Assembly: GCA_017406005.1 (NCBI GenBank)
Contig: JAFQZI010000073.1
Span: 1 to 52,307 of the forward strand
Length of the DNA stretch: 52,307 nucleotides
Direction: 5' to 3'
DNA from: Oscillospiraceae bacterium
GTDB taxonomy: Bacteria; Bacillota; Clostridia; Oscillospirales; Oscillospiraceae
Under the pieces are notes generated by a model. The model made no database searches. It was not told where the DNA came from and saw only the letters and a list, made by a program, of their open reading frames with translations. A program made the translations under genes and the position numbers. Positions 1 through 52,307 of the stretch are shown here, one piece after another. The stretch's first letter is position 1. Each line of letters opens with the position of its first letter.

Positions 1-1
1 C

Positions 2-301
2 ACGATCCCGAATGTCATGCCCTCTATCACGATCTGCACGTTCCTGAGCCTGACCAACGGCTTTAAGCTGTTTGACCAGAACCTTGCCCTGACAGCCGGG
101 CAGCCGTTCATTATACAGCCCGGCGGAACCACGATCAAAACAACCGAAATGCTTGCTTTGAATATCTACAATACGTTCTATGGCTCCAGTTCTGCTTCGC
201 AGGGTGTTGCCCAGGCAAAAGCCGTCTTGTTCTTTATTCTTGTTGCAGGCCTCGGGCTTGCCCAGCTTGCCTATACCCGCAAGAGGGAGGTGCAGCAGTG
301 A
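2..301 (+). CDS. Sugar ABC transporter permease, MalF-type (3' end only)
   Basis: The frame is open from the window edge and ends at TGA 299-301, so only about the last 99 residues are present. The fragment keeps a hydrophobic final membrane segment (AVLFFILVAGLGLAQLAYTR) and a short basic cytoplasmic tail, as at the C-terminus of MalF/UgpA-type inner permeases of carbohydrate ABC importers. The following gene is a MalG-type permease whose start overlaps this stop, the normal order for such importers. The substrate-binding protein would lie upstream, outside the window. Substrate is inferred from the malQ neighbour and is not shown by the fragment itself. Confidence 0.8.
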   Translation, partial: TIPNVMPSITICTFLSLTNGFKLFDQNLALTAGQPFIIQPGGTTIKTTEMLALNIYNTFYGSSSASQGVAQAKAVLFFILVAGLGLAQLAYTRKREVQQ

Positions 302-1161
302 TGAATAAAAGCCAGTCTTTAAGCTCGGAACAGAGGAGCAAAACCATTCTTTCCATCGTTCTGGGTATCATCTGTGTCATTTATGTTTTGCCGGTTCTGA
401 CAGTTGTTCTCAACTCGTTTAAAGTAAATACGTATGTCAAAACCGATACCTTTGCCATTCCGAGAGGGGAAATGTGGGCAGGCTTCCAGAATTTCATCAA
501 GGGTATGACCTTCGGCAACTACCCGTTCTGGAAGAGCGTGCTTTACAGCACATCCATCACCATTCTCTCTACCGCGATGATTCTTCTGTTCACGTCCATG
601 GCGGCGTGGTATATTGCCCGCGTCAACTCCGTTGTCTGCAAGGGCATCTATTTCCTGTGCGTGTTTTCCATGGTCGTGCCGTTCCAGATGGTCATGTTCA
701 CCCTGTCTAAGACTGCGGATAAACTGCATCTGAACACCCCGTGGTCGATCCCCATTGTTTACCTCGGCTTCGGCGCAGGCCTCGCCATTTTCATGTTTGT
801 GGGCTTTGTCAAGTCCATTCCCCTTGAGATCGAAGAAGCCGCCTCGATCGACGGCTGCGGCCCGCTGCGCACATTCTTCCTGGTGGTGTTCCCCATGCTG
901 AAGCCGACTATGATTTCCGTCGGCATTCTGGAGATCATGTGGGTCTGGAATGACTATCTGCTTCCCTACCTCGTGCTGGATATCAACAAATACCGCACCA
1001 TCCCCATCCATATCCAGTATCTCAAGGGATCCTACGGTACGGTTGACCTCGGCGCAACCATGGCATTGATTCTCCTCAGCATTATCCCCGTTATCATTTT
1101 CTACCTTGCCTGCCAGAAGCACATTATCAAAGGCGTTGCTGCAGGCGCTGTGAAAGGATAA
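301..1161 (+). CDS. Sugar ABC transporter permease, MalG-type
   Basis: About 286 residues with roughly six hydrophobic helices, the first near residues 17-38. The cytoplasmic EAA loop that contacts the ATPase is visible around residue 178 (EIEEAASIDGCGPLRTFF). This is the binding-protein-dependent transport inner membrane family, and the length is typical for MalG. The start overlaps the previous stop; ATG 301 and GTG 298 are both possible behind the Shine-Dalgarno GGGAGG at 285-290. It probably forms a heterodimer with the preceding permease. MalQ follows after 9 bases, which points to maltose or maltodextrin import. The ATPase is not in this window; such importers often share a general MsmK-type ATPase. 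Confidence 0.9.
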   Translation: MNKSQSLSSEQRSKTILSIVLGIICVIYVLPVLTVVLNSFKVNTYVKTDTFAIPRGEMWAGFQNFIKGMTFGNYPFWKSVLYSTSITILSTAMILLFTSMAAWYIARVNSVVCKGIYFLCVFSMVVPFQMVMFTLSKTADKLHLNTPWSIPIVYLGFGAGLAIFMFVGFVKSIPLEIEEAASIDGCGPLRTFFLVVFPMLKPTMISVGILEIMWVWNDYLLPYLVLDINKYRTIPIHIQYLKGSYGTVDLGATMALILLSIIPVIIFYLACQKHIIKGVAAGAVKG

Positions 1162-1170
1162 GATAATTTC

Positions 1171-2682
1171 ATGATTCGTTCATCCGGTATTTTAATGCCT
1201 ATGTCCTCTCTGCCCTCCCCGTACGGAATCGGAACAATGGGCAAGGCGGCATATGAATTTGTAGATTTTCTGAAAGCAGCCGGCCAGAAATACTGGCAGC
1301 TTCTCCCGCTCGGTCCCACAAGCTACGGTGACAGCCCCTATGCCTCACCATCCACTTTTGCCGGCAATCCTTACTATATTGACCTGGATCTGCTGATCAA
1401 AGACGGGCTCCTCAAACGCTCCGACGTAAAGAATGTTTTCTGGGGCGATGATCCTGCCGTTACGGATTACAGTGCTGTCTTCAACGGGCGGTTTGAACTG
1501 CTTCGCATAGCCTGCCGGAACGGGTTTGACCGTTATGCACAGGAGATCGCGGATTTCCGTGCGGAAAATGCTTCCTGGCTGGAAAACTATGCACTTTTCA
1601 TGAGCGTCAAGGCGAAGTTCAAAATGGCAAGCTGGCAGGAGTGGCCGGATGATGATATCCGCCTCAGAAAGCCGGAAGCTGTTGCCGCTTACACGCAGGA
1701 ACTTCAGGATGACATCCGTTTCTGGGTCTTCACGCAGTTCCTTTTCTTCAAACAGTGGAAAGCCCTTCGTGCCTACGCTGCAGAAAACGGAATTGGCTTT
1801 ATAGGGGATGTGCCCATTTATGTGGCCATGGACTCCGCTGATATCTGGAGTGAGCCTCAGTTCTTCCAGCTGGATGAAAATCTGCGACCAAAAGAGGTCT
1901 CCGGCTGCCCTCCCGATGCCTTTAACGACGACGGCCAGCTCTGGGGCAACCCGCTTTATAACTATGACCGTATGAAGGCGGACGGTTTCGGCTGGTGGAT
2001 CCGCCGGATCGAAGGTATTTCCCGCCTGTATGATGTCATCCGCATTGACCACTTCCGCGGTTTTGAGAGTTACTGGGCTGTCCCTGCAGGGGATGACACA
2101 GCCAAAAACGGAGTGTGGCGGAAAGGCCCGGGCATGGATCTTGTCGGAGTACTGACGAGCTGGTTTTCCAACCTGACCTTTATTGCCGAGGATCTCGGGT
2201 ATACCACACCCGAGGTCATGAAACTCCTTTCCGATTCCGGCCTTCCTGGGATGAAGGTTCTGGAGTTTGCCTTTGATGCCCATGGGGATTCTGCCTATCT
2301 CCCGCACTGCTGCGCATTCAACAGCTCCATGTACATCGGCACGCATGACAACGACACGGTTCTCGGCTGGGTGGCTTCCACCGCAAAGAAAGACCTTGCC
2401 TTTGCACAGAGGTATGCCCATATCACACCGGATGAAGGCTGGTGCTGGGGTATGATCCGGGTGGGTATGGGTTCGCCCTCCAATCTCTTCGTCATGCAGA
2501 TGCAGGATATTCTGGAGCTTCCCGGTTCCTGCCGGATGAACACTCCCGGGATCTCCACCGGCAACTGGCGCTGGCGTATGCTGCCCGGTTCCCTGAACCG
2601 TAAGCTTGCCAAACGCCTGAAAGAAATGACGGAGCTCTACCGTCGGGTTGTAACTGCGCCGAAAGCGAAGATTCCCGATTGA
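1171..2682 (+). CDS. malQ: 4-alpha-glucanotransferase (amylomaltase)
   Basis: 503 residues, the usual length of bacterial glycoside hydrolase family 77 enzymes. MalQ transfers glucan segments between maltodextrins in the cytoplasm, releasing glucose and making longer chains for phosphorylase. The N-terminus has the family pattern LPSPYGIGTMG and SYGDSPYASPSTFAGNPYYI. The three acidic catalytic residues sit in IRIDHFRGFE (nucleophile Asp), FIAEDLGYTTPEVM (acid/base Glu) and IGTHDNDT (Asp). It lies 9 bases after the permease stop and is almost certainly in the same operon. The operon ends at the strong hairpin terminator at 2709-2755. Confidence 0.97.
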   Translation: MIRSSGILMPMSSLPSPYGIGTMGKAAYEFVDFLKAAGQKYWQLLPLGPTSYGDSPYASPSTFAGNPYYIDLDLLIKDGLLKRSDVKNVFWGDDPAVTDYSAVFNGRFELLRIACRNGFDRYAQEIADFRAENASWLENYALFMSVKAKFKMASWQEWPDDDIRLRKPEAVAAYTQELQDDIRFWVFTQFLFFKQWKALRAYAAENGIGFIGDVPIYVAMDSADIWSEPQFFQLDENLRPKEVSGCPPDAFNDDGQLWGNPLYNYDRMKADGFGWWIRRIEGISRLYDVIRIDHFRGFESYWAVPAGDDTAKNGVWRKGPGMDLVGVLTSWFSNLTFIAEDLGYTTPEVMKLLSDSGLPGMKVLEFAFDAHGDSAYLPHCCAFNSSMYIGTHDNDTVLGWVASTAKKDLAFAQRYAHITPDEGWCWGMIRVGMGSPSNLFVMQMQDILELPGSCRMNTPGISTGNWRWRMLPGSLNRKLAKRLKEMTELYRRVVTAPKAKIPD

Positions 2683-2708
2683 ACCGTTACCGGATACAGG
2701 TTAATAAG

Positions 2709-2755
2709 GTCCCCCCGGAAGGGTCAGGTTTTCTGATCATTCCGGGGGGACCGTG
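2709..2755 (+). terminator. Rho-independent terminator after malQ
   Basis: A 12-base inverted repeat (GGTCCCCCCGGA / TCCGGGGGGACC) closes a long AT-rich loop between two convergent genes. Only a short T tract follows on the plus strand. It probably serves malQ and may also stop transcription of the convergent CPBP gene. Confidence 0.75.
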
Positions 2756-2765
2756 TTTCAACGCA

Positions 2766-3632
2766 TCAGCTTTTCCGTCTCGTGAGTAAAAGGATGATAA
2801 TTGTCAGCAGTGGCCAGAGGATAATCGGCGTGATGCCTCCCTCCAGGCCGAATGCTGTGTCGTACCAGAGGCTGCCGACAGCTCCGGGATTCAGCCGGAA
2901 CACGGACTGGCTGACGATCAGCCCGGAGTTGGGGAGCCCGAGGAGCAGATTCTGCGTGTAATTCCAGCCGGTATGGGCCAGAATAACAAACCAGATGCTG
3001 CCTGAAGAATACATAAGAATACTCAGACAGAAACCGAAGACATAGGCAGTCAGCAGCGAAACCGGAGTTACTCCGTTGTTGGCAGTATGAGCCAGCATAA
3101 AAAGCAGCGGGTTGACCAGCACGGCGAATACAGGCCCGTATCGTTCCCGAAGTGCACCCATAACATATCCGCGGAAGAGCAATTCTTCTGCAGCACTCTG
3201 AAGCAGCACAGCTGCAAAAGCGGCAATCAGAAAAAGCAGATGAAATCCGCTGTAAACCAGCGAATAATCCCCATGCACAATGGGAACAACCGCACAGCAG
3301 AGATTTAATCCTATGCCTGCAACTAATCCCCATAATGCCGTTCCTGCATTGTTTCCCCGCATTCCGTTCTTGGCTGACGAAGAAAAGCCGGTGAAGATCT
3401 CAGGCTCTGCAAAACGTGTAAATACGATAACGGACAACAGCACGGGCAAAAATGGCAAATAGGCAGCACCAAGCTGTTTCCATTTATTGTCCGGTAAACC
3501 GGAAAGCGGCCTGATGATCAGTAACCGTGCGAGCAGAAAGGAACCGTGCAGCATTATGGCAGCAGCAATTGCCACAAAAAACACCTGACAGCAGGGAAAG
3601 CCTGTTGGATTTTTCTGTTTTTTTCGGATCAT
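2766..3632 (-). CDS. CPBP family intramembrane metalloprotease
   Basis: 288 residues with several hydrophobic helices. The diagnostic glutamate motif EEXXXR is present as SAAEELLFRGYVMG, and two later His-containing helices (LFMLAHTANNG and VILAHTGWNYTQN) supply the other expected metal ligands of the CPBP (Abi/Rce1-like) family. These membrane proteases occur in CAAX processing and in bacteriocin self-immunity. Here there is no bacteriocin or prenylated-protein gene nearby, so the substrate is unknown. It is a single gene, convergent with malQ and divergent from the glutamine synthetase gene. ATG 3632 is the only convenient start; it precedes a basic segment and the first helix. Confidence 0.88.
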   Translation of the reverse strand: MIRKKQKNPTGFPCCQVFFVAIAAAIMLHGSFLLARLLIIRPLSGLPDNKWKQLGAAYLPFLPVLLSVIVFTRFAEPEIFTGFSSSAKNGMRGNNAGTALWGLVAGIGLNLCCAVVPIVHGDYSLVYSGFHLLFLIAAFAAVLLQSAAEELLFRGYVMGALRERYGPVFAVLVNPLLFMLAHTANNGVTPVSLLTAYVFGFCLSILMYSSGSIWFVILAHTGWNYTQNLLLGLPNSGLIVSQSVFRLNPGAVGSLWYDTAFGLEGGITPIILWPLLTIIILLLTRRKS

Positions 3633-3679
3633 CTGGATTTCCTCTTCGGAGCAATTTGATGTTTGCCGGCTCTATTTCC

Positions 3680-3708
3680 TTGACAAATTGTGCGGGGACG
3701 AATAAAAT
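3680..3708 (+). promoter_or_regulatory. Sigma-A-type promoter of the glutamine synthetase gene
   Basis: TTGACA at 3680-3685, a 17-base spacer and TAAAAT at 3703-3708. This leaves a leader of about 30 bases before the GTG start at 3743. It is one of the best promoter matches in the window. Confidence 0.8.
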
Positions 3709-3742
3709 ATCCCCAATCTTTGATAATAAGGAAGAAAAATCT

Positions 3743-5839
3743 GTGAGTACGATTACGGAATTATTCGGGATCAATGTTTTTAATGAATCTGTAATGCAGC
3801 AGCGTCTGCCGGAAGATGTTTACACGCAGGTTCTCAGAGCAAAAAATGAAGGAAAACGGTTGAGCCCGGAAGCAGCGGATGTCATAGCAAATGCAATGAA
3901 AGAGTGGGCGATTGAAAAAGGAGCGACCCACTTTACCCACTGGTTCCAGCCAATGACGGGTATTACGGCAGAAAAGCACGACAGCTTTATTTCTCCTTCG
4001 AGCAATGGAAAAGTCCTGATGGATTTTTCCAGCCGAGAACTGATTCAGGGAGAGCCGGATGCATCAAGCTTCCCTTCGGGCGGCCTTCGGGCAACGTTTG
4101 AAGCGAGGGGATATACTGCCTGGGATCCTACCTCCTATGCTTTCCTGAAAGACAATGTCCTCTGCATTCCGACAGCTTTCTGTTCTTACGGCGGTGAAGC
4201 GCTGGACATGAAGACGCCGCTTCTCCGATCCATGGAGGCAATTAATCGCCAGGGCTTGAGAATTATTCGTCTGTTCGGCAATCATACAGCCAAAGCGATC
4301 CGGACGACGGTCGGTGCTGAACAGGAGTATTTTCTCATCGACAGAAGAGTCTATGACAAGCGCAAAGACCTGATTTATACCGGGCGTACCCTTTTTGGCG
4401 CACTGCCGCCGAAAGGGCAGGAACTGTCTGATCATTATTTCGGGACGATCAAACCTCGTGTTGCCGCCTTTATGAAGGAGTTGGACGAAGAACTCTGGAA
4501 GCTCGGTATCATGGCTAAAACAGAGCACAATGAAGCAGCGCCGGGGCAGCATGAGCTTGCCTGCGTGTATACAACAGCCAACATTGCGGTTGACAACAAC
4601 CAGCTTACCATGGAGACGATGCAGAAGGTCGCCCGGAAGTATGACATGGTCTGTCTCCTCCATGAAAAGCCGTTTGAGGGGATTAACGGAAGTGGGAAAC
4701 ACAATAACTGGTCTATCTCCACAGACGAGGGAGAAAACCTTCTCGAGCCGGGGGATACACCGTCCGAAAATGCACGTTTCCTCCTGATGCTTTGTGCTGT
4801 GATTCAGGCAGTGGATGACTATCAGGATATCCTGCGTCTTTCCGTTTCCTCCGAATCGAATGACTGCCGCACCTGCGGAGCAGATGAAGCTCCTCCGGCG
4901 ATTTTGTCCATGTTTATCGGGGGAGAGCTGGAAAGCATCCTGACGGCTATTGAGCATGATGAATCCTATGGCGGCACCAGCCATGAAGAGTTTAAAGTCG
5001 GTGTTCACGTGCTTCCGAAGTTCCCGAAAGATTCCACGGACCGGAACCGTACCTCTCCGATGGCTTTCACGGGCAACAAGTTCGAATTCCGTATGCCCGG
5101 TTCCATGCAGTCGCTTTCAGGGCCGAATGTTGTGCTGAATACGGCGGTGGCAGAGTCCCTCCGGCAGTATGCGGATATTCTGGAACAGTCTGAAGATTTT
5201 GAAAAGGATCTCCATGATCTGCTGAAAAGCGTCATTTCCCGCCACAAGAGAATAATCTTCAATGGCAACAATTACGGGCAGGAGTGGGAAGAAGAAGCGG
5301 CCAGGCGCGGGCTCCTGAACCTGAAAGCCCTGCCTGACTGTGCCCCTGCTTATCTCGCGGTAAAAAACGTTAAGCTGTTTACCGACCACAATGTCTATAC
5401 CGGCACCGAGCTTCATGCACGCTATGAGATATCTCTCAGCACCTATACAAAGCTGATGACAGTGGAAGCTTTGACCATGCTGAATATGGCTCGCAGGGAA
5501 ATTCTGCCGGCTGTCAGCCGTTTTTCGGGCGAGCTTGCTCGCACTGCAAATGAGAAGCAGTCTTTCTCCACGATGATTGACTGCAGTTATGAACTTGCGG
5601 TTTCATCTGAAATCAGTGAGCTTCTGGCATCTGCTTTGGAAAAAACGGATGCTCTCGGCCAGGCAATCAAAGGCGCAAAGCAGATCGAAGGATCCTACGA
5701 AAATGCGAGATATCATCGGGATGTGATCTTCCAGAAGATGGAGGATCTGCGGCGCGTCTGCGATAAACTGGAGCGGATGACGTCCAGAGAGTATTGGCCG
5801 TTCCCGGTTTACGGGGATCTTCTTTTCAGCGTGAAGTGA
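3743..5839 (+). CDS. glnN: Glutamine synthetase type III
   Basis: 698 residues from GTG 3743, which follows AAGGAAG at 3728-3734. Longer upstream starts would read through the promoter, so this start is preferred. It condenses ammonia and glutamate to glutamine with ATP in the cytoplasm. GSIII signature blocks are visible: GAEQEYFLIDRR, KTEHNEAAPGQHELACVYT, GSGKHNNWSI and NKFEFRMPGSMQSLSGPN. The roughly 700-residue size separates it from GSI (about 450) and GSII. GSIII is common in anaerobes such as Bacteroides and Clostridia. It is monocistronic, with its own promoter and terminator. No GlnR- or PII-type gene is adjacent. Confidence 0.97.
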   Translation: MSTITELFGINVFNESVMQQRLPEDVYTQVLRAKNEGKRLSPEAADVIANAMKEWAIEKGATHFTHWFQPMTGITAEKHDSFISPSSNGKVLMDFSSRELIQGEPDASSFPSGGLRATFEARGYTAWDPTSYAFLKDNVLCIPTAFCSYGGEALDMKTPLLRSMEAINRQGLRIIRLFGNHTAKAIRTTVGAEQEYFLIDRRVYDKRKDLIYTGRTLFGALPPKGQELSDHYFGTIKPRVAAFMKELDEELWKLGIMAKTEHNEAAPGQHELACVYTTANIAVDNNQLTMETMQKVARKYDMVCLLHEKPFEGINGSGKHNNWSISTDEGENLLEPGDTPSENARFLLMLCAVIQAVDDYQDILRLSVSSESNDCRTCGADEAPPAILSMFIGGELESILTAIEHDESYGGTSHEEFKVGVHVLPKFPKDSTDRNRTSPMAFTGNKFEFRMPGSMQSLSGPNVVLNTAVAESLRQYADILEQSEDFEKDLHDLLKSVISRHKRIIFNGNNYGQEWEEEAARRGLLNLKALPDCAPAYLAVKNVKLFTDHNVYTGTELHARYEISLSTYTKLMTVEALTMLNMARREILPAVSRFSGELARTANEKQSFSTMIDCSYELAVSSEISELLASALEKTDALGQAIKGAKQIEGSYENARYHRDVIFQKMEDLRRVCDKLERMTSREYWPFPVYGDLLFSVK

Positions 5840-5856
5840 TTTATTCTATAAAATCC

Positions 5857-5886
5857 GCGGGAGGGCGTAAGCCCTCCCGCTTTTTA
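5857..5886 (+). terminator. Bidirectional terminator between glnN and ilvA
   Basis: A 10-bp perfect stem GCGGGAGGGC / GCCCTCCCGC with a GTAA loop, followed by TTTTT on the plus strand. Both flanking genes converge here, ending at 5839 and 5894. Confidence 0.9.
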
Positions 5887-5893
5887 TGCAGGA

Positions 5894-7099
5894 TTATTCT
5901 ACAGAGTAACCTTGTTCCTTGAGTGCTGCCATAAGAGCTGCGCCGTGCGCTTCACCGCCGACTTCGCACACGATATGTACGGTTGTCTGGTTGGGCGTAA
6001 TCCCGGTTTTCAGTCTGTCGTGCTCCACCTCGAGGATGTTTGCGCCGGCTTCTGCGATAATACCGAGAAGCTTTACAAGGCTGCCAGGCCTGTCGAGCAG
6101 TGTTACGGAGAACTTCATACGTCTGTGCCGTGCAAAAAGCCCTTGCTCGATGATATTCTGGATGAAGCTGACGTCAATGTTGCCGCCGGACAGCAGACAG
6201 ACGACTTTTTTGCCTCGTACATCAATTTTTCCGCTTAAAACTGCGGCAACAGGTGATGCACCTGCAGGCTCAACAATCTGTTTGCAGCGTTCCATGAGCA
6301 ACAGAATGGCATCCGCAATTTCTGTATCGGTAACCGTTACGACTGCATCTGCATATTTCTGAATGAGAGGCACCGTAATATCTCCGGGAGCCTTGACGGC
6401 AATTCCGTCTGCAATGGTGGAGGCTGTCTCGGTTGTGATCAACTCACCCGCAGCAAAACTGCGGGCAATGGCATCGGCCCCTTCAGCCTGTACGCCGCAT
6501 ACTGTGACAGACGGATTGACCTGTTTCACTGCAGCAGCGATGCCTGAAAGCAGGCCGCCTCCTCCTGCGGGGACGATGATCATGTCAGCATCGGGCAGGT
6601 CTTCCAGTATTTCTAAGCCGAGTGTTCCTTGCCCGGCAATGACTTCCTTGTCGTTATAAGGATGGAGGAATACGGCACCCTCTTCCCGGCAGATTCTGCA
6701 GGCTTCGGCATAAGCGTCATCATAGCAGTCTCCCGCCAGGACAACTTTTGCTCCGTATCCTTCAGTGGCCTGCACTTTAACAATCGGTGCGGCTTTCGGC
6801 ATGACTATTGTTGCCGGGATCTGAAATTTGTGCGCAGCATATGCGACACCCTGGGCATGATTTCCCGCGCTTGATGCCACTACAGGGGCAGCTTCACCGC
6901 GCTCCATCATGCAGGCAATTTTGTTGCTGGCCCCGCGAATTTTAAAAGACCCTGTTTTCTGCCGGTTTTCACACTTCAGATAGACTTCTCCTCCCGTCAT
7001 GGCTGAAAAAGTGGAAGAAGGATCAAGCTCTGTATGATGCAGGATAGGGGACAGGCGGGTTCTTGCCCGCCAGATCTCACTGATACTGAGTTCTGTCAT
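5894..7099 (-). CDS. ilvA: Threonine ammonia-lyase (threonine dehydratase)
   Basis: 401 residues. This PLP enzyme deaminates threonine to 2-oxobutanoate and ammonia. The PLP lysine lies in KTGSFKIRGASNKI and the phosphate-binding glycine loop in PAGGGGLLSGIAAAV. The C-terminus from about residue 328 (MKFSVTLLDRPGSLVKLLGI) is a single ACT-like regulatory domain. The length matches the short biosynthetic or catabolic form rather than the ~510-residue IlvA with two ACT-like repeats. The start ATG 7099 follows AAGGAGA. It stands alone with its own promoter, not in an ilv operon, so a catabolic (TdcB-like) role is equally possible. Function confidence is high; pathway assignment is open. Confidence 0.94.
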   Translation of the reverse strand: MTELSISEIWRARTRLSPILHHTELDPSSTFSAMTGGEVYLKCENRQKTGSFKIRGASNKIACMMERGEAAPVVASSAGNHAQGVAYAAHKFQIPATIVMPKAAPIVKVQATEGYGAKVVLAGDCYDDAYAEACRICREEGAVFLHPYNDKEVIAGQGTLGLEILEDLPDADMIIVPAGGGGLLSGIAAAVKQVNPSVTVCGVQAEGADAIARSFAAGELITTETASTIADGIAVKAPGDITVPLIQKYADAVVTVTDTEIADAILLLMERCKQIVEPAGASPVAAVLSGKIDVRGKKVVCLLSGGNIDVSFIQNIIEQGLFARHRRMKFSVTLLDRPGSLVKLLGIIAEAGANILEVEHDRLKTGITPNQTTVHIVCEVGGEAHGAALMAALKEQGYSVE

Positions 7100-7142
7100 T
7101 TCATCTTCTCCTTATGATTCGATCAAATTTATCTGTGTCTCT

Positions 7143-7171
7143 ATTCTATTCCAAACATAGGAAGAAATCAA
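7143..7171 (-). promoter_or_regulatory. Promoter of ilvA
   Basis: Read on the minus strand: TTGATT (7166-7171), a 17-base spacer and TAGAAT (7143-7148), about 44 bases upstream of the ATG. Confidence 0.6.
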
Positions 7172-7244
7172 CAGAAATTGTCAGGAGGCGACAGAACAAC
7201 GTGATAAATTAGAAATAATATGATGTCATTATGAAAACTATTTG

Positions 7245-7273
7245 TTGCAAAAAAGCAATAATTGGTGTATCAT
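7245..7273 (+). promoter_or_regulatory. Promoter of the solute-binding-like gene
   Basis: TTGCAA (7245-7250), a 17-base spacer and TATCAT (7268-7273), followed by a Shine-Dalgarno AAGGAGGG and ATG 7312. It is divergent from the ilvA promoter. Confidence 0.6.
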
Positions 7274-7311
7274 AAGCATGCATGACTATAACCTCACGAA
7301 GGAGGGCTACT

Positions 7312-9222
7312 ATGAAAAACAAAAAAAGAAAAAAATCCGGAAGAGTAATTGCTGTTTTGCTCTTTCTGATTATAGCTGCGGCGATTGTTCTTGCAGCAGT
7401 ATGGTTTGGTGTTCTGAAATCTGTTGTGATGCCGGATAAACCGGTGGAGGAGGTTCCTGCCACGCCCGAAGCGGTTGTTGTCGCAGATCCGGAACCTACC
7501 CCGGAACCCACTCCGGAACCGACGCCGGAACCTACCCCGGAACCCGCAAAAACTCTGTCCTACAGTTCTGTCTATTCACCGATCGGGACCGGGATGATTA
7601 CCTCTGGAACTTATGAAGGCGTGTCTTTTAGAGAAAGCACTTGGGTAACGAATTCGGATGGAAAAGAACTGTCAATTTCGGAAGACGGTAAAACAGTCGG
7701 CAGTGTTTCTCTTGACGGATATGTTACCTGCCTGATAAAACTCAGCGATGGCCGTATCGGAGCAGTATCCTGGATCGACAACGCACAGAAGCTCTTCATC
7801 CTGAATGCCGCTTCCGACGCAGTGGAAGAGACGGTTGATCTGCCCTCTTCGGCGCTCTGCTTCGCTGATGGATCCGGAGAGTACAGCTTTTACTATTCCG
7901 ATGGTGTTAATCTCTATGGTTTCAACCTTGCGGAAAAAACAGAGGATGTCCTTTTTAACTGGACAAGCGTTGACGTAAGCGGGACGCGTGTTTCTGCCAT
8001 CAACACGGAAGACGGTAAAGTCTTCCGCTGCCTGGTGAATTCCTGGCGTGATGATATGCTGAACTATGAGTCCAGCCTTGTAACGGTTACCGGTTCCGAG
8101 AGTGCTCCTTCGGAGAAGACAGAGCTTGTTCTTCTGTCCGGCAGCCCGATGGATACCCTGCAGGATGCGATCGTATCCTTCAATCGTGCACATGATAATA
8201 CACGCATTGTGCTTAGAACGCTTGATTCGGAGGGTCAAGCCAATCCGGTCGCCGCACTCAGAAAGATTGCCCGTGAAGAGGGGAAAATGCCTGATCTGAT
8301 TGATCTGACGGGAATGCCGTATCAGGTCCTTGCGGCTTCGGGAATGCTGGAGGATCTTACGCCCTACCTGGAACAGGACGGAGAGCTTTCGCTCAATGCT
8401 CTCGTTCCTCAGGTGTTTTCAGCACTTCAGGTCAACAACAAAATATACGGCACCGCATCCGGTTTCAGCATGACAGCGGTTCTTGGGCCGAGCCGCGTGC
8501 TTAAGGGGATGGACGGTTGGACGTTCCAGCAGTATAATAATATTGCTTCTACCATGGGAGACGGAACCTACCCGTTCGGTTCCACAGATACGCAGAGCAG
8601 CCTGCTCTATGATATGCTTGGCATGAACCTCAATCGTTTTGTGAACTGGAATGATCTGACCTGCCATTTCGACAATACGGATTTTGCCAGAATACTTGAG
8701 TTTATCAAACGTCTTCCGGCAGAACCGAGAGGTACCAACGATGCCGAGCAGATTCAGAAAGAGGTTCAGCTTCTGTACCGTGCAGCGATTTATAAACCGC
8801 AGGATGCTGTAAATGCTGCTGCTGTTGTTCCGGATCCGATCCTGATCGGTCTTCCTGTGCTGGAAGGATCAGGAAATGTCCTTACTCTGCACCGTGATTA
8901 TGCCATGACGACTGACTGCGCCGATAAGGATATCGCATGGCAGTTCCTCAGGGAGAAACTGACAATAGCCGGACAGGCAAACAGCTGGCTTTTCCCGAGC
9001 AACGAATCAGCGTTTGAAGCAGTTCTCTCCGCTGCAGGAGAGCAGGCGGAGCTGACACGCACCATTCTCAACCATTCTGCACCGATTGTTGAAAATACGG
9101 CTATTTATGATCTTGTCCTGCAGACCAGTTCTGATTACTTTGCAGGCAATGGCAATTCCGAAGCGACAGCGCAGAAGGTTCAGGCTGCAGTAAGTGCCTA
9201 TCTGGACACACTGAAAGGCTGA
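7312..9222 (+). CDS. Membrane-anchored extracellular solute-binding-like protein
   Basis: 636 residues from ATG 7312 behind GGAGGG at 7301-7306. A very basic N-terminus (KNKKRKKSGR) and one hydrophobic helix form an uncleaved anchor or signal; there is no lipobox cysteine. Residues about 50-75 are a Pro-Glu-Pro-Thr linker built from near-identical 12-base DNA repeats. Residues about 75-265 resemble a short beta-propeller-like segment with repeated D-G-x-x motifs. From about residue 270 (KTELVLLSGSP) the sequence resembles family 1 extracellular solute-binding proteins. No ABC permease or ATPase is adjacent. It may be an orphan binding protein or a sensor; the ligand is unknown. Confidence 0.75.
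   Translation: MKNKKRKKSGRVIAVLLFLIIAAAIVLAAVWFGVLKSVVMPDKPVEEVPATPEAVVVADPEPTPEPTPEPTPEPTPEPAKTLSYSSVYSPIGTGMITSGTYEGVSFRESTWVTNSDGKELSISEDGKTVGSVSLDGYVTCLIKLSDGRIGAVSWIDNAQKLFILNAASDAVEETVDLPSSALCFADGSGEYSFYYSDGVNLYGFNLAEKTEDVLFNWTSVDVSGTRVSAINTEDGKVFRCLVNSWRDDMLNYESSLVTVTGSESAPSEKTELVLLSGSPMDTLQDAIVSFNRAHDNTRIVLRTLDSEGQANPVAALRKIAREEGKMPDLIDLTGMPYQVLAASGMLEDLTPYLEQDGELSLNALVPQVFSALQVNNKIYGTASGFSMTAVLGPSRVLKGMDGWTFQQYNNIASTMGDGTYPFGSTDTQSSLLYDMLGMNLNRFVNWNDLTCHFDNTDFARILEFIKRLPAEPRGTNDAEQIQKEVQLLYRAAIYKPQDAVNAAAVVPDPILIGLPVLEGSGNVLTLHRDYAMTTDCADKDIAWQFLREKLTIAGQANSWLFPSNESAFEAVLSAAGEQAELTRTILNHSAPIVENTAIYDLVLQTSSDYFAGNGNSEATAQKVQAAVSAYLDTLKG
7489..7551 (+). repeat. Tandem 12-base repeat encoding a PEPT linker
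   Basis: About five imperfect copies of CCGGAACCTACC-type units inside the solute-binding-like gene. They encode a Pro-Glu-Pro-Thr wall-spanning spacer. Copy number is likely to vary between strains. Confidence 0.8.
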
Positions 9223-9274
9223 AGCTTCTGAATAATCTGCAGCGCACAAAGTGCGATGATAAAATAAAAAAAAG

Positions 9275-9302
9275 GCTCGGCAGTTCACATCAACTGCCGA
9301 GC
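9275..9302 (-). terminator. Terminator of the tsaE-tsaB-upp-DUF1015 operon, overlapping its last codons
   Basis: An 11-bp perfect stem (GCTCGGCAGTT / AACTGCCGAGC) with a 6-base loop. On the minus strand it is followed by a long T run (9274 downward), so it mainly serves the minus-strand operon. The TGA of the DUF1015 gene (9290-9292) lies in the loop. On the plus strand it can also stop the preceding gene, with a poorer T tract. Confidence 0.88.
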
Positions 9303-10420
9303 TTTCTGCATTCCATATAATACCGTTTTTCTGCCGCGTGCCCGATCGAGAAACTCTTTTTCGGGAAAGGCCCGTACCTTGCAATACTGTCAAACAGGGT
9401 CGTTTTGTCCAGCGCAGGCAGCAGGATGGCGGCACACTTCTCACGGCGGCCCATCTCGATAGCGGCATCGTCATTGTGGATATAGTCAACAGTTCCGCCA
9501 AAACGGGCGAGATAATTACGGCAAAACCGGTCCGTCCGCGCAATCAAGGAAGCGTAGCTTTCTCCTTCTTCCTGCTTCAGCCGTGCAACCGAAGAACCGA
9601 ACTGACGGACAAACTCTGCTATATCCGTCCCGAAAAGAACCCGGTGGATAGGTTCAAACACAATGGAAGCATCATTGATATTCACGATTTCAGCCAGGGC
9701 ATACCGGTCACCGCATTTTTTTGCAGTAGCAAGGCTGTGATTTCCGTCTCCCACTGCAAGAACAACCGGAGCCGTCTCACGGTAACGGGCAGCAGCCTCG
9801 GCAATAAGCCGCTGAAAAGCCCGGTCGATCCGGTCTGCAGCAGCACCTGTAACCTGCCGGCCGACAAGATGACCTCCTCCGCAATTGAGCTCGAAGTCAT
9901 ACAGAAGCCTGCCTGGTTGAACACTGCTGAAAACATAGTTTTCCGGGTCGTTCATGAAAATCATGATATGGGGCATCTCCAATGGAGCTCCGGTTCTGAT
10001 TTTCACACGGGCAGGAAGGCGCTCTTCAACGGTTCCTTCCGTGGCACGGACCAGAGAAACGGAATCCCTGCTGTAGTCATACTGGTCAAGATCCACCAGC
10101 CCAACGAGCCCCGGCCGTACCATGCCGGAGGGAAGTGTCCTTTCCACAAAGACATAACTGTCATTTACTTCCGTAAAAACGCCGCTTTCCAGATAATCCC
10201 GCATGATACGGTTGATGGATTCGGCTTCCTGGCCTATGTTCCTTGATAAATAGGCTTCGGGAAGCATCATGTGCAGCGTGCTGGGAGCGCTGCCAACGTA
10301 TTGCTCAAGCGCGTCCCAATATTCCGGTTCGGCAGAATGCTGATCGCAGGCAATGACGCTCCATTTTTCCAATTCGACTGAGGGGGAAGGAATCAGAACA
10401 TCAGCCCTGTTAAAAATCAT
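9290..10420 (-). CDS. DUF1015 family protein
   Basis: 376 residues, typical for DUF1015. Conserved family blocks are visible: [16 protein letters not shown] near the N-terminus and [19 protein letters not shown] near residue 220, followed by [19 protein letters not shown]. The family is widespread in Clostridia and Thermotogae and remains poorly defined; a small-molecule kinase role has been suggested for some members, which I cannot test here. Its ATG overlaps the stop of upp by four bases (ATGA), so the two are translationally coupled. That hints at a link with nucleotide or phosphoribosyl metabolism, as inference only. Confidence 0.88.
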
Positions 10421-11046
10421 TTTGTTCCGAAGATTCTGTCACCCGCATCGCCGAGACCGGGGACGATGTAGCCGTGATCATTCAGCCTTTCGTCAAGAGC
10501 GGCCACATAGATATCAACATCAGGATGATCCTGCTGCATTTTGGCAACGCCCTCAGGTGCTCCGATGACGCACATAAGCTTGATATGCTGTACGCCGGCA
10601 TCTTTAAGGAAGGTGATCGCCGCTGAAGCGGAACCGCCGGTTGCCAGCATCGGGTCGACCACGATGACATCACGCTCTGTAATGTCGGGGGGCATTTTAA
10701 AGTAATACTTAACAGGCTGGAGCGTATCCGGATCGCGGAACAACCCGATATGGCCAACCTTGACATTCGGGATCATGTTGACCATGCCGTCAACAAGGCC
10801 GAGGCCTGCACGCAGAATCGGCACAATGGCCAGCTTCTTTCCGGCAATACGTTTGCAGTGGGCAGTTGCTACAGGGGTTTCCACATCTACATCCTCGAGA
10901 GGGAGGTCGCGGGTGCATTCGTAGCACATCAGCATGGCGATCTCGGAGATCAGCTCACGGAATTCCTTAACACTTGTGCGCTTGTCTCTCAGTATCGAGA
11001 GCTTGTGCTGGATCAGCGGATGGTCGAATACGAATAATTTGCTCAT
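10417..11046 (-). CDS. upp: Uracil phosphoribosyltransferase
   Basis: 209 residues, the standard size. It converts uracil and PRPP to UMP in pyrimidine salvage. The PRPP loop is [19 protein letters not shown], the family's [13 protein letters not shown] is near residue 76, and the C-terminal uracil-binding segment is [13 protein letters not shown]. The start ATG 11046 follows AGGAGTGTTAACCA. The gene lies 45 bases after tsaB and overlaps the DUF1015 gene by 4 bases. Uridine phosphorylase (udp) at 28.5-29.3 kb would supply its uracil substrate. Confidence 0.98.
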
Positions 11047-11091
11047 TGGTTAACACTCCTGTATTAAAAATTTGGGGATACGAAATTATAA

Positions 11092-11793
11092 TTAGGTGTT
11101 TGCCTCGCGGGCCAACCGTTCCTGTCGTTCCCGTTCAGCCTGCGAAAGCCTGAGATAAACCGGCAGTAAGCTGTCTGCATTTCCCGGCGTCTTTTCCTGT
11201 GCAGCCATTGCAACACCCCAGGCACTCTGCATCACGAGGTTAGAAGGAGCTTCCCGCCATGGAATCGAGTTAGCAGAGAAGTATGCAGCAGTGATTTTTG
11301 CGCCGTCACCCACCAGAAAAACACTTTCTCCGAGTTCTTCTGTTTCATGACGCAGTTCCTCGAGTGATATGGCCCTGTCTTCTGTCAGTCGTACCGGGAT
11401 CCCGTTCTGAATCCGGAACATCGCATGATAAACCTGGTTTCTTCGCGCGTCCATAACAGCGCAAATGGTTCCCCCCGCCGAAATACCGTGCCAAGCCATA
11501 GCCTCCAGCGTGGAAACGCCGATGCAGGGTTTTTCCAGCGCCCAGGCAAGGCCTTTTACCGTTGCAATCCCGATGCGAATCCCCGTAAAGGAGCCTGGCC
11601 CGTGGGCACAGGCAATCAGGTCGATATCATTCAGGGAAACACCGGAGTTTTTCAGCATATCTTCCGCCATCGGCAACAGGGTTCTGCTGTGTGTAAGTCC
11701 GGAGCATTGGATGGATTGTGCAAACAATTCACCGTCACGCACGAGTGCTGCAGAAGCGGCTTTTGCGGAAGATTCAAAAGCGAGCGTCAGCAT
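11092..11793 (-). CDS. tsaB: tRNA threonylcarbamoyladenosine biosynthesis protein TsaB
   Basis: 233 residues from ATG 11793, which has AAGGA about 8 bases upstream; a start at 11814 would lie before this Shine-Dalgarno. TsaB is the scaffold partner of TsaD in t6A37 modification of ANN-decoding tRNAs. The ASKHA-fold block ACAHGPGSFTGIRIGIATVKG is diagnostic, as is the N-terminal MLTLAFESSAKAASAALV. Its start overlaps the end of tsaE by 7 bases. The usual downstream partners rimI and tsaD are absent; upp follows instead. Confidence 0.95.
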   Translation of the reverse strand: MLTLAFESSAKAASAALVRDGELFAQSIQCSGLTHSRTLLPMAEDMLKNSGVSLNDIDLIACAHGPGSFTGIRIGIATVKGLAWALEKPCIGVSTLEAMAWHGISAGGTICAVMDARRNQVYHAMFRIQNGIPVRLTEDRAISLEELRHETEELGESVFLVGDGAKITAAYFSANSIPWREAPSNLVMQSAWGVAMAAQEKTPGNADSLLPVYLRLSQAERERQERLAREANT

Positions 11794-12206
11794 ATGGTTA
11801 TCCTTCTGGAGCAATCACCGGTCTTTTCGATGGTTACATTGATTTCATCACCGAAAAAGGCATCCTGTACGTTTTCGCTCCATTCTACGGCACAGACAGC
11901 TCCGCGATTCAGATAATCCTCCCAGCCGATATCAAAAAGTTCATCGGCAGAGGAGAGTCGGTACATATCAAAATGAATCAGCTCCCGCTCGCCGGGGTAT
12001 TCATTCACAATCGTAAAAGTCGGGCTGGAGACATGGGCATCCAGACCCATCCCACGCGCCATCCCGCGGACAAATGCCGTTTTGCCCGCACCGAGATCTC
12101 CATACATGGTGACTACGCTGCCAGGCGGAAGACCCTTAGCAAAAGCTGCACCGATTTCTTCTGTCTCTTTTTCACTGTTGCTGATATATTCTGTCAATGG
12201 ATACAC
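11787..12206 (-). CDS. tsaE: tRNA threonylcarbamoyladenosine biosynthesis ATPase TsaE
   Basis: About 139 residues if GTG 12206 is used. Longer starts at GTG 12248 and ATG 12284 exist, but both fall at or upstream of a TGGTATAAT extended -10 on the minus strand (12249-12257), and neither has a Shine-Dalgarno. From GTG 12206 the spacing to the P-loop also fits the family. Motifs: Walker A GDLGAGKTAFVRG, switch-like SSPTFTIVNEY, LIHFDMYRL and AVEWSENV. TsaE is the ATPase that resets the TsaB-TsaD complex in t6A synthesis. The exact start is uncertain. Confidence 0.9.
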   Translation of the reverse strand: MYPLTEYISNSEKETEEIGAAFAKGLPPGSVVTMYGDLGAGKTAFVRGMARGMGLDAHVSSPTFTIVNEYPGERELIHFDMYRLSSADELFDIGWEDYLNRGAVCAVEWSENVQDAFFGDEINVTIEKTGDCSRRITIC

Positions 12207-12248
12207 CTGGCCGTCCGCCGGCCGAATACGAATTTTTATTTCGTTCAC

Positions 12249-12257
12249 ATTATACCA
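12249..12257 (-). promoter_or_regulatory. Extended -10 promoter of the tsaE operon
   Basis: TGGTATAAT on the minus strand with no good -35 at 17 bases. It faces away from the rodA promoter, and the two make a divergent pair. Confidence 0.5.
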
Positions 12258-12269
12258 CGCCTGACGCCG

Positions 12270-12298
12270 TTGCGTAAAGTGCAATCTTGTGATAAAAT
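12270..12298 (+). promoter_or_regulatory. Promoter of rodA
   Basis: TTGCGT (12270-12275), a 17-base spacer and TAAAAT (12293-12298). Transcription would begin near 12305, just upstream of the candidate ATT start of rodA. Confidence 0.5.
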
Positions 12299-12344
12299 GT
12301 AAAACTGCAGTGAAACAGCCTTTTCGGAAAGGTGGTGCCCTGAA

Positions 12345-13493
12345 ATTAAAAAGTTCAGGCCTTATATAAAACAGTTCTTTGATCGGGCGGATATATTTCT
12401 TCTTGCAATCTGTACGGTCAGTTCCATCTATGGCATCTTCATGGTTCGCCGGGCAGTCCTGGCAATGGATGGCAGTACATTCCTATCGAACCCGACCAAA
12501 TATATCCTCGTTCAGGTCTTCTCCATGTTCATCGGGATCGGCGCATTTATCGTGATGACGATTATCGATGCCGACATTCTTGGAGAGCAATGGAGAATCC
12601 TCTGCATACTCAACGTGGGGCTCATCATAGCACTGGTCATTTTCGGTGCGGATGACGGCACCGGCAACAAGGCATGGATCCGCTTTGCGGGCATCGGTGT
12701 CCAGCCGTCGGAAGTAATTAAAATCTTGTATATCATTGTCTCTGCAAAGCAGATGACATATCTGAAAGATTATAGAGACATCAACTCTTTTTTCTCTGTC
12801 ATGCAGATGGCGCTCCACTTTGCACTGGTCTTCGGCATGATCGTCGTTGTTTCGGCCGACCTTGGCTCTGCTTCTATCCTGCTTTTTGTTTTCCTGGTGA
12901 TGTTCTTTTGCCTCGGGGTAAAGCTATACTGGTTTGCGTTGGGTGGTGCGGCTGTTGCCGCTGTAATTCCCCTTTTATGGACGTATTTTCTCAAAGACTA
13001 TCAGAAAAAAAGGCTGCTCTCCCCATACGATTCGAGTATTGATCCGGACGGCTGGGGCATCTCCTGGCAGACGACGCAGAGCAAGCTTACCCTGGCTTCC
13101 GGCCGCTTGACCGGAGTGGATGCCGAGCATACAAGGACGGTCTTTACCGGTAAACATACTGACTTTATTTTTTCCACGACAGGAGAAACACTGGGCATGC
13201 TGGGGTGCTTGGTGATCATAGCCCTGCTGGTTATTATTATCATCCATATTGCAAGGGTAGGTCTCCACTGCGGCCGAACCTATGATATGCTGATCTGTAT
13301 GGGTATTGCTGGTGCCATGGCGGCTCAAATGTTCATCAACATCGGTATGTGCATCGGGATTACACCGGTTATCGGAATTACGCTTCCGTTTTTCAGTTAC
13401 GGGGGCTCCTCCATGGTTACCATGTATGCTGCTGCGGGCATTGTTTCCGGGATAAAATATAAGTTGAAACCGCAGCATTCGATCTATTCATGA
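12345..13493 (+). CDS. rodA: RodA/FtsW-type peptidoglycan polymerase, RodA-like
   Basis: SEDS family glycosyltransferase that polymerises lipid II during cell elongation; about ten membrane helices. RodA-like blocks: AWIRFAGIGVQPSEVIKI, GKHTDFIFSTTGETLGMLG and LPFFSYGGSSMVTMYAAAG. The first ATG (12441) lies after TM1 sequence. The frame is open from 12303 and encodes KKFRPYIKQFFDRADIFLLA upstream, a normal RodA N-terminus. The frame holds no ATG, GTG or TTG before 12441. ATT 12345 follows GGAAAGGTGG by about 9 bases and would give 382 residues, so I use it as the start. A small sequence error near the N-terminus is the alternative. DUF975 follows after 43 bases. Confidence 0.88.
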   Translation: MKKFRPYIKQFFDRADIFLLAICTVSSIYGIFMVRRAVLAMDGSTFLSNPTKYILVQVFSMFIGIGAFIVMTIIDADILGEQWRILCILNVGLIIALVIFGADDGTGNKAWIRFAGIGVQPSEVIKILYIIVSAKQMTYLKDYRDINSFFSVMQMALHFALVFGMIVVVSADLGSASILLFVFLVMFFCLGVKLYWFALGGAAVAAVIPLLWTYFLKDYQKKRLLSPYDSSIDPDGWGISWQTTQSKLTLASGRLTGVDAEHTRTVFTGKHTDFIFSTTGETLGMLGCLVIIALLVIIIIHIARVGLHCGRTYDMLICMGIAGAMAAQMFINIGMCIGITPVIGITLPFFSYGGSSMVTMYAAAGIVSGIKYKLKPQHSIYS

Positions 13494-13536
13494 AATAATC
13501 GGAAACCTTAGTTCAGTGTGAAAGGAAGTTGATAGG

Positions 13537-14268
13537 ATGATCGACAGGCATTCTCTGAAATCCAAAGCCTGGGAACTCTGCGCAAACGCAGTTCCGAGTG
13601 TAATAGTGGCGGGGTTAATTTATGCTGTGCTTTCCCTGGTAGTCAGCACGCTTTCGGCAAGGCTCATGGGGAACGGTGTGACGGTCGGAGATGTCGGCCG
13701 CGTGATGGACGCATATCAGAACGGCGAATACAGCTATGTTGTCTCCTATGCGTCCCGGTTCCGGCCATCCGGTTTTGCTTCTCTGATTGATATGGCTCTG
13801 CAGTTTGTCATGATGATCGTCTCCGCGGGTTTTGTCATCTTTATTCTGAATACCATTCGAAGAACCAATGCTGTCTATGGCAATCTTCTCGATGGTTTCG
13901 CGATTGCCGGCCGTGTGATTCTTCTTAATATTGTGGAAGGCCTTCTGATCGTCCTGTGGAGCCTCCTTCTCATCGTTCCGGGGATCATCGCTGCCTATCG
14001 ATATCGGATGGCACTGTATCTATTGATTGACCACCCTGAGATGTCGGTTCTGCAATGCCTCCGGGAGAGCAAAGAATTGATGCATGGTCATAAGGCTGAA
14101 CTGTTCCGGCTGGATCTCTCCATGATCGGCTGGTTGCTCCTGGATATGTTTGTTCCTTTTGCCGCTGTATGGACAGCCCCTTACACCAATACCGTCTGGG
14201 CAATGTATTACGAAGCACTAACCAACCGGGGCGGGCAGGAGTCGTTTTCCTTCAATCCGGAGTTATGA
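13537..14268 (+). CDS. DUF975 family membrane protein
   Basis: 243 residues with about six hydrophobic helices. The DUF975 hallmarks are a short N-terminal cytoplasmic start (RHSLKSKAWELCANAVPS) before TM1 and the loop YRMALYLLIDHPEMSVLQC followed by LRESKELMHGHKAELF. Function is not known for the family. A good Shine-Dalgarno (AAAGGAAG) precedes ATG 13537. It follows rodA closely and shares its terminator, so it may serve the cell envelope; that is inference. Confidence 0.88.
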   Translation: MIDRHSLKSKAWELCANAVPSVIVAGLIYAVLSLVVSTLSARLMGNGVTVGDVGRVMDAYQNGEYSYVVSYASRFRPSGFASLIDMALQFVMMIVSAGFVIFILNTIRRTNAVYGNLLDGFAIAGRVILLNIVEGLLIVLWSLLLIVPGIIAAYRYRMALYLLIDHPEMSVLQCLRESKELMHGHKAELFRLDLSMIGWLLLDMFVPFAAVWTAPYTNTVWAMYYEALTNRGGQESFSFNPEL

Positions 14269-14280
14269 CTTGTAAAATAC

Positions 14281-14329
14281 AGCCTTTCAAGCTTGTACAA
14301 GAACCATTGGCTTGAAAGGCTGTTTTTTT
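14281..14329 (+). terminator. Terminator after the DUF975 gene
   Basis: A 12-bp stem AGCCTTTCAAGC / GCTTGAAAGGCT with a 17-base loop, then GTTTTTTT. Confidence 0.9.
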
Positions 14330-14354
14330 GTGCAATTTGCTATTCTCGTTTCTC

Positions 14355-14383
14355 TTGACCTTGGCAAATGAAAGAATTAAAAT
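14355..14383 (+). promoter_or_regulatory. Promoter of the mgl operon
   Basis: TTGACC (14355-14360), a 17-base spacer and TAAAAT (14378-14383), about 68 bases before the mglB ATG. Confidence 0.75.
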
Positions 14384-14391
14384 AATAACAG

Positions 14392-14412
14392 AAATTTGCG
14401 AAAAGCAAATTT
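14392..14412 (+). promoter_or_regulatory. Inverted repeat in the mglB leader, candidate operator or mRNA hairpin
   Basis: AAATTTGC-GAAAA-GCAAATTT, perfect 8-base arms just downstream of the -10 element. Its position suits a repressor operator overlapping the transcript start, or a 5'-stabilising hairpin. A second small repeat, GGGTTTATCCC, follows. Confidence 0.45.
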
Positions 14413-14450
14413 AAAAATGGGTTTATCCCAAAAAAAGAAAGGAATACAAT

Positions 14451-15470
14451 ATGAAAAAGTTCCTCGCAATGGCACTTGCTCTCTGCATGGTCTTTACCCT
14501 TTGCGCAGTAGCCTCTGCAGACGATGTCAAGACGTACAAAGTCGGTGTTTCCATTTACCAGTTTACCGACAACTTCATGACCCTCTATCGTAACGAGATC
14601 GAGAATTACTTCAAATCTCTCGAGACCGACACGGTGAAGTATGAAATCACCATGGCAGACGGCAAGAATGACATGGCTGAGCAGACCAACCAGGTCCAGA
14701 ACTTCATCACCCAGGGCATGGATGTTATCATCCTCAACCTCGTCCAGACCTCTTCCGCTGACGCTGTGATCGATATGGTTGTCGATGCCGGCATTCCTCT
14801 CGTTCTCATCAACCGCGAGCCTCTCGCCTATGATGCAGACGGCAACACCATCGATGAAGCATACGAAGGCATCCTTGACAATCCAACTGTCTGCTACGTC
14901 GGTGCAGATGCTCGCCAGTCCGGTACCTTCCAGGGCCAGATGGTTCTCGCTCTTGACAACAAGGGTGACCTGAATGGTGACGGCAAAGTTTCCTACATCA
15001 TGATCGAAGGTGACCCCGAGAACATTGACGCTCAGTACCGCACCCAGTTCTCCATCAAGGCTCTCACCGATGCCGGTGTTGAAGTAGAAGAGTTGTTCGA
15101 CCAGGTTGGTAACTGGGATCAGACCAAGGGCCAGGAGCTCTGCGCTTCCGCTCTTACCCAGTTTGGTGACAAGGTTGAAGTTGTCTTCTGCAACAACGAT
15201 GCTATGGCACTCGGCGCTGCAACTGCTATTACCGCTGCCGGCCGCACTGTCGGTGAAGACATTTACCTCTACGGTGTTGACGCTCTGGAAGAAGCTGTCC
15301 AGCTCATCAAGGAAGGCGAGATGTCCGGTACTGTTCTGAACGACGCTATGGGCCAGTCTCATGCAGCAGTTGATGTAGCAATCCAGCTTCTCAACGGCGA
15401 AGAGATTCAGAATTACTACTGGGTTGACTATGTCATGGTCGACAAGGCATACGCTGAGGCAAACTATTAA
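14451..15470 (+). CDS. mglB: Galactose/glucose ABC transporter substrate-binding protein
   Basis: 339 residues with a signal peptide ending AVASA before DDVKTYKVGVSIYQF. This is the periplasmic binding protein type 1 fold of the MglB/RbsB family. Family features: MADGKNDMAEQTNQVQNFI, the sugar-contacting LVLINREPL, AVEVVFCNNDAMALGA-type segment and YGVDALEEAVQLIKEG. It delivers galactose or glucose to MglC/MglA. There is no lipobox at the cleavage site, although Gram-positive binding proteins are usually lipoproteins. A Shine-Dalgarno AAAGGAAT precedes ATG 14451. It heads the mglBAC operon. Confidence 0.94.
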   Translation: MKKFLAMALALCMVFTLCAVASADDVKTYKVGVSIYQFTDNFMTLYRNEIENYFKSLETDTVKYEITMADGKNDMAEQTNQVQNFITQGMDVIILNLVQTSSADAVIDMVVDAGIPLVLINREPLAYDADGNTIDEAYEGILDNPTVCYVGADARQSGTFQGQMVLALDNKGDLNGDGKVSYIMIEGDPENIDAQYRTQFSIKALTDAGVEVEELFDQVGNWDQTKGQELCASALTQFGDKVEVVFCNNDAMALGAATAITAAGRTVGEDIYLYGVDALEEAVQLIKEGEMSGTVLNDAMGQSHAAVDVAIQLLNGEEIQNYYWVDYVMVDKAYAEANY

Positions 15471-15513
15471 TCCAAATCGTTCGGCTTATCTTAGCCCCGT
15501 TTGAAGTAGAAAA

Positions 15514-15573
15514 GAAACGGGTGGGCTTCACTGCTCACCCGTTTCCTTCTTGACAGTGTTTTTTGCACTGTTG
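15514..15573 (+). promoter_or_regulatory. Intercistronic stem-loops between mglB and mglA
   Basis: A 13-bp stem (15514-15526 with 15533-15545, one G-T pair) with loop TTCACT, followed by a smaller hairpin ACAGTG-TTTTTTG-CACTGT. The first lacks a T tract directly after it. Such a structure can lower expression of mglA and mglC relative to the binding protein, either by partial termination or by stabilising the mglB mRNA. Confidence 0.6.
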
Positions 15574-15633
15574 CAAAAGCTTGCTGCAATGCAAAGAGCA
15601 TTGATCTGATTTCAAAAGATAGGAGGCATGTAT

Positions 15634-17145
15634 ATGTCTGAATTTGTTCTCGAGATGCGGGACGTTTCCAAGGCATTCCCCGGTGTAAAAGCCCTTGACC
15701 ACGTGCAGCTTCGACTTCGCCCCGGCAAAGTTCATGCATTGATGGGAGAAAACGGCGCAGGCAAGAGCACACTGATGAAGTGCATGTTCGGCATCTATAA
15801 AATGGATGAAGGGCAGATCCTGATTGACGGGCAGCCCGTCCAGATTAAAGACCCTATGGATGCCCTCAGCAAGGGTATTGCCATGGTGCATCAGGAGCTT
15901 CAGCCGATCCCGGCAAGAACCGTCGGCGAGAATATCTTCCTTGGTCGCTATCCGATGAAGAAGGCCCTTGGCTTTATCCCGATTGTTGACCACAAGAAGA
16001 TGTATGCGGATACTGCGGAACTGCTGAAAAAAGTCCGTATGAATTTTGATCCGAAACAGAAGGTCGGCGATCTGAGCGTTTCCCAGATGCAGAGTGTCGA
16101 AATTGCGAAGGCGGTTTCCGCAAACTGCCGTGTTCTGATTCTAGACGAGCCGACATCCTCCCTCACTGCCAACGAAGTCGAAGCCCTCTTCCGTATTGTG
16201 GAAGATCTTAAAGCTGAAGGTGTTGCCATTGTCTATATCTCTCACAAGATGGACGAAATCCTCCGCATCGGCGATGAAGTTACGATCATGCGAGACGGGC
16301 AGTATATCGGCACCTGGCCCGCGAGCGAAATGACGACCGATGATATCATTACCAAGATGGTAGGCCGTGAGCTTACCAATCTCTATCCGGAAAAACATAA
16401 TGTGCCTGGAGAGGTCGTCTTTAAAGTGGAAGATTTTACCTCTATCAATCCCAAGAGCTTCCGCCATGTGAATTTCGAACTTCGGAAGGGTGAAATCCTG
16501 GGTGTCGGCGGGCTGGTCGGTGCGCAGCGTACGGAATTGATGGAAGGCCTCTTCGGCATCCGCTCGCATACGACAGGCAAGGTAACCTATAAAGGCAAGG
16601 AGCTGAAGATCAACCGCCCGAAAGACGGTATTGATCAGGGTGTCGCAATGCTCACGGAGGACAGGCGCGGCAGCGGCATTATGGGTGTTCTGAGTGTGGC
16701 AGACAATATATCCATCGCATCTCTGGACAAATATCTGGATTTCGGTATTTCCATCAACAACAAAAAGGTGGAGCAGCTGGTTCAGGACAATGTCCATAAG
16801 ATGAATATCAAAACGCCGTCTTCCAAGACGCAGATCAAATCGCTATCTGGCGGTAACCAGCAGAAGGTGCTGGTCGGGCGTTGGCTTGCAAACAATCCGG
16901 ATGTCCTCATCCTCGATGAACCGACGCGCGGTATCGATGTCGGTGCCAAGTATGAGATCTACTGCATCATCGAAGAGCTTGCACGCGAAGGCAAGAGCAT
17001 TATCATGATCAGTTCCGAAATGGGTGAGCTGATCGGCATGTCCGACCGGATCATGGTCATGTGTGACGGGCGCGTCACCGGCTTTATTGATGGAAAAGAC
17101 GCTACACAGGAAAATATTATGGCTTTGGCCACACAGTTTGAATAA
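15634..17145 (+). CDS. mglA: Galactose/glucose ABC transporter ATP-binding protein (two ABC domains)
   Basis: 503 residues with two fused ATPase domains, typical of MglA/RbsA. Domain 1: Walker A MGENGAGKSTLMKC, signature LSVSQMQSVEIAKA and Walker B VLILDEPTSSLT. Domain 2 has the degenerate P-loop GGLVGAQRTELMEGLFG, signature LSGGNQQKVLVGRW and VLILDEPTRGIDVGAK. ATG 15634 is chosen because AGGAGG (15621-15626) is 7 bases upstream; ATG 15628 is too close. It energises MglC on the inner face of the membrane. Confidence 0.96.
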   Translation: MSEFVLEMRDVSKAFPGVKALDHVQLRLRPGKVHALMGENGAGKSTLMKCMFGIYKMDEGQILIDGQPVQIKDPMDALSKGIAMVHQELQPIPARTVGENIFLGRYPMKKALGFIPIVDHKKMYADTAELLKKVRMNFDPKQKVGDLSVSQMQSVEIAKAVSANCRVLILDEPTSSLTANEVEALFRIVEDLKAEGVAIVYISHKMDEILRIGDEVTIMRDGQYIGTWPASEMTTDDIITKMVGRELTNLYPEKHNVPGEVVFKVEDFTSINPKSFRHVNFELRKGEILGVGGLVGAQRTELMEGLFGIRSHTTGKVTYKGKELKINRPKDGIDQGVAMLTEDRRGSGIMGVLSVADNISIASLDKYLDFGISINNKKVEQLVQDNVHKMNIKTPSSKTQIKSLSGGNQQKVLVGRWLANNPDVLILDEPTRGIDVGAKYEIYCIIEELAREGKSIIMISSEMGELIGMSDRIMVMCDGRVTGFIDGKDATQENIMALATQFE

Positions 17146-17166
17146 AGAATAGGGGGATCAACCAAA

Positions 17167-18180
17167 ATGGAAAACACAAAACCCGGATTTGGAAAAAAAT
17201 TCATGGACGTGGTCAAAGGCAATCCGATTGCAGTTCTCCTCGTTCTTGCTGCAGTGATCGTCGGCTTCAGGGTTGACAACTTTGCCTCCTGGGCAAACTT
17301 CGGCAACCTGATGAGCAACACGGCTGTCCGTTTTCTCATTGCTCTCGGCGTATCCGGATGCCTGATCACCAAGGGCACGGACCTTTCCGCAGGCCGTCAG
17401 GTCGGTTTTGCAGCCTGCCTTGCCGGTATCCTCTGCCAGCGCGGTGACTATACCGGCCGTCTCTGGAAGAGTGTTCCTGAGATGAACATTGCCCTTGTTT
17501 TTGTCATCGTCGTCCTGGTCGGTCTTGTTTTCGGTCTTGTCAACGGCCTGATCGTCACAAAGCTTCACGTTCCGCCCTTTATTGCGACTCTCGGCACACA
17601 GACGATTATCTACGGTATCGCCCTTGTCATTTCCGATGCCCAGCCGATCGGCGGCTTCCAGAAAATCTATACCAAACTCATCACAGGCAGAATCGGCAAC
17701 ACAAGGGGCTTTCATCTTCCGTATCTTCTTTTCGTGGCTCTCGTGTTCGGTATCCTCTTCTGGTTCATTTACAACAAAACCCGCCACGGCAAGTATATGT
17801 ATGCCATCGGAGGAAATGATGTGGCTGCGGAAGTATCCGGTGTCAACACAACCGCGACTCTGATTCGCATCTATGCCACGGCAGGTGTGATGTACGCAAT
17901 CGCCGGGTATCTGCTGGCTGCAAAGTCCGGCGGTGCCTCCGCTTCCATGGGTACCGGCTATGAGCTCGAAGCCATTGCAGGCTGTACGATCGGCGGCGTT
18001 TCAACCACAGGTGGTATCGGTACGGTTCCGGGCATCCTCGTCGGCGTTCTCGTGTTCGAGCTTTTAAAGATCATTCTGCAGTTCCTGAATGTCAACCCGT
18101 ACTACAACTATGTTGTGCAGGGCCTTGTCATTGTCATCGCGGTTGCGCTGGATATCCGCAAGTATATCGCAAAGAAGTAA
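17167..18180 (+). CDS. mglC: Galactose/glucose ABC transporter permease
   Basis: 337 residues with about eight to ten hydrophobic helices, of the BPD_transp_2 (RbsC/MglC) family. Conserved stretches include LGVSGCLITKGTDLSAGRQV and the cytoplasmic coupling region YAIGGNDVAAEVSGVNT. GGVSTTGGIGTVPGILVG lies near the C-terminus. It follows mglA after 21 bases behind an AGGGGGATCA site. It is the last gene of the operon and is terminated by the hairpin at 18209-18240. Confidence 0.95.
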   Translation: MENTKPGFGKKFMDVVKGNPIAVLLVLAAVIVGFRVDNFASWANFGNLMSNTAVRFLIALGVSGCLITKGTDLSAGRQVGFAACLAGILCQRGDYTGRLWKSVPEMNIALVFVIVVLVGLVFGLVNGLIVTKLHVPPFIATLGTQTIIYGIALVISDAQPIGGFQKIYTKLITGRIGNTRGFHLPYLLFVALVFGILFWFIYNKTRHGKYMYAIGGNDVAAEVSGVNTTATLIRIYATAGVMYAIAGYLLAAKSGGASASMGTGYELEAIAGCTIGGVSTTGGIGTVPGILVGVLVFELLKIILQFLNVNPYYNYVVQGLVIVIAVALDIRKYIAKK

Positions 18181-18208
18181 TCACGCACGTTTCCAGACAT
18201 ACAAAAAA

Positions 18209-18240
18209 GAAGGCAGGAATTATTTCCTGTCTTCTTTTTC
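18209..18240 (+). terminator. Bidirectional terminator after mglC
   Basis: An 11-bp stem GAAGGCAGGAA / TTCCTGTCTTC with one G-T pair and a 4-base loop, with CTTTTTC downstream. On the minus strand a T run also follows. The minus-strand GTPase gene has its TAA (18220-18222) in the loop. Confidence 0.88.
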
Positions 18241-20790
18241 TATGTACGGCGCGGCACGCATCTGCTGCAGAGCATCCTCCACCTCGGACAGAAACTCTTT
18301 GGACGAAGTACGCAACACTCCGGCCCGCAATGCCGTCAGGCGGATCAGTGAATCAGATGTCACGACCCTTACCGCCTCATCCTTCCCGATCTCATCGGCA
18401 AGCCGTTCTATATACAGGTCGGCGCTCTCGTTCTCACGCGTGTAGGCAATGTGCAGATTGGCAGAGTCATACCGCTCACCCTCTCCACCGGACACCTTGT
18501 ACGCATCAAAGACCAGCACGGTTTCTTTCCCGGTAAATCCGCTGAAATTGATCATCCGTTCAATCAGCTTTTCCCGGGCAGAATCAAGGCTGTCGGCGGC
18601 AAGTTTTTTCAGATCATCCCAGGCAAAAATCAGATTATAGCCGTCCACAATCAGGCGTTCTTTCCGCGGCTGGAAGGAGAGCCGTATATCACGCTTCCCG
18701 TTCACAGTGGGAACGGCATACTGCCTTCGTCGAATCGGCCCGAATTCGCGCTCCATGATAGCTTCCAGCTCTTTCTCGTCAATCGAGACATTCCTGTTTC
18801 GGTCAGCGGCAGCAGGGGAGGGGGCTGTCTGTCCGTTTATACTGCCTTCAGCTGCTTTAAAAGTTGGCGGCAGGTGCATATACTCCGGGACCTGATTCCA
18901 TTTAACATTGAAACCGGCCCCATGCGCACAGAAGATGCTGTCCGGCGAATTTTCCAGATCTTTTTCCGGATCATACTGTGCTTCTTCAATTACAGCTTTC
19001 GCATTCAGGCATGGGCGATATCCGTCCGGCAGGCATGAAAACTTCCCCTTGCCGCTGGTGTAGGCTGCCACCTCACTGCTGTATCCGGCCATGGCAGCTG
19101 CCGGAGCTGTTCCGATGAGCACAGTCCGTCCATTCATCGTTTCCGGCGTGCCGTGCTCTCCGCCCATCATCCGGATATCGGAAATTGCCCGTCCGATCTG
19201 CTCTGCCGGCACTTCCAGCCGGAAGCGGTAGTACGGTTCCAGCAGGATGCTTTCCGCCTGCATCAATCCCTGCCGTATGGCACGGTAAGTTGCCTGGCGG
19301 AAGTCCCCGCCCTCCGTGTGCTTCAAATGCGCTTTCCCGGCGGTGAGCGTGATTTTCATGTCCGTGATCGGGGAACCTGTCAGCACGCCGCGGTGTTCTT
19401 TTTCCTCCAGATGGGTGAGGATGAGTCTCTGCCAGTTCAGATCAAGCTCATCGGTGCTGCATACAGTGTCAAAGATCAGCCCGCTTCCGGGCTCGCCGGG
19501 CTCCAGCAGCAGATGCACTTCCGCATAGTGCCGGAGCGGTTCATAGTGTCCGACACCCTCAACCGTTGCGGCAATGGTCTCCTTGTACAGGATATGCCCC
19601 TGGCTGAATGTAACATCAAGGTCAAACCGCTCTTTGATGATGTTGTGCAGTACCTCCGTCTGCACGGTCCCCATCAGTTGCAGCTGAATTTCATTGAGTG
19701 CAGGCTCCCATACCAGGTGCAGCGTCGGATCCTCTTCTTCGAGTAGGCGCAGGCGGGGGAGAACTGCCTGGAGATCCGTTCCTTTCAGGAACTCCAGCCG
19801 ATACCCGAGCACAGGCTCCAGAACAGGCAAGCCGGAGTCCGGCTCAATGCCGAGCCCCTGTCCCGGCCATGTGCCGGAAAGCCCTATCACCGAACATACA
19901 GTCCCTGCTTCTGCTTTCTCGATCGTTTCATATTTCAGTCCCGAGTAGCATCGCATCTCTGCAACCTTTTCTTCCAGGGCGGCTTCGCCGTGCAAAGGCA
20001 GATACCGTATCGTGTCCCGCACCGAGAGGCTCCCTCCGGTGATCCTCATGCACGTCAATCGTCTGCCCTTGTTGTCCCGCAGGATTTTGTATACCTTCGC
20101 GCCGAAAGCATCCGGCACCTTCTTTTCGATTGTATAGGCCTCCAGTGCCGAGAGGAATTCCTCCACGCCGTCCAGCTTCAGCCCGGACCCGAAATAACAC
20201 GGAAAGAGACGGCGCTCCGCAATCAGGCGGGAAATGCTTCCCGCCGAAACAGAGCCCGTCTCAAGCAATTCATTCAGTACGTCTTCATCCAGCATGGCAG
20301 CCGCTTCTTCAGCCTCGGCTGCCGCCATATCGATGCACCCCTCGCCGAGGTGCATCTGCAGGTCTTCCATCAGGGTTTCGTGGCCGAGCGCGGAAGCATC
20401 CATTTTCGTGATGAACACAAAAGTCGGAGTGTTGTAGCGCTCCAGCAGGTTCCACAGCGTTTCCGTGTGCGCCTGTACCCCGTCCGTCCCGCTGATGACC
20501 AGCACCGCGTAGTCGAGGATCTGCAGCGTGCGTTCCATCTCCGCTGAAAAATCCACGTGACCGGGGGTATCGAGCAGCGTGACGTGCAGATCATTCCACT
20601 GCAGCATGGCCTGCTTGGAGAAAATCGTAATGCCCCGCTCCCGTTCCTGGTCGTCGTTGTCCAGAAAGCTGTTCCGGTGGTCTACCCGCCCGAGAGTTCG
20701 TATCCTGCCGGACAGATACAACATCGCCTCCGTCAGCGTCGTCTTGCCAGCATCAACATGAGCCAGAATACCAAGTACGATGTGTTTCAT
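18220..20790 (-). CDS. TetM/EF-G-like ribosomal GTPase fused to a YacP/Rae1-type NYN nuclease domain
   Basis: 856 residues. Residues 1-640 are a translation-factor GTPase of the Tet(M)/EF-G type: P-loop AHVDAGKT (10-17), switch I RGIT (52-55), DTPGH (74-78) and TKMD (128-131), followed by EF-G-like domains. After a linker, residues 711-850 match the NYN/YacP family (LIVDGYNLIFAWDDL, VLVFDAYKV, ESADLYIERLADE, VVTSDSL). Candidate catalytic acids are D716, D762, D791 and D813. The B. subtilis YacP protein Rae1 is a ribosome-associated mRNA endonuclease (recalled knowledge). The ATG overlaps the galT stop by 4 bases. Tetracycline resistance is possible but unproven; A-site mRNA cleavage is my inference. 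Confidence 0.9.
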   Translation of the reverse strand: MKHIVLGILAHVDAGKTTLTEAMLYLSGRIRTLGRVDHRNSFLDNDDQERERGITIFSKQAMLQWNDLHVTLLDTPGHVDFSAEMERTLQILDYAVLVISGTDGVQAHTETLWNLLERYNTPTFVFITKMDASALGHETLMEDLQMHLGEGCIDMAAAEAEEAAAMLDEDVLNELLETGSVSAGSISRLIAERRLFPCYFGSGLKLDGVEEFLSALEAYTIEKKVPDAFGAKVYKILRDNKGRRLTCMRITGGSLSVRDTIRYLPLHGEAALEEKVAEMRCYSGLKYETIEKAEAGTVCSVIGLSGTWPGQGLGIEPDSGLPVLEPVLGYRLEFLKGTDLQAVLPRLRLLEEEDPTLHLVWEPALNEIQLQLMGTVQTEVLHNIIKERFDLDVTFSQGHILYKETIAATVEGVGHYEPLRHYAEVHLLLEPGEPGSGLIFDTVCSTDELDLNWQRLILTHLEEKEHRGVLTGSPITDMKITLTAGKAHLKHTEGGDFRQATYRAIRQGLMQAESILLEPYYRFRLEVPAEQIGRAISDIRMMGGEHGTPETMNGRTVLIGTAPAAAMAGYSSEVAAYTSGKGKFSCLPDGYRPCLNAKAVIEEAQYDPEKDLENSPDSIFCAHGAGFNVKWNQVPEYMHLPPTFKAAEGSINGQTAPSPAAADRNRNVSIDEKELEAIMEREFGPIRRRQYAVPTVNGKRDIRLSFQPRKERLIVDGYNLIFAWDDLKKLAADSLDSAREKLIERMINFSGFTGKETVLVFDAYKVSGGEGERYDSANLHIAYTRENESADLYIERLADEIGKDEAVRVVTSDSLIRLTALRAGVLRTSSKEFLSEVEDALQQMRAAPYIEKEDRK

Positions 20791-22289
20791 CCGTTGACCG
20801 CATCGATAAACCGCAGGAAGGCCTCTCGCCCTTCCGCATCTCCTTTGTAGACGCCGGCGTCCTCCAGCACCTCTTCAAATACTTTTCCGATTTCCTGCCG
20901 CAGGATCGTCTCAGTATTTTCTGGTGTAAAGGCATGGCGAGACATGATTTCGTATGCCCAGTCGGCATGCTTCACCAGAATGTCATCTTCATAGAGGTCA
21001 CGACCCTCGAGAATAGCCGTCCTGAGGTCTTCCATTTCCATTTTGAGCCTTCCGGGGAGAATGGCAAGCCCCATCACCTCAATCAGTCCAATGTTTTCCT
21101 TCTTGATGTGGTGCAGTTTTGCATGCGGATGGAAGACACCCAGCGGGTGTTCCTCGGTTGTGATATTGTTGCGAAGCACAAGGTCCAGTTCATAGTTTTC
21201 CCCGCGCCGGCGTACTATCGGGTTCAGCGTGTTATGAGGCACGCCCTCCGTCTCTGCAAAGATAAACGCCTTTTCTTCCGTATACCCGCGCCAGCATGCA
21301 AGAACTTTAGTTGCCAGCTCTGTAAGACGTCCGTAATCGGGGCTGTCCAGCCGGATAACTGACATCGGCCATTTCAGGATCCCGGCAGCCACATCTTCAA
21401 ACCCGTTGAAGGTGACGGCAGTCTCGATCTCCGCCTTTGCCATCGGGAAGTTGTGTTTTCCTCCCTGGAAGTGGTCGTGGCTCAGAATCGATCCGCCCAC
21501 GATCGGCAGGTCAGCATTGGAACCGATGTTGTAATGCGGGAACTGCCGTACAAAATCAAACAGCTTGCGGAAAGCCGGTTCATCGATCTTCATGGGCACA
21601 TGCTCCCCGTTGAACAGGATGCAGTGTTCGTTATAGTAGACATACGGAGAATACTGGAAGAACCATGCGCTCCCGTTGATCGTCACCGGCACGAGACGAT
21701 GGTTCTGCCGTGCCGGATGGTCCATTCTCCCCGCATATCCCTCATTTTCCATGCAGAGCTGGCACTTCGGATATCCGCTCTGCACAGCGTTTTTCGCTTC
21801 AGCAATGGCCCTCGGATCCTTTTCAGGCTTGGCGAGGTTGATCGTAACTTCCAGCGTGCCGTACTTCCCGGTATAGAGCCACTTTTCATCTTTGGCCAGC
21901 CGGTCGCGGCGGATATAGTTAGTGTCCTTGCTGAAGGCGTAAAACCAGTCGGTTGCCGTTTCGGGCGAGTTCGCATAGAGCTCCCGGAACTTAGCTCGCA
22001 CCTCATGCGGAGCCGGTGTCAGCACGCCCATCAGCTTTGTGTCAAAAAGGTCATGCGCCGTGCTGCCGCTCTCTATAATCCCGCGTCTTACGGCGTCCTC
22101 TGTCAGCAGGTCAAGCACAGCCGCCGGCATTGGGGCGTCTTTGTCCGGCAGAGGAAACTCCTCTCCGCCGTCAGCGGAATCCAGCTGGAGCACTTCCAGC
22201 AGCCGGTTAAAAGCCCACACCCGGTCCTCAGGCAGAATCAGTTCTTTCTCCTCTGCATAATCCAAAAGAGCATTGAGTAATTTTTCCAT
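20787..22289 (-). CDS. galT: UDP-glucose--hexose-1-phosphate uridylyltransferase, Firmicutes type
   Basis: About 500 residues. It exchanges UMP between UDP-glucose and galactose-1-phosphate in the Leloir pathway. This is the long class found in Bacillota: the N-terminal ALLDYAEEKELILPEDRVW, FQYSPYVYYNEHCILFNGEH, GGSILSHDHFQGGKHNFPM with the catalytic-type histidines, and NPIVRRRGENYELDLVLRNN. Both ATG 22289 and GTG 22295 are usable behind AAAGGGGA. It overlaps the GTPase-NYN gene by 4 bases. It fits with MglBAC galactose import upstream on the other strand. Confidence 0.95.
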   Translation of the reverse strand: MEKLLNALLDYAEEKELILPEDRVWAFNRLLEVLQLDSADGGEEFPLPDKDAPMPAAVLDLLTEDAVRRGIIESGSTAHDLFDTKLMGVLTPAPHEVRAKFRELYANSPETATDWFYAFSKDTNYIRRDRLAKDEKWLYTGKYGTLEVTINLAKPEKDPRAIAEAKNAVQSGYPKCQLCMENEGYAGRMDHPARQNHRLVPVTINGSAWFFQYSPYVYYNEHCILFNGEHVPMKIDEPAFRKLFDFVRQFPHYNIGSNADLPIVGGSILSHDHFQGGKHNFPMAKAEIETAVTFNGFEDVAAGILKWPMSVIRLDSPDYGRLTELATKVLACWRGYTEEKAFIFAETEGVPHNTLNPIVRRRGENYELDLVLRNNITTEEHPLGVFHPHAKLHHIKKENIGLIEVMGLAILPGRLKMEMEDLRTAILEGRDLYEDDILVKHADWAYEIMSRHAFTPENTETILRQEIGKVFEEVLEDAGVYKGDAEGREAFLRFIDAVNG

Positions 22290-22334
22290 GTTCACAGTTT
22301 CCCCTTTAATATTTTCAAGACCGTTTTCTTCCCT

Positions 22335-22372
22335 TTATTTGCTCGCGACAGACCACAACGTTCCCCGCAACG
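22335..22372. repeat. Degenerate copy of the dispersed palindromic repeat
   Basis: GCTCGCGACAGACCACAACG resembles the left half of the repeat at 22391, but the right arm is lost (it ends GCAACGAAGC). Probably a decayed copy lying directly next to a full one. Confidence 0.4.
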
Positions 22373-22390
22373 AAGCTCACCTCTTCTATT

Positions 22391-22478
22391 AGCTCGCGAC
22401 GGAGCACCGAAACTGAAGTACAATGTTGCCTTCGCGAGCATCACGACGCGCGAGAAACGCGTAACGATCCTTGTATTG
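22391..22478. repeat. Dispersed palindromic intergenic repeat, copy A (two-hairpin form)
   Basis: A core of about 50 bases with terminal arms GCTCGCGA / TCGCGAGC and interior GGAGCACCGAAA...CAATGTTG. A 38-base extension contains ACGCG-CGAGAAA-CGCGT. It is about 80 per cent identical to copy B at 40844. It fills the gap between galT and a convergently placed lipoprotein end. It could act as a structured RNA, a terminator or a small mobile element; nothing here shows which. Confidence 0.75.
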
Positions 22479-22507
22479 CCATAGAATGCACCAAAATCAT
22501 GCACCAC

Positions 22508-23518
22508 TTAATACCGGTAATTATTCAACAGCGAAGTAAACGCACTCATGGGCTGCCCTGCGAGGTTTTCGTTTGCCTTCAGATTCCCATAGGAATCATA
22601 TACCATCACATGTGCCGGGCCGTAACCGTAGTCCGCATTGCTGGAGTAGTACGCCGTGAATTCCCCGATAATCTGGTACCTGGCATTCGTCACCGTGACG
22701 TTGAAATCGGCAGTCCCGTTCCAGTATGTGTAGTTGGCTATGCTTCCCGCATTAAATCCGTTTCCGGTAGCGGCATAATAGACTTCATTGTAGGCTTTTT
22801 TGGCCAGTTCCGCCACCGCTCCTTCCGTACTGTCAGCCGGATGATAGGTAGGCGTCGGCGTCGGCCAGACAGGAGAACTCCCGCCGGGAATAATCGTCAG
22901 ATATGCGCCTGAGGTGTATTGCGGTTCTCCGCTACCGGTGAAGTAAGCCTGTATGCGCCACCCGTTCATGGCATACGGGATGTTGCTGAGGCTCAGGGAA
23001 TTCGTGCTCTGCCCGGTCACACTCAGCCCCGGGAACAATGCAGGTGCTTCTTCGATTCGGTAAGAGTTCCTCGCGTCCGGGCTTACGGTGATCCATGTGA
23101 TACCGGCAGCATTGTCGGCATATGCCGTAAACACGCAGGATCCGCCTTCATACAGTGTTTCGGAGAGCGGACTTTTGGTAATTCGGATCGGGCTCTGATA
23201 AGGGGTGGGCATCGGCGTCGGTGTAATGATCGAAACCGGGAAGGGGGTCGGTGTAGGCGTCGGCGCAGGAGTCACAACAGGTGCCGGGGTGGAGACAATG
23301 GTAACTACATTTGCAAAGTCTTCCGGGTCGCTTTCCTCTTCCTGCTCTGATATCCCGTCTGTTCCGGCAAACTGCACCGCAGGAGGCGCCCCGTTGCTGC
23401 CCGTATCCGTGTCCGGCACAAGATAGGCGGTATAGTCCGTATAGGGTTCCTGTTTCCCGCATCCGCAGAGAATTACGCACAATATTAAAATGAAAAACAG
23501 AGCTGTCGTTCGTTTCAT
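22508..23518 (-). CDS. Lipoprotein with Pro-Thr linker and Ig-like region, unknown function
   Basis: 336 residues. The signal peptide ends in a lipobox (CVILCGCGKQEP), so it should be lipid-anchored on the outer face of the membrane. Residues about 75-110 are a PTPTPTP-type linker. Residues about 110-200 resemble an Ig-like beta domain (GGSCVFTAYADNAAGITWI, then NIPYAMNGWRIQAYF). A second globular part, from AELAKKAYNEVYYAATGNGF to the end, is rich in Tyr and Asn. I do not recognise a named family. It stands alone, followed downstream by the repeat region. Confidence 0.8.
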   Translation of the reverse strand: MKRTTALFFILILCVILCGCGKQEPYTDYTAYLVPDTDTGSNGAPPAVQFAGTDGISEQEEESDPEDFANVVTIVSTPAPVVTPAPTPTPTPFPVSIITPTPMPTPYQSPIRITKSPLSETLYEGGSCVFTAYADNAAGITWITVSPDARNSYRIEEAPALFPGLSVTGQSTNSLSLSNIPYAMNGWRIQAYFTGSGEPQYTSGAYLTIIPGGSSPVWPTPTPTYHPADSTEGAVAELAKKAYNEVYYAATGNGFNAGSIANYTYWNGTADFNVTVTNARYQIIGEFTAYYSSNADYGYGPAHVMVYDSYGNLKANENLAGQPMSAFTSLLNNYRY

Positions 23519-23594
23519 AGTAGTCTCACCTCTGATTTACATAACAACAACAGTATATCCTCCCCGCCGTTTAAAATCAAGTATAATTTTACGT

Positions 23595-23611
23595 TACGGC
23601 TGACGGGATTC
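23595..23611. repeat. 17-base copy of the tRNA-Arg 3' end
   Basis: TACGGCTGACGGGATTC is identical to 23738-23754 inside the tRNA-Arg gene. It lies 143 bases away, beyond the tRNA terminator, in the same orientation, and looks like an attachment-site duplication. Confidence 0.7.
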
Positions 23612-23661
23612 CCCGCCTGCGGGCGGGCCGCCTCGCGGCTCTGGCGTGCCACCGGCACGCC
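23612..23661. repeat. Three consecutive GC-rich hairpins
   Basis: CCCGCC-TGCG-GGCGGG, GCCGC-CTC-GCGGC and GGCGTGCC-ACC-GGCACGCC are stacked back to back with no gene. The G+C is far above the flanks. They sit between the tRNA-Arg 3'-end copy and a stray T-loop-like GGTTCGAATCC (23677-23687). Confidence 0.7.
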
Positions 23662-23699
23662 ATTCACTACCGCTCGGTTCGAATCCCTATTTCGTATGC

Positions 23700-23735
23700 A
23701 AAACTCCGGCACCCCAAACGGGATGCCGGAGTTTT
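23700..23735 (-). terminator. Terminator of tRNA-Arg
   Basis: A long stem, AAAACTCCGGCA with TGCCGGAGTTTT plus inner CCC/GGG, directly after the CCA end on the minus strand, ending in TTTT. Confidence 0.85.
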
Positions 23736-23811
23736 GGTACGGCTGACGGGATTCGAACCCACGACCTCCAGAGTCGGAGTCTGGCACTCTATCCAGCTGA
23801 GCTACAGCCGC
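23735..23811 (-). tRNA. tRNA-Arg (anticodon CCG)
   Basis: 77 bases including an encoded CCA. The cloverleaf is clear on the minus strand: acceptor GCGGCTG with CAGCCGT, D-arm GCTCAGCTGGATAGAGT, anticodon stem CCAGA/TCTGG around loop CTCCGAC, and T-arm GTGGGTTCGAATCCCGT. The anticodon CCG reads CGG. Confidence 0.96.
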
Positions 23812-23904
23812 ATAACGCAGGGTATTATAGCAAAAAAAACCTGATTTGTAAATATGAGTTTCTTGATCTTTTCTTTGAATTCATTTTGTGGTACAATTCA
23901 AAGT

Positions 23905-24792
23905 ATGAAAACAAAATTTGCCCACAAATGGATTATATTGTTAACTCTCTTTGCCTTTCTTCTTACCGGCTGCAGTGCAGAGAAAGAGCCCGTCTACGAT
24001 GCCGGGCAGTATCTGCTTTCCGGGGCCGAGCTGGATGGGGCCGAGCTCTCAATCTCCTCCTTATACCCCGAGGGCGGCTATCTTCTTCTAAGCTCTGACG
24101 GTACCGGCCGCCTGATTCTCGGCACGGACGTCTGTGAGGTTTCGTGGCAGCAGCGTAAGCAGGAGATCTCCGTTCTCATCAACGGCCTGTCGGCTTCCGG
24201 CCAAAAAGAAGCCGATTCCCTTACCCTCTTTCTGGCGGACCTGGACCTGAAGCTCCTTTTTACGGCGGGAGATGCCTCCGCTGCCATCAAAAATGCCGAG
24301 AAGCCTGCTACGGAGGCCAGGCGCACGCGGGAACAACTCCTCTGGGAGGGCTCCTGGAACGGGCGTCTCTGGTTTGAAGATCCGCAGGGGGAATGGTCGG
24401 ATTATCAGGATCAGACGCTTGCCGTCACCGCTGAAGTCACCATGAAGGCAGACGGCGCCGGCACCCTGCGCCTGTACAGCAAATACTATTCCGAAGAGCT
24501 CCCTATGGCGCTGGCCAGCTTTTCACTCGAAGAATATAAGGTGCACTGTCTCTCGGGCTACATGATGACATACCCGATCCCTGAATGGGGGATGGAGCTT
24601 GCTTTCTCCGCCGAGCGCAAAGTGGATGTGGAAGATACCGTCATCATGCATCCGGATATTTATGAATACGGCCATTATTACAATGCCGATCCTCCCGTTG
24701 ACCGCAATGAGATGATTGACGTTCTTCGTCTCACCGGTTCCTGCCATGACCGCAGCGGCGGCTTTGATTATAAAATCGTGCTTACGAGATAA
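23905..24792 (+). CDS. Putative lipoprotein, unknown function
   Basis: 295 residues from ATG 23905. The signal peptide has a clear lipobox (LLTLFAFLLTGCSAEKEP), with the lipidated cysteine near residue 22. The rest is mainly beta-rich (LDGAELSISSLYPEGGYLLL, WNGRLWFEDPQGEWSDYQDQ). I do not recognise the family; it resembles small Clostridia lipoproteins with a lipocalin- or META-like fold, a weak guess. There is no Shine-Dalgarno before ATG 23905, and a TACAAT -10 box at 23892-23897 would place the transcript start almost on the ATG. It precedes the sugar nucleotidyltransferase gene by 32 bases. Confidence 0.78.
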   Translation: MKTKFAHKWIILLTLFAFLLTGCSAEKEPVYDAGQYLLSGAELDGAELSISSLYPEGGYLLLSSDGTGRLILGTDVCEVSWQQRKQEISVLINGLSASGQKEADSLTLFLADLDLKLLFTAGDASAAIKNAEKPATEARRTREQLLWEGSWNGRLWFEDPQGEWSDYQDQTLAVTAEVTMKADGAGTLRLYSKYYSEELPMALASFSLEEYKVHCLSGYMMTYPIPEWGMELAFSAERKVDVEDTVIMHPDIYEYGHYYNADPPVDRNEMIDVLRLTGSCHDRSGGFDYKIVLTR

Positions 24793-24824
24793 AGATAGAA
24801 CAGAAACACTAAGGAGGAAACCAA

Positions 24825-25742
24825 ATGGACACAGCACTCCTGATTATGGCTGCCGGCATCGGCTCCCGTTACGGCGGAGGCATCAAACAGTTGGAAAGCG
24901 TTGATGCCGCCGGCCATATCATTATCGATTACTCGATTCATGACGCCATCGAAGCGGGCTTCAACAAGCTTGTTTTTATTATCCGCCGGGATATCGAGGC
25001 CGACTTCCGCGAGGTGATCGGCAGCCGCGTCGAGCCGGTCTGTGAAGCACACGGGGTGGAAGTTGCGTATGCATTCCAGTCTCTCGAGGCAATCCCCGCA
25101 GGCTTTGCCGTGCCCGAAGATCGTACCAAGCCTTGGGGGACGGGCCAGGCTGTCCTCGCTGCAAAGGATCTGGTTTCCTGCCCGTTCGCCGTCATCAACG
25201 CGGACGATTATTACGGTAAAACAGCATTCCATATCCTGCATGACTGGTTGAACCGGCCCCACGGGCCGACGGAGTACAGTCTCGCCGGCTTTATTCTGAA
25301 GAATACGCTCTCCGAGCACGGCGGCGTTACCCGCGGGATCTGCAGGGTGAATGCCGACGGTTATCTCACGGACGTCCGCGAGACGAAGAATATTGTCAAG
25401 ACTCCGACCGGCGCCTCGGTTGACGGGCTCGCCATCGATGCCGAATCTCACGTCTCCATGAATATGTGGGGTCTGATGCCGGAGTTTCTCCCTATCCTCG
25501 AAGATGGCTTTGAAAGCTTCTTCACCGAAGCCGTCCCGCAGGATCCGCTGAAAGCCGAGTATCTCCTGCCCATCTATATCGGGCAGCTCCTGCGCGAAGG
25601 CAAAGTCTCCGTCAAGGTTCTCGAAACACGTGACTCCTGGTTTGGCGTCACCTACAAAGAGGATAAGCCCGCCGTCATCGAAAGCTTCAAAGCCCTCCGC
25701 GCCGCCGGGGTTTATTCCGAAGACCTCTATTCTGATCTATGA
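24825..25742 (+). CDS. Sugar-phosphate nucleotidyltransferase
   Basis: 305 residues of the NTP_transferase family. The nucleotide-binding signature is MAAGIGSRYGGGIKQL at residues 8-23, and the metal-binding Asp lies in CPFAVINADDYYGKTAF. Such enzymes join sugar-1-phosphates to NTPs (UDP-glucose, GDP-mannose type). The length and lack of a left-handed helix domain fit a UTP- or GTP-type enzyme of Clostridia, but the substrate cannot be set. A strong Shine-Dalgarno AAGGAGG precedes ATG 24825. Its stop overlaps the start of the phosphoglucomutase gene by 4 bases, so the pair likely makes a sugar-1-phosphate and then its nucleotide sugar. Confidence 0.9.
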   Translation: MDTALLIMAAGIGSRYGGGIKQLESVDAAGHIIIDYSIHDAIEAGFNKLVFIIRRDIEADFREVIGSRVEPVCEAHGVEVAYAFQSLEAIPAGFAVPEDRTKPWGTGQAVLAAKDLVSCPFAVINADDYYGKTAFHILHDWLNRPHGPTEYSLAGFILKNTLSEHGGVTRGICRVNADGYLTDVRETKNIVKTPTGASVDGLAIDAESHVSMNMWGLMPEFLPILEDGFESFFTEAVPQDPLKAEYLLPIYIGQLLREGKVSVKVLETRDSWFGVTYKEDKPAVIESFKALRAAGVYSEDLYSDL

Positions 25743-27406
25743 CCTATCAACAAGAATATAATCGTTGGCTTCAATTGGCCACCGAGCCGGAAATCCAAAC
25801 CGCCCTTGCCGCAATGTCTCCCGCTGAGATTGAGGACGCCTTCTACCGCGACCTCGCCTTCGGCACCGGCGGCCTCCGCGGCGTCCTGGGAGCGGGCACC
25901 AACCGCATGAATGTCTATACCGTTGCCAAAGCCACGCAGGGCCTGGCCAACTATATCGTCAGGCAATTTCCGTCCCCTTCCGTCGCCATCGGCTACGACA
26001 GCCGCCTGAAGAGCGACGTCTTCAGCAAAACAGCAGCGGCTGTCTTCGCGGCAAACGGCATAAGCGTTCACCTCTATCCCGAGCTGATGCCCACACCCTG
26101 TCTCAGCTATGCGGTACGCGTTCTCTCGTGCAGTGCCGGCATCATGATTACGGCCTCGCACAACCCATCCAAATACAACGGCTATAAGGTCTATGGCGCG
26201 GACGGTTGCCAGATCACTACCGAGGCGGCCTCCGCTATCCTTGCCGAGATCAACGCGCTGGACATTTTTGCCGATGTCAAGTGGGGAGATTTTGACGCAG
26301 CCCTCTCCTCCGGTCTGATCCGCTACATCCCGGAGGAAGTCTTCACCGCCTTTACCGAAGAGGTAAAGCGTCAGTCCGTCCTTTTCGGGGATGAAATCAA
26401 CCGCGATCTCGCCATTGTGTATTCGCCCCTGAACGGCACTGGCCTCAAACCCGTCACCCGCGCCCTGCGCGAATCCGGGTTCACCAACATTCGCATCGTC
26501 CCCAAGCAGGAAGAGCCGGACGGCACCTTCCCGACCTGCCCCTATCCCAACCCGGAAATCCGCGAGGCCATGGAGCTCGGCCTCCGCCTCTGCGAAGAAA
26601 CGGGAGCGGACCTCCTCCTTGCCACCGACCCGGATTGTGACCGCTGCGGAATCGCTGTTTCCGCACCGGAGGGTTACCGCCTCCTCACGGGCAACGAGGT
26701 TGGCCTCCTTCTGCTCGACTTTGTATGTGCCCAGCGCCTCAAGCACGGCAAGATGCCTCTGAACCCCGTCTTCATCAAAACCATCGTCACGATGGACCTT
26801 GCGGAAAAAATCGCCGCACATTACGGGGTGGAAACCGTTAACGTCCTCACCGGGTTCAAGTTCATCGGCGAGGTGATCGGCCGCTTGGAAAAACAGGGGA
26901 GAGAGGCGGATTTCATCCTCGGCTTTGAGGAATCCTATGGCTACCTCACGGGTTCCTATGTCCGGGATAAGGACGCCGTGAATGCTGCCTTCATGATCTG
27001 CGAGATGTTTGCATATTACAAAACCCGCGGCATCTCCCTGCTGGACAAGCTCAATGAGCTCTACCAAACCTTCGGTTACTGCAAGAACACCCTGCACTCC
27101 TATGCCTTTGAGGGGAGTGCCGGCTTTGCAAAAATGCAGGGCATTATAGCCGCCTTCCGCGAAGGCATGCCGACCATCGGCGGTCTTGCGGTGGAAAAGC
27201 TGCTGGATTACAGCCTCGGCCTCGACGGCCTCCCGCAGTCCGACGTGCTGAAGTTCCTCCTCTCCGGAGGATGCAGTGTTGTGGTGCGCCCCAGCGGCAC
27301 GGAGCCGAAGCTGAAGCTCTACATCTCTGTCACCGCCCCCGACGCCGCATCAGCCACCACCCTGGAAAAACAGATCGTATCAGAGTTAGAACAAAAACTG
27401 GTGTGA
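25739..27406 (+). CDS. pgcA: Phosphoglucomutase/phosphomannomutase
   Basis: 555 residues, the length of the PgcA-type alpha-phosphoglucomutases of Bacillota. It interconverts glucose-6-phosphate and glucose-1-phosphate. Motifs in order: substrate-entry GTGGLRGVLGAGTNRMN, phosphoserine loop ITASHNPSKYNGYKVYG, metal loop LLATDPDCDRCGIAV, sugar-binding LGFEESYGYLTGSYVRD and phosphate-binding RPSGTEPKLKLYISV. The start overlaps the nucleotidyltransferase stop. The stop codon lies inside the stem of the terminator at 27394-27427. Confidence 0.95.
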   Translation: MTYQQEYNRWLQLATEPEIQTALAAMSPAEIEDAFYRDLAFGTGGLRGVLGAGTNRMNVYTVAKATQGLANYIVRQFPSPSVAIGYDSRLKSDVFSKTAAAVFAANGISVHLYPELMPTPCLSYAVRVLSCSAGIMITASHNPSKYNGYKVYGADGCQITTEAASAILAEINALDIFADVKWGDFDAALSSGLIRYIPEEVFTAFTEEVKRQSVLFGDEINRDLAIVYSPLNGTGLKPVTRALRESGFTNIRIVPKQEEPDGTFPTCPYPNPEIREAMELGLRLCEETGADLLLATDPDCDRCGIAVSAPEGYRLLTGNEVGLLLLDFVCAQRLKHGKMPLNPVFIKTIVTMDLAEKIAAHYGVETVNVLTGFKFIGEVIGRLEKQGREADFILGFEESYGYLTGSYVRDKDAVNAAFMICEMFAYYKTRGISLLDKLNELYQTFGYCKNTLHSYAFEGSAGFAKMQGIIAAFREGMPTIGGLAVEKLLDYSLGLDGLPQSDVLKFLLSGGCSVVVRPSGTEPKLKLYISVTAPDAASATTLEKQIVSELEQKLV

Positions 27407-27427
27407 GTTCTCACTCACACCAGTTTT
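27394..27427 (+). terminator. Terminator after pgcA
   Basis: A 14-bp perfect stem AAAACTGGTGTGAG / CTCACACCAGTTTT with loop TTCTCA. It includes the gene's TGA (27404-27406) in the left arm and ends in TTTTA. Confidence 0.9.
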
Positions 27428-27465
27428 ATAACGATTCAGCATATTGCTTGCTTACTCTAAATAGA

Positions 27466-27515
27466 GCTCGCGAGTACGCACCAAAATCGAAGCGTCATAT
27501 TGTCTTCGCGAGCAT
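27466..27515. repeat. Dispersed palindromic repeat, copy C
   Basis: AGCTCGCGA...TCGCGAGCA arms with interior GCACCAAAATCGAAG and ATATTGTC. The arms are identical to copies A and B; the interior is more diverged. It lies between the convergent genes pgcA and prmA. Confidence 0.75.
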
Positions 27516-27553
27516 TACTGAGCACTCCTGCGACTTTTTTACGTTCTAATTAA

Positions 27554-27604
27554 TTGCGCAGACGGAGCACCGGAATCGTGCCGTAATGTTGACTTCCGCG
27601 CAAC
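27554..27604. repeat. Dispersed palindromic repeat, copy D with exchanged arms
   Basis: The interior GACGGAGCACCGGAATCG and AATGTTG matches copies A and B, but the outer arms are TTGCGC / GCGCAA instead of GCTCGCGA / TCGCGAGC. Pairing is kept while sequence differs. Confidence 0.7.
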
Positions 27605-27633
27605 AAGCACCGTACTAACTGCGATACACCCTG

Positions 27634-28551
27634 TCAATTGCACACATATGCATTCCACTCTTCTTCATGCATATGCTCCACTACTCTTAATCCCGCACTT
27701 TTCAGCGCGGCTTCCACTTCACCTTCGCGCCCGTCAATAATGCCGGAGCAGATAAACGTGCCGTCTTCCTTCAGAAAGCCCTTCACCCGCGGCGCAAGTG
27801 CGATAATAACATCGGCCACAATGTTCGCCAGCACAAGGTCATATCCGCTGCCGAGACGCCGCACCATCGTGCCGTCCTGCAGTACATCCCCGGCGTAAAC
27901 AGCAAACCGGTCACTGCCGAGGCCGTTCAGTGCCGCATTGGCACAGGCTACATCTGGCGCTTTGGGGTCAATGTCAACCCCCGTGCAGTCCGCGCACCCG
28001 AGCACCAGTGCCCCGATTCCAAGAATTCCGCTTCCACAGCCGAGGTCAAGCACCTTTTTGCCGGGGGCGGATACCTTTTCGAGTGCGCGCAGGCACATCT
28101 TCGTCGTGGCGTGGCTCCCCGTGCCGAAGATCAGCCCCGGGTCCAGCCGCAGCGGCAGTCGTCCGTTGTCCGGCACGGGCTCCCATTCCGGCACAACCAC
28201 CAGCTGCTCACCGATCTCGATTGGCTTGTAATACTCCCGCCAGTTGTTTTCCCAGTCGCTGTCCTGTACGGTGGCAACCGTGCATTCCGGATACCGAGCC
28301 AGGATCGCCTTGAGCTGAGTCTTACCGTCCTCATCGTCCGTGAAGTAGAATTTGATCCTGCTCAGCCCGGCATATCTGGCCGAGAGGTCTTCATCCACAT
28401 AGTCCCAGTACTGCCGGTTGCTCTCCAGAAAATTGCGGAAGTCCTCTTCATCCTCCACAATAAATCCGCTCACGCCCAGCGCTTCCAGCTCGCCGCACCG
28501 CGCGTCGATCTCGGCACTTGGCGTGTTCAGGGTTACCTCATAGTAGTTCAT
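27634..28551 (-). CDS. prmA: Ribosomal protein L11 methyltransferase
   Basis: 305 residues, full length for PrmA. It trimethylates lysines of ribosomal protein L11 using S-adenosylmethionine. The N-terminal L11-recognition part ([19 protein letters not shown]) precedes the methyltransferase domain. SAM motif I is [19 protein letters not shown] at about residue 166, [12 protein letters not shown] precedes it, and the catalytic-loop motif is [12 protein letters not shown]. The start overlaps the end of udp by 14 bases, so they are co-transcribed. Confidence 0.96.
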
Positions 28552-29329
28552 GCTTCCCGGTTTTGCTCTTCCTGTCCTGCTTAATCAGAATTTTCATCGC
28601 TTCCACCGCAACCCGAATGGAAGACGAAGTGTCCTCGCTCATCTTCTGGTCCAGCCCGGCAGCCTCGCGCTCCTGGTTCCACACCACGTGGAAGCACGAG
28701 CCGCAACGGCACTTCAGCGTGTCAGCCACAACAAACAGCGCGGCCGACTCCATCTCCGAGGCCTTCACGCCCAGCCGCTTCCAGGCTTCCCACTTCTGCA
28801 GCAGTTCATAGGATACAGGCATGCGGGAAGGGCTGTGCTGGCCGTAAAAGCTGTCCTTGCATTGCACAACGCCCGTGTGTGTGCAGTAGCCCAGAGCAAG
28901 AGAGGCCTTCCACAGCGCATGCGTGATGCCGAAGTCCGGCACCGCGGGGTATTCAATGGGTGCATACTCCCGGCTCGTGTGCTCAAAGCGGATGGCACCG
29001 GTTGCGACCACCACATCGCCCGACTGCACATCCAGATCAATCCCGCCGCAAGTCCCGGTGCGGATAAACGTATCCGCTCCGATGTTGTGAAGTTCTTCCA
29101 TCGCTATCGCCGCCGACGGCCCGCCGATGCCCGTCGAGCAGACGCTCACCTTCTCACCGAGCAGCGTTCCGGTATAGATGTTGTACTCGCGGTTCTGTGA
29201 TACATGGTACGCGTCGTCAAAGAGCGCAGCAATGGCGGGGCATCTCCCGGGATCTCCCGGCAGAATCACATACCGCCCGACGTCTCCTTCCGAGCATTGA
29301 ATGTGATATTGTTTTTCCAGTTCCTGCAT
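28538..29329 (-). CDS. udp: Uridine phosphorylase
   Basis: 263 residues of the PNP/UDP family. It splits uridine with phosphate to uracil and ribose-1-phosphate. Motifs: phosphate-binding [52 protein letters not shown] and the ribose-binding [17 protein letters not shown] strong Shine-Dalgarno (AGGAGGTGCC) precedes ATG 29329. It lies upstream of prmA and directly after tRNA-Gly on the same strand. Other nucleosides cannot be excluded as substrates. Confidence 0.9.
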
Positions 29330-29402
29330 GATGGCACCTCCTGAAAGTTGATGTTTGGGTAAGAAAAATGAAATCGGATCCCGAAGGGGTCCGATTTATC
29401 GT

Positions 29403-29476
29403 TGGAGCAGGGTACGGGAGTCGAACCCGCCTAGCCAGCTTGGGAAGCTGGAGTAATACCGATATACCAACCCTGC
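29403..29476 (-). tRNA. tRNA-Gly (anticodon CCC)
   Basis: 74 bases with encoded CCA. Acceptor GCAGGGT pairs with ACCCTGC; anticodon stem CCAGC/GCTGG closes loop TTCCCAA; the T-arm is GCGGGTTCGACTCCCGT. The anticodon CCC reads GGG. Confidence 0.95.
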
Positions 29477-29531
29477 AGTTGCAAAACGTATTATAGCACT
29501 TTTTTCTTCCGTTGTCTACAACAAACTTTCA

Positions 29532-29561
29532 GCACCCGTTGCCCACCAGGACAACGGGTGC
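29532..29561 (-). terminator. Hairpin after agcS
   Basis: GCACCCGTTG / CAACGGGTGC, 10 bp with a 10-base loop, between the agcS stop and tRNA-Gly on the minus strand. The T tract is poor, so some read-through into tRNA-Gly is possible. Confidence 0.6.
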
Positions 29562-29593
29562 CAAGACGTAAAAAGGAGAAAAATATGAGAGAT

Positions 29594-30997
29594 TTATTTA
29601 TCCTTCAGCAAATGCGTGGAGAAGTACTTCTTTGTCAACGCCGCAACCGTACCGGAGAGCATCAGAAGCGCAATCAGGTTCGGGATGGCCATCAGGCCGT
29701 TCAGCGTGTCCGCAATATCCCACATCAGCGTGCCCGAGCCGACTGCACCCACAATGCACACCAGAGAGAAGAGCACCTTGTAAATCAGCACAACCGTGCT
29801 GCTCTTTGTGAGGTAGAACCAGCAGTTCTCGCCGTAGTAAGCCCACGAGAGAATGGTGGACAATGCAAAGAAGAGCAGGCTCAACTCAATAATCTTGCCG
29901 CCCAATGTGCCGGGGAGAATTGTGTTGAATGCCGCTGCCGCCGCTGCACCCTTCGAGGTAAAGGCACCGAGCCCGCCCTCGGCATCCAGGATGCCGGAAA
30001 GCAGCACAGCAAATGCGGTGATGCTGCAGATGACAATCGTGTCGATAAACACTTCAAACACGCCCCAGATGGCCTGCTCGCAAGGCTCTTCTGTGGAGGA
30101 AGCCGCGTGTGCAATCGGCGCGGAGCCAAGGCCGGCCTCGTTGGAGAAGACGCCGCGTGCAAAGCCCTGCTTCATTGCCATCATGATCGTGTAGCCGAAG
30201 AGGCCTCCGCCGACGCTTTTGAGCGAAAACGCACCCTTGAAGATCTGCCCGAAGACACTCGGAATATCCGTGATGCGCATCAGAATGAGAATAATCCCGG
30301 CCAGCACATAGAAGACGGACATAAACGGCACGAGAAGCGATGTTACTTTGCCGATTCTCTTGATTCCGCCCAATGTTACCAGCCCCGTGATGATAGCAAT
30401 CAGAATACCCGTGGCAATCGGAGGCAGGTTGAACAGATCTTTCATCGCACCGGCGATCTCATTGCTCTGGGCAATGTTCCCAATGCCGAAGGTAGCAAAC
30501 CCGCCAAGAAGGCAGAAGACAATCGCCAGCCACTTCCAGTTTTTCCCGATGCCGTTTTCAATGTAATACATCGGGCCGCCGTGATAGATGCCTCTCTCGT
30601 CCTTGATTCTGTATTTCATGGCCAGCACGATCTCGGCGTACTTCGTCACCATGCCGAAGAAAGCCGCTACCCACATCCAGAAAACCGCGCCGGCGCCGCC
30701 GGTAAAAATCGCGCCTGTCACACCGGCAATGTTACCGGTGCCCACGGTGCCAGCCAGGGCCGTCGTCACAGCCTCAAACGGCGAGATATTGGCGCCGTGG
30801 TCCTTCTTGGATTTTCCCTTGAACAGCGTCCCGACCGTGTTTTTCAGGATTCTGCCGAAGTGCGTTACTTGCAGCCAGTTGACGCGACACGTCAGGTAAA
30901 CACCCGTGCCCACGAGCAGTAGCAACATCAGCGGCCCCCATGCGAAGCTGTTAACGGTACCGTTAATGGCCTCTACTTTAGAAACGAAATTTTCCAC
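29594..30997 (-). CDS. Alanine/glycine:cation symporter
   Basis: 467 residues with about ten to eleven membrane helices, of the AGCS (Na+/alanine or glycine) family. Signature regions: AVTTALAGTVGTGNIAGVTG in the N-terminal third, GVFSNEAGLGSAPIAHAAS in the middle and LSTILSWAYYGENCWFYL near the C-terminus. GTG 30997 is the start, behind GAAGGAT. A glycine riboswitch lies directly upstream, which makes glycine the likely physiological substrate or signal. It has its own promoter at 31261-31289. Confidence 0.95.
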   Translation of the reverse strand: MENFVSKVEAINGTVNSFAWGPLMLLLLVGTGVYLTCRVNWLQVTHFGRILKNTVGTLFKGKSKKDHGANISPFEAVTTALAGTVGTGNIAGVTGAIFTGGAGAVFWMWVAAFFGMVTKYAEIVLAMKYRIKDERGIYHGGPMYYIENGIGKNWKWLAIVFCLLGGFATFGIGNIAQSNEIAGAMKDLFNLPPIATGILIAIITGLVTLGGIKRIGKVTSLLVPFMSVFYVLAGIILILMRITDIPSVFGQIFKGAFSLKSVGGGLFGYTIMMAMKQGFARGVFSNEAGLGSAPIAHAASSTEEPCEQAIWGVFEVFIDTIVICSITAFAVLLSGILDAEGGLGAFTSKGAAAAAAFNTILPGTLGGKIIELSLLFFALSTILSWAYYGENCWFYLTKSSTVVLIYKVLFSLVCIVGAVGSGTLMWDIADTLNGLMAIPNLIALLMLSGTVAALTKKYFSTHLLKDK

Positions 30998-31046
30998 AAA
31001 TATCCTTCTTTCCTCATCGAAGATTCATCCCCCATACCCGGGCACC

Positions 31047-31076
31047 AAAAAAGAGCTGCTCTTTCTGAGCAACTCC
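31047..31076 (-). terminator. Riboswitch-controlled terminator in the agcS leader
   Basis: On the minus strand, GGAGTTGCTC-AGAAA-GAGCAGCTCT followed by TTTTT. It sits between the glycine aptamer and the agcS start, as in transcription-control riboswitches. Confidence 0.85.
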
Positions 31077-31107
31077 GGAAAAGCAGGTTCAGATCCGTAT
31101 CGGATCC

Positions 31108-31216
31108 TTTGCTCTGTCCTTTTGCCTGAGAGATTCGGCACTTTCGCGCCTTGCACCTTCGGCACCCGCCTCCAAGCGGGCTTCTCCAGAGTTCCTCGGC
31201 ACACGGTCTCCCTTTC
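31108..31216 (-). ncRNA. Glycine riboswitch aptamer upstream of agcS
   Basis: The minus strand carries the conserved blocks GGGAGACCGTGTGCCGAGG, GCCGAAGGTGCAAGGCGCG and AATCTCTCAGGCAAAAGG then ACAGAG. The long P3-type arm GCCCGCTTGGAGGCGGGTGC lies between. Only one aptamer copy is visible. A terminator follows, so glycine probably switches read-through into the symporter gene. Whether glycine turns expression on or off cannot be read from the sequence. Confidence 0.92.
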
Positions 31217-31260
31217 ACCAGATTCCGTGCACTTCATCGGTATGGTATGATGTTGAGAGA

Positions 31261-31289
31261 AATATACCATAGTCCTTGATCGTTTGCAA
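31261..31289 (-). promoter_or_regulatory. Promoter of the agcS riboswitch leader
   Basis: On the minus strand, TTGCAA (31284-31289), a 17-base spacer and TATATT (31261-31266), starting transcription about 40 bases before the aptamer. Confidence 0.7.
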
Positions 31290-31402
31290 TCATTTTCCAT
31301 ACCCGTAAAGTACTTTTGGTATTTCATACAGCCACAGAGCCCTGACGTTAACATTTTTTTCATATAATGTACATAATTTCCGCTTTTTTTGCATAGCAAA
31401 CC

Positions 31403-31411
31403 TGCTATAAT
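31403..31411 (+). promoter_or_regulatory. Extended -10 promoter of htrA
   Basis: TGCTATAAT, a perfect extended -10, about 80 bases before the ATG. No matching -35 at 17 bases; extended -10 promoters do not need one. Confidence 0.6.
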
Positions 31412-31490
31412 ACACATCGAAAAGCAAAAGAAGAGTAACTGAATCGTTACCCAAAAAATGAACCGTAAAATCAATGGAGGTCTCCAAAGC

Positions 31491-32741
31491 ATGAAAAACA
31501 CCAACATCTTCACCAAAGTCATTTCCCTTGTCCTCTTCTGCTGCCTCGTTGGCGGCTTTGCCTTTGCAAGCGTCGGCGCTACGGCCCAGGCTGAAACCCC
31601 ACAGGAACTCAGCCCGGCAGACATCTATGAGATGAATGTCAACTCCACCGTCGGCATCACCATCAGCGGACAGACCACCAGCCGTTACGGCTATGGCTAT
31701 ACCTACCAGGCATCCGGTTCCGGCTTCATCATTACGAGTGACGGTTACATCCTCACCAACTACCACGTTATTGAGGGTTCCGAAAAAGTAACCGTAGCCA
31801 CCTTCAATAACGAAACCTATGATGCAAAAGTAATCGGCTATGACGAGAGCAACGATATCGCCGTAATCAAGATCGAAGCCGAAGATCTCACCCCTGTTAT
31901 CCTGGGTGATTCCAATTCCCTCCGCGTCGGTGATCCGGTCTTCGCCATCGGCAACCCGCTCGGCGAGTTGACGTTCTCCCTTACCCACGGTATCGTGAGT
32001 GCCCTCAGCCGCAGCGTCACCATGGATTCCGGTTCCACTATGAGCCTCATCCAGACCGACTGCTCCATCAACTCCGGCAACTCCGGCGGTGCCCTCTTCA
32101 ATGTTTACGGTGAAGTCGTCGGCATCACCAATGCAAAATATTCCTCTTCCGGTTATTCCGGTGAGGCCTCCATCGATAACATCGGCTTTGCCATCCCGAT
32201 CAACAGTGTTCAGCGTATTGTCACCAGTATCATCGAAAACGGCTACATCCTCAAGCCTTACATCGGCATCACGGTTTCCTCCATGTCTGAAGAGACTGCC
32301 AATATCACCGGCATCAAGGCTGGCGCAGTTGTCTACGAAGTCACCGAAGATGCTCCTGCCGACAAGGCCGGCATTAAGGCTCACGACGTCATCACCAAGG
32401 TTGACGACCAGGATATCTCCAGCTCCGAAGACCTTGTAAAAGTGATTTCCGATACTGAGCCGGGCACCGTACTCCGCTTCCACATCTACCGTCAGGGCAA
32501 GGAAATGGAAATTGACGTTCGTGTTGACTCCAAGACCGAGTCCGCTACCAAGCATGAGGACGAAGCTGCAGCCGCTGCAGAAGAAGCAGCAAAGAACCCG
32601 CAGGAGCCCGCTCAGCCGGACCAGCGCGGCCAGCAGAATCCCCGTTACTATTACTATGGTGATGGTGGAAACGGCAACGGTGGCAACTACTGGGGCGGCA
32701 ACTCCATGGAAGATTTCTTCAACTACTTCTTCGGTTACTGA
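31491..32741 (+). CDS. HtrA/DegP-type secreted serine protease with PDZ domain
   Basis: 416 residues from ATG 31491, about 10 bases after GGAGG. A cleavable-looking signal peptide ends near ATAQA at about residue 35. The S1C protease domain has His in ILTNYHVIEG, Asp in SNDIAVIKIE and Ser in SINSGNSGGALFN. One PDZ domain follows (IGITVSSMSEETAN to VRVD, about residues 255-345). HtrA proteases degrade misfolded exported proteins. The last 60 residues are unusual: an acidic poly-Ala run, a PQEPAQPDQ stretch, Gly/Asn-rich sequence and an aromatic end EDFFNYFFGY. It stands alone with its own promoter and terminator. Confidence 0.93.
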   Translation: MKNTNIFTKVISLVLFCCLVGGFAFASVGATAQAETPQELSPADIYEMNVNSTVGITISGQTTSRYGYGYTYQASGSGFIITSDGYILTNYHVIEGSEKVTVATFNNETYDAKVIGYDESNDIAVIKIEAEDLTPVILGDSNSLRVGDPVFAIGNPLGELTFSLTHGIVSALSRSVTMDSGSTMSLIQTDCSINSGNSGGALFNVYGEVVGITNAKYSSSGYSGEASIDNIGFAIPINSVQRIVTSIIENGYILKPYIGITVSSMSEETANITGIKAGAVVYEVTEDAPADKAGIKAHDVITKVDDQDISSSEDLVKVISDTEPGTVLRFHIYRQGKEMEIDVRVDSKTESATKHEDEAAAAAEEAAKNPQEPAQPDQRGQQNPRYYYYGDGGNGNGGNYWGGNSMEDFFNYFFGY

Positions 32742-32771
32742 TCCTCCAAACAGAACCGATTAAATCTCAAC

Positions 32772-32799
32772 AGCCACCGGTTACCCGGTGGCTGCTTTT
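32772..32799 (+). terminator. Terminator after htrA
   Basis: A 9-bp stem AGCCACCGG / CCGGTGGCT with loop TTAC, followed by GCTTTTA. It lies between convergent genes and may also serve fbp. Confidence 0.85.
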
Positions 32800-32824
32800 A
32801 ATAGCTTCATAATCTGATTATTGT

Positions 32825-34819
32825 TTAATGTCTGTGGTGGTCTTCCAAAACAACGCCGTCCCGATACGCATTGAGCAGCGCTTTTAGGTCATCAATTTGT
32901 GTCTGCAGATCTCTCCCAATATCGGTTTCCTTGATTTTTTGTCTGCCGTCGAGCCGCTCGAATACTTCAGTCGAAGAAGCAATATCAAAGTTTTCGCGGA
33001 TTGCCTTTTCGCGTCCAGCGAAAGGCTGGTGTGCAACAATACGGAAGGAATGCGAATTGTAGATCAATGTATAGCCTGCTATCCCGGAGGTAGACTGATA
33101 GGCTTTGCAGAAACCACCGTCGATAACAATCAGTTTTCCTCCGCCCTTTACAGGGCTCTCTCCCTTTTTCGTCTTTACCGGCACATGCCCGTTGATGATA
33201 TGGCAGTGCGGCCCCTCGAGGCCGAATTCTTTCAGGATCATGTCACAGATTGCCGGATCCTGATAGAGTGTATAATAGGCGTTCTTGGGCTCTGTCCATG
33301 CGCTTTCGTCTTTGATCAGCCGCCGCTCGAAAGTTGTCATGCGGTCTCTGCCGAAAATCGGGCTGTTGCGTCCTTCCCACAAAAACCACAGCAGATCCAT
33401 CCCAAGCTTCCTTTCTTGGGAACTCCTTTTGTGGTAATAAGCCTGGCGCGCTGCAGTATCCACAAAGTCAAGGAAGTCTTTTCCTTCCCGTTCTTTGTCA
33501 TCCAACCGGAAGGACATCAACTCTCCGTTTTCATTCAAAGGAATGCACCCGTGGAAGAGCAGGTTGTCATTATAGATCTTATAGAGACTTCCCTTGGAAT
33601 AGAGGAAGCGGACGTGTTCCTGAAGCTTTTCGCTGCGCTCAAAAGAAGCGGTAAGCTGGTCGATAACTGCCTCTTCCTCTGGTGTCAGCTCATACGGATT
33701 GTTCGGGTCAACTGTCGGGAAGTCAGTGTCCTCCAGAGCATAGGTGATCCCGTTGATGCAGATACTCTTGTTTTCGTAGTCAATCTTGTCTAGCAGCAGC
33801 CGGTCATCCATATGGTATTCCGGATGCCGCAGAATCTTCTGCCCTTCCAGCTTGAAAAGGATCATTGTGATAGCTTTATGCATTCTGGCGGAGAGAAGTT
33901 TGTCTTTTTCGGAGTAGCGTCCAGCATCGTCACCGGTCAGCTTTACTGCGAAACGTGAGACATTGCAGTCTTTGTATACTTCGTTTGCAAAAACAGAGAG
34001 AGGACGCAGCGAGATTCCGTATCCGGTTTCTACTACTTCCAGGTTATTGTAGTGAATGGAATTTGCAAGCACGGTGGCAACCAGCGTCCGGCTCCCGCTT
34101 GCAGCACCCATCCACAGGATGTCATGGTTGCCCCACTGTATATCCACGCTGTGGTGGTGTAGTAGTGAATCCATGATGATGTCTGCCCGTGGCCCTCGGT
34201 CAAAGATATCACCCACAAGATGCAGGTGGTCCACAGCTGCCCACTTAATCAGCTCACACACTGCCGTAATTACTTCCGGCGCCTGGCCGATCTCTACAAT
34301 TGTTTTGATAATGTTTTTATAGTAGTCCTGCTTATCAATTTCATCGCTGTGTGTGAACAGCAGTTCCTCGATAATGTACGTGTAATCTTCCGGAATCGCC
34401 TTACGTACTTTCGAGCGGGAATATCTTGCTGTGACGAGACGGCAGACCTCTATCAGTCGGTTCAGTGTGATTCGGTACCACTCGTCGAGGTCTTCAATCT
34501 GCGGGCGCAGTTCCTCCATTTTTTCTTCCGGGTAATAGATCAGAGTAGCAAGCTGGTCCAGTTTCGCCCGTGGCATACTGTCCTGATACAAAAAGTCCAG
34601 CCTTTCCCGCACGACACCGGAGCAGGAATTCAGAATATGCAGAAAAGCCTCATACTCCCCGTGTACATCTGAGATAAAATGCTCACATCCCTTAGGCAGG
34701 TTCATAATTGCCTGCAGGTTGATAATTTCCGTTCCTGCGGCTCTTACGGTAGGATACTGTCTCGACAGCATTTTCAGATAGCGCAGTTCTTCCGATGTAT
34801 ATGTTTTAGTAGGTTTCAT
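32825..34819 (-). CDS. fbp: Fructose-1,6-bisphosphatase class III
   Basis: 664 residues, the characteristic long class III enzyme of Bacillota, from ATG 34819 behind AAGGAG. It removes the 1-phosphate of fructose-1,6-bisphosphate in gluconeogenesis. Metallophosphatase-like motifs: HFISDVHGEYEAF, LVGDIFDRGPRADIIMD, DIQWGNHDILWMGAASG and IINGHVPVKTKKGESP. This places it in the calcineurin-like fold rather than with FbpA of E. coli. The gene is single, with a promoter at 34860-34888. Confidence 0.97.
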   Translation of the reverse strand: MKPTKTYTSEELRYLKMLSRQYPTVRAAGTEIINLQAIMNLPKGCEHFISDVHGEYEAFLHILNSCSGVVRERLDFLYQDSMPRAKLDQLATLIYYPEEKMEELRPQIEDLDEWYRITLNRLIEVCRLVTARYSRSKVRKAIPEDYTYIIEELLFTHSDEIDKQDYYKNIIKTIVEIGQAPEVITAVCELIKWAAVDHLHLVGDIFDRGPRADIIMDSLLHHHSVDIQWGNHDILWMGAASGSRTLVATVLANSIHYNNLEVVETGYGISLRPLSVFANEVYKDCNVSRFAVKLTGDDAGRYSEKDKLLSARMHKAITMILFKLEGQKILRHPEYHMDDRLLLDKIDYENKSICINGITYALEDTDFPTVDPNNPYELTPEEEAVIDQLTASFERSEKLQEHVRFLYSKGSLYKIYNDNLLFHGCIPLNENGELMSFRLDDKEREGKDFLDFVDTAARQAYYHKRSSQERKLGMDLLWFLWEGRNSPIFGRDRMTTFERRLIKDESAWTEPKNAYYTLYQDPAICDMILKEFGLEGPHCHIINGHVPVKTKKGESPVKGGGKLIVIDGGFCKAYQSTSGIAGYTLIYNSHSFRIVAHQPFAGREKAIRENFDIASSTEVFERLDGRQKIKETDIGRDLQTQIDDLKALLNAYRDGVVLEDHHRH

Positions 34820-34859
34820 GACGGCTCCTTTTTCTGATGTTGATATTATGTTTATATGA

Positions 34860-34888
34860 ATCGTAACGTAAGAAGCAACTAAAGTCAA
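34860..34888 (-). promoter_or_regulatory. Promoter of fbp
   Basis: On the minus strand, TTGACT (34883-34888), a 17-base spacer and TACGAT (34860-34865), about 40 bases before the ATG. Confidence 0.5.
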
Positions 34889-34970
34889 GTACTTATGGGT
34901 GTCGTTTCACAGAAAGAAAAGCTTTTCTTTGAAAAATGAGAAAAAACCACTGAGAGTGCAAAAATATTTC

Positions 34971-34999
34971 TTGACATTGGCAGGTAACTAAGGTAAAAT
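34971..34999 (+). promoter_or_regulatory. Promoter of tRNA-Val
   Basis: TTGACA (34971-34976), a 17-base spacer and TAAAAT (34994-34999), 22 bases before the tRNA 5' end. Confidence 0.8.
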
Positions 35000-35021
35000 A
35001 CCCCATGCTTGAGAGAGCAAT

Positions 35022-35097
35022 GGACGATTAGCGCAGCTGGTAGCGCATCCGCTTGACGTGCGGGAGGTCACAAGTTCGAGTCTTGTATCGTCCACCA
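35022..35097 (+). tRNA. tRNA-Val (anticodon GAC)
   Basis: 76 bases with encoded CCA. Acceptor GGACGAT pairs with ATCGTCC; anticodon stem TCCGC/GCGGG surrounds loop TTGACGT; T-arm ACAAGTTCGAGTCTTGT. The anticodon GAC reads GUC and GUU. Bases 35023-35095 are repeated exactly at 36425-36497, and an integrase relic lies between the two copies. Confidence 0.96.
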
Positions 35098-35098
35098 A

Positions 35099-35132
35099 AG
35101 ATTCTGCACTGAGAAGTGCGGAATCTTTTTAT
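35099..35132 (+). terminator. Terminator after tRNA-Val
   Basis: AGATTCTGCACT-GAGA-AGTGCGGAATCT (near-perfect stem) then TTTTATTTT. Confidence 0.85.
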
Positions 35133-35191
35133 TTTCGCGATTTATAGGCCGCTTTTGTGCTTAAAAAGTTACTACACTCTCGGGGCTTGAA

Positions 35192-35276
35192 AAACAGTAA
35201 CCATGCAATCGCATATTGGAGTTCAAATTTGGTCACTTTTTTAGGGGGTTGTGGCTCTGAAACAGTAACCATACAA
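35192..35276. repeat. Pair of 17-base direct repeats between the tRNA and integrase, candidate arm-type sites
   Basis: AAACAGTAACCATGCAA at 35192-35208 and AAACAGTAACCATACAA at 35260-35276 differ at one base. On the far side of the integrase, CAGTAAAATC occurs twice in tandem (36384-36403). Direct repeats flanking the core are typical of arm-binding sites of tyrosine integrases. Confidence 0.5.
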
Positions 35277-35370
35277 CAGCCTTTTTTGAGTCTGTATCGT
35301 GTTTTTATCAGGTCAAGAATGACTTTGGGACAACTTCGAAACAACTTTTTAACGACTTTTTTTAAGATTC

Positions 35371-36099
35371 TTATAAATCTGAAAGAGCTTGCAAATAACT
35401 TTCCATTCGGTTTGCGCTGTCTCTCTTCATCTGTTCGGTCACATGACCATAAACATCCAAGGTAAAGGCTGCTGTCGCGTGGCCCAGATTGCCTTGGATT
35501 GTTTTTATGTCATCACCGTTTTTGATGGCGATAACAGCGTATTGGTGTCGCAGATCATGGAAACGCAGTTCAGGACACCCCATTTTTTTGACAATGCGTT
35601 TGAAGCAATCATAGACTGTGCGATAGGACAGAACTCCACCTTTCGAATTGGTAAAGACAAGATTGGTCTTTTCCCATTCAGGGACAGCAGCTTTCATGAG
35701 CATTTGCTTTTGCTTCTGGCAGCGGAACAAATAAACAACAGAAGGGGAGAGGGCAATTGTTCGGCTCTTGCCGTTTTTCGTCGGGGAGAAGTAGTATTGC
35801 CCACCTTTTTTCTGTTCTCTCCTGAGCTGCTGCTTTACAGTCAGATTTCCATACTGCATGTCAACACAAGCCCAAGTTAGTCCCAAAACTTCACCTTCAC
35901 GCATTCCTGTAAAGAGCGTGATTTTGTACAGATATTCATGAGGGTGTCCTTTTATAAGCTCCAGGAAAGTTTTGATTTGTGAATCCTCCAGCGGAGTAAT
36001 CTCTTTCCGCCTTACTTTTGGAAGCTTGCAGGACGAAGAAGGGTTGCTTTCTAATTCGCCTAAACTTACGGCCTGATCGAGAGCCTGATCAGGCCCCAT
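35371..36099 (-). pseudogene. Tyrosine recombinase (integrase), 5'-truncated
   Basis: 242 residues from the first ATG. All catalytic residues remain: Arg in TGMREGEVLGLTW, Lys in TKNGKSRTIAL, HDLRH box in LRFHDLRHQYAV, His in LGHATAAFT and Tyr in LDVYGHVT. The normal arm-binding N-terminal domain and most of the core-binding domain are missing; intact relatives have about 370-400 residues. Upstream the same frame runs into a GIY-YIG nuclease sequence instead. It lies between two tRNA-Val copies and was probably the integrase of a now-lost element. Recombinase activity is unlikely without the N-terminus. Confidence 0.88.
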
Positions 36100-36110
36100 G
36101 ATTTTTACTT

Positions 36111-36350
36111 TCTTGCCAAAGCCGCACAGCCAGCCAAAGAACTGATTATGCCCTTTACGCTTTGCTTCAGCAAAGATCTTATACTTGTGACTTTTTGGGT
36201 ATCGGAATTCAGCGTAATGCTAAGCAAGTCTCCAGAGCATGTCATCGCTTTTTCCAACATAAACGATTATTCCATCAATGCTAATTTTATAAATGCCAGG
36301 ATATTGAACTGTTTTTTCTCTTGTGTTAAAATGCTTTTGCACTGAAAGGG
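36111..36350 (-). pseudogene. GIY-YIG endonuclease remnant with an in-frame amber stop
   Basis: Translating the minus strand in the integrase frame gives YPGIYKISIDGIIVYVGKSD, then DMLWRLA, stop, HYAEFRYPKSHKYKIFAEAK and RKGHNQF. GIYKI and YVG are the family signature motifs. The stop is TAG at 36220-36222 and fits a single CAG-to-TAG change. After the stop the frame stays open straight into the integrase. It is a relic, probably joined to the integrase by a deletion. Confidence 0.75.
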
Positions 36351-36424
36351 CGGTTTTTGCGGAGGATAGCTACCAAGATACGAACAGTAAAATCCAGTAA
36401 AATCAGGGGTTTTCTCGCGAAGCA

Positions 36425-36497
36425 GACGATTAGCGCAGCTGGTAGCGCATCCGCTTGACGTGCGGGAGGTCACAAGTTCGAGTCTTGTATCGTCCAC
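36425..36497 (+). repeat. Second tRNA-Val copy, 73 bases, probable attachment site
   Basis: Exactly identical to 35023-35095. The first base of the acceptor stem is A instead of G, which leaves an A-C mismatch, and the CCA is not encoded (CACTTTT follows). No clear promoter precedes it, but a terminator hairpin follows. Read as the distal att site of the decayed element; a second, still functional tRNA-Val gene cannot be excluded. Confidence 0.85.
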
Positions 36498-36502
36498 TTT
36501 TT

Positions 36503-36530
36503 AATCTGCATCGTGAGGTGCAGATTTTTT
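36503..36530 (+). terminator. Terminator after the second tRNA-Val copy
   Basis: AATCTGCA / TGCAGATT stem with an 8-base loop, then TTTT. Confidence 0.8.
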
Positions 36531-36569
36531 GTTTTCTGGGACCACATGAAACTGTTCACACAAATTTTA

Positions 36570-36598
36570 TTGTCAAATGATGAGCGACATGTTAAAAT
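36570..36598 (+). promoter_or_regulatory. Promoter of the methyltransferase gene and possibly the ecf cluster
   Basis: TTGTCA (36570-36575), a 17-base spacer and TAAAAT (36593-36598), 33 bases before the ATG. Confidence 0.7.
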
Positions 36599-36631
36599 AC
36601 TTTGATTTGATTATTTTGTTCGGAGCAGAGT

Positions 36632-37495
36632 ATGTGGATTTCGGATAAATGGCAGGACTTTGAATTGATCGACTGTTCAGAAGGGGAAAAACTCGAACGT
36701 TGGGGAGAGTATTTCCTCATCCGTCCCGATCCCCAGGCAATCTGGGCAACGCCCCGGACGGATGAACGGTGGAATGCCAGCAATGCCCGCTATCGCCGCA
36801 GCGAAACAGGCGGAGGCAGCTGGAGCAAAGCCAGGCTTCCGGAATCCTGGCAGATCCGATACGGAGAGCTTGTTTTCAATGTCAAGCCTATGAACTTCAA
36901 ACATACCGGTATTTTTCCGGAGCAAGCAGCCAATTGGGATTGGGCAGCAGATCAGATCCGTGCTGCCGGGCGGCCGGTCAGTGTTCTCAACCTGTTTGCC
37001 TATACCGGCGCTGCAACCGTTGCCTGTGCAAAAGCTGGGGCCTCTGTATGCCATGTGGATGCGGCGAAGGGGATGGTAGCATGGGGGAAGGAAAATGCAG
37101 CCTCTTCCGGTCTTTCCAGTGCTCCGATACGTTGGATTGTGGATGACTGTGCCAAGTTTGTCGAGCGTGAAATACGCCGCGGCCACCGCTATGATGCCGT
37201 CATTATGGATCCGCCATCTTACGGACGCGGACCCGGCGGAGAAGTCTGGAAACTCGAGCAGAATCTCTGGCCGTTTCTCACGCTCTGTATGGGCGTCCTT
37301 TCAGAGGATCCTCTCTTTGTTCTGATCAATTCCTATACAACCGGCCTGTCTCCCTCCGTGCTTACCTATATGACGGAGAGCACAGTTGCCAGAAAATTCG
37401 GCGGTTGCAGTGATGCACAGGAACTAGGCCTTCCGGTAAGCTCGAATGGCCTTGTGCTTCCTTGCGGGGCTTCCTGCCGATGGACAAATAAATGA
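36632..37495 (+). CDS. Class I SAM-dependent methyltransferase, RlmI/RlmK-like
   Basis: 287 residues. SAM-binding motif I is LNLFAYTGAATVACAKAGAS, the acidic motif II is HVDAAKGMVAWGKENA, and the catalytic motif is DAVIMDPPSYGRGPGGEVW, as in the RlmI/RlmK family of 23S rRNA methyltransferases. It lacks the N-terminal PUA domain of E. coli RlmI, having instead a short beta-rich N-terminus. The exact target base is unknown. The ecfA1 gene starts 15 bases after its stop, so it likely heads that operon. Confidence 0.88.
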   Translation: MWISDKWQDFELIDCSEGEKLERWGEYFLIRPDPQAIWATPRTDERWNASNARYRRSETGGGSWSKARLPESWQIRYGELVFNVKPMNFKHTGIFPEQAANWDWAADQIRAAGRPVSVLNLFAYTGAATVACAKAGASVCHVDAAKGMVAWGKENAASSGLSSAPIRWIVDDCAKFVEREIRRGHRYDAVIMDPPSYGRGPGGEVWKLEQNLWPFLTLCMGVLSEDPLFVLINSYTTGLSPSVLTYMTESTVARKFGGCSDAQELGLPVSSNGLVLPCGASCRWTNK

Positions 37496-37510
37496 AAGTC
37501 TGCCTTCAGA

Positions 37511-38350
37511 ATGAGTAGTATTATTCAGTTTGATCATGTTCATTATAAATATCCCGGAGATGACCAGGAAAGCCTTTGCGGGATTTCCCTGAGCATTGAG
37601 GAAGGTTCCTTTGTTGCTGTTCTGGGCCGAAATGGATCGGGGAAAAGCAGTGTTGCCAAGCACATGAATGCGATTCTTGTGCCGGATTCCGGTAAAGTGA
37701 CGGTCTGCGGGATGGACACGGCAGATGAGTCCAATCTCCTGAATATTCGCAAAAATGTCGGGATGGTTTTCCAGAATCCGGACAATCAGATCGTCGCAAA
37801 TGTGGTGGAAGATGACGTCGCCTTTGCGCCGGAAAACCTTGGTGTTCCTTCCGAGGAAATCCGAGAGAGAGTGGATGCCTCTCTGGCGCTTGTGGGTATG
37901 CTGGAGTATAAAAAACATGCTCCCCATCTGCTTTCCGGCGGGCAGAAGCAGCGTGTGGCAATTGCGGGTGTGCTTGCCATGCAGCCTGGAATCATTGTCC
38001 TCGATGAACCCACTGCCATGCTGGATCCTCAGGGGCGGAGAGATGTCATTTCCACCATAACCAGGCTTTGTCGTGAAAACGGCATGACGGTTGTTCTGAT
38101 TACACACCATATGGACGAATGTGTCAATGCGGACAAGGTGATCGTCCTCTCAGCTGGTTCTGTTGTTGCCTCCGGAACCCCACAGGAAGTTTTTTCCGAT
38201 ATTTCGCTGATGGAGGAGCAGGGGCTTTCTTCCCCTGAAACCGTTAAAATTCTATATGACTTAAATCGGGAGGGATATTCTTTCCCGCTTACCGCGCTCG
38301 GTGTGGATGCCTGCGCACAGATGATAGCTGATGTATTGGAGAGCCGATAG
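37511..38350 (+). CDS. ecfA1: Energy-coupling factor transporter ATPase 1
   Basis: 279 residues. One of the two ATPases of the group II ECF module, which powers interchangeable vitamin-binding S components. Walker A is LGRNGSGKSSVAKHMNAIL, the signature is LLSGGQKQRVAIAGVLAM and Walker B IIVLDEPTAMLDPQG. The FQNPDNQIVANVVEDDVAF block is typical of EcfA. The gene order ecfA1-ecfA2-ecfT-truA is conserved in Bacillota. The stop TAG ends immediately before the ecfA2 ATG. Confidence 0.96.
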   Translation: MSSIIQFDHVHYKYPGDDQESLCGISLSIEEGSFVAVLGRNGSGKSSVAKHMNAILVPDSGKVTVCGMDTADESNLLNIRKNVGMVFQNPDNQIVANVVEDDVAFAPENLGVPSEEIRERVDASLALVGMLEYKKHAPHLLSGGQKQRVAIAGVLAMQPGIIVLDEPTAMLDPQGRRDVISTITRLCRENGMTVVLITHHMDECVNADKVIVLSAGSVVASGTPQEVFSDISLMEEQGLSSPETVKILYDLNREGYSFPLTALGVDACAQMIADVLESR

Positions 38351-39211
38351 ATGGCAGATATCAAAGTAGTAAATCTCAGCCACAGTTACAGCATAGGGAC
38401 GCCGTTTGAGAAGAAGGCTCTGGATAATATCAGTCTGGAAATCCCCCATGGGCAGATGGTAGGTCTTCTGGGCCACACGGGCTCGGGGAAGTCGAGTCTT
38501 GTCCAGCATTTCAATGCATTGCTCCAGCCCACCTCCGGCCGGGTTTTTGTAGGCGGCGTGGATATCAACAGCAGCAAAATCACCCGCAGGGATGTGAAAT
38601 ATCAGGTCGGCTTGGTGTTTCAGTATCCTGAATACCAGCTTTTTGAAGAAACTGTCTATAAGGATATTTCCTTTGGCCCGCAGAATATGGGTCTTTCCGC
38701 TTCTGAAATCGATGAACGCGTCCGTGAAGCAGCTGGCTTTGTTGGGGTGTCGGAAGATCTTTTTCAGAAGTCTCCGCTGGAACTTTCCGGCGGCCAGAAG
38801 CGCAGGATCGCCATTGCCGGTGTGATTGCCATGCGTCCCGGCGTCCTCATTCTGGATGAACCGACGGCTGGGCTGGATCCCGAGGGCAGTCGCCTGATTC
38901 TCGAGAATATCTGCGCGTATCGGCAGAGCTCCGGCTCTACCGTGATTATCGTGAGCCACAATATGGATGACATGGCCCGCATTGCGGAACGTCTGATCGT
39001 TCTTGCCGACGCTTCCCTCGCGATGGACGGTACTCCGGAACAGGTCTTTGCCGAGCCGGAGAAAATCCGTTCTCTGGGGCTTAACGTTCCGCAGTCCACC
39101 CAGATCGCCCTTGCCCTGAAAGAAAGGGGCATCGACCTCAAAGAGCCTGTTTTCACGCATGAGCGTCTGCTGAAGGCAATCCTCCATGCAAAGGAGGCTG
39201 CCGTATGCTAA
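38351..39211 (+). CDS. ecfA2: Energy-coupling factor transporter ATPase 2
   Basis: 286 residues. Partner ATPase to EcfA1. Walker A LLGHTGSGKSSLVQHFNALL, Q-loop region FQYPEYQLFEETVYKDISFG, signature LSGGQKRRIAIAGVIAM and Walker B VLILDEPTAGLDPEG. The start is abutted to the ecfA1 stop and the end overlaps the ecfT ATG (39205), consistent with one coupled operon. Confidence 0.96.
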   Translation: MADIKVVNLSHSYSIGTPFEKKALDNISLEIPHGQMVGLLGHTGSGKSSLVQHFNALLQPTSGRVFVGGVDINSSKITRRDVKYQVGLVFQYPEYQLFEETVYKDISFGPQNMGLSASEIDERVREAAGFVGVSEDLFQKSPLELSGGQKRRIAIAGVIAMRPGVLILDEPTAGLDPEGSRLILENICAYRQSSGSTVIIVSHNMDDMARIAERLIVLADASLAMDGTPEQVFAEPEKIRSLGLNVPQSTQIALALKERGIDLKEPVFTHERLLKAILHAKEAAVC

Positions 39212-40002
39212 AAGACATTACCCTCGGTCAGTATTTTCCGGGCGATACCATCGTCCACCATCTCGATCCGCGTACAAAGTTGATCCTTGTCTTGCTCTAT
39301 ATTGTTGCGCTCTTTCAGGCAGATGGATGGATCTCTTATGCTGCGGTTCTAGCGGTATCCGTGCTGTGCATGGCTCTTTCCCATATCAGGCCGAAAAACC
39401 TGTTTAAAGGTTTGAAGCCCATGCTGATAATCATCATACTGACGGCCCTTTTGAATATTTTTTATACCGAAGGCACGCCTGTCCTTCCGGGATGGATCAT
39501 TACCTGGGAAGGCATTGCCCGTGCAGTGAAGATGATCCTTCGTATTGTCCTTCTCATTACCGGCACCTTCCTCCTCACGTACACCACCAGCCCTATTGCT
39601 TTGACAGACGGGTTGGAAATGCTGCTCAGTCCTCTGAAAAAATGGAAGGTTCCTGTCCATGAGATGACGATGATGATGAGCATGGCGCTTCGCTTCATCC
39701 CCACGCTCATTGAGGAGACAGATAAAATCATGTCTGCCCAGCGTGCCAGAGGCGCTGATTTTGAAACCGGGAGCCTTGTCAGGCGTGCAAAAGCCCTGAT
39801 TCCGGTTCTTGTGCCGCTCTTTGTGTCATCGTTCCGGCGTGCAGACGAGCTCGCCGTTGCTATGGAATGCCGCTGTTATCACGGCGGGGAAGGGCGCACC
39901 AGAATGAAACAACTGGTTATGTCCTCTGCAGATTATATTGCGCTTGTCTTGGGTGTTCTTTTCCTTGCCGGGATGATTGCCCTGAAAATACTGGGGATCT
40001 GA
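39205..40002 (+). CDS. ecfT: Energy-coupling factor transporter transmembrane protein
   Basis: 265 residues with several membrane helices. The two coupling motifs that contact the ATPases are visible as AQRARGADFETG and MECRCYHGGEGRTR. It links EcfA1/A2 to S components such as RibU or BioY, none of which lie in this window. It overlaps ecfA2 by 7 bases and is followed by truA after 4 bases. Confidence 0.96.
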   Translation: MLKDITLGQYFPGDTIVHHLDPRTKLILVLLYIVALFQADGWISYAAVLAVSVLCMALSHIRPKNLFKGLKPMLIIIILTALLNIFYTEGTPVLPGWIITWEGIARAVKMILRIVLLITGTFLLTYTTSPIALTDGLEMLLSPLKKWKVPVHEMTMMMSMALRFIPTLIEETDKIMSAQRARGADFETGSLVRRAKALIPVLVPLFVSSFRRADELAVAMECRCYHGGEGRTRMKQLVMSSADYIALVLGVLFLAGMIALKILGI

Positions 40003-40006
40003 GCCG

Positions 40007-40771
40007 ATGAGAAATATAGCTTTACGCCTGCGGTATGATGGCAGCCGCTACCACGGCTGGCAGGTTCAGAAAAACGACGCTACCGTTGCCCAGACGATGG
40101 AAGACGCACTGGAAAAGGTCTTGGGCGTCAGGACGAAGATTACTGGCTGTGGCCGGACGGATGCCGGGGTTCATGCCTTGCGGTATTGCGCCAATTTCCG
40201 GGCAGAAACAGCCATCCCGGTTGACAGGATTCCTCTTGCCATCAATTCCCGCCTGCCGGATGATATCGCGGTTGTTGCAGCCTGTGACGCAGAGCCGGAT
40301 TTTAATGCAATTTCCTCCTGCCTGAAAAAGGAATATGTTTATAAAATACTCAACAGCCGTATTCGAGACCCCTTCCTGGCTGACCGTGTCTGTTTCTGGC
40401 CGCAGCAGCTGGATATGTCTCTGATCTCACGCGCCGCTTCCGCCTTTGTTGGCACGCATGATTTCAAAGCAGTCCGAAGCGTCGGTACCGAAACGAAAAC
40501 GACGGTTCGCACCGTCTATTCCTGCCATGCGGAAAAAGCAGGAGAGATCATCACCATTGCCATCTGTGCCGACGGTTTTCTTTATAATATGTGCCGTGCT
40601 ATGGTTGGCACGATGGTTTATGCGGCTTATGGTAAGCTGCTTCCGGAAGAGATTCCCTCTCTCCTTGCGAAGGGCGACAGGCGCCTCACCGGCCCTACCA
40701 TGCCTCCGCAGGGGCTGTATCTCAATCGGGTCTGGTACGATGGCCCGGTCGGAGAGATATTTTTGGATTAA
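40007..40771 (+). CDS. truA: tRNA pseudouridine(38-40) synthase
   Basis: 254 residues, standard size. It makes pseudouridine at positions 38-40 of the tRNA anticodon arm. The catalytic Asp is in ITGCGRTDAGVHALRYCANF, with LRYDGSRYHGWQVQ at the N-terminus and FLYNMCRAMVGTMVYAAYG near the C-terminus. The usual ribosomal genes rplM and rpsI do not follow; a repeat-containing gap comes next. Confidence 0.97.
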   Translation: MRNIALRLRYDGSRYHGWQVQKNDATVAQTMEDALEKVLGVRTKITGCGRTDAGVHALRYCANFRAETAIPVDRIPLAINSRLPDDIAVVAACDAEPDFNAISSCLKKEYVYKILNSRIRDPFLADRVCFWPQQLDMSLISRAASAFVGTHDFKAVRSVGTETKTTVRTVYSCHAEKAGEIITIAICADGFLYNMCRAMVGTMVYAAYGKLLPEEIPSLLAKGDRRLTGPTMPPQGLYLNRVWYDGPVGEIFLD

Positions 40772-40843
40772 CGGTTTTTGTGCCCGGCAACTGAAATGTT
40801 GATGATGTGGAAACCATTCAGTTCTGATCTTTCCACTATTCTG

Positions 40844-40933
40844 TGCTCGCGACAGAGCACTGAAATCGAGGTATAACGTTGTCTTCGCGAGCAATGCGAC
40901 GCGCGAGAAACGTGTGACGTTCCTTGCCTTGCA
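40844..40933. repeat. Dispersed palindromic intergenic repeat, copy B (two-hairpin form)
   Basis: TGCTCGCGA...TCGCGAGCA arms, interior AGAGCACTGAAATCGAGG and AACGTTGTC, then the extension GACGCGCGAGAAACG shared with copy A. It is about 80 per cent identical to copy A over roughly 85 bases, in the same orientation. It fills the gap between truA and cvpA. Confidence 0.75.
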
Positions 40934-40982
40934 TAGGTTGCACTCGTTACGAAGCGACTGAACAGTTACATGAGGTGAAACA

Positions 40983-41702
40983 ATGATAAAACTAATCCTG
41001 AATGTTACATTAATGGTTATTCTCGCTTTGTGCATCTGGGGTGGCTTTAAGCGTGGCCTGATCGGGGGCATAGCCGGTTTTCTTGCTGTGCTGATCGCCC
41101 TGGTTTCTGCCAATGCCCTCACAACAAGATACGGGAAGGAGGTTGTTCCTGCCCTGAGCCCGTTCGTTGGAGGATTCATCGATTCCGAGACGAATACCGA
41201 TGAAATCCTTGCAAACCTCGGCTACGGGAATACCGACCTTTCTTTGGAGGATATCCTCGAGCAGGACACCTCTCTCCGCTATGATTATGCCTATGAATGC
41301 CTTCGGTCTGTTGGGTTTTACAGTGCCATATCGGAAGATCTTGCTGGGGAAGCGGTTTCCTATTCCAATCGGATGGGGATAAGCGTTACATCGGCTGTCA
41401 TTACAGTAGCCTGCAATGCTATTGCTTATGTGGGGTGTACAACCATCGCCTTTATCATGATCCTTATCCTCATCAATGCTGTGATGGACATGATCAATCT
41501 GGATTTTCATCTGCCCAATGTCGATGTGATTGACGAAGTAGCTGGAGCTGGTATGGGCTTTGTGAAAGGCTTTACGTACTGTGTGCTCTTGTGCTGGCTG
41601 TTGGGGTTTCTAGGTCTCATCATTGGCAAGGACACCTGTGATACTACCCCGCTCATCAGCTTCTTCCAGGCATTCCGGTTTATCACAAGATTTTTAGTGT
41701 AA
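40983..41702 (+). CDS. CvpA family membrane protein
   Basis: 239 residues with four or more hydrophobic helices. The N-terminal pattern (LILNVTLMVILALCIWGGFK then RGLIGGIAGFLAVLIALVSA) and the late DEVAGAGMGFVKGFTYCVLL match the CvpA/colicin V production family. CvpA is linked to envelope function and colicin or bile stress in other bacteria; its molecular role is unsettled. A GAGGTGAAACA site precedes ATG 40983. The Clp ATPase gene follows after 16 bases. Confidence 0.85.
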   Translation: MIKLILNVTLMVILALCIWGGFKRGLIGGIAGFLAVLIALVSANALTTRYGKEVVPALSPFVGGFIDSETNTDEILANLGYGNTDLSLEDILEQDTSLRYDYAYECLRSVGFYSAISEDLAGEAVSYSNRMGISVTSAVITVACNAIAYVGCTTIAFIMILILINAVMDMINLDFHLPNVDVIDEVAGAGMGFVKGFTYCVLLCWLLGFLGLIIGKDTCDTTPLISFFQAFRFITRFLV

Positions 41703-41718
41703 TTCCTTAGGAGATACT

Positions 41719-44064
41719 ATGCAGACAGTAATGTGTTCCCGCTGCGGGAAGAATGTGGCGGTGATCTTTATTACCAAAATCGATGGCAATGGACAGTCCA
41801 AAAACGAAGGCCTTTGCCTGAAGTGTGCCCGCGAGCTTCATATCAAGCCCGTGGATGATATTATGAATCGTTTCGGCATATCTGATGATGACCTTGACAA
41901 TATTACCGGAGAGGCTATGAATTTTCTAAGCGGTATGGAAGGAGAATCCGATGCTTCAGATGATCCTTCCTCTGAAGATGAAGGCAAAACGGCAACTTTT
42001 CCGTTTTTCGGCCGGCTTTTCGGCAATCTTGCCCGCGGGGGCGATCCAAAGCAGGATCCCCATTCGGAAAACCCTACGAAGCAGCAGAAGGATTCTTCCC
42101 GTCCTGCAAAGCACAAATATCTGGATAATTACTGCATTGATCTGACAACGCGAGCGTCCGAGGGAAAGTTGGATGCCATGATCGGCCGGGAAGAAGAGCT
42201 CGAGCGCGTCATTCAGATTCTCAATCGGCGCCAGAAAAACAATCCCTGTCTGATCGGAAACCCCGGGGTAGGCAAAACGGCAATTGCCGAAGGTCTTGCC
42301 CAGCGGATTGCTATGGGCAGCGTTCCGGTAAAACTGCAGGAAAAGCAGGTTTTTCTCCTGGACCTGACCTCTCTGGTAGCGGGCACACAGTTCCGCGGCC
42401 AGTTCGAAAGCCGTATGAAGGGCCTGATTGAAGAAATCCGCCGCCAGGGCAACATTATTCTCGTCATTGACGAAATCCATACCATTGTTGGAGCGGGGGA
42501 TGCAGAAGGCAGTATGAATGCTGCCAATATTCTCAAGCCGGCCCTCTCTCGAGGCGAGATCCAGGTCATCGGGGCCACAACCTTTAATGAATACCGCAAG
42601 CATATTGAAAAGGATTCCGCCCTCGAACGCCGTTTTCAGCCGGTTACGGTGGAAGAACCCTCCATTGAAGACAGCGTCAAAATCATCGAAGGCATTGCCC
42701 ATTATTATGAGGAGTTTCATGGCGTCTCCATCCCGAAGGAGATGTGCCGTTATGCCGTAACCCTGAGTGAGCGGTATATAACCGACCGCTATCTTCCCGA
42801 CAAAGCAATTGACCTTCTGGACGAGGCTTGTTCCGATGTTAACCTGAAGGATAAGAATATCTCCCGTAGCATGATCGTCAACCGGGACCTCGAGAATGTC
42901 CGTTTCGAGCGAAACGCCCTCATGACTGAAGCCATCCCGGAGGATGTCGTCAACTCACAGGAATATCTGGACAAGCGGTACGCCCGCATTGCCGAGCTGC
43001 GCACGAAAGAAATACAGCTCGACCGCGAGCGGGCGGAACTTGAAGCCCTCGGCCGTCCGGAACTCACCATTGACAATCTTGCCCGGATCATTGAGCTTTG
43101 GACGAAGATTCCCGCTTCCAGCATTAAGGAAGGGGAGTTGGAGCACCTTGCCGGGATGAATGCCCGGCTGAAAGAGCATATCATCGGGCAGGATGAAGCG
43201 GTTGACGCGGTCTGTTCCGCCATCAAACGCAGCAGGATCGGGCTGAAGGCAAAACGCAAGCCGGTCAGCTTCATCTTTACGGGGAGCACAGGCGTAGGTA
43301 AAACGGAACTTGTCAAACGACTTGCCGCTGATCTGTTCGATTCACCTGAATCCCTGATTCGTCTGGATATGTCCGAGTTTATGGAGAAGTTTGCGGTTTC
43401 CCGCATTATTGGTTCCCCACCGGGCTATATCGGCTATGACGAGGCCGGACAGCTGACGGAAAAGATTCGCCGTAAACCCTATTCGGTTATCCTCTTTGAC
43501 GAGATCGAAAAGGCACATCCGGATGTGATGAACATTCTCCTTCAGATTCTGGATGATGGACATATCACCGATGCGCAGGGCCGCAATGTCAATTTTGAAA
43601 ACACTATCATTATCATGACGACAAATGCCGGAAGCACTTCCAAATCCGGTGGCATCGGCTTTGGCGGTACGCTCAGTGATCTATCGAAGGATCGTGCCAT
43701 GAAAGCTCTTTCTGAATTTCTACGTCCCGAGTTTATGAACCGCGTGGATGAGATTGTCTGCTTCAACCAGCTGACGGAAGAGAATTTTGCCGCCATTGCT
43801 GTCATCATGCTCCGGGAGCTGAAAGATGCTCTTGCTACGCGCGGCATCGACCTCACATGGTCCGAAGACATCCCTGCCTGGCTTGTCCGGAAAGGCTATT
43901 CCGTCACCTACGGTGCGCGTAATCTCCGCCGCCTGATCCAGAAAGAAATCGAAGACCCCGCCGCCGAAGCGGTGATTTCCTTTGCTGCTACGGGCAACGG
44001 CACTGCCGCTTCCTGCGTTACCCTTTCTCTCGCCGACGATACCATCCTTCCCAGCGTCTCCTGA
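41719..44064 (+). CDS. ATP-dependent Clp protease ATP-binding subunit with N-terminal zinc finger (ClpE-like)
   Basis: 781 residues. The N-terminus is a CxxC...CxxC zinc finger (C6, C9, C33, C36: MCSRCGKN and LCLKCAREL) instead of the usual Clp N repeats, as in ClpE. AAA1: GNPGVGKTAIAEGLAQ near residue 181 and VIDEIHTIVGAGDAEG. A UvrB/C-like coiled segment (KRYARIAELRTKEIQLDRER) lies between the domains. AAA2: FTGSTGVGKTELVKR near residue 521 and VILFDEIEKAHPDV. It unfolds proteins, possibly for ClpP, which is not nearby. A TTAGGAGATACT site precedes ATG 41719. Confidence 0.93.
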   Translation: MQTVMCSRCGKNVAVIFITKIDGNGQSKNEGLCLKCARELHIKPVDDIMNRFGISDDDLDNITGEAMNFLSGMEGESDASDDPSSEDEGKTATFPFFGRLFGNLARGGDPKQDPHSENPTKQQKDSSRPAKHKYLDNYCIDLTTRASEGKLDAMIGREEELERVIQILNRRQKNNPCLIGNPGVGKTAIAEGLAQRIAMGSVPVKLQEKQVFLLDLTSLVAGTQFRGQFESRMKGLIEEIRRQGNIILVIDEIHTIVGAGDAEGSMNAANILKPALSRGEIQVIGATTFNEYRKHIEKDSALERRFQPVTVEEPSIEDSVKIIEGIAHYYEEFHGVSIPKEMCRYAVTLSERYITDRYLPDKAIDLLDEACSDVNLKDKNISRSMIVNRDLENVRFERNALMTEAIPEDVVNSQEYLDKRYARIAELRTKEIQLDRERAELEALGRPELTIDNLARIIELWTKIPASSIKEGELEHLAGMNARLKEHIIGQDEAVDAVCSAIKRSRIGLKAKRKPVSFIFTGSTGVGKTELVKRLAADLFDSPESLIRLDMSEFMEKFAVSRIIGSPPGYIGYDEAGQLTEKIRRKPYSVILFDEIEKAHPDVMNILLQILDDGHITDAQGRNVNFENTIIIMTTNAGSTSKSGGIGFGGTLSDLSKDRAMKALSEFLRPEFMNRVDEIVCFNQLTEENFAAIAVIMLRELKDALATRGIDLTWSEDIPAWLVRKGYSVTYGARNLRRLIQKEIEDPAAEAVISFAATGNGTAASCVTLSLADDTILPSVS

Positions 44065-44122
44065 CACGGCCAATTTGTCATTTATCATTTATATTTTTTT
44101 ATTTTGTAAGGAGGTCATCCCT

Positions 44123-44809
44123 ATGTCTGAAACCACATCCTACTCTCTCCCCGTAATTCTCTCCATCTGCGACCATACCCTTCTCCGCACCGACTGCACT
44201 TCTGCTGAAATCCGCACCCTCTGCGATCAGGCTATGAAGTATCACTGTGCATCCGTTTGTATTCCACCCTGCCATGTTGCCGGGGCTAAACGCTACTGTG
44301 GCGATAAGCTGAAAATCTGTACGGTCATCGGGTTCCCCAATGGCTACAGCACAACTGCCTCTAAGGCTTTTGAAACAGCGGACGCTGTCAGCAACGGTGC
44401 TGACGAAGTTGATATGGTTATCAATCTTTCCATGGTGAAGGATGGCTGCTGGCAGGAAGTCCTGGACGATATTGTCGCAGTTCGTAAGGCCGCTGAGGGT
44501 GTCATCCTGAAAGTCATCATCGAGTGCTGCCTTCTCACGGAAGAGGAGAAAGTCAAACTCTGTGAAATCGTTTCGGCTTCAGGTGCTGATTTTATTAAAA
44601 CTTCTACCGGCTTTTCCACGGGCGGGGCTACCTTTGAAGATGTTAAGCTCATGCGTGCCAACTGCCCCGAATCAGTACAGGTTAAGGCCGCCGGAGGGAT
44701 CTCCTCCATCGCGGATGCGGAAGAATTTATGCGTCTCGGTGCCACACGTCTCGGCACCAGCCGGATTGTAAAGATTGCCATCGCGCAGGAAAAAGAAAAG
44801 GCAGAATGA
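44123..44809 (+). CDS. deoC: Deoxyribose-phosphate aldolase
   Basis: 228 residues from ATG 44123, behind AAGGAGGT at 44108-44115. It splits 2-deoxyribose-5-phosphate to acetaldehyde and glyceraldehyde-3-phosphate. The Schiff-base lysine is in DFIKTSTGFSTGGAT; a second conserved Lys lies in VILKVIIECCLLTEEEK, and CTVIGFPNGYSTTASKAFE is the usual family block. It serves deoxynucleoside salvage together with udp elsewhere in the window. Its stop overlaps the next gene by 4 bases. Confidence 0.96.
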   Translation: MSETTSYSLPVILSICDHTLLRTDCTSAEIRTLCDQAMKYHCASVCIPPCHVAGAKRYCGDKLKICTVIGFPNGYSTTASKAFETADAVSNGADEVDMVINLSMVKDGCWQEVLDDIVAVRKAAEGVILKVIIECCLLTEEEKVKLCEIVSASGADFIKTSTGFSTGGATFEDVKLMRANCPESVQVKAAGGISSIADAEEFMRLGATRLGTSRIVKIAIAQEKEKAE

Positions 44810-46128
44810 GCCCTTTTAAGAAGATCGCGACAGCGCTTGTCATTCTTGTGTTCTGCCTGCTGCTTTCCTCTCTTACCTTGCCCTCATGGGGAGGAGGAAT
44901 TGCGCAAACAGAGGGCGAGATGTCTTCTGCTGTTGTGGCAAGCCCCGTTTCCTTTACTTTTCCATGGAAGAGGGGATCTACTGCTGGAGCAGACGAAGCA
45001 TCTTCTTCTGCTGTAGCCGAACCTGTTTCAACTCCTGAGCCAACTCCCTCACCTACTCCATCTCCGATTCCTGTTCTGGGTGTTTCTTATCCGTGGAATA
45101 CGGAATCCCTCACGCTTAAGCTTAAGTCTGCTGACGTTTCTTCCGTGCTTTCTTCCCTCTCATCTTTTCCAAACCTTACGCATCTCACTATCCCGGCAGA
45201 TCCGGCAGATCCTTCCTCCTTTACCGCATCAGATTTCATAACCCTTTCCAAAGCGCTTCCTCAAACAGAAATCAACTGCACGTTTGATCTTTACAGCCAG
45301 CGGCTGAATACGGTTTCAACAACACGCTTGGAGTACCTGCAAACGCCGATTGGAGATCTCGGGCTTGACGTTTTCTGGAGGCTTCTTCCATATCTCCATC
45401 ATCTCGCTTATCTTTCGTTCGATCGGTGTGATACCACGGATGAAGCCTGTGCAAACCTTCGGGATGCTTTTCCCAATACCGAGATCGTTTGGCGTGTTTA
45501 TTTCTCGCCCTTTTCCTGCATGACGGATATCGAGACCATCTGGGCTTCAGTTGATCTCCGGGACGAGACCTGTTCTTCCCTGAAATACTGCACAAAAGTT
45601 AAAAATCTTGACATCGGTCATTCCGCCATGACGGATCTCAGTTTTCTCGATTATATGCCTGATCTTGAGGTTCTTATCATTGCCTGCAGTGATTTTGAGG
45701 ATATTTCCCATGTCGCAAGCTGTAAAAACCTGAAGTATCTGGAAGTGTGTGAGTGCTTTCGCCTGAAAGATCTCTCTCCGATAGCTGAGTTGAAGAATCT
45801 GGAGCACCTTAATGTGGGTGATCTCATGGTCTCGGATATTTCCTGTCTCTACAGCTTAACAGAGTGCAAAAATCTCAAGCGTTTCTATGCGCCAAATATG
45901 CGAAATTATGAACTTGACATGGAGAAGGAAGAAGGAATCTTCCGGACGCTGCTCCCCGGGGTGGAAATGGATTTCAGCAAAACATATATGGGTCTTGGCT
46001 CGCTGAACGGCCATTGGCGCTATGTCGATGGCTTTAACGGTGGTACCTATACAGAGCCATACAGGCGTATTCGGGAGATTTTCCGTTATGAAGACGGCAT
46101 TATGAGCCAACCCCGCCTGCTCTATTAA
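44806..46128 (+). CDS. Exported leucine-rich-repeat protein
   Basis: 440 residues. A basic start and one hydrophobic helix (FKKIATALVILVFCLLLSSL) give an export signal or anchor without a clear lipobox. Residues about 70-90 are a Pro-Thr-Ser linker (TPEPTPSPTPSPIPV). From about residue 95 leucine-rich repeats appear, e.g. PNLTHLTIPAD, KVKNLDIGHSAMTDLSFL, KNLKYLEVCE and KNLEHLNVGDLMVSDISCL. It likely binds a protein or surface ligand. Its ATG overlaps the deoC stop by 4 bases, an odd pairing of a metabolic enzyme with a surface protein. No named family is recognised beyond LRR. Confidence 0.85.
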   Translation: MSPFKKIATALVILVFCLLLSSLTLPSWGGGIAQTEGEMSSAVVASPVSFTFPWKRGSTAGADEASSSAVAEPVSTPEPTPSPTPSPIPVLGVSYPWNTESLTLKLKSADVSSVLSSLSSFPNLTHLTIPADPADPSSFTASDFITLSKALPQTEINCTFDLYSQRLNTVSTTRLEYLQTPIGDLGLDVFWRLLPYLHHLAYLSFDRCDTTDEACANLRDAFPNTEIVWRVYFSPFSCMTDIETIWASVDLRDETCSSLKYCTKVKNLDIGHSAMTDLSFLDYMPDLEVLIIACSDFEDISHVASCKNLKYLEVCECFRLKDLSPIAELKNLEHLNVGDLMVSDISCLYSLTECKNLKRFYAPNMRNYELDMEKEEGIFRTLLPGVEMDFSKTYMGLGSLNGHWRYVDGFNGGTYTEPYRRIREIFRYEDGIMSQPRLLY

Positions 46129-46161
46129 ATAATCGGGGCGGATTTTTCCGCCCCGATTATT
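46128..46161 (+). terminator. Bidirectional terminator after the LRR gene
   Basis: A 15-bp perfect stem AATAATCGGGGCGGA / TCCGCCCCGATTATT with a TTTT loop, overlapping the stop codon. It also lies after the convergent oxidoreductase gene. Confidence 0.9.
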
Positions 46162-46178
46162 AATTGGATCTTGTTTTT

Positions 46179-48788
46179 CTATTTCCCGCTCATTTTCCGG
46201 ATAGCAATTTTCCTCTGCCGCTCTGCGATAAATTCTGGCAGCACCTTCGGCCGGTCGAAGTATTCGATGCTCTCAACATTTGTGCGCTTGCGCAGATGGA
46301 TAGCATCGAACTTGCACCGCGTTGTGCAGACGCCGCACCCGAGACACTTGTTCGGGTCAACAAATGAGGCTCCGCAGCCAAGGCAGCGTGCAGTCTCTTT
46401 TTTAAGCTGCTCTTCTGTTAAGGTCATGCGGTCATCGCGAAAACTGGAAGCCTTTGCTTCGTCTTTCCCGGGCTTTTGACGCTCTTCTGTATTGCATTCC
46501 CGCTTCACGGTGTCAAAGTTCACATTGTCCTTGTCAAAAGCGTGATACGTCAGGCGGTCACGGCCGATTGTGAGGCTTTGCCCCTTGTGTACATAACGGT
46601 GGATAGAAATAGCTCCCTGTTTTCCCTGTGCGATGGCATCGATGGCAAACTTTGGTCCTGTGAAGGCGTCACCGCCGACGAAGATATCTTTCTGTTTCGT
46701 CTGATAGGTGAATCCGTCTGCTTCCACGCGTCCTTTTTCATCAAATTTGAGTTCTCCGAGATCCAGGCCTTCCAGATCAATCCGCTGGCCGATTGCTGCA
46801 AGAACAGCATCACACTTGACTTTTTTGTCACCTTCACACACAAGCGCGGTCACCTTGCCGTTTTTGCCTTCTATTTCGAGAGGCTTGTGCTCAAACAGGA
46901 ACTTTACTCCTTCTTCTTTCGCTTCGGCGACTTCGGCCGGGTCTGCCGGCATGTCGCTTTCTTTCCTGCGGTAGGCAACCGTTACATCTGCCCCAAGGCG
47001 CACAGCCGTGCGTGCCACATCCATGGCCACATTCCCGCCGCCGACTACAACCACCTTCTTGCCGACAGTTGGTTTTGCTCCCGCGTTCACTTCGCGAAGG
47101 AAGTCAATACCGCCCCATACGCCTTTCAATTCTTCGCCGGGAATCCCCAGCGAGGCCGATTTCTGTGCACCGACTGCCAGATAGAAAGCATCAAAACCCT
47201 GTTCGCGGAGCTGCTGAATGGTGACGTCCTTTCCAACATCAACTCCGCAGCGGAAGATGACGCCCAGTTCCTTGAGCACGTCAATTTCTGCGTCAAGCAC
47301 CGGCTTCTCCAGCCGGAAGTTCGGAATCCCGTACCGAAGCATCCCGCCGGGCTGATCATTCTTTTCGAATACCGTTACTTTGTAATTGTCTGCTGCCAGA
47401 TAATACGCGCAGCTGAGGCCTGCAGGCCCTGCACCGATCACGGCAATTTTCTTGTCGCTGAAGTTGTAAAGTTTCTTTGGCACAAAGCGGGTGTCACGGT
47501 CAAGTTCCCTGTCGGCAATGAATTTCTTTACCTCGTCAATGGCAACAGCCTGGTCAATTTGTGCACGGGTGCATTCATCCTCGCATTTGCGGTTGCATAC
47601 GCGGCCGCACACGGCAGGGAAGGGGTTTTCTTTCTTGATGAGTTCCAGCGCATCGAGATAACGCCCCTGCGCTGCGAGCTTGAGGTAGCCCTGCACGGCA
47701 ATGTGCGCCGGGCAGGCAGTTTTGCAGGGGGCGGTTCCCTCCGGCGCGATGTATTCCCGGTTGGTGCGGTGTTCCGGGTTCCAGTGCTCCGGTGTCCATT
47801 CAATGTCATCCGGCAGTTCCATGTGTTTGTGCTCAATGGGGTTGATTGCGCAGAGCTTCTGCCCCATCTGGATGGCATTGTTAGCGCAGTGATCCGTGCA
47901 TTGCCCGCAGGCAACGCATTTTTCCTCGTCGATTTCGGCAACATAGTTGCTTTTGGAAGTATCCGGTGTGTTGTAGTACTGTGTTACCCCCAGCGCTAGG
48001 CAGCTTTCCGGTTGGCAGTTGCAGATGGCAAAGGTCTCGCCCTGATGCAGTGTGGTGATCTGGTGTACGCATCCGCGTTCATCGCATTTCTTTATCAGTT
48101 CCTTGGCTTCTGCTACCGTAACCGGCTTTCCCTTGCCCGTGCGGTTGAACATATCCGCCACATGACCCATAAAGATGCAAAGGCCTTCGTCCAGGTCCCC
48201 GCTTCCTTCTCCCATCAGTCTGCGCACGCGTCGGCACTGGCAGGGGGTGATGCTCAGGTGGCCGTCGTTGTCCTCAATGTATTTGCTCACACGCTCATTG
48301 TCGATCTGCTGTGCCTCTGCCGGGATTGCACTCTCAACCGGAATCACGCGCATGATGCCGGCACCCATCGGCGTGTTTGGCGCATGCTCAATCTGGCTGG
48401 TTGTCGCATGCCCGTGGAATGCATAGGCAATTTCAGGATGCGCCAGGCAGAATTTCTCGTTGATCAGCAGGAACTCGAAAATCCCCGGGGTATAGGGTGG
48501 CAGCAGATAGATCTCCATCCCTACTTTGGGCACGACGACCTGTACTACCAGCCCAATATCCGTGATTTCCCGCAAAATTTCTCGTGTCTGCTTAACGGGC
48601 AGCTTTGCTTTCCGGGCGATCAGTGGCACAAGAGCCGGTTTCATATCGGTCATCGCGAGCATAACGGCAATCTGCTCGTCGGTGATCCACTGCTCAAAGA
48701 GCCTGTACTCCGCGCATTTCGGCGTGATGGTATAATGACCACCATTGATTTTTTCACACAGCTGAATCAGATTCTGTCTCACTTCCAT
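46179..48788 (-). CDS. Multidomain Fe-S/FAD pyridine-nucleotide oxidoreductase
   Basis: 869 residues. Residues about 1-110 look like a winged-helix region (DEQIAVMLAMTDMKPALVPL). Residues about 180-265 hold cysteine clusters (TPCQCRRVRR, CDERGCVHQ, CNCQPESCLALG). A ferredoxin site CVACGQCTDHC follows. Residues about 350-800 resemble the GltD/NfnB-type module: CKTACPAHIAVQGYL, CGRVCNRKCEDECTRAQ, FAD site AVIGAGPAGLSCAYYL and NAD(P) site VVVGGGNVAMDVARTAVRLG. The C-terminus has another Fe-S site (CLGCGVCTTRC). Electron donor and acceptor are unknown. It is a single gene with its own promoter. Confidence 0.9.
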   Translation of the reverse strand: MEVRQNLIQLCEKINGGHYTITPKCAEYRLFEQWITDEQIAVMLAMTDMKPALVPLIARKAKLPVKQTREILREITDIGLVVQVVVPKVGMEIYLLPPYTPGIFEFLLINEKFCLAHPEIAYAFHGHATTSQIEHAPNTPMGAGIMRVIPVESAIPAEAQQIDNERVSKYIEDNDGHLSITPCQCRRVRRLMGEGSGDLDEGLCIFMGHVADMFNRTGKGKPVTVAEAKELIKKCDERGCVHQITTLHQGETFAICNCQPESCLALGVTQYYNTPDTSKSNYVAEIDEEKCVACGQCTDHCANNAIQMGQKLCAINPIEHKHMELPDDIEWTPEHWNPEHRTNREYIAPEGTAPCKTACPAHIAVQGYLKLAAQGRYLDALELIKKENPFPAVCGRVCNRKCEDECTRAQIDQAVAIDEVKKFIADRELDRDTRFVPKKLYNFSDKKIAVIGAGPAGLSCAYYLAADNYKVTVFEKNDQPGGMLRYGIPNFRLEKPVLDAEIDVLKELGVIFRCGVDVGKDVTIQQLREQGFDAFYLAVGAQKSASLGIPGEELKGVWGGIDFLREVNAGAKPTVGKKVVVVGGGNVAMDVARTAVRLGADVTVAYRRKESDMPADPAEVAEAKEEGVKFLFEHKPLEIEGKNGKVTALVCEGDKKVKCDAVLAAIGQRIDLEGLDLGELKFDEKGRVEADGFTYQTKQKDIFVGGDAFTGPKFAIDAIAQGKQGAISIHRYVHKGQSLTIGRDRLTYHAFDKDNVNFDTVKRECNTEERQKPGKDEAKASSFRDDRMTLTEEQLKKETARCLGCGASFVDPNKCLGCGVCTTRCKFDAIHLRKRTNVESIEYFDRPKVLPEFIAERQRKIAIRKMSGK

Positions 48789-48844
48789 TTGAACTCCTCC
48801 TTATTTCTCTCGAATATTCCCCATCTGTTTTTTGTTCTTTTTTC

Positions 48845-48873
48845 AGTTTAAGCGATCGGAAAACAAAAGTCAA
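48845..48873 (-). promoter_or_regulatory. Promoter of the oxidoreductase gene
   Basis: On the minus strand, TTGACT (48868-48873), a 17-base spacer and TAAACT (48845-48850). It is divergent from the promoter at 48900-48928. Confidence 0.55.
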
Positions 48874-48899
48874 TAACTCTCGTCGGGAAAAAAATGTGA

Positions 48900-48928
48900 T
48901 TGTTGTGCGAGAAAAAATGTGATACAAT
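48900..48928 (+). promoter_or_regulatory. Promoter of the acyltransferase-like gene
   Basis: TTGTTG (48900-48905), a 17-base spacer and TACAAT (48923-48928), about 32 bases before ATG 48961. Confidence 0.6.
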
Positions 48929-48960
48929 TGCAACAACATCTTTTGAAAGGTGGGGAAAAC

Positions 48961-49851
48961 ATGTTTGGTAGACGGGCAGACGGGCGAAGAGTCAAAGGTA
49001 TCGATCCCGTAATGCAGATCACCTCTTATGTAATGCCCATGCGGTGTGATGCGCAGGTCTTCCTGAAGCATCGGGCAGACATGGAAAAACTTACAAGATA
49101 TATCCGGCAACAGAAGCAGGAGAAAAACCAGCAGATTTCCCATATGCAGATTGTGGTCGCGGCCTATGTACGTGCCATCAGCCGCAATCCGGAAGTCAAC
49201 CGTTTTGTGATGAATAAACAGCTCTTTGCCCGGAATAACTGTTCGGTTGCCTTCACCATTCTTAAGAACCCTGCGGATGCCGATGAAGGAGAATCCGTTG
49301 TGAAAATCAAGTTCGATCTCACGGATACGATCTATGACGTGCGTGACCGTATGGCTGCCGCTGTTGCGGCGAATCGGGGAGATCAGCCTGCCGGTTTTGT
49401 GGATAAACTTCTGAGCTCCCTTTTCGTGGTTCCCGGGCTTGCTACCTGTATCGTAGGGCTTGTCCGTTTTCTGGATCGTTACGGCATCGCTCCCAGCGTT
49501 CTTATTGAGGAGCTTCCGTTCTATGTCGGTATGTACGTTACCAATACAGCATCCATCGGTGTTCACGATGTCAACCATCATATTTATAACTGGGGCAATG
49601 TCAGCCTGTTTTTGGGTATGGGTACAACGGAAAAGGTTGCCGTCGTGGAGGATGGTGTAGCCCGTATGAAGCGTTTTCTTCCCATTGGAATCACGGCGGA
49701 CGAGCGTGTCTGCTCCGGTGCTCACTATGCCCGCTTCTTTTCTGACTGGCGGCATTATATGGAACATCCGGAACAATTGGAACTTCCGCCGGAATCTGTT
49801 CGGTTTGACCAGGGGCTAGAATACCATGAGGCGAAAATAACGCAGTCCTGA
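48961..49851 (+). CDS. 2-oxoacid dehydrogenase acyltransferase-like (CAT fold) protein, degenerate active site
   Basis: 296 residues from ATG 48961 behind AAAGGTGGGG. The C-terminal half resembles the catalytic domain of E2 acyltransferases and chloramphenicol acetyltransferase. There is no lipoyl or subunit-binding domain. The catalytic HxxxDG motif is replaced: the segment reads ITADERVCSGAHYARFF where E2/CAT proteins have HxxxDG before the same ARF pattern, so His becomes Glu and Asp becomes Ser. The N-terminal part (MPMRCDAQVFLKHRADMEKL) fits the fold. No E1, E3 or lipoate genes lie nearby. A catalytic role is doubtful. Confidence 0.8.
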   Translation: MFGRRADGRRVKGIDPVMQITSYVMPMRCDAQVFLKHRADMEKLTRYIRQQKQEKNQQISHMQIVVAAYVRAISRNPEVNRFVMNKQLFARNNCSVAFTILKNPADADEGESVVKIKFDLTDTIYDVRDRMAAAVAANRGDQPAGFVDKLLSSLFVVPGLATCIVGLVRFLDRYGIAPSVLIEELPFYVGMYVTNTASIGVHDVNHHIYNWGNVSLFLGMGTTEKVAVVEDGVARMKRFLPIGITADERVCSGAHYARFFSDWRHYMEHPEQLELPPESVRFDQGLEYHEAKITQS

Positions 49852-49865
49852 GCAGACAGATTTTG

Positions 49866-49894
49866 TTGACAAAAAGCTTTTATGGTGCTATGAT
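49866..49894 (+). promoter_or_regulatory. Promoter of the thrS T-box leader
   Basis: TTGACA (49866-49871), a 17-base spacer and TATGAT (49889-49894). Confidence 0.8.
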
Positions 49895-49900
49895 GAGTCC

Positions 49901-50125
49901 CGTTCAAAAGCTGTGAAGGAGAACACCTCTGTCAGTTAGGGCGTCCAGAGAAGGCAGCCTGGGCTGAAAGCTGCCCCGTACCGATGCAGATGTGTGACCG
50001 CTCCGGAGCCGGAAGGAGGAAATGCCTTCCCGTATGGCGTGCGTAATCGCCCGAATGAGTGAAATGCAAGGTGGAACCGTGTGCAAATTTGCGCACCCTT
50101 GGCAAATGCTGAGGGTGCTGTTTTT
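49901..50125 (+). ncRNA. T-box riboswitch of thrS
   Basis: The leader carries the T-box core AATGCAAGGTGGAACCGTG (about 50063-50081), which pairs with the uncharged tRNA acceptor end. An AGAGA element at 49947-49951 and hairpin GGCAGC-CTGGGCTGAAA-GCTGCC belong to Stem I. A candidate specifier is the Thr codon ACC at 49997-49999 (weak). The terminator GCACCCT / AGGGTGC with GTTTTT (50093-50125) is just before the start. It should raise thrS expression when uncharged tRNA-Thr accumulates. Confidence 0.92.
50093..50125 (+). terminator. T-box terminator of thrS
   Basis: GCACCCT (50093-50099) pairs with AGGGTGC (50112-50118), followed by TGTTTTT. It is mutually exclusive with the T-box antiterminator. 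Confidence 0.85.
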
Positions 50126-50140
50126 ATGGAGGGAAAAACG

Positions 50141-51898
50141 ATGGCAGAAAACGAAAACAAATTCACCTTTGAGAATGAGGAATACCGCCGCACCTACTGG
50201 CATACCTGTTCTCACGTCCTCGCACAGGCGGTGAAGCGCCTGTATCCGGAAGTCAAGCTCGCAATCGGGCCGTCAATTGACAATGGCTTCTATTATGATA
50301 TGGATTCTCCCTTCGCTTTTACGCCGGAGATCATGGAAAAGATCGAAGCGGAAATGCGAAAAATCTGCAAGGAGAAGCTGAAGCTTGAGCGCTTTGAACT
50401 TCCCCGCGATGAAGCTCTGAAGTTTATGGAAGAGCGTGAAGAGCCCTATAAGGTCGAGCTGATCAATGACCTTCCGGATGATGTCCCCATCAGTTTTTAT
50501 CGCCAGGGAGAATTCACCGACCTCTGTGCCGGTCCGCATCTCGATTCCACCGGCCGCATCAAGGGCAATGCCATCAAGCTGACGGCTTGCAATGCTGCCT
50601 ATTGGCGGGGAGACTCGAGCCGTCAGACCCTGCAGCGTATCTATGGCATTGCTTTCCCGAAGAAAGAAGAGCTGGATGCCTATCTTGAGCGCATTGAAGA
50701 AGCCAAACGCCGTGATCACCGCAAGCTTGGCCGTGAGCTTGGGCTCTTTGCCTTCCGCGATGAGGCACCTGGATTTCCGTTCTACCTGCCGAAGGGCATG
50801 GTCCTGCGCAATACGCTTATAGATTACTGGCGCCGTGTCCATAAGAAGTGGGATTATGTGGAAATTATGACCCCGCAGATCATGAGGCGTACCCTCTGGG
50901 AGACCTCCGGTCACTGGGATCATTATAAAGACAATATGTACACCACCGTGATCGACGGAGAAGATTTTGCCATCAAGCCGATGAATTGCCCCGGCAGTAT
51001 TCTGGTCTACGAGCTCGAGCCGCACTCTTATAAAGATCTTCCGCTCCGCTACGGTGAACTCGGTCTTGTTCATCGCCACGAGCTTTCCGGCGCTCTTCAT
51101 GGCATGTTCCGTGTCCGCTGCTTCACACAGGACGATGCGCACATCCTTCTCGCCAAAGAGCAGATCACCGATGAGGTGGTGCGTATTGTAAAACTCTTTG
51201 ACGAAGTGTATTCTGTCTTCGGCCTTCCGTATACCATTGAGCTTTCCACCATGCCGGATGACCATATTGGTACCGTGGAAGACTGGGACATTGCCACCAA
51301 TGCCCTGGCAGAGGCGCTCACCAGCATTGGTAAGACGTATATCATCAATCCCGGTGACGGCGCCTTCTATGGCCCGAAGCTTGACTTCCATATTGAAGAC
51401 TCCCTTGGCAGAACCTGGCAGTGCGGCACCATCCAGCTGGATTATCAGCTCCCCGGTCGGTTTGATCTGGAATATGTCGGTACTGACGGCGAAAAGCATT
51501 GCCCCGTTATGATCCACCGTGTAGTCTTTGGCTCTATCGAGCGCTTTATCGGCGTGATTACCGAGCATTTTGCTGGTGCGTTCCCGGTCTGGCTTTCTCC
51601 GGTGCAGGCTGTTGTTATGCCGATTACGGACAGGGTAAATGACTATGCCGTTGAAGTTACCGAAAAGCTCAATGCTCTCGGTTTCCGTGCCGAGTCGGAT
51701 CTGCGCAATGAAAAAATCGGCTATAAGATCCGTGAAGCCCAGCTCCAGAAAATGCCTTATATGCTGGTTGTCGGCGACAAGGAAAAGGAATCCGGCTGTG
51801 TCGCCGTTCGTACCCGCACGGGCGTGGATCTCGGCGCTATGCCGCTGGATGACTTTATTGCCAGACTCCGTGAAGAAGTTGATTCCATGGCAAGGTAA
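50141..51898 (+). CDS. thrS: Threonine--tRNA ligase lacking the TGS domain
   Basis: 585 residues from ATG 50141, 7 bases after GGAGGG. Upstream in-frame codons fall in the T-box terminator and are not coding. The protein begins at the editing domain (HTCSHVLAQAVKRLYPEVKL), so the ~62-residue N-terminal TGS domain of the 640-residue enzyme is absent. Class II motifs: MTPQIMRRTLWETSGHWDHY (1), HELSGALHGMFRVRCFTQDD (2) and HRVVFGSIERFIG (3). Zinc ligands are Cys in PMNCPGS, His in DDAHILL and His in CPVMIHR. The C-terminal anticodon-binding domain is intact (VVMPITDRVNDYAVEV). Confidence 0.96.
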   Translation: MAENENKFTFENEEYRRTYWHTCSHVLAQAVKRLYPEVKLAIGPSIDNGFYYDMDSPFAFTPEIMEKIEAEMRKICKEKLKLERFELPRDEALKFMEEREEPYKVELINDLPDDVPISFYRQGEFTDLCAGPHLDSTGRIKGNAIKLTACNAAYWRGDSSRQTLQRIYGIAFPKKEELDAYLERIEEAKRRDHRKLGRELGLFAFRDEAPGFPFYLPKGMVLRNTLIDYWRRVHKKWDYVEIMTPQIMRRTLWETSGHWDHYKDNMYTTVIDGEDFAIKPMNCPGSILVYELEPHSYKDLPLRYGELGLVHRHELSGALHGMFRVRCFTQDDAHILLAKEQITDEVVRIVKLFDEVYSVFGLPYTIELSTMPDDHIGTVEDWDIATNALAEALTSIGKTYIINPGDGAFYGPKLDFHIEDSLGRTWQCGTIQLDYQLPGRFDLEYVGTDGEKHCPVMIHRVVFGSIERFIGVITEHFAGAFPVWLSPVQAVVMPITDRVNDYAVEVTEKLNALGFRAESDLRNEKIGYKIREAQLQKMPYMLVVGDKEKESGCVAVRTRTGVDLGAMPLDDFIARLREEVDSMAR

Positions 51899-51934
51899 AA
51901 CAAAGGTTTGTCTTGTGACAATCTTACAAAAACG

Positions 51935-51960
51935 GAGGGCAGCCACCCGGCTGCCCTCTT
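51935..51960 (+). terminator. Terminator after thrS
   Basis: GAGGGCAGCC / GGCTGCCCTC, 10 bp with loop ACCC, then a short TT. The T tract is weak. Confidence 0.7.
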
Positions 51961-52059
51961 GCTATATCCGGTATTTTGTGGGATATTCAGCTGTGAAACT
52001 ACAACAAATGGCGGATGAAAAAAACTGAAAAAATCTTTCATAATTTACGAAAAAAACTG

Positions 52060-52088
52060 TTGACAAGGCTTGGTGTATGTGGTATATT
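52060..52088 (+). promoter_or_regulatory. Promoter of the rRNA operon
   Basis: TTGACA (52060-52065), a 17-base spacer and TATATT (52083-52088), preceded by an A/T-rich upstream stretch. It lies about 185 bases before the 16S gene. Confidence 0.8.
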
Positions 52089-52094
52089 AACCAA

Positions 52095-52272
52095 GCTGCC
52101 GCCGAGAGGGCGGCGGTGTGTACCTTGAAAATTGAACAATGTAAGAAAACAGCTTATGCAAATAAGCACCAAAAAAAGGGAACTTGAAAAGAGTCTTTAA
52201 GACTCTGAAAATTCTTTTGAGAGCTGGAAAGCATCAATAGATTTAACCACGGGGAACCGTGTTTAAATACAA
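52095..52272 (+). promoter_or_regulatory. rRNA leader with hairpins
   Basis: The stretch between the thrS terminator and 16S holds no gene. It contains the hairpin GCCGCC-GAGAG-GGCGGC (52098-52114), the sequence CCTTGAAAATTGAACAATGT common near rRNA operons of Bacillota, and the palindrome AGAGTCTTTAAGACTCT (52190-52206). These are probably antitermination and pre-rRNA processing elements. Confidence 0.6.
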
Positions 52273-52307
52273 TTTATTGAGAGTTTGATCCTGGCTCAGG
52301 ATGAACG
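52273..52307 (+). rRNA. 16S ribosomal RNA, 5' end only
   Basis: GAGTTTGATCCTGGCTCAG at 52281-52299 is the universal 16S 5' segment (the 27F region). Aligning it to E. coli numbering puts the first base near 52273. The gene runs out of the window after 35 bases. Confidence 0.97.

Follow-up and report, generated by a model that had tools for sequence, protein, structure and literature searches.

The fusion gene and its domains

The window is a stretch of 52,307 nucleotides from an Oscillospiraceae bacterium (positions 1–52,307 of contig JAFQZI010000073.1 in assembly GCA_017406005.1). On its reverse strand, overlapping galT, is a gene that encodes a translational GTPase joined to a YacP-like nuclease domain. 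Its features are:

18220..20790, reverse strand: fusion gene (ORF of 856 amino acids), encoding a translational GTPase, a C-terminal extension, a linker, and an NYN_YacP domain
19003..20790, reverse strand: GTPase domains I–V (residues 1–596), with the architecture of EF-G and intact P-loop, switch, and DTPGH motifs
19516..19557, reverse strand: equivalent of loop I of domain IV, GVGHYEPLRHYAEV (residues 412–425)
19297..19329, reverse strand: equivalent of loop III of domain IV, HLKHTEGGDFR (residues 488–498), at the position of YSPVSTPADFR in Tet proteins
18856..19002, reverse strand: C-terminal extension (residues 597–645), SxFCxHGAGF...W...MH, common to fused and stand-alone members of the clade
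18664..18855, reverse strand: linker (residues 646–709), mostly of low confidence in the structure model
18253..18663, reverse strand: NYN_YacP nuclease domain (residues 710–846), with acidic residues D716, D762, D791, and D813, assigned by profile, alignment, and fold
20787..22295, reverse strand: galT, sharing 4 bases with the fusion gene

The original prediction, which was made from the sequence of the window, described this gene as an intact translational GTPase with an NYN domain of the YacP/Rae1 type, and this reading of the domains is right. The prediction also called for a Pfam search, a fold comparison, and a count of fused and free forms across genomes. Against Pfam's NYN_YacP, the C-terminal part scores 141.6 bits, over the cut-off of 24.6. 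When the whole protein was compared by fold, its NYN part had no match among those listed. We therefore folded the domain alone, and it matches the fold of the solved Rae1 structures (PDB 5MQ8/5MQ9). In the model of the whole protein (pTM 0.65), the linker is disordered, with pLDDT below 50 at residues 647–672 and 687–708, so this model does not indicate where the NYN domain lies relative to domain IV.

Rae1 (YacP) from Bacillus subtilis is an endoribonuclease that acts in the ribosomal A site (PMC6613710, PMC12320835, PMC8266666), a place where few other nucleases are known to cut mRNA (PMC12320835). The original prediction pointed to D716 and D791 as acidic residues with the spacing of this family's active site. 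Both of them align with YacP, and all four acids (D716, D762, D791, and D813) are kept in 104/104 fused NYN domains as well as in 47/47 free ones. Replacement of the catalytic acids in most homologs, which would have counted against the prediction, was not seen.

To consider conservation along the protein, we scanned contigs of the genomes and found 67 relatives. The 56 that were full length, together with the window's protein, gave an alignment of 57 rows, across which D716, N719, D762, D791, S812, and D813 are invariant. Between the window and the genome RGIG9615 (dS near 1), dN/dS is 0.03 for the NYN domain, 0.08 for GTPase residues 239–596, and 0.18 for the linker. Between the window and a more distant relative (L003; dS of 1.6–1.9), it is 0.18 for the NYN domain and 0.17 for the GTPase. 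Judging by these ratios, both the GTPase and NYN parts are under purifying selection. The NYN domain appears to be the more constrained of the two in the closer pair only.

There are conserved residues in and just before the C-terminal extension as well. Cys594, Cys621, and His639 (window 18856–19011) are near-invariant in fused and stand-alone members; among the fused proteins, they are found in 86/86, 84/86, and 82/86 sequences, respectively. They might bind a metal, or two of them might form a structural pair.

The GTPase belongs to a clade apart from the Tet proteins

The GTPase part belongs to the EF-G-like superfamily: it has domains I–V, with the P-loop, DTPGH, and xKMD motifs. Its match to EF-G_D2 is slightly below the Pfam cut-off, and the protein scores 254 bits against NCBIfam's EF-G model, under the cut-off of 659.4. 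Its best match in NCBIfam is tet_protect, at 389 bits, which is also under the cut-off (775 bits).

On the ribosome, Tet-type factors occupy a site that overlaps that of EF-G and extend to the A site, and they require GTP hydrolysis for their departure (PMC8161019). In these proteins, loop III of domain IV works at the drug site (PMC8161019, PMC4750697). At the position of loop III, 14 of the 22 Tet-like rows that we fetched have YSPVST, EF-G has YHEVDSSEMAFK, and the clade of the window's protein has HxKHTEGGDFR. Loop I of this clade is GxGH(Y/F)EPLRHYAEV, with few variants. H421, H491, and T492 are present in 86/86 fused proteins and in 17/17 rows labelled stand-alone (including one, from genome G224, that is cut by its contig). 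H421 is present in 0/22 Tet-like rows, while H491 and T492 are present together in 6/22, which are a third group. Six loci (L119, L121, L122, L123, L124, and L125) belong to an EF-G/Tet-like group with a histidine-rich loop III, HxVHTHPxDF; this group is distinct both from Tet(M)-like proteins and from the clade of the window's protein.

We also built a profile (A2) from domains IV–V and the C-terminal extension of the clade. Members of the clade score at least 270 bits, fragments of members score up to 126 bits, and the other translational GTPases listed score up to 116 bits. A phylogenetic tree was built from 66 rows: 34 of the 86 fused proteins, 16 of the 17 labelled stand-alone, 13 of the 22 Tet-like rows, and three EF-G proteins. 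(L142, the contig-cut sequence from G224, was left out.) The clade, with fused and stand-alone proteins together, has a support of 100; the 13 Tet-like rows group together at 88; and the fused proteins form a single group (SH-aLRT of 99). As far as sequence comparison can tell, the window's GTPase lies in its own clade, apart from the tetracycline-protection proteins, and has distinct loops at the tip of domain IV. The original prediction had called the GTPase TetM/EF-G-like, but a likeness to Tet(M) does not hold for the drug-facing part: loop III is not YSPVST, the score is 389 of the 775 bits required, and the clade is separate.

The architecture itself has been described before. Atkinson et al. 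(2015) reported that Tet proteins of ten clostridial species had gained a YacP-like NYN domain, and they proposed that RNase activity contributes to resistance by a novel mechanism (PMC4342817). On this proposal, domain IV would expel the drug and the NYN domain would supplement the protection. It is favored by their classification of the fusion as Tet, by the best match in NCBIfam, and by the annotation of plasmid-borne relatives, both fused and stand-alone, as TetM/TetW/TetO/TetS. Also, a triple mutant in loop III of Tet(M) (S508A P509A V510A) can stay active, so the absence of the loop sequence is compatible with protection (PMC4750697), and the sequence of loop III does not by itself settle the question of resistance. 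Against the proposal, the protein misses the cut-off for the Tet family, its loop III is HxKHTEGGDFR instead of YSPVSTPADFR, and it belongs to a separate clade. Furthermore, the window's assembly has a separate partial gene with a genuine YSPVSTPADFR. We think that tetracycline resistance is unlikely.

This partial Tet-type gene is on another contig (C66, positions 3599–5182), where it runs off the end of the 5.2 kb contig. The contig also has an integrase-like ORF (labelled by eye).

Two of the relatives that are annotated as TetM/TetW/TetO/TetS are LSL_RS10690 from plasmid pMP118 of L. salivarius, which is stand-alone, and V3C14_RS18890 from a plasmid of A. rectalis, which is fused. Neither of them has YSPVST. 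The Ligilactobacillus plasmid member has a variant of loop III, SNVHTVGGDFR, and LSL_RS10690 adjoins a copy of rpsN. Such annotations, for fused proteins and for related stand-alone ones, are possible false calls of resistance.

Fused and free YacP do not occur together

To examine the distribution of the fusion, we used a sample of 291 genomes from the window's class. NYN_YacP is found in 189 of these genomes and the GTPase clade in 122. We sorted them into 104 with the fused form, 83 with a free YacP over the cut-off, one that is undecided (G224, where the GTPase and NYN are on separate contigs), and one below the cut-off (G248, at 20.2 bits, which we left out of the counts). Most of the fused genes (97/104) have an open frame of at least 841 amino acids, and the other seven are cut short or interrupted. 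For about 10 of the 104 genomes, the fusion was deduced from the length of the frame and a single NYN match. In the genome that the window comes from (completeness 93%, contamination 6.6%), the fusion gene is the single match to NYN_YacP.

The original prediction raised the question of whether free yacP is absent from genomes with the fusion. None of the 104 genomes with the fusion has a free YacP over the cut-off: the two forms occur together in 0/291 genomes, versus 29.7 expected if they were independent (Fisher p = 2e-20, with kinship ignored). Put another way, the 187 genomes with a fused or free YacP contain no case of coexistence. The fused form is found in 25 families and the free form in 30. 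Four families (f25, f26, f30, and f31) have both, in different genomes, and so does one genus (g36), in which G025, G136, G201, and G242 have the fusion and G059 has a free YacP. G136, G201, and G242 also have second NYN matches, of 21 bits over 47 positions; we did not accept these as free YacP, as they are below the cut-off of 24.6 bits. One genome (G133) has two copies of the fusion.

The GTPase clade occurs without a fused NYN domain in 18 genomes. Ten of these have a free YacP and eight have no NYN match, although among the eight, the gene of G131 runs into the end of its contig, so that it may be a fusion, and G237's frame is short (293 amino acids). Free YacP is present in 10/18 genomes with a stand-alone member of the clade, versus 73/168 without the clade, so the stand-alone GTPases hardly follow the presence of free YacP. 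Finally, 94 of the 291 genomes have neither an NYN_YacP match nor the GTPase clade, so the function is dispensable at the scale of the class sample. In a sample of 398 genomes from the phylum, we found the clade in 29 (E ≤ 1e-60), of which eight were already in the class sample.

A tree of the NYN domains, which has few columns, does not bring all the fused ones together: a long-branch sequence (L205) lies outside, a free one from genome G243 (L084) lies inside, and three changes are needed to explain the fused state. A single origin of the fusion thus rests on the GTPase tree. The free-standing NYN gene of G243 encodes 173 amino acids (L236:2287–2808, reverse strand) and groups inside the fused domains. 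This genome has a stand-alone member of the GTPase clade and has no yacP beside rlmB. The free NYN of G243 possibly reflects a fission, or else it is kin to the source of the fused domain.

The free gene decayed beside rlmB in some genomes with the fusion

In B. subtilis, rlmB (yacO) and rae1 form an operon in that order (PMC6613710). Similarly, free yacP directly follows rlmB in G059, G109, G121, G189, and G259. We read the rlmB region in 24 genomes with the fusion. In 15 of these, rlmB is followed by sigH, with 86–591 bases between them and no yacP gene. (NCBIfam named sigH in five of these genomes; in the other ten, we recognized it from a sequence motif.) The other nine, including the window's own, have no sigH beside rlmB; in the window's genome, rlmB is followed by an ORF of 883 amino acids without a Pfam match.

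Three of the gaps between rlmB and sigH contain clear relics of yacP. With a profile of free YacP, these score 36.2 bits in G025, 21.9 bits in G112, and 14.6 bits in G180, and shuffled gaps never scored as high (0/189, 0/195, and 0/196, respectively). The relic in G025 carries many stops. With a profile of the fused domains, the scores are 29.9, 17.1, and 12.2 bits; because the free profile was built from 47 rows and the fused profile from 20, the preference for the free profile is only a hint. Two other gaps have weak traces (7.1 bits in G222 and 3.6 bits in G155), each above all 186 scored shuffles, and the remaining 10 of the 15 gaps have no trace of yacP. These relics imply decay of free yacP in lineages with the fusion. 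At least two genera are involved, as G112 and G180 belong to the same genus.

The nuclease also differs at its C terminus. Free YacP proteins have 62–77 residues after the last active-site aspartate (47/47), while most of the fused proteins have 50 or fewer (69/104); the window's protein has 43 residues after D813. A pattern in the free tail (L-E-K-x-R, or LEKxRR type) is found in 30/47 free and 0/103 fused proteins, a contrast that is descriptive because the pattern was derived from the free tails themselves. The tail region of Rae1 contains R166, and R166P is among the suppressors with loss of function (PMC6613710). It is plausible that the tail would dock free Rae1 and would be superfluous once the GTPase does the docking.

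Gene neighborhood and mobile elements

The original prediction also placed the gene in a housekeeping operon. The overlap of 4 bases with galT in the window fits this, but it is not general: beyond the window, we found the linkage to galT only in RGIG9615, which is a closely related genome. We clustered the genes within three positions of the fusion gene at 55 of 57 loci (L004 and L058 were left out, as the target was not recognized there), and no neighbor cluster was found at more than 11 of the 55. At three loci, a same-strand EF-Tu-like gene precedes the fusion gene by one or two positions. At three loci from Ruminococcus (L039, L042, and L059), the fusion gene is preceded by an EF-G ORF in the same orientation.

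We also compared the protein to plasmids with tblastn and obtained 50 records at E ≤ 1e-60, two of which match the greater part of the query at a single location. Near-full fusion genes (97–98% coverage of the query) are also present in two unannotated records from human feces that are labelled "Bacteriophage sp." (MT835563 and MT835514); these are perhaps bacterial contigs. We rejected an origin as a mobile cassette, as two plasmid records and two "Bacteriophage sp." records do not make the fusion a cassette.

A probable ribosome-targeted nuclease in place of Rae1

The fusion is real, conserved, and widespread, with many carriers among Clostridia-type gut bacteria. The original prediction was that it is a ribosome-directed factor of the Rae1 type, and this gains partial support from the lack of coexistence with free YacP in 187 genomes, the relics of yacP, and the invariant acids. 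We think it probable that the fusion is a ribosome-targeted endoribonuclease that took over the job of free Rae1/YacP. The fusion has both kinds of activity on one chain, accompanies the loss of free Rae1, and retains both active sites. The simplest reading is a factor that would visit ribosomes whose A site is vacant, cut the mRNA there, and depart upon GTP hydrolysis. This case is built by comparison, from the motifs of the GTPase, the nuclease site, the single group of fused proteins, the exclusion and decay of yacP, and the loss of the tail motif; ribosome binding, the position at the A site, mRNA cleavage, and GTP-coupled release are what we infer.

In the proposed mechanism, the GTPase part would bind the ribosome where EF-G and Tet(M) bind, at the factor site. 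The tip of domain IV, which is rich in histidine and arginine, would reach into a vacant A site. When a ribosome is slow or paused, this would keep the NYN domain, on its flexible linker, next to the mRNA in the A site, which it would cut. Hydrolysis of GTP would free the factor, the cut mRNA would go to decay, and the ribosome would go to rescue. More tentatively, we speculate that this is an endonuclease clocked by GTP within one chain: the clade might sense vacant A sites, bring its own nuclease to the decoding center, cut the mRNA of paused ribosomes, and leave upon hydrolysis, and it might have replaced Rae1 in much of the class, with repeated decay of yacP. Given that stand-alone members exist, the GTPase may also be useful by itself.

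Another possibility is a role in the maturation of ribosomes or tRNA, or in quality control of the 30S subunit, in which the GTPase would inspect ribosomes that are being assembled or are damaged, while rRNA or tRNA would be trimmed or cut by the NYN domain. NYN domains have been proposed to act in rRNA and tRNA maturation (Anantharaman and Aravind 2006, as cited in PMC4342817), yacO (rlmB) and rae1 belong to one genetic pathway in B. subtilis (PMC6613710), and the EF-Tu-like genes upstream at three loci would fit as well. However, free Rae1 cuts mRNA in the A site (PMC6613710, PMC12320835, PMC8266666) and the fused domain retains its acids. Also, the absence of both domains from 94/291 genomes would be unusual for a maturation factor. 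We consider this role unlikely.

Alternatively, the two halves might act separately, with the NYN domain as a passenger on a GTPase that works in rescue or as an alternative translocase, so that the fusion only fixes the dose. In favor of this, stand-alone GTPases of the clade occur both with and without free YacP, and the free-standing NYN of G243 groups with the fused ones. On the other hand, 25 families in the class sample have the fusion, which is a single group in the GTPase tree, and the shortened or changed tail of the nuclease in the fused form suggests that the GTPase serves the nuclease. We find separate functions improbable. Tetracycline resistance with an added RNase seems the least likely of the three. 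The fused form is in 104/291 genomes, with varied neighborhoods, and a role in resistance would not predict the exclusion of free YacP.

A ribosome-targeted nuclease is a testable idea: a GTPase would guide an mRNA cutter on the ribosome. To our knowledge, it is unclear how Rae1 selects ribosomes, and a natural fusion to an A-site-type GTPase, which seemingly displaced free Rae1, points to a partner activity. We are not aware of any translational GTPase that carries its own RNase and whose function has been demonstrated. A single protein would allow cleavage to be studied together with ribosome binding and the state of GTP. The reassignment would also remove a class of doubtful calls of tetracycline resistance (TetM/TetW/TetO/TetS) from public records.

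Comparison with known systems

Like Tet(M) and Tet(O), the window's protein has EF-G-like domains I–V, intact GTPase motifs, and some C-terminal extension. It differs from them in loops I and III of domain IV, in its clade, in the C-terminal extension itself, in the additional NYN domain, and in missing the NCBIfam cut-off. It is unlike EF-G (FusA) in the loops of domain IV, in the added NYN domain, and in its low score for that family.

The proteins of Atkinson et al. (2015), which are also clostridial Tet-like GTPases with a YacP-like NYN domain, are very probably the same as those described here. The passages of that paper considered here place them in the Tet class and do not mention the exclusion of yacP, relics, a separate clade, or the loss of the tail (PMC4342817). 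Among the papers listed in our searches, no other concerns the fusion, judging by its title or the start of its abstract. The distribution of Rae1 is the subject of Condon et al. (2018), which could mention it. So, the architecture has been known since 2015, and as far as we searched, the separate clade, the replacement of Rae1, the relics, and the loss of the tail are new.

With Rae1 (YacP), the fused domain shares the NYN fold, a match to Pfam's NYN_YacP over the cut-off, and the aligned acids: D716, D762, and D791 align with D7, D53, and D81 of Rae1 (numbered from the alignment), and D813 aligns with the aspartate of TSD. Rae1 is a free enzyme (a chain of 181 residues in PDB 5MQ8/5MQ9) that is encoded beside rlmB. 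In contrast, the fused NYN domain is at the end of a translational GTPase, is encoded elsewhere in the genome, and lacks the C-terminal tail motif.
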